Source: a virus. Taken from it: DNA of 36,071 bases. The notes under the pieces are model-generated. The model did not search any database and was not told the DNA's origin. It saw only the letters and a list, made by a program, of their open reading frames with translations. The translations under genes and the position numbers were made by a program. Below are positions 1 to 36,071 of the stretch, one piece after another (the first letter of the stretch is position 1; each line of letters begins with the position of its first letter). The stretch spans positions 1 through 36,071 of the IMG/VR virus record IMGVR_UViG_3300032093_000416; one strand, 5' to 3'.

Positions 1-59
1 CCGAATGTGATGGGAAAGGTTGCAATGAATGTGTAATAATTTTAAATGATGAACTATGA
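1..59 (+). CDS. 3' fragment of DnaJ-like Cys-motif early protein (copy 1)
   Basis: The window opens inside a reading frame that ends at the TGA at 57-59. Its last residues match the end of the complete gene at 33984-34208, including the ECDGKGCNEC cysteine motif, with one terminal change (DEL here, DEQ there). The stop overlaps the next start codon (ATG at 56). It is a fragment only because the window starts here. Function unknown; the cysteines suggest a small zinc-binding element. Confidence 0.8.
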   Translation, partial: ECDGKGCNECVIILNDEL

Positions 60-214
60 AAAAATGTACTTACTGCAAGAAGGAAAAACCAATTGAGCAA
101 TTCAACAAGAATGCCTCTGCCAAGGACAAACACGCACATAGGTGTAAGTCATGCGAAAAGGCAATTAAGGACAACAAAAAAGATATCTACTCAGATTTAT
201 ACAAGATTTTTTAA
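56..214 (+). CDS. small zinc-binding protein, 52 aa (copy 1)
   Basis: A 52-residue basic protein starting MKKCTYCKKEKP with two cysteine pairs, CTYC near residues 4-7 and CKSC near 30-33, about 22 residues apart. This spacing is typical of a zinc ribbon or an HNH-endonuclease-like zinc knuckle, but no HNH catalytic triad is visible. It overlaps the upstream stop by 4 nt (ATGA), and a diverged copy with the same length lies at 34205-34363, which supports it as a real gene. It sits in the early region ahead of a small HTH regulator. Precise role not recognised. Confidence 0.7.
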   Translation: MKKCTYCKKEKPIEQFNKNASAKDKHAHRCKSCEKAIKDNKKDIYSDLYKIF

Positions 215-231
215 TAATCAAAACCAAAACA

Positions 232-402
232 ATGACAAGCAAAGACCTCAGAAAATTAAGAAGAGACAAAGAAGTTACCCAAGAAAAACTTGCAGAAATT
301 AGTGGAATCTCACTTGCCACAGTCAACAGAGCAGAAAAGACTGGCAAGGTTAGACTCAGCACAATGCAAAAATTATTTCAAGTTTTAGAAGAAATTAATT
401 AA
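232..402 (+). CDS. small XRE/Cro-type helix-turn-helix protein (copy 1)
   Basis: A 56-aa protein that is almost only a Cro/C1-type HTH. LRKLRRDKEVTQEKLAEISG forms helices 1-2, and ISLATVNRAEKTGKVRLSTM covers the recognition helix and the following turn; LFQVLEEI closes the domain. It has the xTQexLAexsGiS...vxraE signature of the XRE family. No dimerisation or cleavage domain follows, so it looks Cro-like rather than CI-like. It is probably a transcription switch in the early operon. A copy differing by few bases lies at 34381-34551. Confidence 0.85.
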   Translation: MTSKDLRKLRRDKEVTQEKLAEISGISLATVNRAEKTGKVRLSTMQKLFQVLEEIN

Positions 403-427
403 CTTTAACATTAAATAAATCACAACA

Positions 428-709
428 ATGAAAAAACAAGTCACAACTAATGTCAGAGTCCCTGCCGAATGGTTAAAGGTTAGCATGAACGACATCATGA
501 TAATGGTCACTGCTACGATTAACGATGCAGAGGATTACCTTGATGTCAATGTTAGGGAGATTCTTATGCCAGGGTATCACTGCTTAAACATCTTGCCTCA
601 GTTTCATACTGCATTTTATGAGTTAGTAGAGCAGAAGTGTATGGATGCTTACACGTTCAAGATGGATTCAGAGTATGACCACGAATACTATTCAGATTAT
701 GCCTTCTGA
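428..709 (+). CDS. hypothetical early protein, 93 aa (copy 1)
   Basis: Not recognised. It is a 93-residue acidic protein beginning MKKQVTTNVRVPAEW, rich in aromatic and acidic residues near the C-terminus (EYDHEYYSDYAF). Preceded by the AT-rich leader AAATAAATCACAACAATG common in this phage. Aligned with the copy at 34577-34858 I count 15 base differences in 282 positions, 14 of them synonymous and one Thr to Ser, so the protein is under strong purifying selection. It overlaps the next gene by 11 nt. Confidence 0.8.
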   Translation: MKKQVTTNVRVPAEWLKVSMNDIMIMVTATINDAEDYLDVNVREILMPGYHCLNILPQFHTAFYELVEQKCMDAYTFKMDSEYDHEYYSDYAF

Positions 710-1037
710 ACGAATTGAGATGACCCTTGCAGTCAATGGTGAAGTTCGTGCTACTGCATTCCCACAGCGAACCTATGAAGGGATAGAGACCCAAAGGAAG
801 CAATGGTACTACTTTTATGGACTTAAAAGTGTAAGAGATTGGGAAATATACATTTCTCATAGGTCACCAATGAAAGAAAATACACCATTTAGAATTACTA
901 AACCTTTTCCTTATCAAATAAAATCACAACAAAATGACACAACAGAATCAAGAGCAACAAGCCTCTATTGCGAACCAGTTAATCTTGCAGGGGGACTTGT
1001 CCAAACTGTCGGCAAACGACAAAGTGAGGTACTATAA
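699..1037 (+). CDS. hypothetical early protein, 112 aa (copy 1)
   Basis: Not recognised. The start at the ATG at 699 (MPSERIEMTLAVNGEV) is preferred over the in-frame ATG at 645, which lies inside the conserved upstream gene. Between 699 and about 930 the differences from the second copy are nearly all synonymous in this frame. From 934 to 1037 it overlaps the annealing-protein gene, and there the differences are synonymous in the other frame but change this one (VQTV versus IEVV). The C-terminal tail is therefore probably unconstrained read-through until a stop. Confidence 0.7.
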   Translation: MPSERIEMTLAVNGEVRATAFPQRTYEGIETQRKQWYYFYGLKSVRDWEIYISHRSPMKENTPFRITKPFPYQIKSQQNDTTESRATSLYCEPVNLAGGLVQTVGKRQSEVL

Positions 1038-1647
1038 CGGGTATTGCGAAAGGATGGGACTTGACCCATTCACCAAACCATTTGACATCCTTAGACTCAA
1101 CGGCAGAGAGGTACTTTACTGCACAAGGTCAGGAACTCAGCAACTAAATAAGTTGCATAAGGTATCTCACTTGATTACCTCAAGGGATACTAACGCAGAA
1201 GCAGGGGTTTACATTGTAACAAGCAAGGCATCCCTTCCTGATGGTAGGTGTACTGAATCCATTGGTGCAGTCAATATTGCAGGACTAAAAGGAGAGGCTT
1301 ATGCTAATGCTATTATGAAGGCAGAAACCAAGGCAAAGAGAAGGGCAACGCTTGACTTGTTAGGATTGGGTGTTCTTGATGAATCAGAAGCAGAAACCAT
1401 CCCTAATGCATCCACAGGGGCATTACAGACAATGGTTGAAGCATTGCCTCAAATGGAGGTGGAAGCGGTTGAGGTTATTGAGGAAGACCCTGAGTTGAGC
1501 ATTGGCAGACTTGCTATTGCAATCAAGAAGGCAAGTAACATTGTAGAACTTAAAAAGGTTTACGATGATAACAAGCATAAGATTGAAACCAACAAATTTA
1601 TCAAGGACCAATTAAAAGCAAGAAAAAATGAACTCCTTAAAGGTTAA
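934..1647 (+). CDS. Red-beta/RecT-like single-strand annealing protein (copy 1)
   Basis: A 237-aa protein with the pattern of phage single-strand annealing proteins. The segment YCERMGLDPFTKPFDILRLN (about residues 34-53) parallels the 'GLNPWTKEIYAF' region of lambda Bet. NAIMKAETKAKRRATLDLLG followed by LDESEAETI parallels the Bet segment that ends in a DKDEAE-like motif. The C-terminal part (after about 180) is a Lys/Glu-rich helical tail. It would pair complementary DNA strands during phage recombination and replication. A short SSB-like protein at 2066 and a putative nuclease at 2384 are close by, as in recombination modules. The family call is by motif resemblance; no search was run. Confidence 0.6.
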   Translation: MTQQNQEQQASIANQLILQGDLSKLSANDKVRYYNGYCERMGLDPFTKPFDILRLNGREVLYCTRSGTQQLNKLHKVSHLITSRDTNAEAGVYIVTSKASLPDGRCTESIGAVNIAGLKGEAYANAIMKAETKAKRRATLDLLGLGVLDESEAETIPNASTGALQTMVEALPQMEVEAVEVIEEDPELSIGRLAIAIKKASNIVELKKVYDDNKHKIETNKFIKDQLKARKNELLKG

Positions 1648-2059
1648 TGAGATTAAAGTCGGGGATATTGCTCCCACCAAGTTTGGCATTGAGTTAATGG
1701 CAGATGCTATCCAAGAGCAGGTTAATGATGGTCTGCTTGATCCTTTAGAGGTGGCAATCAAGTTCAACAGTTTAGAACAATTAATTAAATCGGTAAAATC
1801 TCGAATAACCGAGAATGTTCTTGCAGAACTTATGAAGCACCCAAAAGGGAAGGCAGAGGTACTTGGGGCATCAGTATCTCAGATGGATTCGGTAAAGTAT
1901 GACTTCTCAGACCTTCCAGGTTGGTCCGAACTTGAAGAGCAAATCAGTGCATTAAAGGAAAAGCAAAAGGAGATAGAGGACAAAGAAAAGACCTACCATA
2001 AGGGAGACCTACCCATAAAGTCAGTAACTTCAACCTTCAAAATTCAACTTTCAAAATAA
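1628..2059 (+). CDS. hypothetical early protein with coiled-coil segment, 143 aa
   Basis: Not recognised. Starts at the ATG at 1628, overlapping the annealing-protein gene by 20 nt, so translation is probably coupled. The middle is mostly helical; residues about 95-125 (LEEQISALKEKQKEIEDKEK) form a likely short coiled coil. The base sequence 1790-1916 is identical to the last 127 bases of the window. In the second copy the ATG is replaced by CTG, so the true initiation codon may differ between variants. Its place between annealing protein and SSB-like gene suggests an accessory role in DNA metabolism. Confidence 0.75.
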   Translation: MNSLKVNEIKVGDIAPTKFGIELMADAIQEQVNDGLLDPLEVAIKFNSLEQLIKSVKSRITENVLAELMKHPKGKAEVLGASVSQMDSVKYDFSDLPGWSELEEQISALKEKQKEIEDKEKTYHKGDLPIKSVTSTFKIQLSK

Positions 2060-2065
2060 ACAAAT

Positions 2066-2329
2066 ATGCAAAAATTAATCAGCCTAAACATTGACGTGAG
2101 TAAAATTGACGCTAAAAGATTGTACAAGGGTAAAAAAGGACAATATTTGTCCGCAACTTTATTCCTCAAGGAAGAGGTAGACCAGTACGGAAACAATGGT
2201 TTTATCGTTGAATCCATCACCAAAGAAGAAAGGGAGAAAGGACTTAAAGGTACAATTATTGGGAATGCTAAATTTATGGCAGCAGGTGGACCTCAAAAGC
2301 AAGAGATAGAAGAAAGTTTACCATTCTGA
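2066..2329 (+). CDS. short single-stranded-DNA-binding-like protein, 87 aa
   Basis: An 87-aa protein with beta-rich character (LISLNIDVSKI, QYLSATLFLKEE, NGFIVESITKEE) ending in the acidic tip EIEESLPF. This tip resembles the C-terminal (D/E)xPF peptide by which bacterial SSB recruits partner proteins. It is shorter than cellular SSB (about 110-180 aa), consistent with a stripped-down phage OB-fold protein. The neighbouring Red-beta-like gene supports a role in coating single-stranded DNA in replication and recombination. The OB fold is inferred, not demonstrated. Confidence 0.6.
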   Translation: MQKLISLNIDVSKIDAKRLYKGKKGQYLSATLFLKEEVDQYGNNGFIVESITKEEREKGLKGTIIGNAKFMAAGGPQKQEIEESLPF

Positions 2330-2383
2330 TTAAATCACAAGGGTGGGGTTATAATGACCTCACCCACACTTAAACCAAATATT

Positions 2384-2848
2384 ATGCAAATCACATTAGA
2401 CAACTACGAACAAGAAATAGTCAGAGGCATCGCACTGGCAAGGCATAAGAACAACATTGATAGAGGTAGCAGAGATTACAAGATGGGTAATGGAGATGAC
2501 CTACTCATCAACATTGAAGGTACTGGTGGTGAGTTCGCATTTTGCAAACTGAAAAACATATACCCTGACATGACCATAGACCATCCGATTCCATACGATT
2601 GCTACATCAATGGACATGGGTATATTGATGTAAAGACCACCAAAAAACCCTTTGGGATGCTCTTGGTAGGTACTTGGAAATCAAGAGCAATACCTGACTA
2701 TTATGCTTTAATGGTGGGTGAGTTTCCAAACTATGAGTTTAAAGGATTCTTCCCAGGTGCAGAGGTATTTAAAAGGGAGAACCTTGTTGACTTAGGACAT
2801 GGTCAAACTTATGGCATTGAGCAGGATAGGTTAAAAATGGAACTATGA
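2384..2848 (+). CDS. putative PD-(D/E)XK-like nuclease, 154 aa
   Basis: The start at 2384 (MQITLDNYEQEI) follows the AT-rich leader typical of this genome; an in-frame ATG at 2354 is also possible. Visible pieces of a restriction-endonuclease-like core are an acidic residue in the helix GGEFAFCKL and a strand HGYIDVKTTKK carrying D-x-K, followed by a strand with DYYALMVGEF. This order (E ... DxK ... hydrophobic strand) fits a PD-(D/E)XK nuclease, perhaps a recombination exonuclease partner of the annealing protein. Assignment by motif only. Overlaps the next gene by 4 nt. Confidence 0.5.
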   Translation: MQITLDNYEQEIVRGIALARHKNNIDRGSRDYKMGNGDDLLINIEGTGGEFAFCKLKNIYPDMTIDHPIPYDCYINGHGYIDVKTTKKPFGMLLVGTWKSRAIPDYYALMVGEFPNYEFKGFFPGAEVFKRENLVDLGHGQTYGIEQDRLKMEL

Positions 2849-3093
2849 GGGATATAACATTTCATTTAGAGAATGCGGTTGAGTACTTGGTCTATGACTT
2901 ATCAATACTTGACATTGAAGAACGTAGGGCAAAGGCGGTAACTTTTAGATCAGGCAAGTGCGTGTGTAACTTTATGGGATATCCTCCCAATAAGATTAGC
3001 GACTTGAGGCAGGTTGGTCGCAAGGTTATCAGCAGGATTAATGGCAAAACCTATGCGGTCCGAGTGAAGAAAAAAGTTGAAGATGTTAAATAA
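2845..3093 (+). CDS. hypothetical basic protein, 82 aa
   Basis: Not recognised. An 82-aa protein starting in an ATGA overlap with the putative nuclease. The C-terminal half is basic (RQVGRKVISRINGKTYAVRV, KKK), which would suit nucleic-acid binding. It is the last gene before the promoter and structured RNA at 3076-3222, and its 3' end contains the -33 element of that promoter. Confidence 0.7.
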   Translation: MRDITFHLENAVEYLVYDLSILDIEERRAKAVTFRSGKCVCNFMGYPPNKISDLRQVGRKVISRINGKTYAVRVKKKVEDVK

Positions 3094-3106
3094 AATGTTA
3101 TATTTG
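3076..3106 (+). promoter_or_regulatory. Bacteroidota-type promoter GTTG-N19-TATATTTG
   Basis: The -33-like element GTTG lies at 3076-3079 and the -7-like element TATATTTG (TAnnTTTG) at 3099-3106, separated by exactly 19 bases. This is the spacing of the perfect match at 33546-33576. The predicted start of transcription is near 3110-3113, immediately before the structured RNA. Partly inside the end of the upstream gene. Inferred from consensus only. Confidence 0.6.
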
Positions 3107-3109
3107 GAG

Positions 3110-3222
3110 TACTTGATAGTGGAACATCAAGAGCATTATAAAATTATTAATGCCTTAAGGAGATTCGGAGGTTTAGCGTAGGCTGACCTGTTCCACCCGA
3201 ATCTTTTTAAGGTATTTTTTTT
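3110..3222 (+). ncRNA. structured RNA or leader with pseudoknot and U-tract
   Basis: Four compatible pairings can be read directly. P1 is a 6-bp hairpin (3112-3117 with 3126-3131) with loop 3118-3125. P2 is a continuous 16-bp stem (3153-3168 with 3197-3212, two G-U pairs). P3 is an inner hairpin (3169-3171 plus 3173-3177 with 3182-3189, one bulge, GUAG loop). A 7-bp tertiary pairing joins the P1 loop GTGGAAC (3119-3125) to GTTCCAC (3190-3196), the only unpaired stretch inside P2. A T8 tract (3215-3222) follows P2 and touches the start codon of the replication gene at 3223. It could be a free small RNA ended by an intrinsic terminator, or an attenuating leader of that gene. Confidence 0.65.
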
Positions 3223-3981
3223 ATGAATACTGGACAAATTGTAAAGAGCAAATCAACCGAAAGGTTCACAACTTTACCAAATGAGTTGATAAAGTCCAAG
3301 TCTCTGTCTCTTGATGAAAAAGGTCTTTTGAGTTATTTATTATCACTTCCATCTGATTGGGTCATTTATAAAAAGAATCTGTACAATAATCTTCCCGACA
3401 AACCTGGAAGCATAGATAGGGCATTTAAAGGATTGCAGTCTAAAGGTTATATCTTATCAATAAAGATGCATGACCAAGGTACAGGAAGGTTTGTAGGTTG
3501 GAATCATATTGTCTATGACATCCCTGCCGAAAGTGAACATTGCCGAGTTCGGGAAAACCCGACATCGGAAATTACCGACCTCGGTGAAAGTACCATTATA
3601 CAAAAGACTAATTCCATACAAAAGAAAGATTTAATACAAATAAAAGAATTAGAGTTCATTTCTGATGACTGGGAAAATGTTTGGAAAGGATGGATGGAAT
3701 ATAAAAAGGTTGAGCATGGTAACAAGTTCAAGTCTGCCAAGACTGAGCAGACTGCCATAAACAACTTGGTAGAACTTTCTGGGGGTAATTTAGAAACTGC
3801 GAAAAAAGTTATCAATCAAAGCATCTCAAATAACTATAAAGGATTATTCAAACTTAAAGAAACCAAAAATGGAACAAGCACTAAGTCAAACTTTGACATC
3901 TATAATGAGAAACGAAACGAGTACCATGACTACTTCTCCGAGATTGACAGACTCAGAGCAACTGGACTTGGAACGCTTTAA
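3223..3981 (+). CDS. replication initiator / replisome organiser-like winged-helix protein
   Basis: A 252-aa protein with an N-terminal winged-helix domain (about residues 14-85: FTTLPNELIKSKSLSLDEKG ... IDRAFKGLQSKGYI) of the type found in phage replication initiators and DnaD-like replisome organisers. A low-complexity linker (about 105-145) leads to a C-terminal helical region (WENVWKGWMEYKKVEHGNKF ... AKKVINQSISNNYKGLF) resembling the C-terminal domain of such proteins. It would bind the phage origin and recruit the host helicase machinery. Its start codon directly abuts the U-tract of the structured RNA, suggesting regulation there. Overlaps the next frame. Confidence 0.65.
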   Translation: MNTGQIVKSKSTERFTTLPNELIKSKSLSLDEKGLLSYLLSLPSDWVIYKKNLYNNLPDKPGSIDRAFKGLQSKGYILSIKMHDQGTGRFVGWNHIVYDIPAESEHCRVRENPTSEITDLGESTIIQKTNSIQKKDLIQIKELEFISDDWENVWKGWMEYKKVEHGNKFKSAKTEQTAINNLVELSGGNLETAKKVINQSISNNYKGLFKLKETKNGTSTKSNFDIYNEKRNEYHDYFSEIDRLRATGLGTL

Positions 3982-4633
3982 ACTTGCAAGGGTATCAGAA
4001 AAGTTAAACACTTTGAGCATTGCTCTTGTGATTGATGAACTTATTAGGGGTATGCATAAACTTGGCATCAAGGGAGATAAGATACCCAACAAAGAGGAAC
4101 TATCTGTCATGTATAAGTCAATCGTTGAGGAATACCCTAACATCAAGTTCGGTGAGTTATCTCTTGCTTTTGATTTAGCAAGTAAGGGTAAACTTGATAT
4201 GGAAGCAGAAACCTATCAGAACTTTTCAGTCTTGTATCTACATAGACTACTCAGGTCATTTGCAAGGTATGGGATGCAGAAGTTAAATGAGATTAAACCA
4301 GTTGAGCAAGAAAGCAAATGGCAACCAAGGTACATATCTGATGATGAAAAGATAGAAACTGCCTTTGATTGTTACTCCAAGTTTCGCCAATGGGATAACA
4401 TTGTGTTCGGTATTGATGTCTTCCATATCCTGCACAAGAGAGGCAAAATCATTGTTGAGGTAGAGGATACCTATGACAAGGTAATAAAGGCAATGAATGA
4501 TAGAATGTTTCAAGGTAGCAGACAAGATAAAATAGACATAAAAAACAAGTTAGCAGATGATGACTATCTTGAGCATCAGTGTATGAGAATGGCGGTATCT
4601 TGCTACTTTGATAAACTTTTAAAAGATAAATAA
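3926..4633 (+). CDS. hypothetical replication-region protein, about 235 aa
   Basis: Not recognised. Start placed at the ATG at 3926 (MTTSPRLTDSEQLDLERF), which limits overlap with the replication gene to 56 nt; in-frame ATGs at 3869 and 3905 would extend it. Mostly alpha-helical and charged, with no cysteine cluster or Walker motif visible. The position directly after the initiator-like gene suggests a helicase-loader or other replication accessory role, but nothing in the sequence proves this. The stop overlaps the next ATG by one base. Confidence 0.65.
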   Translation: MTTSPRLTDSEQLDLERFKLARVSEKLNTLSIALVIDELIRGMHKLGIKGDKIPNKEELSVMYKSIVEEYPNIKFGELSLAFDLASKGKLDMEAETYQNFSVLYLHRLLRSFARYGMQKLNEIKPVEQESKWQPRYISDDEKIETAFDCYSKFRQWDNIVFGIDVFHILHKRGKIIVEVEDTYDKVIKAMNDRMFQGSRQDKIDIKNKLADDDYLEHQCMRMAVSCYFDKLLKDK

Positions 4634-4938
4634 TGGACCTCTCAGTTGGATTAATAACAAAGTTTGCATTAATGAAATTGGAATCAAAAGGGTATTACGT
4701 TTGGCGAAATAATAACCTATCCGTACCTGGTCGCAAGTTTATTGGTGAACGAGGTGTGGCAGATATTACGGGGTTTTGCAAATCAACAGGCAAGGCGGTT
4801 TATTGTGAGGTTAAAACTATTGCGGATAAACTTAGTGATTATCAAATAGTTTTTCTCAATAGAGCAAAAAATGCTGGGGCATTGTGTTACCTTGCAACAG
4901 ATAATAAAGGCATCCCCGAACTTAACGAATGGGTCTGA
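4633..4938 (+). CDS. VRR-NUC family nuclease, 101 aa
   Basis: A compact 101-aa protein matching the VRR-NUC branch of PD-(D/E)XK nucleases: GVADITGF (Asp about residue 44), then YCEVKT (Glu about 59, Lys about 61) and SDYQIVFLNRAKNAGALCYL, which includes the conserved Gln after the ExK strand. Stand-alone phage VRR-NUC proteins of about 90-110 aa are common and are thought to cleave branched DNA such as Holliday junctions before packaging. Tight coupling with neighbours on both sides. Confidence 0.8.
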   Translation: MDLSVGLITKFALMKLESKGYYVWRNNNLSVPGRKFIGERGVADITGFCKSTGKAVYCEVKTIADKLSDYQIVFLNRAKNAGALCYLATDNKGIPELNEWV

Positions 4939-5444
4939 CAAAGAACGATATCATAGCAAGTCTATATAATGACAAGGATATAGACAATGCCATCAAGAAG
5001 ATGCAACCTTTTGAGTTGCAGGATGACTTGAGGCAAGAGATGTTTATGGTACTTTGTGAGATGGATGAAGAAAAGTTCATGTCATATCATAAGGGTGGAT
5101 TCTTAAAGTTTTACTTGGTCCGCACTATGCTAACAATGATAAAGTCTGACAGGTCAACCTTCTTTAATAAGTTTAGAAAGGTGTTCACCGAATGGACAGA
5201 AAAGCATGATGCACCCGATGTAAGTGATACCATCCAAACCGATGAGATCACTGTTAAACTGAATAACTCTTTAAAGATTCTACATTGGTACGAACTTGAA
5301 ATACTTAGACTTTATTCCGAGAATGGACAGAACATAATGAGTCTTTCACGAGACACAGGCATACCCTATAGGTCACTGATGAAGACAATTAAAAAAACCA
5401 AGACACTTTTAAAATATAAAATCAAAAACCATGTTACTCCTTAA
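4929..5444 (+). CDS. sigma-factor-like protein, 171 aa
   Basis: A 171-aa protein organised like a small sigma-70 family factor. A region-2-like segment (FELQDDLRQEMFMVLCEMDE, then FLKFYLVRTMLTMIKSDRST) is followed by a region-4-like HTH (LHWYELEILRLYSENGQNIM ... SRDTGIPYRSLMKTIKKTKT). It probably redirects host RNA polymerase to phage promoters, perhaps those without a good -33 element in the late region. Region 2 is weakly conserved, so a non-sigma HTH regulator is the alternative. Overlaps the VRR-NUC gene by 10 nt. Confidence 0.65.
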   Translation: MGLTKNDIIASLYNDKDIDNAIKKMQPFELQDDLRQEMFMVLCEMDEEKFMSYHKGGFLKFYLVRTMLTMIKSDRSTFFNKFRKVFTEWTEKHDAPDVSDTIQTDEITVKLNNSLKILHWYELEILRLYSENGQNIMSLSRDTGIPYRSLMKTIKKTKTLLKYKIKNHVTP

Positions 5445-5682
5445 AATTGTTATTGCATCCCTTTTCTTTGTTTTCTACTTTATTGATATGGCAAGACTGC
5501 CTGAGAAGTGGAAACTCAATTTTAAACCATTCTCGTGCAATATGTGCCTTTCCGTATATGTTGCCATTGCTTTATACTTCCTGCCCGTATGGGTCTTAAA
5601 TTGCGTTTTGGTGGCATTCGTTGCAGGGGTATCTGCTCCGCTATTTAGAAACCTAATGAATAACATATTCTTTAAAAAATGA
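5431..5682 (+). CDS. small inner-membrane protein, 83 aa
   Basis: Two or three hydrophobic stretches: LLLKIVIASLFFVFYFIDMA (residues 2-21), about 41-55 (VYVAIALYFLPVWVL) and about 55-70. Between the first two lies a soluble turn with CNMC. It overlaps the sigma-like gene by 14 nt and the next gene by 4 nt. Membrane proteins of this kind are common in Bacteroidota phages; the function is unknown. It is not next to the lysis genes, so I do not call it a holin. Confidence 0.65.
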   Translation: MLLLKIVIASLFFVFYFIDMARLPEKWKLNFKPFSCNMCLSVYVAIALYFLPVWVLNCVLVAFVAGVSAPLFRNLMNNIFFKK

Positions 5683-5909
5683 ACACAATGGCACAACAAA
5701 ACGTAGGATGGGAATGCCCTAAATGCAGAAGGGTGTATTCTCCATACACAAATCAATGTTCGTATTGTCCACAACAGATACAAGTTTCTTCAACTGCAAA
5801 TACATCCATATCAAACTTTCATTTGTTTGAAGAAGATGAAACAACCTCTCAATGTAAAATTTGTGGACTACCAAAATTTAGACATCCTCTTCATACAAAA
5901 ACAAAATAA
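5679..5909 (+). CDS. double zinc-ribbon-like small protein, 76 aa
   Basis: A small protein with the cysteine pairs CPKC (about residues 13-16), CSYC (about 27-30) and CKIC (about 59-62). The first two form a plausible zinc ribbon; the third is followed by a histidine-containing tail (RHPLH). Such proteins often bind nucleic acid or other proteins. The start at 5679 overlaps the previous stop (ATGA); an in-frame ATG at 5688 is possible. Confidence 0.65.
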   Translation: MNTMAQQNVGWECPKCRRVYSPYTNQCSYCPQQIQVSSTANTSISNFHLFEEDETTSQCKICGLPKFRHPLHTKTK

Positions 5910-5911
5910 AA

Positions 5912-5971
5912 ATGGAAACAAGTAACAACAACACAAAAGTGTTTGAAACTATTGATTTTTCAAACAGATAA
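5912..5971 (+). CDS. possible 19-aa peptide
   Basis: A short frame METSNNNTKVFETIDFSNR after an A-rich leader. It fills the space between two likelier genes but has no recognisable feature; it may be untranslated. Confidence 0.25.
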   Translation: METSNNNTKVFETIDFSNR

Positions 5972-5983
5972 TTTCTAATAGAA

Positions 5984-6112
5984 ATGAGACAAGCTGCCCT
6001 TTCTCATTCAATGACTCCAGCAATGGATTCATATTGGAAAAGAGCTTTCATACAACTAGCAGATGCATTTGATAGACTAGATGCAATGGTTGCAAGAACA
6101 GAATTAAAATAG
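5984..6112 (+). CDS. hypothetical small protein, 42 aa
   Basis: Not recognised. Starts MRQAALSHSMTPAMDSYW and continues as an amphipathic helix (RAFIQLADAFDRLDAMVART). Collinear with neighbours and separated from the next start by 7 nt, which supports a real small gene. No paralogue is visible. Confidence 0.45.
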   Translation: MRQAALSHSMTPAMDSYWKRAFIQLADAFDRLDAMVARTELK

Positions 6113-6119
6113 AAAACAA

Positions 6120-6293
6120 ATGGGGTACCAAGACTTCAGTACTTGTATAATAAAACAAGATGCTGATGGAGATTACAAGTGTTCAGTAAAAAGAAAAGGA
6201 GTATGGATACATACATTTGGCAAGACTGAAATGGATGCCTTTAACTCTATGTTTGACCTGATAGAAGAAATGAATAACAATCAAAACAAATAA
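6120..6293 (+). CDS. hypothetical small protein, 57 aa
   Basis: Not recognised. A 57-aa frame starting MGYQDFSTCIIKQDADGDYK, with a beta-hairpin-like N-terminal half (YKCSVKRKGVWIHTFGKTE) and a helical C-terminus ending in an Asn-rich tail. The gap to the next gene is only 3 nt. Confidence 0.55.
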   Translation: MGYQDFSTCIIKQDADGDYKCSVKRKGVWIHTFGKTEMDAFNSMFDLIEEMNNNQNK

Positions 6294-6296
6294 ACT

Positions 6297-6554
6297 ATGG
6301 CACAACAAACAGCAGTAGAATGGCTGGTAAAAGAAACAGATATAATATTCAAGCAGTTACAAATTGATAGGATGCAAGCATTAATATTATTAGTGCATTT
6401 TAACGAAGCAAAAAAAAAAGAAATTGAGTACCGAGAAAAGTATAAATATTCTGAAAAAGATTTAGTATTAGCGATAGATATGGCAAGGGATGTCAGTGAT
6501 GACGGCAAAGATTATAAATATTCAATAAAAGAAATATTAAAACATTATGAGTAA
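6297..6554 (+). CDS. hypothetical 'QQTAVEWL' family protein, 85 aa
   Basis: Starts MAQQTAVEWLVKETDIIFKQ. The N-terminal QQTAVEWL motif is repeated in the next gene and is, from general knowledge, widespread among small proteins of Bacteroidota phages with no known function. The rest is charged and helical. Overlaps the next gene by 8 nt. Confidence 0.65.
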   Translation: MAQQTAVEWLVKETDIIFKQLQIDRMQALILLVHFNEAKKKEIEYREKYKYSEKDLVLAIDMARDVSDDGKDYKYSIKEILKHYE

Positions 6555-6774
6555 ACAACAAACGGCAGTAGAATGGTTGATTGAGCAGCTTAAGAAAAAT
6601 GAAAATATAAGATGGAGGGGTGCTCCTGTTTCAGAACTAACAGAACAAGCAAAAGCAATGGAGAAAGAGCAGATAATGTCTGCCTTCATTAGTGGTGATT
6701 TATTCAGTGCTGATTATTTTGATGGTATAAATAATGAAGGAGAAAATTACTACAATCAAAACTATAACAAATGA
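6547..6774 (+). CDS. hypothetical 'QQTAVEWL' family protein, 75 aa (tandem paralogue)
   Basis: Starts MSKQQTAVEWLIEQLKKNEN and continues with an AKAMEKEQIMSAFISGD helix and an EGENYYNQNY tail, the usual form of this small phage family. It shares the N-terminal motif with the preceding gene, so the two probably arose by duplication. Function unknown. Overlaps the next start by 4 nt. Confidence 0.7.
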   Translation: MSKQQTAVEWLIEQLKKNENIRWRGAPVSELTEQAKAMEKEQIMSAFISGDLFSADYFDGINNEGENYYNQNYNK

Positions 6775-7073
6775 CACAAGAAGATGAAAAATTTATACAA
6801 GAAAACATTTACAACTTTGAATGCGTAAAGATTGGGTTCATGAAGAACCTACCCTTACACATCTTAGTTGGTTATGAGCAGATTTATAGAAGATACCTTG
6901 ACCCTGGGTTTATCCTTACAAGTTGGTGCAGTAATTGTGTTGCCGATATGATGAAGAGATTGATAAACTTTTGGGATGCCTACCAAGCATCCAAGTTACT
7001 TGATACAGAACCTGTACAAGAACCTGTACAAGCACCAAAGAAGAAAGGTAGACCATTTAAAAATAAGCAATGA
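6771..7073 (+). CDS. hypothetical protein with basic GRP tail, 100 aa
   Basis: A soluble helical protein with a Cys-containing centre (FILTSWCSNCVADMMKRLIN), a VQEPVQEPVQAP-type linker and a C-terminal KKKGRPFKNK that resembles an AT-hook (GRP core). This suggests DNA contact, but the family is not recognised. Directly precedes and overlaps the glycosyltransferase cassette by 4 nt. Confidence 0.65.
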   Translation: MTQEDEKFIQENIYNFECVKIGFMKNLPLHILVGYEQIYRRYLDPGFILTSWCSNCVADMMKRLINFWDAYQASKLLDTEPVQEPVQAPKKKGRPFKNKQ

Positions 7074-8074
7074 GAATAATCACAGTCGGTCAGCGTAATT
7101 CAGGTGTCTCCTTCCATAGGTTGTTCAATCCCGTAATCTACTTGCCAAAGGATTACGCAATGATGACAGATGTACTAACTGAGGAAGAACTTGCCAAAGG
7201 GTATGACATCCTTTTCATCAATCGGTATATTGCGAATATGGAGATTTATGAGGTGGTAAGGTTACGGGAGAAGTACGGGTTTAAATTGGTGGTTGATGTT
7301 GATGATTATTGGAACTTAGACCCTTGGCATATCTTGTATGGCAAATATCCTACAAAGAAAGTCATTGACCATATTAAGGCAGCAGACATGGTAACCTGCT
7401 CAAATGAACTCTTGGCATTGGAGATATACCAATACAACAAGAACTGCATGGTAGTGCCTAACGCTTTACCATACGGAGAAGACCAGTTTACAGATGTCAA
7501 GACTGAATCCGATAAGGTGAGGTTTGTTTACGCAGGATCAGTAACACACGAGAAGGATATTGCAATACTCAAGAACCCGATGAAGAGGGTGGCAGGGGAT
7601 TCAATGGTAAAGAATAACTCAACCTTTATCCTTTGTGGTTACTCAGAAGACAAGGAAGTTGCAAATGCATGGGGAAGGATGATAAATGATTATATGTGTG
7701 GTTTTAAGGTAGATGGTTATATTAGGTCTGCATTACCAGTAGACCAATATATGAACTTCTACAATGAGGCAGATGCTTGTCTTGTTCCTTTGGTTGCATC
7801 CAAGTTTAATGCCATGAAGTCCAACCTCAAAGTCTTGGAAGCAGCGACTAAGAATGCACCTGTTATCTGCTCAAATGTTCTTCCCTACTCAGATTGTAAG
7901 CATATCATAAGGGTAAACAATCAAGGTGATTGGTTTACAAATATTAAAAAAGTTGTTAAAGATGCTATTTACAGACAAGAGATGGGACTTGCCAATGGTG
8001 AGTGGTGTAGGGAGAACTTCAATCTTATCAAGGTAAATCAGTTAAGGACACAAATATTCAACGCATTGAAATGA
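7070..8074 (+). CDS. GT-B fold (GT4-like) glycosyltransferase
   Basis: A 334-aa protein with Rossmann-like halves. The N-terminal half includes KLVVDVDDYWNLDP (about residues 72-86) and ends in MVVPNALPYG (127-136). The C-terminal domain opens with VRFVYAGSVTHEKD (150-163) and carries NEADACLVPLVASKFNAMKS (232-251), then NLKVLEAATKNAPVICS, the donor-binding stretch of GT4-type enzymes. It would transfer a sugar from a nucleotide donor to an unknown acceptor. First of three consecutive glycosyltransferases. Starts in an ATGA overlap. Confidence 0.8.
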   Translation: MRIITVGQRNSGVSFHRLFNPVIYLPKDYAMMTDVLTEEELAKGYDILFINRYIANMEIYEVVRLREKYGFKLVVDVDDYWNLDPWHILYGKYPTKKVIDHIKAADMVTCSNELLALEIYQYNKNCMVVPNALPYGEDQFTDVKTESDKVRFVYAGSVTHEKDIAILKNPMKRVAGDSMVKNNSTFILCGYSEDKEVANAWGRMINDYMCGFKVDGYIRSALPVDQYMNFYNEADACLVPLVASKFNAMKSNLKVLEAATKNAPVICSNVLPYSDCKHIIRVNNQGDWFTNIKKVVKDAIYRQEMGLANGEWCRENFNLIKVNQLRTQIFNALK

Positions 8075-8313
8075 AAGCACAGTTAACCTTCGACCTTGAT
8101 GACCATGATGACAAGATGGAGCATTTAAGATGTGTGCAGTCTTATCAACTATGTGCAGCGGTTTTTGAGTTCTTGCACAATAGCAGAAAGCGAATAACCG
8201 AGAAGGCATTATTCAGAAATCTTGATGTTGATGACTCAATATTTTTGGTTTATGAGGAATTCGGAGAGATACTAAGCGAACACAACATAAATATAAATAA
8301 ATTAATATATTAG
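8071..8313 (+). CDS. hypothetical protein, 80 aa
   Basis: Starts MKAQLTFDLDDHDDKMEHLR, a pattern seen in a common small phage family of unknown function. The middle (SYQLCAAVFEFLHNSRKRIT) is helical, and the C-terminus ends EHNININKLIY. It overlaps the glycosyltransferase by 4 nt and is followed by another small gene 2 nt later. Confidence 0.65.
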   Translation: MKAQLTFDLDDHDDKMEHLRCVQSYQLCAAVFEFLHNSRKRITEKALFRNLDVDDSIFLVYEEFGEILSEHNININKLIY

Positions 8314-8315
8314 GG

Positions 8316-8483
8316 ATGCCAGTAATTAAGTGCAGCAATGGTAAGTATCGCATCGGGTCGGGTCAGTGCATATACGATACCAAAGAGAAAGCGACTGAGG
8401 TGTGGACTGCAATACAGTCAGGAGGTAAATACTCATACAAGAAACCAAATGAAAAGAAAACAAAAACCAAACGCAATGGATAG
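8316..8483 (+). CDS. hypothetical 'KCSNGKYRIG' family protein, 55 aa
   Basis: A 55-aa frame starting MPVIKCSNGKYRIGSGQCIY, a recognisable small phage protein type (VxKCxNGKxRIG...C) with two cysteines and a Lys-rich C-terminus. Recognising it corrects the next gene: the upstream extension of that frame (8338-8475) is a shadow of this one. Overlaps the next start by 8 nt. Function unknown. Confidence 0.7.
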   Translation: MPVIKCSNGKYRIGSGQCIYDTKEKATEVWTAIQSGGKYSYKKPNEKKTKTKRNG

Positions 8484-9258
8484 AGTACTTATCGCAATGG
8501 CAGTGCATGACACTGAAGAGAATAAAAGGTCTGAACTAACCGAAGCAGTCCTTCATGAACTTCGATATCAAGATGTTTTCACTGACCATGATTTTTGGGT
8601 CATAGATAACAACTCATGCCAAGCAACAAAGGATATCATCAAACATTATGAAGATGAAGGTCTTATTAATGTCATCACCAATGAGCAGAACATAGGCACT
8701 GCTGAAGCGGTCAACCTTGCTTGGAAGCACAGGAAGATTGGACAGCATTGTATCAAGATGGACAATGATGTGATTATAAACTACTATGATTGGATCAAGG
8801 AAATGGCAGAGGCAATCCAAAGGGAAGCAAGGATTGGAATCGTAGGTTTAAAGCGGAAAGATTGCTGGGAAGAACCTAATCACGCCTTGCCTGATTGGAG
8901 AAGTGAGTTGATAATGCTACCACACTTTGCAGGTCAGCGTTGGATAATCGTTGAGAAGTGCCACCACATCATAGGAACTTGTCAGATGTATTCATCTGCT
9001 TTGCTTGATAAAATAGGGTATCTTTGCCAACCTAACCTCTATGGTTATGATGATGTTCTTGCATCTCATAGGTCAACAGTTGCAGGGATGTGGAATGTGT
9101 TCTTACCTCATATTGAGATTGAACACATAGACAAAGGGGAAACGGAATACCAAACGTGGAAAGAGAAGCACAGTTCAGAGGTAACACAACAGGTAATCAA
9201 GATGACCCATGAATATTACCACGGAACAAGACCAATATACTATAATCCTTTTCAATGA
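8476..9258 (+). CDS. GT-A fold (GT2-like) glycosyltransferase
   Basis: A 260-aa enzyme starting MDRVLIAMAVHDTEENKRSE. FWVIDNNSCQATKDII (about residues 40-55) is the beta2-alpha2 unit, NIGTAEAVNLAWK (72-84) the conserved helix, and HCIKMDNDVIINYYDW (91-106) the metal-binding DxD-type motif (DND about 96-98). A large insert then leads to an HIDKGETEYQ segment. The start at 8476 is chosen because the longer frame overlaps a real small gene. The second sugar-transfer enzyme of the cassette; acceptor unknown. Confidence 0.8.
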   Translation: MDRVLIAMAVHDTEENKRSELTEAVLHELRYQDVFTDHDFWVIDNNSCQATKDIIKHYEDEGLINVITNEQNIGTAEAVNLAWKHRKIGQHCIKMDNDVIINYYDWIKEMAEAIQREARIGIVGLKRKDCWEEPNHALPDWRSELIMLPHFAGQRWIIVEKCHHIIGTCQMYSSALLDKIGYLCQPNLYGYDDVLASHRSTVAGMWNVFLPHIEIEHIDKGETEYQTWKEKHSSEVTQQVIKMTHEYYHGTRPIYYNPFQ

Positions 9259-9878
9259 AAGTAATCGTATCACTTGACAATCCACAACACCCAGGGTGGT
9301 TAAAGTTAGAGGAATCACTCAAGCAACATGGATGGGCATACCATCCAATCATCCGAGAGTGGAAAGGGTTTGGAACAAAGATTATAGGACTTTATGAGTA
9401 CCTGCTTTCTTCTGATACAGACGAGTTCATCTACCTTGATGCATATGATAATTACTGCATATCGAATCCTGATGAATTTAACTATAAGCATAGGAGTCAA
9501 AGCGGTCTGATAATAAGTTCAGAGAAAGGATGTTACCCCGATGTACATAATATGGGCAAGTTCCCAGTGGTGGATCATGAATGGAAATTCTTGAACAGTG
9601 GGCAGATTTACGGAAACAAAAAGGACTTCCTTGATGTCTATCATAGCAATCCACCAAGGTTTGAGGATGATGACCAAAGATGGTACACGGAACGCTTCCT
9701 TGCAATGCCTGATAAGATAGGACTTGACTATTGCAATATCTTTCAATCCGTTGCATTTGAGGTTGAAGGTGACTTCAGCCTAACCTACAACAGACTTTAT
9801 AACAATAAGACCCACACCTTCCCGATGTTCATACATGGCAACGGGAAGACTGACATGACTAAATTTTACCAACTATGA
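9255..9878 (+). CDS. GT25/PLOD-like glycosyltransferase
   Basis: A 207-aa protein with features of the glycosyltransferase domain of procollagen lysyl hydroxylases (PLOD/GT25-like): EFIYLDAYDNYCIS (about residues 57-70, the DxxD metal site), EWKFLNSGQIYGNKKDF (about 109-125), EDDDQRWYTERFL, and a C-terminal MFIHGNGKTDMTKFY with the family's HGNG motif. Enzymes of this kind occur in giant and tailed viruses and can glycosylate proteins. Coupled to both neighbours by 4-nt overlaps. Confidence 0.75.
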   Translation: MKVIVSLDNPQHPGWLKLEESLKQHGWAYHPIIREWKGFGTKIIGLYEYLLSSDTDEFIYLDAYDNYCISNPDEFNYKHRSQSGLIISSEKGCYPDVHNMGKFPVVDHEWKFLNSGQIYGNKKDFLDVYHSNPPRFEDDDQRWYTERFLAMPDKIGLDYCNIFQSVAFEVEGDFSLTYNRLYNNKTHTFPMFIHGNGKTDMTKFYQL

Positions 9879-10546
9879 TGGAATGGATAGTTAAGGAATA
9901 CACAAATAAGGTCAACGCTGACCAAGAACTTAAAGAGTATAGGGACTGGATAGAAGCAAACGCATTCGGATTCGGAGAAAGATGCTTTCTTTGGATGTGG
10001 AATGAGATAGTAAAGAAGATGCCTGATGAGTTCACCTTTATGGAAATCGGGGTCTTCAGAGGTCAGATTCTCGGATTGATACGTATATTAGCGGATAGAC
10101 ATGGCAAGAAAGTTAGGCGAATAGGCATCACACCTCTTGATACATCTGATGGACATTGGGAATCAGACTACGAAGCAGACATTCAAAAACTGCATACCAC
10201 GTTTAAAATTGCTGAAGATTATGAACTTATACGTTTAGACTCCACCAATCCAAATGCAGTCAAGTTAGCATCTCAGAATCCACCTGATGTCCTATACATT
10301 GATGGGGGGCATACCTATGAGGTAGTAATGGCAGACCTAAACAATTACCTTCCTATTCTAAAGGTAGGCGGTACACTGGTAATTGATGACTGCAACAATG
10401 GAGTGCAAATGCCTTGGGGTTACTTTGCAGGGATTCAATCGGTATCAAACGCAGTAGACCAATTCCTACCAAAGGAAGGTCAAACAGAACATTGGAAGCA
10501 TGAGTTAAACTTGGTACATAATAGGGTACTTACAAAATTGAAATAA
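9875..10546 (+). CDS. class I SAM-dependent methyltransferase
   Basis: A 223-aa Rossmann methyltransferase of the Methyltransf_24 type. Motif I is TFMEIGVFRGQILGLIRILA (about residues 54-73), PPDVLYIDGGHTYEVVMADL (138-157) carries the conserved IDGxHxY, and VGGTLVIDDC follows (164-173). Family members often methylate sugars or glycans, which fits its place at the end of a three-glycosyltransferase block, but the substrate cannot be read from sequence. The stop is followed after 1 nt by the terminase small subunit start. Confidence 0.8.
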   Translation: MMEWIVKEYTNKVNADQELKEYRDWIEANAFGFGERCFLWMWNEIVKKMPDEFTFMEIGVFRGQILGLIRILADRHGKKVRRIGITPLDTSDGHWESDYEADIQKLHTTFKIAEDYELIRLDSTNPNAVKLASQNPPDVLYIDGGHTYEVVMADLNNYLPILKVGGTLVIDDCNNGVQMPWGYFAGIQSVSNAVDQFLPKEGQTEHWKHELNLVHNRVLTKLK

Positions 10547-10547
10547 G

Positions 10548-11003
10548 ATGGCAGCAGCAAAAGGAAACGAATATTATAAAAATAGGAAGAAAGATGGCAG
10601 ACCTAAGATAATAGAATCACCTGAGGTTATGCTTGACCTATTCCTACAATATGTGGAATATGAAAAGAGCAATCCTATCAAAGTCAAAGATTGGGTAGGG
10701 GGAATGGCGAAGGCAGTCATAAGAGAAAAAGAAGCACCTTTGACCCTTGAAGGATTCTCAATATGGTGTTTTAATAACGGAATCGCAAGGTCTATCCACG
10801 ATTATTTTAAGAACCAAAATGGAGCATACGAAGAATTTTCCCTTATCTGTTCACGTATAAAGGAAACAATCAGACAAGACCAAATCAGAGGGGGTATGGC
10901 AGGTATCTATAATCCATCCATTACGCAAAGGTTGAACAACCTGGTTGAGAAGACTGAGAACAAACATGAGGTAAGTGAGATAAAAATCACCCGTGACCGC
11001 TAA
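10548..11003 (+). CDS. terS: terminase small subunit (gp3-like DNA-packaging protein)
   Basis: A 151-aa protein of the DNA-packaging gp3 family: MAAAKGNEYYKNRKKDGRPK at the N-terminus, LTLEGFSIWCFNNGIARSIH in the middle, and DQIRGGMAGIYNPSITQRLN followed by NLVEKTENK at the C-terminus, the usual segment of this family. It recognises the packaging site on phage DNA and regulates the large subunit, which starts within its last 11 nt. Confidence 0.85.
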   Translation: MAAAKGNEYYKNRKKDGRPKIIESPEVMLDLFLQYVEYEKSNPIKVKDWVGGMAKAVIREKEAPLTLEGFSIWCFNNGIARSIHDYFKNQNGAYEEFSLICSRIKETIRQDQIRGGMAGIYNPSITQRLNNLVEKTENKHEVSEIKITRDR

Positions 11004-12165
11004 CGTAAAACTTTATAATCCTCACGATGCTCAAAGGAAGGTCATAGATTGCGATAAAAGGTTTATCGTAATGATGGCAGGGCGAAGGTTTGGCAAGTCC
11101 TTAATCAGTCAGACAATCGCCTTAGAAAGCGGTATTGAGGGCAAGAGGGTGGCATATATCACACCAACCTATCAACTTGGAAAGATATTCTTTCAGGAGT
11201 TGCTTGAGATGCTACCCAATGAAATCTATAAAAAGAATGAGGCAGACTTGGTCATTACTTTCATTACTGGTGGATCAATACGATTCTTTACGGGAGAAAG
11301 GTTGGATAATCTTAGAGGTCTGAAGTTTCACCTTTGCATCATAGATGAGGCAAGTTTCATCCCTGATCTTGAAGATGGATGGTTAAACTCAATCAGACCT
11401 ACCCTTACCGATTACAAAGGGAAGGCATTGTTCTTGTCTACACCAAAGGGTAAGAATTACTTTTACTCTTTGTTTATGAAAGGGAACGGAGGTGAGGAAG
11501 ATTGGCAATCCTTTAAGTTTAGTACCTATGACAATCCGTACATAGACAAGTCAGAGGTTGACAGTGCAAGGATGCAACTGCCTGAGGTAGTCTTTGAGCA
11601 GGAATACATGGCAAACCCTGCTGAAAACGCTGCCAATCCTTTTGGGTCTGCTTACATTCGCCAGTGCATCTTCCCGATGTCAACCAATCCTATTGCCTGT
11701 TATGGCATTGACCTTGCCAAAGCAGTAGACTGGACTGTGGTAATAGGACTTGACAAGAATGGGTCTGTATGCCATTATGAACGCTTTCAAAGGGATTGGA
11801 GACAAACTAAGGAGTATATTGTCAATCTACCTAAAGCACCAATCCTGATGGATTCTACGGGGGTAGGTGACCCAATCTTTGAGGATATGCAACGAGAGGG
11901 TCTTGATGTTCAAGGGTATAAGTTTAGCAGTACAAGCAAACAGATGCTTATGGAAGGTCTTGCCTCCGCTATTCACCAAAGGAAGATAACATTCCCTCCA
12001 GGTCCAATCGTGGATGAACTTGAGATATTTGAATACCAGTATACCTCATTCGGGGTAAAGTACTCAGCACCTCAAGGATTCCATGATGACTGCGTGGTTA
12101 GTCTGTCCCTTGCTTGGCAACATCTCCAAAAGAATGTAGGGAGTGGGAGGTATAGCTTCTGCTAA
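10993..12165 (+). CDS. terL: terminase large subunit
   Basis: A 390-aa ATPase-nuclease. Walker A is AGRRFGKS (residues 29-36), Walker B is LCIIDEAS (about 114-121), and the coupling motif is LFLSTPKGKN (147-155). The nuclease domain begins at CYGIDLAKAVDWTVVIGLDK (about residue 235) with the first catalytic Asp, MDSTGVGDP carries the second, and HDDCVVSLSLAW the third. It starts with GTG overlapping the small subunit by 11 nt. It cuts and translocates DNA into the prohead. The stop is followed at once by the phased repeats at 12174-12214. Confidence 0.93.
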   Translation: MTANVKLYNPHDAQRKVIDCDKRFIVMMAGRRFGKSLISQTIALESGIEGKRVAYITPTYQLGKIFFQELLEMLPNEIYKKNEADLVITFITGGSIRFFTGERLDNLRGLKFHLCIIDEASFIPDLEDGWLNSIRPTLTDYKGKALFLSTPKGKNYFYSLFMKGNGGEEDWQSFKFSTYDNPYIDKSEVDSARMQLPEVVFEQEYMANPAENAANPFGSAYIRQCIFPMSTNPIACYGIDLAKAVDWTVVIGLDKNGSVCHYERFQRDWRQTKEYIVNLPKAPILMDSTGVGDPIFEDMQREGLDVQGYKFSSTSKQMLMEGLASAIHQRKITFPPGPIVDELEIFEYQYTSFGVKYSAPQGFHDDCVVSLSLAWQHLQKNVGSGRYSFC

Positions 12166-12173
12166 TGGTATTC

Positions 12174-12214
12174 TAACAGCATAGTAACAGCACAAGAACA
12201 GCACAGTAACAGCA
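12174..12214 (+). repeat. four 11-bp-phased direct repeats (TAACAGCA)
   Basis: Copies of (T/G)AACAGCA start at 12174, 12185, 12196 and 12207, exactly 11 bases apart, so they fall on the same face of the helix. They begin 9 bases after the terminase large-subunit stop. Iteron-like arrays of this kind are protein-binding sites; here a packaging site (pac/cos) or an operator are the main options. No coding frame explains them. Confidence 0.75.
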
Positions 12215-12232
12215 TAAGAATTTATGGCATAA

Positions 12233-12300
12233 TGGGGGGGGAAGTCGGGGGGAAACTATTTTTTTTTGAAATCTTCCCAATTTTCCCAATCTTCCCAAAC
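12233..12300 (+). repeat. G-runs and three 9-bp-phased TTCCCAA repeats
   Basis: A run of eight G and a run of six G (about 12234-12252) are followed by a T-run. TTCCCAA then repeats at 12274, 12283 and 12292 with a 9-base period. The G-rich and C-rich parts are partly complementary and could fold, but no single stem dominates. No gene is present. Its place between terminase and a promoter suggests part of a packaging or control region. Confidence 0.5.
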
Positions 12301-12331
12301 AGAAATATTTTTTAAAATAAATAAGATAAAA

Positions 12332-12362
12332 TGTGTTGGTATTGTAAAAAGGTGTACATTTG
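12332..12362 (+). promoter_or_regulatory. Bacteroidota-type promoter TGTG-N19-TACATTTG
   Basis: The -7-like element TACATTTG lies at 12355-12362 and an imperfect -33 element TGTG at 12332-12335, with the 19-base spacing of the strong promoter at 33546. It would start transcription near 12368, 13 bases before the ATG at 12381. Confidence 0.6.
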
Positions 12363-12380
12363 AAAAACAAATCACAACAC

Positions 12381-12644
12381 ATGAACACTACATTTAAAAT
12401 GACAAGACACGAACAAAATGCTCAAGATTTCGGAATGAACTATTTTGAGAATGGTCACCAATTCCAAGTAGTTTACGATATTTACCAAAACGACATTCTT
12501 ATCAAAAGTCACATCTCTACAAAAACTGATAAAGTTTTGAACGCAACAATCAGGATAGATAATGATGATTCAATACTTGATATTAACTTTCACCAAAACA
12601 AGGACAAAAAGTTCAACGTAATAAAAGAAAACATACTACTTTAA
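12381..12644 (+). CDS. hypothetical protein with its own promoter and terminator, 87 aa
   Basis: Not recognised. Starts at the ATG at 12381 (MNTTFKMTRHEQNAQDFGMN); the upstream in-frame TTG lies inside the promoter. Beta-rich and Asn/Asp-rich (ATIRIDNDDSILDINFHQNK). It is a single-gene unit: promoter directly upstream and a strong intrinsic terminator 7 nt after the stop. A stand-alone gene between packaging and tail modules is typical of an accessory ('moron') gene, so a host-directed role is possible. Confidence 0.7.
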   Translation: MNTTFKMTRHEQNAQDFGMNYFENGHQFQVVYDIYQNDILIKSHISTKTDKVLNATIRIDNDDSILDINFHQNKDKKFNVIKENILL

Positions 12645-12650
12645 ATAATT

Positions 12651-12674
12651 AGGGAGGTTCGCCTCCCTTTTTTT
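12651..12674 (+). terminator. intrinsic terminator with TTCG tetraloop
   Basis: AGGGAGG (12651-12657), loop TTCG (12658-12661) and CCTCCCT (12662-12668) form a perfect 7-bp stem, followed by a T-run to 12674. It ends the single-gene unit at 12381-12644 and insulates the next promoter. Confidence 0.92.
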
Positions 12675-12693
12675 AAAAATATTTGCTAAAAAA

Positions 12694-12723
12694 CTTGGTA
12701 TTCTAAAATATTTAGTATTTTCG
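12694..12723 (+). promoter_or_regulatory. candidate promoter CTTG-N18-TATTTTCG
   Basis: CTTG at 12694-12697 and TATTTTCG at 12716-12723 (one mismatch to TAnnTTTG), 18 bases apart. The spacer shares TTGGTATT-TAAAA with the promoter at 12332. The predicted start, near 12730, coincides with the first stem of the structured RNA. Confidence 0.5.
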
Positions 12724-12729
12724 CATAGT

Positions 12730-12828
12730 CAATCCGAATTATAGATGCAATATTATTCGGGTTTGATTTTAGCAAACCTGCTACGATTAGACCCATACTG
12801 TTGCATCCAGTGTGGGTTCTTTTTTTTA
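12730..12828 (+). ncRNA. candidate small RNA with kissing loops and terminator
   Basis: Hairpin A pairs 12731-12739 with 12755-12763 (9 bp, one G-U) or only its inner 6 bp. Hairpin B (12760-12765 with 12773-12778) shares bases 12760-12763 with the outer part of A, so the two compete. Hairpin C (12791-12799 with 12809-12817, one G-U) is followed by TTC and T8, an intrinsic terminator. The loop of A contains GATGCAA (12744-12750) and the loop of C contains TTGCATC (12801-12807), an exact 7-bp complement. A promoter-like sequence lies just upstream. No coding frame is present. It looks like a free regulatory RNA of about 100 nt. Confidence 0.6.
12788..12828 (+). terminator. intrinsic terminator of the small RNA
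   Basis: A 9-bp stem (ACCCATACT with AGTGTGGGT, one U-G pair), 9-nt loop and T-rich tail at 12817-12827. It forms the 3' end of the candidate RNA. Confidence 0.8.
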
Positions 12829-12830
12829 CC

Positions 12831-13031
12831 TATCTTTGGATGATTGGGTCTTAACACGGGTTCACCCCAACTTTAGCACAAAAAGTAAATGAATGAACGT
12901 GTCATCTATGCTTAACGGTCCGCTTCGGTAACGGACTGGAGATGATAAGAACGGGATAAAAGTGGTAGTAATTACAATGATAACTACCGACAAGGATAAC
13001 CAAAAAACCCGTTCTCCCTTCTTGGATAGGG
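12831..13031 (+). other. non-coding, hairpin-rich leader before the tail operon
   Basis: No convincing gene lies between 12829 and 13031. A -7-like TATCTTTG lies at 12831-12838 without a good -33 partner. Downstream stems include: 12902-12907 with 12940-12945, enclosing 12916-12922 with 12932-12938; 12948-12955 with 13008-13015 (8 bp, perfect), enclosing 12963-12969 with 12983-12989. Further small hairpins follow at about 13050-13073 and 13080-13094. This could be a structured 5' leader of the late operon transcribed by the phage-modified polymerase. Confidence 0.45.
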
Positions 13032-13139
13032 GTGCATAGTTTGGCAATGATTGGGAGTGCTTTAATAATCCCAAGACATCAAGGGTATCCTTGGATAGAC
13101 ATTGTATTACACTTAACTAAGAATAAACTATTTAAAGGT

Positions 13140-13900
13140 ATGAATTGGTCCAACGTAACAGTCTTCCAATACCAGCAGATTAATGAACTTTATGCAAATA
13201 GCAAGGACTTAACCGACCTTGATATAAGCGTAAAGGTTGCCTCAATACTTACTAATCAAACGGAGAATCAGATTGATAGTTTACCCGTTAAGGAACTTGG
13301 ACCCTTGCTTGAATCCATTGCTTTTATCAATGATGACATTAAACCTGAAGCGGTTAAGGTTATCACAATCAATGGAAGGCGGTATAAGTGCGTTTACGAT
13401 GTGCGGAATATCCCTGCATCAAGGTACATTGAATCTAAGCATTTTAGTAGCGATGTGATGGGTAACTTGCACAAGATTATGGCGTGTATGGTCATACCGC
13501 AAAAGAGGGGATGGTTTGGTTGGAAAGATGACATTTACGATGCAGGTAAGCATAGCGACTATGCACAGGATATGCTTGAAGCACCTATCCAATCCGTTTT
13601 AGGTTCGGTTGTTTTTTTTTATCAAGTATACAGAGTCTGGATAAAGAATTCTCAGGACTATATGGTCCAACAGATGATGGAGCAGGGAGTGGAGAGGAAG
13701 AAAGCGGAAGAAGTGCATCAGGTTTTATGCACCATTATGGATGGATTTACCAAACCAAACTGGTTGCCGACTTTGAGGGAATCACACTTGACCAAGCATT
13801 TAACCTACCTGTCATAAACTTCCTCAATGACCTTGCATACCTCAAAGCGAAGATGGAACACGATAACGAATTAATACGGAAGAGTTATGCGAAAGGTTGA
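13140..13900 (+). CDS. tail assembly chaperone, -1 frameshift (gpG/gpGT-like) product
   Basis: The first frame is taken from the ATG at 13140 (MNWSNVTVFQYQQINELYAN); a GTG at 13032 could extend it. It reads to its own stop at 13817, but beyond the T9 run (13612-13620) its residues look like noise. The -1 frame from 13619 is open to TGA at 13898-13900 and reads as a real protein end (GWIYQTKLVADFEGITLDQA, then FNLPVINFLNDLAYLKAKME). T TTT TTT at 13613-13619 is a canonical slippery heptamer in the correct phase. The products are a short form and a fused form of about 253 aa, as in lambda G/GT, which load the tape measure. A homopolymer sequencing error is the alternative. Confidence 0.8.
13613..13619 (+). 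promoter_or_regulatory. -1 ribosomal frameshift site (T TTT TTT)
   Basis: In the zero frame the codons are GTT TTT TTT TAT. Slipping back one base on TTT TTT continues with TTA TCA AGT. The slip must occur between the -1-frame TGA at 13577 and the zero-frame stop at 13815, and this T-run is the clear slippery sequence in that window. Confidence 0.75.
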
Positions 13901-14579
13901 TTTTGATGTTATTGTTGATGATGCTGCTATTGCAGACCAAGCAGGTAAAAAGTCAGATTATGCCTCTTTAGGTGAACTGCCATTCATAGAAAAGACTATG
14001 ATTGCCTACGCTGCAAAGTTCATAATACAAGTACAAAAGAATCTACAAAGCACAAATAAGGTAGACACTGGTAGGCTTGAAAGAGATATCCAAGAGGGAT
14101 CACTTATTAAGCAAGGTGGAAGTTACTCAATTGATGTGGGTTACCCTGCATCTTCAGAAGGTGCTAAGTATTACGATTTCGTTAATAAAGGTGTTAAAGG
14201 TTTTAAGTCAGGCACACCAAACAGTCCTTATCAGTTTCGCTCTGCTTATCCATCTATGAATGGACCAATGGTTAACGCCATTCAGAAATGGGTAAAGAGG
14301 AATGCACTTGCTCAGAGAAAGGAAACTCAGAAATTTAACCTATCAGGTCTGCAAAGGAAACGTAAAGCAGTCTCCGAATTAAACACTGGCAGGACCACTG
14401 CCTACCTCATAGCACGGAAGATTAAGCAAAGAGGATTACCCAAAACGGGATTTTTTGACAATGCCATTGACCAGGTCTTTAATGAGCAATTTTATAACAA
14501 AATGGCGAAAGCATTGGGCGGAGATGTGAGGGTATACATAAAACAGGCTGCTTCGCTACTTAACGAAGAGAACAAGTAA
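13887..14579 (+). CDS. HK97 gp10-like tail completion / neck protein
   Basis: A 230-aa protein whose N-terminal helix-rich half (IEKTMIAYAAKFIIQVQKNL, then VDTGRLERDI) and IDVGYPASSEGAKYYDFVNK resemble HK97-gp10-like and virion-morphogenesis proteins, with the 'xDTGxLxxSI' pattern and a following GY...Y(A/Y)xFV(N/E)xG motif. It would complete the tail at its head-proximal end. Overlaps the frameshifted chaperone end by 14 nt. Confidence 0.65.
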   Translation: MRKVDFDVIVDDAAIADQAGKKSDYASLGELPFIEKTMIAYAAKFIIQVQKNLQSTNKVDTGRLERDIQEGSLIKQGGSYSIDVGYPASSEGAKYYDFVNKGVKGFKSGTPNSPYQFRSAYPSMNGPMVNAIQKWVKRNALAQRKETQKFNLSGLQRKRKAVSELNTGRTTAYLIARKIKQRGLPKTGFFDNAIDQVFNEQFYNKMAKALGGDVRVYIKQAASLLNEENK

Positions 14580-14581
14580 AT

Positions 14582-15769
14582 ATGGCAATAACAGTAAACA
14601 GCATCCCTGAGCAATACGCTTCCCTACATGATGACCTATGGTTTGTGGTGGACTCAACCAATAAGGCATCAACAAACTTTAAATATGTCTTTGATGTCTA
14701 TGTTGATTCAACCTTAGTGGCAAGGATTAAGCAGTTCCCTGATGTGACAAGCACCAAGGGCATATTCAATGCAGGGAACATCATGAGGAACTATGCATCT
14801 TCATACTTCAAACCAAATACTGCTACTACCCTATTCAGTAATTCAACATACGATATTTACAAGCAGTATACCATTAAATACGGGGAAGAGTACGGGGGGG
14901 TCACCTACACTAATCTGCTTGAGCAGACTTATGTGGCGTTCAACTTCTACTATCCCGACTTTTACAATCCTGCCCAATCACCTACCTACTTCAAGTCATA
15001 TATCAACGAATGGTTGACCAATAGAGACCTTAGCAATGTTGAGTGTGCATTTACTGACAAGTTGCATATTGGGTATATGTACGCATCAGGAACAACTACT
15101 AACGTATATCCATCAGTACAATTATACAACGAGAATGGCACTACAAGTGGGAGTGCGGTAACCACTGCAACTGATCCACAGGAAACCTTCAGCCTTTTAG
15201 ATATCTCACCAAGTGGGATAAATTCGTGGTATGGTTCAACTGTCATCCCATCAACTGCTTACTCCTATGGTATCAAGTTGCACAATGGTACAGGATTCGG
15301 GGATGAGGTACGGGTTAAATTGGTTTGCAATCCTAACTATACACCTATCGCATTACACTTTCTAAATCAATTAGGTGGTTACGATACGATGCACTTTAGA
15401 CTGGTCAATAAGGAATCAAGAAACGTGGAATCAAAGCAGTACGAGGGTAGCAAGTTTAGATACAACGCTTCTGCTGTTGCCATGCGGTCTTACGATGACT
15501 ATAACCGAATAAACCCAGGTGCAACTAAGTATGTGGTTGAGCATACCACTATGTACAAGCTGCGAAGTAATTACTTAAATGTAAAAGATTACAACTGGTT
15601 GGCAGAGTTAATCCAATCACCTGAGGTTTATTTTGAGCAGGGTGGATATTACTATCCTGTGGTCACTATGACAAGCAATTGGGAAGAGAAGAAAAGGATA
15701 GCAGACAAGATGTTTAACCTTGAGTTAGATGTGCAGATTGCGAATAAAAAATACAGTCAATTCCGATGA
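14582..15769 (+). CDS. tail structural protein, 395 aa
   Basis: Begins MAITVNSIPEQYASLHDDLW, a pattern typical of a Bacteroidota-phage tail protein of unknown exact role. Beta-rich, no signal peptide, many aromatic residues. It lies between the neck protein and the large protein at 15766, upstream of the tape measure. Candidates are a tail-tip or distal-tail component. Overlaps the next start by 4 nt. Confidence 0.6.
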   Translation: MAITVNSIPEQYASLHDDLWFVVDSTNKASTNFKYVFDVYVDSTLVARIKQFPDVTSTKGIFNAGNIMRNYASSYFKPNTATTLFSNSTYDIYKQYTIKYGEEYGGVTYTNLLEQTYVAFNFYYPDFYNPAQSPTYFKSYINEWLTNRDLSNVECAFTDKLHIGYMYASGTTTNVYPSVQLYNENGTTSGSAVTTATDPQETFSLLDISPSGINSWYGSTVIPSTAYSYGIKLHNGTGFGDEVRVKLVCNPNYTPIALHFLNQLGGYDTMHFRLVNKESRNVESKQYEGSKFRYNASAVAMRSYDDYNRINPGATKYVVEHTTMYKLRSNYLNVKDYNWLAELIQSPEVYFEQGGYYYPVVTMTSNWEEKKRIADKMFNLELDVQIANKKYSQFR

Positions 15770-17808
15770 GGACAGAGGTATACATAGACAACTATAAACT
15801 TGATTTAACAAAGGACATCTCTGCTGAGTTTACTTATGCCATTGATGAAATCCAAGACTTTGCAAGTAGGAACACCTCATTTAGTAAGACCATAATCCTC
15901 CCAGGCAATGATACAAATAATAAACTATTCGGTAACATCTTTGAGTTTGGACATTCCAATCTATACAATTCAGCAATCCCAAATGTGGGTTACAACTTCA
16001 ATGCTACCAAGTCAGTACCTTGCATTATCTTGGTAGATAAGATACAGATATTTAAAGGGGTACTTAGACTGCTTGAAATCATCATAGATGACAGAAGCAT
16101 AGAGTACGAGGTGGCAGTGTTCGGTGAATTGGGTGGTTTTATCACTGCGTTAGGTAACAATAAACTTGAACACATAGACTTTGGGATTGCTGACCAAACG
16201 TGGAACGTGACTACCATTGCAAATAGTTGGGATAACATTAGCGGTACTGGGGTCTACTATCCTTTGATTGACAATGGTGGGGTATCGGTTACAGCAGGGG
16301 CGTCCTATAAGGTAGACTTTTCTTTTGATGCCTTCAGACCTGCTCTTTATGTAAAGCAATACCTTGAAAAGATAATAAGCGGTTCGGGTTACACTTGGGA
16401 CTTTCCTTTGCTTAGCACACCATTGATGAATCGGTTGGTCATACCAAACAATCAGAAGACACTGACCAAAAGTACTGCATTAAACCTACAAGCAACGGCA
16501 AAGGTTAAGAATTATATCAATGCAAGTGGTAATGTAGAGTTTGATATTATTAATGCAGGTAACTTTACAATTACGGGAAGCGGTAGTGACTTTAGTTATA
16601 ACTCAGCAACACCATTTTCGGGAAGCATCACCTTGAACGTATCGGGTGTGATTAATGCCATAAGTCCATCAAGTGACTTCACCATACAACTGCGTAAAAA
16701 TGGTACACCTATTTCGGGTGTAACCTATACGCTACCAGGTAATGGGTACAACTTTAACGCTGACCTTAGTGTGGCATCGGTTACCCTTGTCAATACCGAT
16801 ACATTAGATGTTGACTTGGTAGGTAACTTCTCAGACTTAGATATTGAATCAGGCAACTTTACCATTATCTCAAGTAACCCTACTGATGTTACCGTAAACT
16901 ATGGCGAGACCATTGTAATCAATGACACGATACCAAAAGGAATCTTTCAGAAGGATTTCTTTGCATCCATTGTCAAGATGTTCAATCTTTACGTTTATGA
17001 GGACAGGCTTGTAGAGAAGAAACTTATTATTAAGCCTTTCATTGACTTCTATGATGGTAGTCAGATTGATTGGACTGCTAAGGTGGATAGGGGTAGCGTG
17101 ATGAGGTTGAAACCAATGTCCGAATTCACTGCACGTTATTATGAGTACAAGTACAAGCAGGACAATGACTTCTATGCTGAGAACTACAGGAAGAAGTACA
17201 ATGAGGGGTATGGTGATATTGTTTATGATAGTGAGAATGAGTTTGTAAAAGAGAAGGACAGCACTGAGTTGATTTTTGCCCCCACCATCTTATACCAGTT
17301 TACGGGTACTGATAAGATATATTCAAGCATCTATAAACTATCCAACTCAAACGCTGCTGAAGATAAGATGGATTCCGTTATTAGAATCCTTCAAGCGAAG
17401 AAAATAACAGGCAGGAATACTTGGGCAATCAAGAATGGAGCAACCACCTTGGCATCATATACTGCCTATGGTTACGCAGGGCATCTTGATGACCCATTCA
17501 ATCCACAAGCAGATATCAACTGGGGAGCAACTAAGGAGGTATTTTATAATGCCTCAGCAGTAACTGCTGCGAACTTGTTCGGAGGGTATTGGTCTGAGTA
17601 CATTGCAGAGATAACAGACAAGGATAGCAAGTTATTGACTTGTTCAGTAAAGTTGAATGAGGTGGACATTTATAACCTTGATTTTAGCAAACTGATTTAT
17701 ATTGATGGTTCACTTTGGCGGTTGAATAAGGTCTTGGATTATAACCCTATGGACTTTAACGTGACAAAGGTTGAACTTCTTAAAGTAATTGAATTAAACT
17801 ATATTTAA
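15766..17808 (+). CDS. large tail/baseplate structural protein, 680 aa
   Basis: Starts MRTEVYIDNYKLDLTKDISA. The N-terminal region (about 1-150) has the look of a tail-tip hub or distal-tail domain (IDEIQDFASRNTSFSKTIIL). The middle (about 235-385) is a Ser/Thr/Asn-rich beta-sandwich-like stretch with repeated 'SGS', 'TLNVSG' and 'DLDVDLVG' turns. The C-terminal third is mixed and ends in short strands. Probably part of the tail tip or baseplate hub; the exact family is not recognised. Ends one base before the tape measure start. Confidence 0.6.
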   Translation: MRTEVYIDNYKLDLTKDISAEFTYAIDEIQDFASRNTSFSKTIILPGNDTNNKLFGNIFEFGHSNLYNSAIPNVGYNFNATKSVPCIILVDKIQIFKGVLRLLEIIIDDRSIEYEVAVFGELGGFITALGNNKLEHIDFGIADQTWNVTTIANSWDNISGTGVYYPLIDNGGVSVTAGASYKVDFSFDAFRPALYVKQYLEKIISGSGYTWDFPLLSTPLMNRLVIPNNQKTLTKSTALNLQATAKVKNYINASGNVEFDIINAGNFTITGSGSDFSYNSATPFSGSITLNVSGVINAISPSSDFTIQLRKNGTPISGVTYTLPGNGYNFNADLSVASVTLVNTDTLDVDLVGNFSDLDIESGNFTIISSNPTDVTVNYGETIVINDTIPKGIFQKDFFASIVKMFNLYVYEDRLVEKKLIIKPFIDFYDGSQIDWTAKVDRGSVMRLKPMSEFTARYYEYKYKQDNDFYAENYRKKYNEGYGDIVYDSENEFVKEKDSTELIFAPTILYQFTGTDKIYSSIYKLSNSNAAEDKMDSVIRILQAKKITGRNTWAIKNGATTLASYTAYGYAGHLDDPFNPQADINWGATKEVFYNASAVTAANLFGGYWSEYIAEITDKDSKLLTCSVKLNEVDIYNLDFSKLIYIDGSLWRLNKVLDYNPMDFNVTKVELLKVIELNYI

Positions 17809-19581
17809 ATGGCGGAAGAGATAGTAGGTTTAAAAGTTAAAGTTGATGCCAGTGAGGCAACCAAATCTCTTGGGGAGGTAAGAAAAGAAATAAAACAAGC
17901 AAATAGTGACTTACTTGCTGCACAGCAACAATTCGGAGACTATTCTGCTGAAGCAATAGCAGCAGCAAAGAAGGTTGCACAATTAAAGGATAGCATACAA
18001 GAGGCAAGGGAAACGGCTGATTTGTTTGATCCTGGTAAGAAGTTCCAAGTATTTGCAGGTGCATTGTCAGCAGTAGCAGGTGGATTTAGTGCAGTACAAG
18101 GAGCAATCGGATTGCTTGGTGTAGAAAGTGAAGAGGTAGAAAAATCAATCTTAAAAGTACAGTCTGCACTTGCATTATCTCAAGGACTTAGCACTATAGC
18201 AGACTCAGCAAAAGATTTCCAAAGATTAGGTGCAGTTATTCAAAGTACAACTGCATTTCAAAAGATTAACAATGCGGTTACAGCAGCAACTGCTGCGGTG
18301 ATGAAAGCATTAGGTATTGCAGCAGAAACAACCTCAACATCCTTTAGGGTACTCAAGGGAGCAATTGCTGCCACTGGTATTGGTCTTCTTGTTGTTGCAG
18401 TAGGTGAACTTGTTAATGCTTTTCAAAACTATACAAGTGCAGCGGAGAAAGCAAAGAAAGCACAGGATGACTTAAATGCATCTGCAAGTAAAGGAGCAAA
18501 GATTGATTTTGAAACACAAACTGCTGCACTTGAAAGACAAAAAAGTTTTGCAATTGCAGTAGCGAAAAATAAAGGAGCATCAGAACAAGAAATTTTTAAT
18601 ATAGAACAAAAATTTGCTAAAAAGAAAATAGATGCTCAAAAAACATTTATAGCAGATACAAGAGACCTTTCTGTTGAAGACCAAATCCAACAAGAAAGAG
18701 ATTTAAAAAAGCAACAGAATGACATTGAAGTTGCTGAATTAAATTTCCAAACAAGTCAAAATCAAAAGAAAAAAGAGCAAGCAAAAAAAGATAAAGAAGA
18801 TGCTGCAACTAAAAAGAAAGAGGCTGAAGCAGAAAGAAAAGCAAGAAGAGAACAAGAGTTAAATGACTTTGTCCAGTTTGTAAATGATAGGAAGGCAGCA
18901 GATGACGCGGAATTAGAACTTCAAGCATTTTTGATTGAAAATCAAAAGAAAAAAGAGCAGGAGTTGTTTGATTGGAGAGTTAATTTGCAGCAGCAGAAGT
19001 ACGATGAATCAGAAGAAGAATTTGCATTCTTACAAGAATTAAACAAAAAAACTCTTGATAATGAACAAAAAACTCTTGATGCAAGACTTTCTGCACAATT
19101 GCAGTTTGCAAGTTCTATCGGTAATGTTCTTGGTACATTGTCAGGCTTATTTGCGCAAGGTACTGCTGCAAGTAAAATTGCTGCTATTGCTGAGATTGGT
19201 CTTGGCACTGCAACTGGTTTTATTCAAGGCTTAGATATTGCACAGAAAGGAGCAAAAGCAACTGGTCCTGCTGCACCTTTTGCATTCCCAATATTTTATG
19301 CCACACAAGTTGCAGCAATACTTTCAGCAGCAGGTAAAGCAAAACAAGTTTTATCACAAGTTAAAGGTGGTGGAAGTGGTGTAAATTTACCATCTTCATC
19401 AGGTCTTGCATCTGCTCCTGTTAGTCCACAATTACAAACGCTAAACACAGTAACACAATTAGACCAAGGAACTATTAATCAAATGGGATCAGCAGCAGGT
19501 AGGGCATACGTTGTGGAGTCTGATATAACTAACCAACAAGAAAAGATAGTAAGAATAAACAGGGCAGCAAGACTTGCTTAA
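17809..19581 (+). CDS. tail tape measure protein
   Basis: A 590-aa protein with a coiled coil at about 8-65 (EATKSLGEVRKEIKQANSDL), hydrophobic Gly/Ala-rich segments at about 84-105 and 187-205 (GAIAATGIGLLVVAVGELVN), a long Lys/Glu/Gln coiled coil (about 215-430) and a C-terminal Ala-rich hydrophobic region (about 440-510). This organisation is typical of tape measures, which set tail length and reach the host membrane at injection. The rather short length predicts a short tail (around 80-90 nm by the usual 1.5 Angstrom per residue rule). Confidence 0.85.
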   Translation: MAEEIVGLKVKVDASEATKSLGEVRKEIKQANSDLLAAQQQFGDYSAEAIAAAKKVAQLKDSIQEARETADLFDPGKKFQVFAGALSAVAGGFSAVQGAIGLLGVESEEVEKSILKVQSALALSQGLSTIADSAKDFQRLGAVIQSTTAFQKINNAVTAATAAVMKALGIAAETTSTSFRVLKGAIAATGIGLLVVAVGELVNAFQNYTSAAEKAKKAQDDLNASASKGAKIDFETQTAALERQKSFAIAVAKNKGASEQEIFNIEQKFAKKKIDAQKTFIADTRDLSVEDQIQQERDLKKQQNDIEVAELNFQTSQNQKKKEQAKKDKEDAATKKKEAEAERKARREQELNDFVQFVNDRKAADDAELELQAFLIENQKKKEQELFDWRVNLQQQKYDESEEEFAFLQELNKKTLDNEQKTLDARLSAQLQFASSIGNVLGTLSGLFAQGTAASKIAAIAEIGLGTATGFIQGLDIAQKGAKATGPAAPFAFPIFYATQVAAILSAAGKAKQVLSQVKGGGSGVNLPSSSGLASAPVSPQLQTLNTVTQLDQGTINQMGSAAGRAYVVESDITNQQEKIVRINRAARLA

Positions 19582-19605
19582 TCAAAAACAATAAAAACCA
19601 TAACA

Positions 19606-20502
19606 ATGGAAAAGAACATTCCAATATTTAACTTAGAGATTACCAATGACCTTGAGGATGATGTGGAAGTAGACGTGATAAGTTTGGTTGACCGACCTGC
19701 AATAGAGAGGTCTTTCCTTGCCTTTAATGAGGATGAGTTTGCTGAGTCGTATACAGACTATCCTGAAAGTGCTAAGAATAACGCACAGAGAGCATTGGAT
19801 TGGGCAGAGAAAAACGGATGGGGAGATTGCGGTGAGGCAACTGGCAAGATTCGTGCTAACCAAATCGCAAAGGGTGAACCCATCACGAGGGATACGATTG
19901 CCCGTATTAGTGGATTTAAGAGGCATCAAGAGAATAAAGATGTCCCATATTCTGAAGGATGTGGTGGTCTTATGTGGGATGCTTGGGGTGGTACTTCCAT
20001 GATTGAGTGGGCAAGTAATAAACTGAAGCAGATTGATAAACAAAAGTTTGTAATCCAAGATGAGGAGCAACAAATCATTAGCGGTCCATTAATGTTGGCA
20101 GATACCCCAATCTATCGCAATGACCACAATGGGGAGTATTATGTGGTGTTCACAAAGGATACAATTAAAAAGATAGCACAGAGGTACTTCAAGAAAGGGT
20201 ATCAGGCAAACGTGAATCTTATGCACGATTCAGGGCAATCCGTTGAAGGTGTGACAATGTTTGAGTCTTTTATCAGTGACAAGGTTAGGGGCATCCAACC
20301 TATGAAAGGTTTTGAGGATGTGCCTGATGGGTCTTGGTTTGGTTCATTTAAAGTAGACAATCCCGAGGTATGGGCAGAGATAAAGGCGGGAAATGTCAGA
20401 GGTTTCTCAGTTGAGGGGCAATTTAACTATAGGAAGACAGGAGATAAAAAGATTGAGCAACTTTGGGAAAATGTCCTTGAGGTGCTATCTAAGGTTAAGT
20501 AG
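19606..20502 (+). CDS. XkdF-like prohead protease with inserted domain
   Basis: A 298-aa protein. The outer parts match XkdF-type phage proteases (S78_2-like): VDVISLVDRPAIERSFLAFN at about 22-41, and GPLMLADTPIYRND, VNLMHDSGQSVEGVTMFESF and VRGFSVEGQFN further on. The His in NLMHD and the Ser in GFSVEG are candidate catalytic residues. Residues about 50-143 (DYPESAKNNAQRALDWAEKN ... YSEGCGGLMWDAWGG) form a separate conserved domain inserted into the protease. It would trim the scaffold and capsid precursors. Directly upstream of the scaffold-like gene. Confidence 0.75.
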   Translation: MEKNIPIFNLEITNDLEDDVEVDVISLVDRPAIERSFLAFNEDEFAESYTDYPESAKNNAQRALDWAEKNGWGDCGEATGKIRANQIAKGEPITRDTIARISGFKRHQENKDVPYSEGCGGLMWDAWGGTSMIEWASNKLKQIDKQKFVIQDEEQQIISGPLMLADTPIYRNDHNGEYYVVFTKDTIKKIAQRYFKKGYQANVNLMHDSGQSVEGVTMFESFISDKVRGIQPMKGFEDVPDGSWFGSFKVDNPEVWAEIKAGNVRGFSVEGQFNYRKTGDKKIEQLWENVLEVLSKVK

Positions 20503-20526
20503 CATATATTTCATAGCAGTTTGGTT

Positions 20527-20560
20527 AAGGCAGGGTGTTTCCACACCTTGCCTTTTTTCT
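20527..20560 (+). terminator. intrinsic terminator-like hairpin before the scaffold gene
   Basis: AAGGCAGGGTGT (20527-20538), loop TTCC, ACACCTTGCCTT (20543-20554), a 12-bp stem with one G-U pair, followed by T-rich sequence to 20560. It lies 25 nt after the protease stop and 48 nt before the scaffold start, so it may partly end the tail-protease message. Confidence 0.75.
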
Positions 20561-20607
20561 TATATGGTACATTGGAAACTGCCCCCTATTTATTACCAAA
20601 AGTTATT

Positions 20608-21198
20608 ATGACAACTTTGGAAGCAATTAACAAGATTAAACAAATGTTCGCAGAAGCAGGTGAATTGCCTGTGGCATCTGCTGAACCTCTCCAATCTTTT
20701 GCAGAATATGTTCTGAAAAGTGGTGCTAAGGTAATGATTGACAAGTTTGAAGTTGGCGGTAAGGTTACACTGGTAGATGAAACAGGAAATCAAGTTCCTG
20801 CTCCTGCTGGTGAACATGAACTCGCTGATGGTTCTGTTATGGTTCTCGATGAGAATAGCATCATCACTGAGATTAAAGTACCTGAAGTAGAACTTCCTGA
20901 AGTTCCTGAGGTAGAGATTGAAGTAACTGCACCAGTAGCAGAGGACATGATGAAGAAGAAGATTGAAGAGATGCAGAAGCAACTTGATGAAATCAAAATG
21001 GCGTATGATGCCAAACTTGCCTCTCAAGAAGCAAAGTTCAGCAAGGGCATGAGTGACATTTCAGATGTTTTGGTTCAATTGTTGAATACACCATCTGCAA
21101 ATGCAACTGAAACACCGAAGGAAAGGTTTAATGTACACGTTGAAAAAAAGGAAGATAAACTAAGTCGCTTTCTTGATTTCGCAAAATCTATTAAGTAA
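20608..21198 (+). CDS. scaffold-like protein, 196 aa
   Basis: Start chosen at 20608 (MTTLEAINKIKQMFAEAGEL), because the longer frame from 20521 runs through the terminator-like hairpin. The protein is acidic, with a beta segment (VMIDKFEVGGKVTLVDETGN), a Pro/Glu/Val repeat (VPEVELPEVPEVEIEVTAP) and a C-terminal coiled coil (KKKIEEMQKQLDEIKMAYDA). Position between protease and major capsid protein, plus acidic coiled-coil content, fit an assembly scaffold removed by the protease. Confidence 0.7.
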   Translation: MTTLEAINKIKQMFAEAGELPVASAEPLQSFAEYVLKSGAKVMIDKFEVGGKVTLVDETGNQVPAPAGEHELADGSVMVLDENSIITEIKVPEVELPEVPEVEIEVTAPVAEDMMKKKIEEMQKQLDEIKMAYDAKLASQEAKFSKGMSDISDVLVQLLNTPSANATETPKERFNVHVEKKEDKLSRFLDFAKSIK

Positions 21199-21228
21199 AA
21201 ATTTCTCAAACAATAAAAATAAAATAAA

Positions 21229-22179
21229 ATGAGTTTTAGTGTAGGAACATTGGCAAACTATACAAAAGAGAACGAGAAACTGCTCGTTGTATCTTCTGTA
21301 CTTGGTAGCAAAACTGCATCTTTGATTAAAGAGGCAGGGACTGTATTAATCGGAGTAAAGTCCTCAGAAACCATAAATATTATGGAAACTGATGCCGTAT
21401 TCCAAGATGGTTCTTCTTGCGGATTTAACGCTTCAGGTCTGACTTCTTTCACACAAAGGGCAGTAACCGTTGGTAAAATCAAGGTTAACGAAGCACTGTG
21501 TATGAAAGATTTAGAGTCGAAGTACCTGCAAAAAGCACTCCCAGCGGGGTCTAAATATGATACTATGGTATTCGCTGAAGAGTTCACAAATCGTAAAGCA
21601 GAGAAAATTGCTGCACAACTTGAAAAAGCCTTGTGGCAAGGTGACACTGGAAGCGTTGATGTAAACCTCAATAAGTTTGATGGTTTGATTAAGTTGATTA
21701 ATGCAGCAGGTGGTACAGTTGTAAACGCTAACAGCGTTGCTCTTCATGGAGTTGTTGAGACTTCAATCACTGATGCAAACGTAATCAGTATCTTTGATGA
21801 TATCTACAAAGCAATTCCTGCTGAGGTAATTGACAAGGAAGATATCGCAATCTTCTGTGGTATGGATGTTTTCCGTACTTACACTGTAAAGTTGAAGTCT
21901 TCTAACTTGTTCCATTACAAGTATGATGAGGCTGCCAATGGTCAGTTCTTCCTTCCAGGTACAAACGTGCGTGTTATCGCAGTTCAAGGTCTGAATGGTA
22001 CAAATGACATCGTAGCATCAAGGATTTCTAACTTCTACATAGGCACAGACCTTTTGGACGAGCAAGAAAAATTCGAACTGTTCTATGCCGCCGAGGCAAT
22101 GCAAATGAGGTTCGTATCAGAATTTAAGATGGGAATCCAACTTGCATTTCCAACGGAAGTAGTTAAGTTCTTCGTTTAA
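21229..22179 (+). CDS. major capsid protein (HK97-fold)
   Basis: A 316-aa protein after a very A-rich leader (AATAAAAATAAAATAAAATG) suited to high expression. It has the order expected of HK97-like capsids after scaffold and protease: an N-terminal arm, an E-loop-like region (about 40-75), a long helix region (about 108-140, YDTMVFAEEFTNRKAEKIAA) and an A-domain end (YAAEAMQMRFVSEFKMGIQL). The role is inferred from length, position and overall pattern rather than a diagnostic motif. Confidence 0.8.
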   Translation: MSFSVGTLANYTKENEKLLVVSSVLGSKTASLIKEAGTVLIGVKSSETINIMETDAVFQDGSSCGFNASGLTSFTQRAVTVGKIKVNEALCMKDLESKYLQKALPAGSKYDTMVFAEEFTNRKAEKIAAQLEKALWQGDTGSVDVNLNKFDGLIKLINAAGGTVVNANSVALHGVVETSITDANVISIFDDIYKAIPAEVIDKEDIAIFCGMDVFRTYTVKLKSSNLFHYKYDEAANGQFFLPGTNVRVIAVQGLNGTNDIVASRISNFYIGTDLLDEQEKFELFYAAEAMQMRFVSEFKMGIQLAFPTEVVKFFV

Positions 22180-22193
22180 ATAACATTGATGGT

Positions 22194-22214
22194 GAGGGGT
22201 GGTTTCCATCCCTT
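22194..22214 (+). terminator. hairpin after the capsid gene, weak terminator
   Basis: A 9-bp stem, 22194-22202 with 22206-22214, with two G-U pairs and loop TTT. The 3' part shares CCTTGCCTT with the hairpin at 20527, but no strong T-run follows, so it may only stabilise the capsid mRNA 3' end or act as a partial terminator. Confidence 0.45.
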
Positions 22215-22237
22215 GCCTTCATTATAAATTTTATAAT

Positions 22238-22750
22238 ATGCCGTGTGCTTTAACTCAAGGATATGTATTGGACTGTAAAGAGTCCATTGGTGGCATCAAA
22301 GCGGTTTGGTTCATTCCGTTTGAAAATGTCACTGCGATAACTGAAGCCTCTGGTGTTGTTACTACAATCACCAAAGCATCAGGAAAAGTTTTCTATAAGT
22401 ACCAATTGGTAAAGCAGACCTCTTCACTTACTGAGAATATTACAGCATCAGTTGAAAATGGTACTGTATTCTATGCCCAAGAATTGTCAATCATCCTCAA
22501 CAAACTTCAAGCAAACACAAGAAATGAGATTCTTCTTCTTGCTAAGAACAATCTCCTCGCTGTAGTTCAAGATGGTAATGACAAGTATTGGTTGCTTGGC
22601 AAGGTGAATGGTGCTGATCTTACTGGTGGCAATGGTGCAACTGGTACAGCTTATGGAGACAGGAATGGTTATACATTGACATTTACTGCCAATGAACCTG
22701 CACTTGCTCCTGAGGTGTCAAGTACGATAATTGCAGGATTAACTGCGTAA
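22238..22750 (+). CDS. virion structural protein, possibly tail tube, 170 aa
   Basis: Start at 22238 (MPCALTQGYVLDCKESIGGI); the upstream in-frame ATG at 22199 lies in the hairpin. Pattern of a Bacteroidota phage virion protein: GGIKAVWFIPFENVTAITEA at the N-terminus, NEILLLAKNNLLAVVQDGND and NGATGTAYGDRNGYTLTFTA near the end, followed by a Pro/Ser tail. Such proteins are often major tail proteins. It is unusual to find it directly after the capsid gene and far from the other tail genes, so a decoration protein is the alternative. Confidence 0.55.
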   Translation: MPCALTQGYVLDCKESIGGIKAVWFIPFENVTAITEASGVVTTITKASGKVFYKYQLVKQTSSLTENITASVENGTVFYAQELSIILNKLQANTRNEILLLAKNNLLAVVQDGNDKYWLLGKVNGADLTGGNGATGTAYGDRNGYTLTFTANEPALAPEVSSTIIAGLTA

Positions 22751-22772
22751 ATAGGAAGGTTTAGAATTGAGT

Positions 22773-22804
22773 AAGGGTATCCATTTCGGATGCCCTTTCT
22801 TTTT
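22773..22804 (+). terminator. intrinsic terminator-like hairpin
   Basis: AAGGGTATCC (22773-22782), loop ATTTC, GGATGCCCTT (22788-22797), a 10-bp stem with one U-G pair, followed by a T-rich run to 22804. It lies between two structural genes. Confidence 0.7.
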
Positions 22805-22838
22805 GGGTAAAAGTCAAGGCATTGCCTATTTAGATACA

Positions 22839-23216
22839 ATGATACAACTGACACAAGGGGCAACTGAATTCATTTACCTAACATTAACGGAGAAGCAGAC
22901 ACTGACTTCACCCAATTACCTATTCCGTTTTGTGAATAGAACCACAAGGGATGAGGTTGTTTTTGTTTTGCTGAATGCTCTTGATGTATCACCTTTTAAG
23001 GATAGGTATAATAAATTCAGCATCAAAGTACCTAAATACTTTGGATTGGGAAATGTAGGGGAATGGTTATATTTTGTCTATGAGCAATCAAGTGCTTATA
23101 ATGTAGACTACACCAAAGCGACTACATTGCTTGAGGAGGGAATAATGAAACTGTCACCATCAACCACATTTGAATATACACAGCACGAGGTTGACAATAC
23201 ATATATAACAAGATGA
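22839..23216 (+). CDS. hypothetical virion protein, 125 aa
   Basis: Start at 22839 (MIQLTQGATEFIYLTLTEKQ); the longer frame from 22767 crosses the terminator hairpin. Beta-rich, with FRFVNRTTRDEVVFVLLNAL in the middle and EYTQHEVDNTYITR at the end. The pattern is common in Bacteroidota phage structural regions; exact role unknown. Overlaps the portal start by 4 nt. Confidence 0.6.
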   Translation: MIQLTQGATEFIYLTLTEKQTLTSPNYLFRFVNRTTRDEVVFVLLNALDVSPFKDRYNKFSIKVPKYFGLGNVGEWLYFVYEQSSAYNVDYTKATTLLEEGIMKLSPSTTFEYTQHEVDNTYITR

Positions 23217-25201
23217 ATGATTTAGTAATATTAAACTTTCAGGAAGCAAGGCAACCTGAGTACAGAGAAAAGAAGGGTAAGGGATATATTGAGTTTGGTG
23301 AAAAGAACGATTACCCTAACTATCTTTTGGCATTGTATAACAAGAGTGCAAAGCATAACGCTATCGTTAAAGGTAAAGTTAACTACATTATTGGGAACGG
23401 GTGGAAGGCAGATGAGGCAGACCCTATTGCAGAGCAGTTCATTGCTCAACCTAATCAGTTTGAATCTCTTGCCGATTTGACAAGGAAGGTGTCTATTGAT
23501 ATTGAAATCTTTGGCGGTGCTTACCTTGAGGTTATTTGGTCTGTTACAGGTGGGCAGTTAACTGATGTCTTGCATATTGATTACACCAAGATTAGGAGCA
23601 ATGCAGATAATACGCAGTTTTGGTATAAGAAAGATTGGAATGAGAGGAAGGATGAGTTGATACCTTTAATGGCATTCAATACGAAAGTTCGCCAAGGTAA
23701 ACAGATACTTTATATTAAAGAGTATAGACCAGGTTTGGACACCTATGCTCTTCCAGGATATATGGGTGCATTGAACTATATTGAATCAGATATAGAAGTC
23801 AGTAGACACGTTTTGGGGAATGCTCAAACGGGATTCAGTGCATCCAAACTTATTACCCTTCCAAATGGTGAACCTTCTCCCGATGAGAAGCGAAACATTG
23901 AAAGAAGGTTTACTGATAGGTTTAGCGGTAGTGATGGTAAGAAATTCATCTTGTCCTTTACCACTGATCCTGCAAGGAAACCAATTATTGAAGACCTCGG
24001 TGCAAGTGATATTACAAAAGAGGACTTCACAAGGGTTGATTTGATTATACAAAACAATTTATTTGCAGGTCATCAGATTACCTCACCAAGTCTTTTTGGT
24101 ATTGCCGAACCTGGTCAGTTGGGAAGCAGAACGCAGATGCGTGATTCTTATGAGATTTTCAAGTCTACATATTGCAACGATAAGCAGCAGTTCCTTGAAT
24201 CTATCTTTAATCAGTTAGCGGTCCTAAAGGGTGCGACTTCTGAGATTAGCATTATCCCAGTTGAACCTATCGGATTTGAGTTAAGCGAACAAGCACTTTT
24301 GCAGATTGCTCCTAAAGAGTGGTTACTTGAGAAGGCAGGAATAGATGTTGCAAAATATGCACCAACTGAAGCGGTACAACCTTCTACAAATCAACAACAG
24401 ATTGAAACCAATGACAATCTGAAGAATCTAAGCGGTAGACAATATCAACAATTAATGCGAGTTATTAGGCAGTTCTCTCAAGGTAAGATATCCAAAGAGA
24501 TTGCTACAACTATGCTCAAGTCAGGTCTTGGAATGACTGACAATGAGGTTAATGCTATGCTTGGCATAGATGATGACCCAATGACTGAGGACTTCAGTTT
24601 TTCTGCATTGGATGAGGATACTGTTATAGGCTTATTTAGAGAGGTAGGAGAACCGAAGGCAGATTATAACATCATACATTCTAAAGCGATTTTTAGTGCC
24701 AAGGATGCGTTTGCAGAGGGCGATTTGATAGACAAGACACTTGATAAGCAAATCCTTGCATTGATTGATAAGGACAAGAAGATAAGCATTGATGACATTG
24801 CAAGTGCGGTAAAGAAAACAAGAGAGGTTGTTCAAGGTCGGTTGAGTTACTTGGTGGAATCGGGTGCAGTAATTTATGACCCAAAAGTTCAAGAAAGGAA
24901 GTTGACTAAACCACTCAACAAGTTGGTTGATGATATGGAGATTACAACCTTTGAGGTCAAGTATTCATACGAGTGGAAACCTATTGTGCCAAGTATAGAA
25001 AGAGATACACCTGAGCATCCTTCAAGGTCTTTTTGCAAGAAATTAATGAGAGAGGAAAGACTTTGGAGCAGAGCAGGAATTGAGATGCTAAGTGCAAGAC
25101 TTGGTTACTCAGTATTTGACCGAGGCGGTGGTTGGTGGGGAGATTCTCCATCATGTAGGCACGAGTGGAGGCGAAACGTAGTAGTAAAAAAGAAGAAATA
25201 A
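23213..25201 (+). CDS. portal protein with C-terminal winged-helix extension
   Basis: A 662-aa protein. The first 400 residues follow phage portal patterns: KNDYPNYLLALYNKSAKHNA, VNYIIGNGWK, FGGAYLEVIWS, then helices up to ATSEISIIPVEPIGFELSEQ. After a Gln/Asn linker comes a separate region: a winged-helix-like unit (about 525-570, LDKQILALIDKDKKISIDDI ... VVQGRLSYLVESGAV) and a conserved tail with Arg, Cys and Trp (SFCKKLMREERLWSRAGIEM, then GGGWWGDSPSCRHEWRRNVV). The portal forms the DNA gate of the capsid. The extension may dock connectors or DNA. It follows the capsid gene, unlike the usual order. Confidence 0.75.
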   Translation: MNDLVILNFQEARQPEYREKKGKGYIEFGEKNDYPNYLLALYNKSAKHNAIVKGKVNYIIGNGWKADEADPIAEQFIAQPNQFESLADLTRKVSIDIEIFGGAYLEVIWSVTGGQLTDVLHIDYTKIRSNADNTQFWYKKDWNERKDELIPLMAFNTKVRQGKQILYIKEYRPGLDTYALPGYMGALNYIESDIEVSRHVLGNAQTGFSASKLITLPNGEPSPDEKRNIERRFTDRFSGSDGKKFILSFTTDPARKPIIEDLGASDITKEDFTRVDLIIQNNLFAGHQITSPSLFGIAEPGQLGSRTQMRDSYEIFKSTYCNDKQQFLESIFNQLAVLKGATSEISIIPVEPIGFELSEQALLQIAPKEWLLEKAGIDVAKYAPTEAVQPSTNQQQIETNDNLKNLSGRQYQQLMRVIRQFSQGKISKEIATTMLKSGLGMTDNEVNAMLGIDDDPMTEDFSFSALDEDTVIGLFREVGEPKADYNIIHSKAIFSAKDAFAEGDLIDKTLDKQILALIDKDKKISIDDIASAVKKTREVVQGRLSYLVESGAVIYDPKVQERKLTKPLNKLVDDMEITTFEVKYSYEWKPIVPSIERDTPEHPSRSFCKKLMREERLWSRAGIEMLSARLGYSVFDRGGGWWGDSPSCRHEWRRNVVVKKKK

Positions 25202-25202
25202 A

Positions 25203-25796
25203 ATGAGCAGAAATATATTATTCATATCAGTAGATACGATAAAGGACAGAACAGGTTTACACGTTAATGTAGACCCTAAGTTGGTCTTTCCTGATATCCT
25301 TTATGCACAAGATGCATATATTCTCCCTGCTTTGGGAACTGCACTTTATGAGAGGTTGCAAAGTGGGATTGAGTGCGGTGACTTGAACTGTGATGAGGAA
25401 ACCTTGCTGAACACCTACATAACACCTTGTCTTGTTTACTATGTTATGAGTGAACTGCCAATGGCGTTATCATATCAGTTCTACAACAAGGGAGTAGTAA
25501 GGAAAACAGGAGATAATCAAACCGAACCGAGTGCATCAGACTTGGCAGATGTTGCCAATAGGTATGGAGCAAGGGCAGAATTTTATAAGCAAAGACTTAT
25601 CAAGTTCCTCAAACAAGAATCTCAAGCAAGTGCTAAGTATCCCGAATACATAAACCCAGGTACTGGCGTAGATACCATTGTTCCCGACAATGATGCTTAC
25701 ACTACTACCATTTGGTTAGGAGACTACGATTGTTGCAGGGGTAAAACCTTTGAAGAAAAATATCAAGGAAACGTAAATCGTTGCTGTGGCGAATAA
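25203..25796 (+). CDS. head-tail connector-like protein, 197 aa
   Basis: An alpha-helical protein (VFPDILYAQDAYILPALGTA, then LYERLQ) with a Cys-rich C-terminus (DCCRGKTFEEKYQGNVNRCC). The N-terminal helical pattern resembles DUF6712-type connector proteins that follow portals in Bacteroidota phages. It would sit under the portal ring. Starts 2 nt after the portal stop. Confidence 0.6.
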   Translation: MSRNILFISVDTIKDRTGLHVNVDPKLVFPDILYAQDAYILPALGTALYERLQSGIECGDLNCDEETLLNTYITPCLVYYVMSELPMALSYQFYNKGVVRKTGDNQTEPSASDLADVANRYGARAEFYKQRLIKFLKQESQASAKYPEYINPGTGVDTIVPDNDAYTTTIWLGDYDCCRGKTFEEKYQGNVNRCCGE

Positions 25797-25944
25797 AACA
25801 TATACTAAAAAGAACCAAGAGAAACTGCGTGTCTATCTTGAAAAAATAAAAAAGGATGACCCTAAACCAAATAATAAAGACAATCGAGGACTTGGGAAAT
25901 GCCCATCAACAAATCAAGACAACCTATTACGGGAACGCTTTTGA
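25786..25944 (+). CDS. possible small basic protein, 52 aa, GTG start
   Basis: A frame starting at GTG 25786 (VANKTYTKKNQEKLRVYLEK), strongly basic at the N-terminus, with a Cys-containing tail. It overlaps both neighbours (11 nt and 89 nt), and only the N-terminal part looks natural. It may instead be a spacer between the connector and the next gene. Confidence 0.35.
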   Translation: MANKTYTKKNQEKLRVYLEKIKKDDPKPNNKDNRGLGKCPSTNQDNLLRERF

Positions 25945-26302
25945 TTTCTTGAGCAAGGGTACTGATAATGTCTATCCTGCTTTATTCTTTGATCTAACGG
26001 GTGCATCTATCAATGGCAAGACTTCAACAGTAAACTTCACCTTGTTTTTTTGTGATAGGGTACTTCCTGAGCAATCAAATGAGCAAGAGGTATTGAGTGA
26101 CCAATTGCTGACTGCTCAAGATATAGTTGCTCAGTTGCACTACAACGAATATGATTTCATACTTCAAGATGCGGTAACACTTGACTTCTTTACTGAAGAT
26201 ACTCCCGAATATTTGGCAGGAGTTAGTGCAACGATTGCTCTTGATTTACCTTATTTGCAGAATAGGTGTGAAGTACCAACAGACTACACTTATCCATCTT
26301 AA
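25856..26302 (+). CDS. tail terminator/neck-like protein, 148 aa
   Basis: Starts MTLNQIIKTIEDLGNAHQQI and continues GNAFDFLSKGTDNVYPALFF, a pattern of small neck or tail-terminator proteins in Bacteroidota phages, with alternating strands and helices (LSDQLLTAQDIVAQLHYNEY). It would cap the tail at the head end. Identification is by pattern and position only. Confidence 0.55.
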   Translation: MTLNQIIKTIEDLGNAHQQIKTTYYGNAFDFLSKGTDNVYPALFFDLTGASINGKTSTVNFTLFFCDRVLPEQSNEQEVLSDQLLTAQDIVAQLHYNEYDFILQDAVTLDFFTEDTPEYLAGVSATIALDLPYLQNRCEVPTDYTYPS

Positions 26303-26322
26303 TACTATTTAAAGAAAAAGAA

Positions 26323-26670
26323 ATGGCATCAGATTTTAGACCTGGGAAATTAGATATACAAATTTGGAGAAATGACACTTGGCAGCAGGTGTTTACTCTT
26401 TTGGCAGATACTACACCAATCAGTCTGCTTGGTGCAACTGTTTACATTCAAGTCCGCAAAGGATGTGGTGGTACTCTTGCTTTGAGTTTGACCAATGGAA
26501 GCGGTGTAACTATCGGAGGTGTGAGCAATAATCAAATAACTGTGAGCAAGTTGGTAGATATTGCCAAAGGTAATTATGTGTGGGATATGCAGGTGACTTT
26601 CAGCGGTGGTGTTGTAAAGACATACCTTGAAGGTGATTTTGTTGTTTATGATGATGTAACTAAACCATAA
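26323..26670 (+). CDS. BppU-like / baseplate-fibre adaptor protein, 115 aa
   Basis: A small all-beta protein (KLDIQIWRNDTWQQVFTLLA ... YVWDMQVTFSGGVVKTYLEG) resembling the N-terminal domain of baseplate upper proteins that attach receptor-binding proteins. It lies directly before the large tail fibre gene (3-nt gap). Confidence 0.55.
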   Translation: MASDFRPGKLDIQIWRNDTWQQVFTLLADTTPISLLGATVYIQVRKGCGGTLALSLTNGSGVTIGGVSNNQITVSKLVDIAKGNYVWDMQVTFSGGVVKTYLEGDFVVYDDVTKP

Positions 26671-26673
26671 GAG

Positions 26674-28911
26674 ATGAGTATTGATGTAAATGTTCAGAAT
26701 GATTTAGTAATAGTTACTGAGAGCAGTGAAGACATAACAGTAAACGTTAGCAATGCCCCTGGTCCTGCGGGTGTAGGTGTTCCTACTGGTGGCACTACGG
26801 GTCAGGTGTTGAAGAAACTAAGCAATACTAATTACGATACATATTGGGCATTAGATGGTGGTGGTGTTCCTTATAGCGGTGCAACGGGTGATGTTAATTT
26901 AGGCGAATACGGATTAACGGCAGGACAATTAACTCTTGACACTACACCAACGGGAACAGCGGTAGTTGGTACTACGAGATGGAACGATGCAATAGGAAGC
27001 AGTGAGACCACTTTAAAAGGTGGCAATGTAATCTTGAAGAATGGTGTTGACTTGGTGGCAAGAGTGGTGAACAAGGTTAGTCCTAATACTACATTAACCA
27101 AAGCAGCATACCAAGCTGTACGGGTAAGCGGTGCTCAGGGTCAGAGGTTAGCGGTTGCACTTGCTCAAGCAAACAACGATGCGAATAGTGCTGACACTAT
27201 TGGTCTTGTTATTGAGACAATAGCAACCAATCAGGAGGGGTTCATCATGACTGTTGGGCAACTTGAGAACATCAACACAACGGGAAGCCTACAAGGTGAA
27301 ACGTGGGCAGATGGTGATGTACTTTATTTATCACCTACAACAGCAGGAAGAATAACAAAGGTCAAACCAACGGGTAATGGTCATATTGTAGTCATAGGAT
27401 ACGTTGAGTATGCTCACGCTAATAATGGCAAGATATACGTTAAGGTGATGAACGGATGGGAGTTGGATGAACTCCATGACGTTGCCATAGTTTCACCTGC
27501 TGACAATCAAGTTCTAACCTATGAAGCGAGTAGTTCGCTTTGGAAGAACAAAGCAATACCAACCTTATCAGATGGAGACAAGGGAGACATCACAGTTAGT
27601 TCAAGTGGTGCAACTTGGACAATAGATAACGGAGTAGTTGGTGTTGCTAAACTTTCAGCAACAGGTACTCCATCCTCAACAACATACCTAAGAGGTGATA
27701 ACACTTGGGCAACTGTGAGTGGTGGTGGTACTCCTGCTGGTTCTAATACTCAGATTCAATATAATAATAGTGGTGCTTTTGGTGCGAGTGCAGGATTGGT
27801 GTATAGTGATTCTACGGGAGTAATGACATTGAGTAAGAGTCAGAATGCATTAACTAATTTAGAAGTAAAAAATGCAACTTCAGGTTCTTCGGCTTATGCA
27901 CAATTGCAAGTTACTGCTGGCAATAATTCATTTATAATGGCAAAGTATTCTGGCAGTACAAGTCCATATAAAATAATATCTGCAAATGATGGATACCTTT
28001 ACAATAGTTTTAATGTTGGAGATATTGCCATATTGAACGATAATTCAAGTGGTAGAATAAAATTTGCAGCAGGTAGTACATCTACCGCCCAAATGACCCT
28101 TACTGCAGCAGGCCGCCTATTGTTGGGAACAACGACAGAGAGTACGTTTTTACTCGATGTCAACGGCACTGCGAGGGTGAGTGGTAGATTATATTCAACA
28201 GGTGGGATTGATTCATTAACTGCACCTATACTTGCTTATGATGGTGGAGCAGCAAATAGTAGAGCAGGTTTAGGCATTTCAAGTGGTACATTAAATGTAT
28301 TTGGTCCAAATAATTTATTATTAGGTGTTCTAAAAGACCAATCAACAATGACAACATCAAATGCAAATATTTGGTTGTCTAATGGATTGACTCAAGTTAA
28401 CACTGTTTTTGATGCATCTTCTTATAAATATATATATGCTCCAGTTTCTATATCTTCAGCAATAACTGCATCATTTGGAGCAGCAAGATTCCATAATACT
28501 TATAACGCATCAACAACAACATATACACAATATCCAATTTTATCAATAACAAGAGCAGGTGAAAGTGGTGTAGGTTATGATATGTCTGCATCATTTGGAA
28601 TTAGGAGAAGAATAGTAGGGGGGAATACACCAAAGACAACTATTGATTTGAATGTTGGAGAAACTGCAATCAATGGTTATCCTGATGTAACTATAATGAC
28701 AATTAGTGCAACTGGTGTAGGTATAAATAATACAACACCAAACACATCAGCAATGCTTGATGTTACATCAACTACACAAGGATTTTTGCCACCTCGGATG
28801 ACAACCACACAAAAAAACGCAATCGGTACACCTGTAGCAGGTCTGCAAGTATACGACACAACATTAAATCAAATGTCATATTACAATGGCACAACTTGGG
28901 TAAACTTTTAA
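26674..28911 (+). CDS. tail fibre protein, 745 aa
   Basis: A Gly/Ser/Thr-rich fibre with a short Gly-Pro segment (NAPGPAGVGVPTGGTTGQVL, about 27-46), a repeated tail-fibre unit (GGGTPAGSNTQIQYNNSGAF), and a C-terminal MLDVTSTTQGFLPPRMTTTQ ... MSYYNGTTWVNF, a typical end of Bacteroidota phage fibres. It probably binds the host receptor. From about 27840 to 28780 the base composition becomes more AT-rich with many ATA/AAT codons, so the central part may be an exchanged module. Confidence 0.75.
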   Translation: MSIDVNVQNDLVIVTESSEDITVNVSNAPGPAGVGVPTGGTTGQVLKKLSNTNYDTYWALDGGGVPYSGATGDVNLGEYGLTAGQLTLDTTPTGTAVVGTTRWNDAIGSSETTLKGGNVILKNGVDLVARVVNKVSPNTTLTKAAYQAVRVSGAQGQRLAVALAQANNDANSADTIGLVIETIATNQEGFIMTVGQLENINTTGSLQGETWADGDVLYLSPTTAGRITKVKPTGNGHIVVIGYVEYAHANNGKIYVKVMNGWELDELHDVAIVSPADNQVLTYEASSSLWKNKAIPTLSDGDKGDITVSSSGATWTIDNGVVGVAKLSATGTPSSTTYLRGDNTWATVSGGGTPAGSNTQIQYNNSGAFGASAGLVYSDSTGVMTLSKSQNALTNLEVKNATSGSSAYAQLQVTAGNNSFIMAKYSGSTSPYKIISANDGYLYNSFNVGDIAILNDNSSGRIKFAAGSTSTAQMTLTAAGRLLLGTTTESTFLLDVNGTARVSGRLYSTGGIDSLTAPILAYDGGAANSRAGLGISSGTLNVFGPNNLLLGVLKDQSTMTTSNANIWLSNGLTQVNTVFDASSYKYIYAPVSISSAITASFGAARFHNTYNASTTTYTQYPILSITRAGESGVGYDMSASFGIRRRIVGGNTPKTTIDLNVGETAINGYPDVTIMTISATGVGINNTTPNTSAMLDVTSTTQGFLPPRMTTTQKNAIGTPVAGLQVYDTTLNQMSYYNGTTWVNF

Positions 28912-28923
28912 AATAAAATAAAA

Positions 28924-29217
28924 ATGGCAAAACAAATCTCGCCTGTTACAATATGGGCAAACGGAACAAGTAAAGATGCTGAGTATCTTCAAGTGACTGG
29001 CATCAATGATAATTATGAAAGCAGTGCTACAAATTATTGGGCATTGTTCACCAAAGTCACTACTGATGGTGTTGATTCAATGGGTGAGCAAGTTGCTCAA
29101 GGTAACTTGACAATCCAAGGGCAGGATTATATTGATTGGGGAAATCAGCCTGCAATGGATATCAATACTTGGATTTATGATTGGGTAGCAGAGCAACTGA
29201 ACCTTACTATCATCTAA
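28924..29217 (+). CDS. tail fibre-associated protein, 97 aa
   Basis: A compact beta-rich protein (MAKQISPVTIWANGTSKDAE ... MDINTWIYDWVAEQLNLTII) between two fibre genes. Its TAA stop shares a base with the next ATG (TAATG). It may be a fibre chaperone or a small distal subunit. Not recognised beyond this. Confidence 0.55.
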   Translation: MAKQISPVTIWANGTSKDAEYLQVTGINDNYESSATNYWALFTKVTTDGVDSMGEQVAQGNLTIQGQDYIDWGNQPAMDINTWIYDWVAEQLNLTII

Positions 29218-30503
29218 TGAGTGCAGTAACTCAAATAACGGGAACGGGTATACTTAACGCAGTACCTACAACAAGAACGCTCACAATCGGTGGGGTCACT
29301 TTAGACCTATCGGCAGACAGAACTTTTACAGTTAGTACTGGACTTACATCTGTGGGTATATCAGTTCCTACAGGTTTTAGTGTTGCCAATTCTCCGTTAA
29401 CTGCAAATGGCACAATAGCATTATCTTTTGCAAGTGGTTATGCTTTGCCTACAACAGTCAAGCAAGGGCAATGGGATGATGCCTACACTTTTGTAGGTGC
29501 TTTCCCATCTCAGACAGGCAATAGCGGTAAGTACCTTACAACTAATGGAAGCGTTCTTTCTTGGGCAACAGTTAGCGGTGGAGGTACACCAGGCGGTACA
29601 AGTGGAGAGATTCAGTTCAATAATGCAGGAACATTTGATGGTGCTGCCAATGTTGAAATAGATGGAGGTGATTTGGCATTAATAGATGGTGGATTCCCTA
29701 CAACACCATCAGCAGGAAAGACTAAGGTCTTTACTGATGCAATGGCATCAAGGAGGTTAGTTGGTTCTATTGATCCAAACGGTAATCACTTTGATTTCCA
29801 ACCTGCATTATTCAATTCAACCATCTTTATGTGGTTGCCAGGTACGGGAACAACCTTAGCAATCAATTGGGGTACTTCATACACTGCAAGAAACAATGGT
29901 AACGCTGCTGCACAGGCAACACCTGCAAGGGCATCAACAAACGCAGTCACCTCAATGAATCGTGCCACATTTGGTACGGGTTCTACTGCAACGGGTGCAA
30001 GTGGTATTCAGTCAACTGATACAGTTGCTTGGATGGGTAATGCTGCCAATCTTGGTGGGTTCTTCTTTTATTCAAGATTTGCTCTTGAGGCATTGAGTGG
30101 TACATCAAGGTTCTTTGTTGGTGTTTCTGCTAACAACGCTACAATGTCAGCAGATAGTTCCACATGGAACAATACCATTGGAATCGGAAGGGATAGCGGA
30201 GACACTACACTTCAGTTCATTATGAGGAATAATGGTACTGTTACAACCAAGAGGAATACAACCATCACTCCTGCTACTACTGATATATTTGATATTTACA
30301 TATTTGTGAGACCTAATACTTCTGAAGTTAATTGGGAGTTAAGGAACGCAGTAACCAATGCGGTATTATCAACGAATACTGAGACTGTAAACCTTCCATC
30401 AAATACCACCTTTATGTATATGCAAGCACATATTCAATCAGCATCAGGTACAACTGCAAAACTATTGGCATTGAATCGTATGTACTTAGAATCAAACTTA
30501 TAA
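29217..30503 (+). CDS. second tail fibre/receptor-binding-like protein, 428 aa
   Basis: Start at 29217 (MSAVTQITGTGILNAVPTTR); the upstream part of the frame overlaps the previous gene and is a shadow. It shares the fibre unit with the 745-aa protein (GGGTPGGTSGEIQFNNAGTF compared with GGGTPAGSNTQIQYNNSGAF). The second half is a beta-jelly-roll-like region (MYMQAHIQSASGTTAKLLAL near the end) that could bind carbohydrate. Probably a receptor-binding protein. Confidence 0.65.
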   Translation: MSAVTQITGTGILNAVPTTRTLTIGGVTLDLSADRTFTVSTGLTSVGISVPTGFSVANSPLTANGTIALSFASGYALPTTVKQGQWDDAYTFVGAFPSQTGNSGKYLTTNGSVLSWATVSGGGTPGGTSGEIQFNNAGTFDGAANVEIDGGDLALIDGGFPTTPSAGKTKVFTDAMASRRLVGSIDPNGNHFDFQPALFNSTIFMWLPGTGTTLAINWGTSYTARNNGNAAAQATPARASTNAVTSMNRATFGTGSTATGASGIQSTDTVAWMGNAANLGGFFFYSRFALEALSGTSRFFVGVSANNATMSADSSTWNNTIGIGRDSGDTTLQFIMRNNGTVTTKRNTTITPATTDIFDIYIFVRPNTSEVNWELRNAVTNAVLSTNTETVNLPSNTTFMYMQAHIQSASGTTAKLLALNRMYLESNL

Positions 30504-30504
30504 T

Positions 30505-30714
30505 ATGGCATTGACATACAAATATGTAATAAGGCAGTCGGTTAATATGCTATATTATACAGAAAACCATTCAGTAGATATGGCAGATAGATGGAGTCCT
30601 AACTTCTTGGATGCTCAACTTTATGATACTAAGGCATTAGCAGAGGCTGAGATTGAAATTGATGAGCATGGTGCTATTTATTTTCAAGTACAAGAAATAA
30701 CAATAAAACTTTAA
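30505..30714 (+). CDS. hypothetical small protein, 69 aa
   Basis: Not recognised. An acidic soluble protein (MALTYKYVIRQSVNMLYYTE ... YFQVQEITIKL), 1 nt after the receptor-binding gene and just before the lysis region. Confidence 0.6.
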   Translation: MALTYKYVIRQSVNMLYYTENHSVDMADRWSPNFLDAQLYDTKALAEAEIEIDEHGAIYFQVQEITIKL

Positions 30715-30717
30715 AAA

Positions 30718-30849
30718 ATGACATTAACTGAGTTGAAAGCACAAGCGTATGACATCCTTGCACAGATTGAGTATTTGCAGAAACAGTTGCAAGAAACGAA
30801 TGCTAAGATTGGCGAAGAACTACAAAAAGAGAAAAACGAGAATGGATAG
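30718..30849 (+). CDS. small coiled-coil protein, 43 aa
   Basis: A 43-aa almost fully helical protein (MTLTELKAQAYDILAQIEYL, then QKQLQETNAKIGEE), ending in a Lys/Glu-rich tail. Its heptads predict a parallel coiled coil. It overlaps the next start by 8 nt. Similar miniproteins often sit before phage lysis genes; function unknown. Confidence 0.6.
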   Translation: MTLTELKAQAYDILAQIEYLQKQLQETNAKIGEELQKEKNENG

Positions 30850-31000
30850 CAAGAGCATTGGAATGTGTACAGCGACTATACTACTAAACGTATGGGCAGA
30901 TATTGCTCTTTCGGATGTTGGTATAGTCGTTGCTATTATAGCAGGATTGTCGACAATAGCATACAACGTGTATAGGCTTTATAAAGAGATGAAGTCATGA
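30842..31000 (+). CDS. holin-like small membrane protein, 52 aa
   Basis: Start at 30842 (MDSKSIGMCTATILLNVWAD); the longer frame overlaps the coiled-coil gene. One or two hydrophobic segments (CTATILLNVWADIALSDVGI, then VVAIIAGLSTIAYNVY) and a short basic tail (RLYKEMKS). Size, position and topology fit a class II or III holin. Overlaps the next gene by 4 nt. Confidence 0.55.
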   Translation: MDSKSIGMCTATILLNVWADIALSDVGIVVAIIAGLSTIAYNVYRLYKEMKS

Positions 31001-31182
31001 GGCAGTTTTTTACAGAGGACAGCAACAGATTAAGCATGAAGCGGTTTTGTGCCTTCATTGGTACGTTATCTCTTTGTGCTGTGACCATCTATAAACCATC
31101 TGAGGAAGGCATCTATGCTTTAACTTTTATAGTTTCCTCAGCACTTGGGTTTACATCAGTTGAAAAAATATTCAAGAAATGA
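30997..31182 (+). CDS. second small membrane protein, holin/antiholin-like, 61 aa
   Basis: Two predicted membrane segments (FCAFIGTLSLCAVTIY, about 18-33, and GIYALTFIVSSALGFTSV, about 38-55) joined by a short acidic turn, and a basic C-terminus. Directly after the first holin-like gene with a 4-nt overlap, so the two may form a holin-antiholin pair. Confidence 0.55.
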   Translation: MRQFFTEDSNRLSMKRFCAFIGTLSLCAVTIYKPSEEGIYALTFIVSSALGFTSVEKIFKK

Positions 31183-31673
31183 AAATCAAACTTGACCCTC
31201 TTAACGTATTGCTGATAGCATTCATATCAGTATTTTTTATTTTTTGGTTGGTATCTTGCAATCCAGTAAAGCAAGTCCTTCGAGATGAGGACAAACTTCA
31301 GCAAGTTGCAAGGGTCATTGTCAATGGGGGATGGTGTGCTAATGATACCACTTACATAACTAAGTCAGATACACTTGTCAAGGTTGACACATTGGTTGAG
31401 GTGTATACAGATACTGAGGTAGTAACGCTAAACGATACTACCTATTTCACCAAATGGAAGACCAAGACCATTGCCAAAACTATAACCATTAGAGATACAT
31501 TGAAGTCATACATTGTAGACAATGCTCGTGTGAAGTCATTGCAGAGCGATTCAACCACTTTAACGATAAAGATGAATGAGTACAAGCAAAAAGCAAACAT
31601 TCGCCTATCTTGGTTGATATCGCTTCTCATTATCGCAGCGGTTTACGTTTACCTAAAACTAAAAAAAAAATGA
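31179..31673 (+). CDS. candidate unimolecular spanin (u-spanin), 164 aa
   Basis: The N-terminal signal (LDPLNVLLIAFISVFFIFWL) ends in a lipobox-like WLVSC with Cys at about residue 27. A periplasmic domain rich in Thr/Asp beta strands (about 60-120) follows. The C-terminal membrane segment LSWLISLLIIAAVYVYLKL (about 143-161) precedes a KKK end. A lipoprotein N-terminus plus a C-terminal transmembrane helix is the topology of one-piece spanins such as T1 gp11, which fuse the inner and outer membranes at lysis. The neighbouring holins and endolysin support this. Confidence 0.65.
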   Translation: MKIKLDPLNVLLIAFISVFFIFWLVSCNPVKQVLRDEDKLQQVARVIVNGGWCANDTTYITKSDTLVKVDTLVEVYTDTEVVTLNDTTYFTKWKTKTIAKTITIRDTLKSYIVDNARVKSLQSDSTTLTIKMNEYKQKANIRLSWLISLLIIAAVYVYLKLKKK

Positions 31674-31744
31674 GTTTCAAGAAATTGTTCCAAGTGCTTG
31701 GTACTATTAATGAGGTATTCACCAAAAACCAATATAGAAGATGA
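31670..31744 (+). CDS. possible 24-aa peptide between spanin and endolysin
   Basis: MSFKKLFQVLGTINEVFTKN followed by QYRR. Its start overlaps the spanin stop by 4 nt and its stop overlaps the endolysin start by 4 nt (ATGA at both ends), the usual spacing of real genes here. Basic and amphipathic. Function unknown. Confidence 0.5.
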   Translation: MSFKKLFQVLGTINEVFTKNQYRR

Positions 31745-32229
31745 AGGATCAAAGAACACTTGAAAGGATTAAATTGATGCACCCAAAGTTGATTAAAGAG
31801 GTTGAGGAGATTTATGATGAGATATGTGAGGCATTAACTGGTAGGGCAATCTGTAGGTTTACATCTACACTTAGAACATTTGCCGAGCAAGATGCACTTT
31901 TTGCAAAGGGTAGGACTGCTCCAGGTGGTAGAGTTACCAACGCAAAAGCAGGGATGTCCATGCATAACTACGGGTTAGCACTTGACATTGTTTTAATTAG
32001 GGATGGGAAGGATGCCATATGGGATGTAAAGGTAGACCTTGATGGTGATGGAAAAAGTGATTGGATGGAGATAGTGACTATCTTCAAAGAGCATGGATGG
32101 GAGTGGGGCGGTGACTGGAAGTTCTACGATGCTCCACACTTTCAAAAAACTTTCGGTTATTCGGTTAGGCAATTGTTAGCATTGAGAAATGCGAAAAAGG
32201 TAGATGCAAATGGGTATGTTTTAATATGA
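31741..32229 (+). CDS. M15-family endolysin (L-Ala-D-Glu / D,D-peptidase)
   Basis: A 162-aa M15 peptidase: STLRTFAEQDALFAKGRT (about 42-59), the zinc site MHNYGLALDIV (His about 75, Asp about 82), GWEWGGDWKFYDAPHFQ with the catalytic Glu-Trp region and the third ligand His (about 133). A Ca-binding-like loop (DLDGDGKSDWMEI) lies at about 99-111. It cuts peptidoglycan peptides to release virions. No signal peptide, so it depends on the holin. Confidence 0.9.
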   Translation: MKDQRTLERIKLMHPKLIKEVEEIYDEICEALTGRAICRFTSTLRTFAEQDALFAKGRTAPGGRVTNAKAGMSMHNYGLALDIVLIRDGKDAIWDVKVDLDGDGKSDWMEIVTIFKEHGWEWGGDWKFYDAPHFQKTFGYSVRQLLALRNAKKVDANGYVLI

Positions 32230-33197
32230 AAAAAGTAAACATTGCAAGAGAGTACAGAGAGAAGTACGGGTGGGATATGCCCACTTTGAAACTTGCAAGG
32301 ATTATGTTTTCAGAAAATAAGTTACTATTCTCTAATTTGGAACACGCAAGAAGCAATTTAAGGGCAATAGAAAACAAGAAAGGCAAAGGAGAAATATATA
32401 AAACAAATAAAATCATTCCTGATAGACCACGAAATCCATACAACCTTCCCGAATCAGATGAGGCAATATATGAACCTTATCACTTAGATGCTAAGCGTTT
32501 GTTGGTACTTTCCGACATCCACATACCCTACCATTCCATAGATGCAATCACTTGTGCATTTGATTTTGCAAAGAATGAGAAACCCGATGCTATTCTTCTC
32601 AATGGGGATACACTTGATTTCTTTGGATTGAGTAGGTTTGCTAAAGACCCCAAGGCAAGGTCATTTGCTCACGAGTTAAAGACCTTCAAGGAGTTTATGG
32701 ATGTGCTGAAAAAGACATTTGATGCAAAGATTTATTTCAAGGTCGGAAATCATGAAGAGCGTTATTTCCATTTCCTATGGATGAAGGCACATGAGATTGT
32801 AGGAGTAGAAGAGTTTGAACTTGAGAACATAATCAAGGCAAGGGCAGAAGGGATAGAGATAATTAAAGACAAGCGGATAATGAAAGCAGGTGATCTAAAT
32901 ATTATTCATGGTCATGAGTTCGGTGGGTCTGTATTCAGTCCTGTAAACATTGCAAGGGGTCTTTTTCTTAGGGGTAAGGTATCTGCTATGCAAGGGCATA
33001 ACCATCAGACCAGTGAGCATACTGAGTCTAATATGAATGGTGAGATAACTACAACCTGGTCGCTCGGTTGCTTATGTGAATTGCATCCTGCCTATCTCCC
33101 CATCAACAAATGGAACTGGGGTTTTTCGCTTATAGATATTAATGGTCAAGACTTTGAGGTAAGGAACAAAAGAATCTTTAACGGCAAAGTTCTTTAG
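32226..33197 (+). CDS. calcineurin-like metallophosphoesterase, 323 aa
   Basis: All metal motifs of the family are present: LSDIHIP (D97, H99), LLNGDTLDF (G127-D128), VGNHEERY (N175, H176), IIHGHEF (about 228-230) and QGHNHQ (257-260). An N-terminal helical region (about 1-60) may be a small HTH-like domain. Phage members can act as phosphatases or nucleotide diesterases; the substrate is unknown. Overlaps the endolysin gene by 4 nt, which is an unusual place for it. Confidence 0.85.
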   Translation: MKKVNIAREYREKYGWDMPTLKLARIMFSENKLLFSNLEHARSNLRAIENKKGKGEIYKTNKIIPDRPRNPYNLPESDEAIYEPYHLDAKRLLVLSDIHIPYHSIDAITCAFDFAKNEKPDAILLNGDTLDFFGLSRFAKDPKARSFAHELKTFKEFMDVLKKTFDAKIYFKVGNHEERYFHFLWMKAHEIVGVEEFELENIIKARAEGIEIIKDKRIMKAGDLNIIHGHEFGGSVFSPVNIARGLFLRGKVSAMQGHNHQTSEHTESNMNGEITTTWSLGCLCELHPAYLPINKWNWGFSLIDINGQDFEVRNKRIFNGKVL

Positions 33198-33198
33198 C

Positions 33199-33438
33199 AT
33201 GGAAGAAGACCTCATTTTGGGCGAAGGCGAAGAGGTTGAGGATATCATTGAAGAGGTAGGGTATACCTATCCCGAATACATATCTGCCTCAGTTGAGGTC
33301 TTGACAATGCTTGAAACTGCGAATCCAATGACAAGGGAAGAGGTGCAAAAGATGCAGGAATTGAAGAAATTATGCTTGGAGATGCTTGAATATTCCGTTA
33401 AAAATATGCACAAGATGCTATTTACTACTGATACTTGA
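33199..33438 (+). CDS. small acidic protein, 79 aa
   Basis: Not recognised. The N-terminus is strongly acidic (MEEDLILGEGEEVEDIIEEV), followed by helices (MLETANPMTREEVQKMQELK ... LCLEMLEYSVKNMHKML). It starts 1 nt after the metallophosphoesterase stop and is the last late gene before the terminator. Acidic small proteins of this type can mimic DNA or bind a partner enzyme. Confidence 0.6.
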   Translation: MEEDLILGEGEEVEDIIEEVGYTYPEYISASVEVLTMLETANPMTREEVQKMQELKKLCLEMLEYSVKNMHKMLFTTDT

Positions 33439-33469
33439 CTGTGTTCATTGTGTTTTATTAATGTGATTT

Positions 33470-33502
33470 GCCCCTGATATTTCTATATTGGGGGTCTTTT
33501 TT
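33470..33502 (+). terminator. intrinsic terminator at the end of the late operon
   Basis: CCCCTGATA (33471-33479) pairs with TATTGGGGG (33486-33494) with two wobble pairs, followed by a T-run to 33502. It separates late genes from the early promoter at 33546. Confidence 0.72.
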
Positions 33503-33545
33503 ATGGGTAAACGCTAAAAAATATTTTAAAAAAGATTAAAAATTA

Positions 33546-33576
33546 TTTGGTAGTATGAAATAAAATATTATCTTTG
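33546..33576 (+). promoter_or_regulatory. strong Bacteroidota-type promoter TTTG-N19-TATCTTTG
   Basis: TTTG (33546-33549), 19 bases, then TATCTTTG (33569-33576): a full match to the Bacteroidota consensus. Transcription would start near 33583, 24 bases before the first early gene. It is the best candidate for the main early promoter. Confidence 0.8.
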
Positions 33577-33606
33577 ATATATCAAATCACAATCAAAAAC
33601 ACAATT

Positions 33607-33726
33607 ATGAAAAAGCAAAAAGTAAAAATCCTCGGTCAGACAGTAACAGTAGGAAGCAAATTGCACCTTGAATTATTAGCACAGGTTAAGCACTTCAATG
33701 ACCTTTTGAAAAGCGAATCTAATTAA
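33607..33726 (+). CDS. hypothetical early protein, 39 aa
   Basis: First gene after the strong promoter: MKKQKVKILGQTVTVGSKLH, then LELLAQVKHFNDLLKSESN. The N-terminal beta-hairpin-like part is followed by a helix. Not recognised; early expression suggests a host-directed or regulatory role. Confidence 0.6.
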   Translation: MKKQKVKILGQTVTVGSKLHLELLAQVKHFNDLLKSESN

Positions 33727-33781
33727 ATACTACGGGGCGAGGCATCCTACACCTCATTAAATCACACAAAAACCAAAAACA

Positions 33782-33868
33782 ATGAAACCAAAAACCATCA
33801 TCACTTGGGCAACAATTATCGCAATGCTTTGGGTAGTCGGTCAACTTCAAGACCAATTTTGTAGGTAA
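33782..33868 (+). CDS. small membrane peptide, 28 aa
   Basis: MKPKTIITWATIIAMLWVVG followed by QLQDQFCR: a single predicted transmembrane helix with a basic N-terminus. Its stop shares a base with the next start (TAATG). Possibly an early membrane effector. Confidence 0.5.
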   Translation: MKPKTIITWATIIAMLWVVGQLQDQFCR

Positions 33869-33999
33869 TGAATACAAAGAAGATACTGCAACCTATATGG
33901 GTAAAATGCAGATTATGCAAGTCACTTTATACAATCACAATAAAAACGCAAAGCAAATGTCCAAGATGTCATTGCCTAAATGGATGGACCTAAACACCA
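33868..33999 (+). CDS. small zinc-ribbon protein, 43 aa
   Basis: MNTKKILQPIWVKCRLCKSL, then YTITIKTQSKCPRCHCLNGP: the two pairs CRLC and CPRC with 13 intervening residues form a clear zinc ribbon. It shares sequence in another frame with the N-terminal extension of the next gene, which shows that gene starts further downstream. Probably binds nucleic acid. Confidence 0.65.
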
Positions 34000-34208
34000 T
34001 TGAAAGACACAAACTATTAGGAGAACTTATTGATGGTATGATTTATAGCGGAGAAGCTGTGTCTCATGCTCAAGAATTGGTTGAAACCTGGAGACTGAAA
34101 GGTTATATTAAATCGGTAATACTGCCTTATAATGAAGAAGAAACCTGCCCCGAATGTGATGGGAAAGGTTGCAATGAATGTGTAATAATTTTAAATGATG
34201 AACAATGA
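33984..34208 (+). CDS. DnaJ-like Cys-motif early protein, 74 aa (copy 2)
   Basis: Start placed at 33984 (MDLNTIERHKLLGELIDGMI), because the longer frame (from 33897) overlaps the zinc-ribbon gene. The C-terminus has CPECDGKGCNEC, a half-unit like the DnaJ zinc repeat CxxCxGxG. The N-terminal half is helical. The 3' end is repeated at 1-59 with one residue changed. Role unknown. Confidence 0.65.
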   Translation: MDLNTIERHKLLGELIDGMIYSGEAVSHAQELVETWRLKGYIKSVILPYNEEETCPECDGKGCNECVIILNDEQ

Positions 34209-34363
34209 AAAAATGTACTTACTGCAAGAAAGAGAAACCAATTGAGCAATTCAATAAGAACGCCTCTGCTAAAGACAAACACGCACACAGATGCAAAGCC
34301 TGTGAGAAGGCAATTAAGGACAATAAAAAAGATATCTATTCGGATTTGTATCGTATTTTTTAA
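34205..34363 (+). CDS. small zinc-binding protein (copy 2)
   Basis: Diverged second version of the gene at 56-214, same length and same four cysteines; conservative changes such as Ser to Ala within the second pair (CKSC to CKAC). See the first copy for function. Confidence 0.7.
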   Translation: MKKCTYCKKEKPIEQFNKNASAKDKHAHRCKACEKAIKDNKKDIYSDLYRIF

Positions 34364-34380
34364 TAATCAAAACAAAGACA

Positions 34381-34551
34381 ATGACAAGTAAAGACCTCAG
34401 AAAATTAAGAAGAGACAAGGAAGTTACCCAAGAAAAACTTGCAGAGATCAGTGGAATCTCACTTGCTACAGTCAATCGTGCTGAAAAGACTGGCAAGGTT
34501 AGACTTAGTACAATGCAAAAATTATTTCAAGTTTTAGAAGAAATTAATTAA
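34381..34551 (+). CDS. small XRE/Cro-type HTH protein (copy 2)
   Basis: Second version of the HTH gene at 232-402; the nucleotide differences are few and almost all silent, so the encoded 56-aa protein is essentially the same. Confidence 0.85.
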   Translation: MTSKDLRKLRRDKEVTQEKLAEISGISLATVNRAEKTGKVRLSTMQKLFQVLEEIN

Positions 34552-34576
34552 CTTTAACATTAAATAAATCACAACA

Positions 34577-34858
34577 ATGAAAAAACAAGTCACAACTAAT
34601 GTCAGAGTCCCTGCGGAATGGTTAAAGGTTAGCATGAACGACATCATGATAATGGTAACCGCTACCATTAATGATGCAGAGGATTACCTTGATGTCAATG
34701 TTAGGGAGATTCTTATGCCAGGTTACCACTGCCTAAACATCCTGCCTCAGTTCCATTCTGCATTCTATGAGTTGGTAGAGCAGAAGTGCATGGATGCTTA
34801 CACGTTCAAGATGGATTCAGAGTATGACCACGAATACTATTCTGATTATGCCTTCTGA
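34577..34858 (+). CDS. hypothetical early protein, 93 aa (copy 2)
   Basis: Second version of the gene at 428-709, with 15 base differences and a single Thr to Ser change. Confidence 0.8.
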   Translation: MKKQVTTNVRVPAEWLKVSMNDIMIMVTATINDAEDYLDVNVREILMPGYHCLNILPQFHSAFYELVEQKCMDAYTFKMDSEYDHEYYSDYAF

Positions 34859-35186
34859 ACGAATTGAGATGACCCTTGCAGTCAATGGTGAAGTCCGTGC
34901 TACTGCATTTCCACAGCGTACCTATGAAGGGATAGAGACACAAAGAAAGCAATGGTACTACTTTTATGGACTTAAAAGCATTAAAGATTGGGAGATATAC
35001 ATTTCTCATAGGTCACCAATGAAAGAGAATACACCATTTAGAATTACTAAACCTTTTCCTTATCAAATAAAATCACAACAAAATGACACAACAGAATCAA
35101 GACCAACAAGCCTCTATTGCGAACCAGTTAATCTTGCAGGGGGACTTATCGAAGTTGTCGGCAAACGACAAAGTGAGGTACTATAA
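34848..35186 (+). CDS. hypothetical early protein, 112 aa (copy 2)
   Basis: Second version of the gene at 699-1037. The first part is conserved with silent changes; the part overlapping the annealing-protein gene changes residues freely. Confidence 0.7.
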   Translation: MPSERIEMTLAVNGEVRATAFPQRTYEGIETQRKQWYYFYGLKSIKDWEIYISHRSPMKENTPFRITKPFPYQIKSQQNDTTESRPTSLYCEPVNLAGGLIEVVGKRQSEVL

Positions 35187-35802
35187 TGGGTACTGCGAAA
35201 GGATGGGACTTGACCCATTTACCAAACCATTTGACATCCTAAGACTTAACGGCAGAGAGGTACTTTACTGCACAAGGTCAGGAACTCAGCAATTGAATAA
35301 ACTCCATAAGGTATCGCACTTGATTACCTCAAGGGATACCAATGCAGATGCAGGGGTTTACATTGTAACTTCTAAGGCATCCCTTCCTGATGGTAGGTGT
35401 ACTGAATCAATTGGTGCAGTCAACATCGCAGGACTTAAAGGTGAAGCATACGCCAATGCCATTATGAAGGCAGAAACCAAGGCAAAACGAAGGGCAACGC
35501 TTGACTTGTTAGGATTAGGCGTTCTTGATGAATCAGAGGCAGAATCAATCCCTAATGCAGTCTCAGGGGCATTGCAAACAATGGTTGAAGCATTGCCTCA
35601 GATGGAAGTGGAAGCGGTTGAGGTTATTGAAACAGAGGCAGAAGAAGAGAAGACCATTGGTAGACTAATGATTGCCATTAAAAAAGCGGAAACCATCGCA
35701 GACCTCAAGAGCATTTACGATAGCAATAAACACAAAATTGAAACCAATAAATTTGTAAAAGATGAACTCAAGAAACGAAAATCTGAACTTGTTAAAGCTT
35801 AA
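35083..35802 (+). CDS. Red-beta/RecT-like single-strand annealing protein (copy 2)
   Basis: Second version of the gene at 934-1647, two residues longer (239 aa). The core is nearly unchanged, while the linker around residues 180-195 (VIETEAEEEKTIGR against VIEEDPELSIGR) differs in length and sequence. This shows that the core carries the function and the linker is free to vary. Confidence 0.6.
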   Translation: MTQQNQDQQASIANQLILQGDLSKLSANDKVRYYNGYCERMGLDPFTKPFDILRLNGREVLYCTRSGTQQLNKLHKVSHLITSRDTNADAGVYIVTSKASLPDGRCTESIGAVNIAGLKGEAYANAIMKAETKAKRRATLDLLGLGVLDESEAESIPNAVSGALQTMVEALPQMEVEAVEVIETEAEEEKTIGRLMIAIKKAETIADLKSIYDSNKHKIETNKFVKDELKKRKSELVKA

Positions 35803-36071
35803 TGAAATAAAGGTGGGGGATATTGCCCCCACTAAGTTTGGCATTGAACTTATGGCAGATGCTATCCAAGAACAAGTCAACGATGGTCTGGTTGATCCCT
35901 TAGAGTTAGCAATCAAGTTCAATAGTTTGGAGCAATTAATCAAGTCGGTAAAATCTCGAATAACCGAGAATGTTCTTGCAGAACTTATGAAGCACCCAAA
36001 AGGGAAGGCAGAGGTACTTGGGGCATCAGTATCTCAGATGGATTCGGTAAAGTATGACTTCTCAGACCTTC
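35783..36071 (+). CDS. hypothetical early protein (copy 2, cut by window end)
   Basis: Second version of the gene at 1628-2059, open to the window end. The codon aligned to the ATG at 1628 is CTG (35783); a TTG follows at 35789 and the next in-frame ATG is at 35852. The last 127 bases (35945-36071) are identical to 1790-1916. Confidence 0.65.
   Translation, partial: MNLLKLNEIKVGDIAPTKFGIELMADAIQEQVNDGLVDPLELAIKFNSLEQLIKSVKSRITENVLAELMKHPKGKAEVLGASVSQMDSVKYDFSDL

Follow-up and report, generated by a model that had tools for sequence, protein, structure and literature searches.

Many otherwise unlike phages of Bacteroidota-type hosts apparently share a structured RNA that heads their replication operon. 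We describe it from a viral DNA of 36,071 nucleotides (IMG/VR virus record IMGVR_UViG_3300032093_000416, positions 1 to 36,071), the whole of which is referred to here as the window, and from dozens of IMG/VR phage lineages in which the same architecture, in unrelated sequence, precedes a replication gene. The interpretation that we favour, with moderate confidence only, is that the element is a kissing-loop transcription attenuator of the replication operon, the terminated product of which is a small RNA. Sequence comparison shows how the RNA is built, where it sits, that it carries promoter and terminator signals and that its two loops have co-evolved. That it is transcribed and terminated, in which direction it acts and that it has no small-molecule ligand are inferences made without transcript, termination or probing data.

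The element in the window

The element and the gene behind it comprise the following parts.

3076..3106, + strand: promoter of Bacteroidota type, with GTTG at 3076-3079 (-33 region), N19 and TATATTTG at 3099-3106 (-7 box)
3112..3131, + strand: hairpin A, the 5' hairpin, with 6 bp CTTGAT/ATCAAG (3112-3117/3126-3131) and loop AGTGGAAC
3119..3125, + strand: kissing strand k1, GTGGAAC, in the loop of hairpin A, the exact complement of 3190-3196
3132..3152, + strand: A/U-rich linker from hairpin A to the terminator, mostly unpaired in the minimum free energy (MFE) fold
3153..3212, + strand: terminator hairpin, with a 16-bp outer stem (3153-3168/3197-3212)
3169..3189, + strand: inner GUAG-loop hairpin within the terminator stem
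3190..3196, + strand: kissing strand k2, GTTCCAC, the reverse complement of 3119-3125
3215..3222, + strand: T8 tract, the presumed termination point, abutting the ATG at 3223
3223..3981, + strand: replication-initiator gene (MNTGQIVK...), winged-helix, downstream of the element

A sequence-only reading of the window had described the promoter, four mutually compatible pairings, the T8 tract and the ATG within and next to 3076-3222, and all of its coordinates proved to be base-exact. Its claim of a pseudoknotted RNA structure also held, with extensive compensatory change in homologues; the outcome that it had named as a refutation, paired segments changing without compensation, was looked for and compensation was found instead. 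That the replication gene is preceded by the element's own promoter holds on sequence signals, and neither of the roles which the reading had offered, a free small RNA or a switching leader, is excluded, in both cases without expression data. Two points can be refined: the stem is inferred from its sequence to be an intrinsic terminator, and in most relatives the long-range pairing is a kissing helix between two hairpin loops, not an H-type pseudoknot.

The 115 nt from 3108 to 3222 fold with an MFE of -40.1 kcal/mol, compared with -20.8 +/- 3.3 kcal/mol for dinucleotide shuffles (z -5.9, 0/200). The pairing of k1 with k2 lies outside this nested fold and is additional to its base pairs. The terminator stem can be extended to 20 positions (3149-3168/3197-3216), 85% of which are strictly complementary and the remainder G-U. 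A further hairpin in the linker of the window (GCATTA/TAATGC, 3133-3153) was rejected as part of the element, as it is not kept in relatives. The downstream gene matches a PHROG replication initiation protein family (phrog_4707, 2.4e-14) and, weakly, Pfam HTH_36 (21.1 bits against a cut-off of 25).

When both strands of the 36-kb window were scanned with a promoter-anchored descriptor, requiring a promoter box, a hairpin, a later stem that encloses the complement of the hairpin loop, and a T tract, this element was the only match. Applied to 3.28 Mb of fetched loci, with overlapping copies and other redundancy included, the descriptor returns 388 matches with a score of at least 25 in the real loci versus 5 in dinucleotide-shuffled ones. 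The pattern TTG-N17-21-TAnnTTTG occurs only twice on the + strand of the window, once as the promoter of the element. The other occurrence, at 33547, stands before a short ORF near 33.6 kb and, judged from sequence alone, might be an early-operon promoter.

An architecture shared without shared sequence

Homologues were gathered as IMG/VR relatives of the downstream initiator gene and inspected upstream of the start codon. Most share a common layout of a TAnnTTTG box, hairpin A, a linker, a terminator hairpin containing the complement of the loop, a T tract and the start codon, despite which the sequences often cannot be aligned between lineages. The descriptor yields 122 unique matches with 41 recorded loop strings, corresponding to about 40 loop sequences, each with its matching complement; one string, AAAAGG (L238), looks like a chance match and a few are length variants of one loop. 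Variants with a weak first hairpin are missed, so that these counts are lower bounds.

Among the descriptor matches the distance from hairpin to T tract is 79-107 nt, and that from the -7 box to the hairpin 2-21 nt (median 10). Both the -7 box and the T tract, which follows in all of them, are required by the descriptor, whereas the -33 TTG is not, and a TTG 15-26 nt upstream of the -7 box is found in 86 of the 122 unique elements (70%) compared with 40% of all TAnnTTTG sites. In these 122 elements an ATG follows shortly after the T tract, usually within 2-15 nt. The L253/L254 type is longer, at about 145 nt, and falls outside the descriptor; it shares with the window element the topology of an inner hairpin followed by a 7-nt bulge. 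Duplex energies of the loop 7-mers fall in a narrow range (-9.4 +/- 1.2 kcal/mol, versus -8.2 +/- 2.5 kcal/mol for random 7-mers), as would be expected if the helix were tuned to make and break, and no self-complementary loop occurs among those recorded.

Two lineages have features of their own. L095-type elements (e.g. L095:2396-2492) have a third, conserved hairpin in the stretch that separates the kissing ones, and differ by 0-8% where their flanks differ by 13-34%. In the L029 type, the promoter spacer between -33 and -7 (L029, about 3860-3890) carries an inverted repeat, ACAACC-TCGCGT-GGTTGT, which may be a repressor operator but has been seen in that lineage only.

Compensatory change in the two loops

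The least biased evidence for the loop-loop pairing comes from a stem-only search, in which the hairpin-A stem of one lineage was used as the pattern against all of IMG/VR with the seven loop bases left free. A perfect 7/7 reverse complement of its own loop was present no more than 90 nt downstream in 40 of the 42 unique matches, where swapping loops among loci gave an expectation of 0.06. One of the remaining two was cut by the contig end, and the other was a chance match with no other feature of the element. Eleven true loop types are represented in this set.

An alignment of 37 members gives the same picture, with all 258 kissing cells Watson-Crick and none G-U, all seven kissing pairs changed on both sides without any one-sided change, and a covariation of 0.688 versus 0.188 when shuffled. 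Rows were kept in this alignment only if the second strand and a T tract were within reach, and the percentage paired is therefore biased; 40/42 is the unbiased figure. Unlike the kissing pairs, the terminator stem of the same alignment has undergone many one-sided changes to G-U. The k2 strand is compensated across all lineages.

Closer to the window, ten window-type sequences, the window included, pair in 99.7% of cells. Hairpin A in the ten window-type homologues has one doubly changed pair (A-U to G-C) and 100% of cells paired, the 16-pair outer stem likewise has one doubly changed pair and 100% of cells paired, and the inner hairpin has two doubly changed pairs. Two of the seven kissing pairs are doubly changed and none is changed on one side, the loop variants GTGGAAC, GGGGAAC and GGGAAAC being matched by GTTCCAC, GTTCCCC and GTTTCCC. 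The most compact case is that of the sister contigs L346 and L348 (the same DNA as L253/L254), which are 97% identical over 5.3 kb; the only six positions at which their 172-nt element regions differ make up three fully compensated kissing pairs.

As the loops always change together, we conclude that the RNA structure is real. Simultaneous changes of this kind could also be explained by copying between the two inverted segments. The idea that the loops are rapidly evolving or hypervariable was rejected, since in the best-sampled group their heterozygosity (0.34) equals that of the linker and stems; it is their perfect co-variation alone that stands out, and no diversifying selection is claimed.

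Position at the head of replication operons

The descriptor places the element directly upstream of 60 of 72 unique initiator starts of the MNTGQI type, and inspection by eye adds six more (L111, L219, L222, L241, L253 and L254). One of the other six has it one gene further upstream (L522:8432). In some relatives the initiator gene lacks the element, and on three of these contigs none occurs in any region searched. Close relatives of the window phage, L018, L019 and L020 (L520/L521), have neither the 82-aa gene nor the RNA element, and in these the initiator is fused directly behind the previous gene; no element is found elsewhere in G001, the sole contig of this group that was scanned in full.

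Whatever its first gene, the operon is headed by the element, which stays in place when the N-terminus of the initiator, or the whole initiator, is exchanged. The first gene behind it may be the MNTGQI initiator or a version in which a different N-terminal domain is joined to the same C-terminus; elsewhere it encodes a small protein that on reading of the sequence, without a domain search, resembles DUF6291, DUF1376 or DUF4373, or is an HNH-like or GIY-YIG-like gene, followed in those operons by initiator, DnaB-like or primase genes. That such unlike genes stand first speaks against the element being where a single initiator protein binds.

A wider DNA-level explanation is that the inverted repeats act as an origin hairpin, a protein-binding site or a recombination joint and that the RNA is incidental. 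In its favour, initiator and homing-type endonuclease genes have been exchanged right behind the element, as they would be at a recombination joint. Against it, the T tract on one strand, the promoter at a fixed place, the loop-loop topology and the G-U pairs in the stems suggest a transcript, and DNA sites would have no need of two mutually pairing loops, so that we regard this explanation as very improbable. As a separate observation, the HNH-like and GIY-YIG-like genes lie exactly between the element and the replication gene in L298, L309, L327, L269 and L532 (phi46:3), and the junction after the terminator seems to be a preferred point of insertion or exchange.

The same position bears on the possibility of a stand-alone small RNA that acts elsewhere, on another mRNA or on a protein such as a host factor, with the kissing helix serving only for stability and the place at the operon head only for early expression. 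The complete unit from promoter to terminator, of nearly constant size (79-107 nt), would suit such an RNA, but lineages whose initiators are unlike retain the element directly ahead of the operon's leading gene, and there is no common primary sequence able to bind a common target. We therefore consider it unlikely.

Cultured phages with the element

The element is present at the replication module of Flavobacterium phage 11b, Polaribacter phages P12002L and P12002S, Tenacibaculum phage Gundel_1, Olleya phage Harreka_1 and Flavobacterium phages elemoA_1-9A, tooticki6-1 and filifjonk9-1, and in P12002L/S, Gundel, Harreka and elemo the operon that it heads contains a gene annotated as 'replication protein'. 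In Cellulophaga phages phi13:2, phi19:3 and phi46:3 the corresponding site shows a complementarity of nine bases, but the first hairpin is weak. Flavobacterium phage tooticki6-1 carries two elements, L535:1110 (genome position 11603) and L535:2144 (12637), with different, non-matching loops, GTCGTCG and GTGAGACG; one precedes the replication module and the other an endonuclease gene and a DUF3127 gene. These cultured phages make the question of function directly testable.

No element was found in the regions examined of Riemerella phages RAP44 and CRP5 and the Bacteroides LoVEphage, and none scored with the descriptor in Bacteroides phage C1_85S2P, Alistipes phage AS73P1, Nonlabens phage P12024S or the first 50 kb of Cellulophaga phage phi38:1. 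The window phage has no close cultured relative by DNA or by one structural protein, and by terminase only distant ones. GTDB genome representatives yielded no relative, either by alignment of the initiator or with the L171-type element pattern. The contigs are mostly from uncultivated phages, and host identity is known for the cultured ones only (Flavobacteriia); that the window phage also infects a member of the Bacteroidota is inferred from its promoter type and from these cultured phages.

Known RNA families and comparable systems

The window and 14 relatives gave no match to Rfam 15 at the gathering threshold (the presence of the guanidine-IV model in the set used is unconfirmed), and at E <= 10 the best sub-threshold matches were far below gathering scores, so that no Rfam family gives even a credible weak match to the element, which the sequence-only reading had not recognised as a known family. 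It is absent from Rfam because its sequence is not conserved, only its architecture and the complementarity of the two loops, and whole families that a structure-only descriptor finds easily can thus be missed by homology-based RNA searches. No paper describing such an element was found in the literature searched, the coverage of which was incomplete, with many subscription papers outside it.

The closest likeness is to the guanidine-IV riboswitch (GGAM-1), which also has a 5' hairpin, an intrinsic-terminator hairpin and loop-loop pairing before a protein-coding gene. In that riboswitch, pairing of the loops and formation of the full terminator are rival outcomes, the former leading to read-through (PMC7736828; PMC11611296; reviewed in PMC10907184), and the competition arises because a longer terminator stem shortens the linker (PMC7736828; PMC11611296). 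A ligand-sensing riboswitch of this design, in which a metabolite would stabilise the kissing and switch on the replication genes, would account for the common topology. The phage element, however, has no conserved ligand-pocket nucleotides; among its roughly 40 loop pairs there are no common unpaired nucleotides, the lineages have no conserved nucleotides beyond the signals and pairings, and loop sequence is free to change in pairs, unlike an aptamer core. The genes downstream are not those of guanidine export or metabolism but replication initiators, or small DUF-like or homing-type endonuclease genes before DnaB or primase genes. Together with the lack of an Rfam match, this leaves a riboswitch with very little support, and a ligand is perhaps absent altogether. 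The element may then be a ligand-free natural case of the competition between kissing loop and terminator, so far known from one riboswitch class.

Other comparisons are looser. The CI RNA of phage P4 and the C4 RNA of P1/P7 are leader RNAs found close to where a replication or antirepressor operon begins. The element resembles these in being a phage leader near an operon head with short complementary segments and premature termination, but its complementary segments are in the loops of two hairpins that belong to one RNA of about 80-145 nt, which ends in its own intrinsic terminator, and there is no sequence relation and no Rfam C4 match. RNAI/RNAII of ColE1 share with it kissing hairpin loops of about 7 nt, specificity set by the loop pair and a link to replication control (PMC9458437), whereas both loops of the phage element are on the same strand and in the same transcript. 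Plasmid-style antisense copy control was rejected, as an antisense promoter is not enriched: of 119 elements, 10 (8%) have an antisense -7 box in the 250 nt that follow, compared with 13% of control segments. The pseudoknot leader of ColIb-P9 repZ acts at translation with an antisense RNA. It too heads a replication initiator gene and contains a long-range loop pairing, the difference being that the paired stem of the phage element is an intrinsic terminator.

A proposed kissing-loop attenuator and its main rival

Given a T tract, a GC-bearing stem and a promoter in front, an intrinsically terminated leader is the natural reading, and the features of the attenuator class, namely promoter, leader, T-tract terminator before a coding region and alternative pairing, are present in the sequences of 122 elements. 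The conserved place at the operon head, kept when the initiator is exchanged, favours a cis-acting leader or attenuator that also yields a terminated small RNA.

The element would thus be both a structured leader RNA and a complete small transcription unit. RNA polymerase would start just before hairpin A, make about 105 nt and meet the intrinsic terminator, the T tract of which abuts the start codon of the replication gene; termination would give the small RNA and read-through the replication mRNA. The 7-nt loop of hairpin A would pair with the 7-nt strand exposed inside the terminator hairpin, and this loop-loop helix, forming as the terminator emerges, would compete with completion of the terminator base, because the kissing complex depends on a linker that becomes shorter as the stem closes. 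Kissing would then favour read-through, a direction that is taken solely by analogy with guanidine-IV. The element points to control of phage DNA replication at the RNA level as a general phenomenon, and it probably acts as a built-in switch.

A rough rod-and-tether model (2.8 A per base pair, 6.2 A per linker nucleotide, helices from the MFE fold) was used to assess the geometry. In the window, kissing in cis fits with the 16-bp stem, and the linker is too short if all predicted pairs form. The L421 type fits only if part of hairpin A or of the terminator base opens. In the L095 and L213 types a conserved third hairpin leaves too little tether or almost no linker, and on this approximate reckoning coaxial kissing in cis looks impossible unless other pairs open, with pairing in trans fitting at least as well. 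From these estimates we expect cis kissing and full closure to compete with each other, except that the kissing of the L095 and L213 types may be intermolecular instead; on these grounds our first choice is the attenuator, followed by a small RNA that acts in trans to regulate itself. Further points against the attenuator are that kissing could just as well make termination stronger or do no more than stabilise the small RNA, and that some relatives, as described above, have no element at the initiator gene.

In the trans alternative, which remains possible, the terminated small RNA, bearing both complementary loops, would pair with nascent leaders of the same phage and accumulate with phage copy number, the loop pair setting the specificity group. 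Specificity groups of this kind are familiar from plasmid incompatibility and P4-type RNA immunity. This alternative is favoured by loops that differ between lineages and always co-vary, by the two elements of tooticki6-1 with their non-matching loops, by the apparent steric block to cis kissing in the L095 and L213 types and by the lack of self-complementarity in any loop. Against it, loop positions in the best-sampled group are no more variable than the linker or stem, copying between inverted repeats could exchange loops without selection, and no trans effect has been shown. A bolder form, conceivable on the same evidence, is that of a widespread, sequence-free class of phage RNA that senses its own abundance, the terminated RNA pairing with nascent leaders of its own loop type and closing down the replication operon to a degree set by copy number, each phage having a specificity type and orthogonal types coexisting in one genome.

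Repeat at the window ends

Apart from the element, the two ends of the window (1-1916 and 34150-36071) form a direct repeat of about 1.92 kb which, being only 90% identical, is not an exact terminal repeat. It duplicates one set of genes, with ORFs of 93, 130 and about 237 aa, and could reflect either a real divergent duplication or an assembly of mixed strains.
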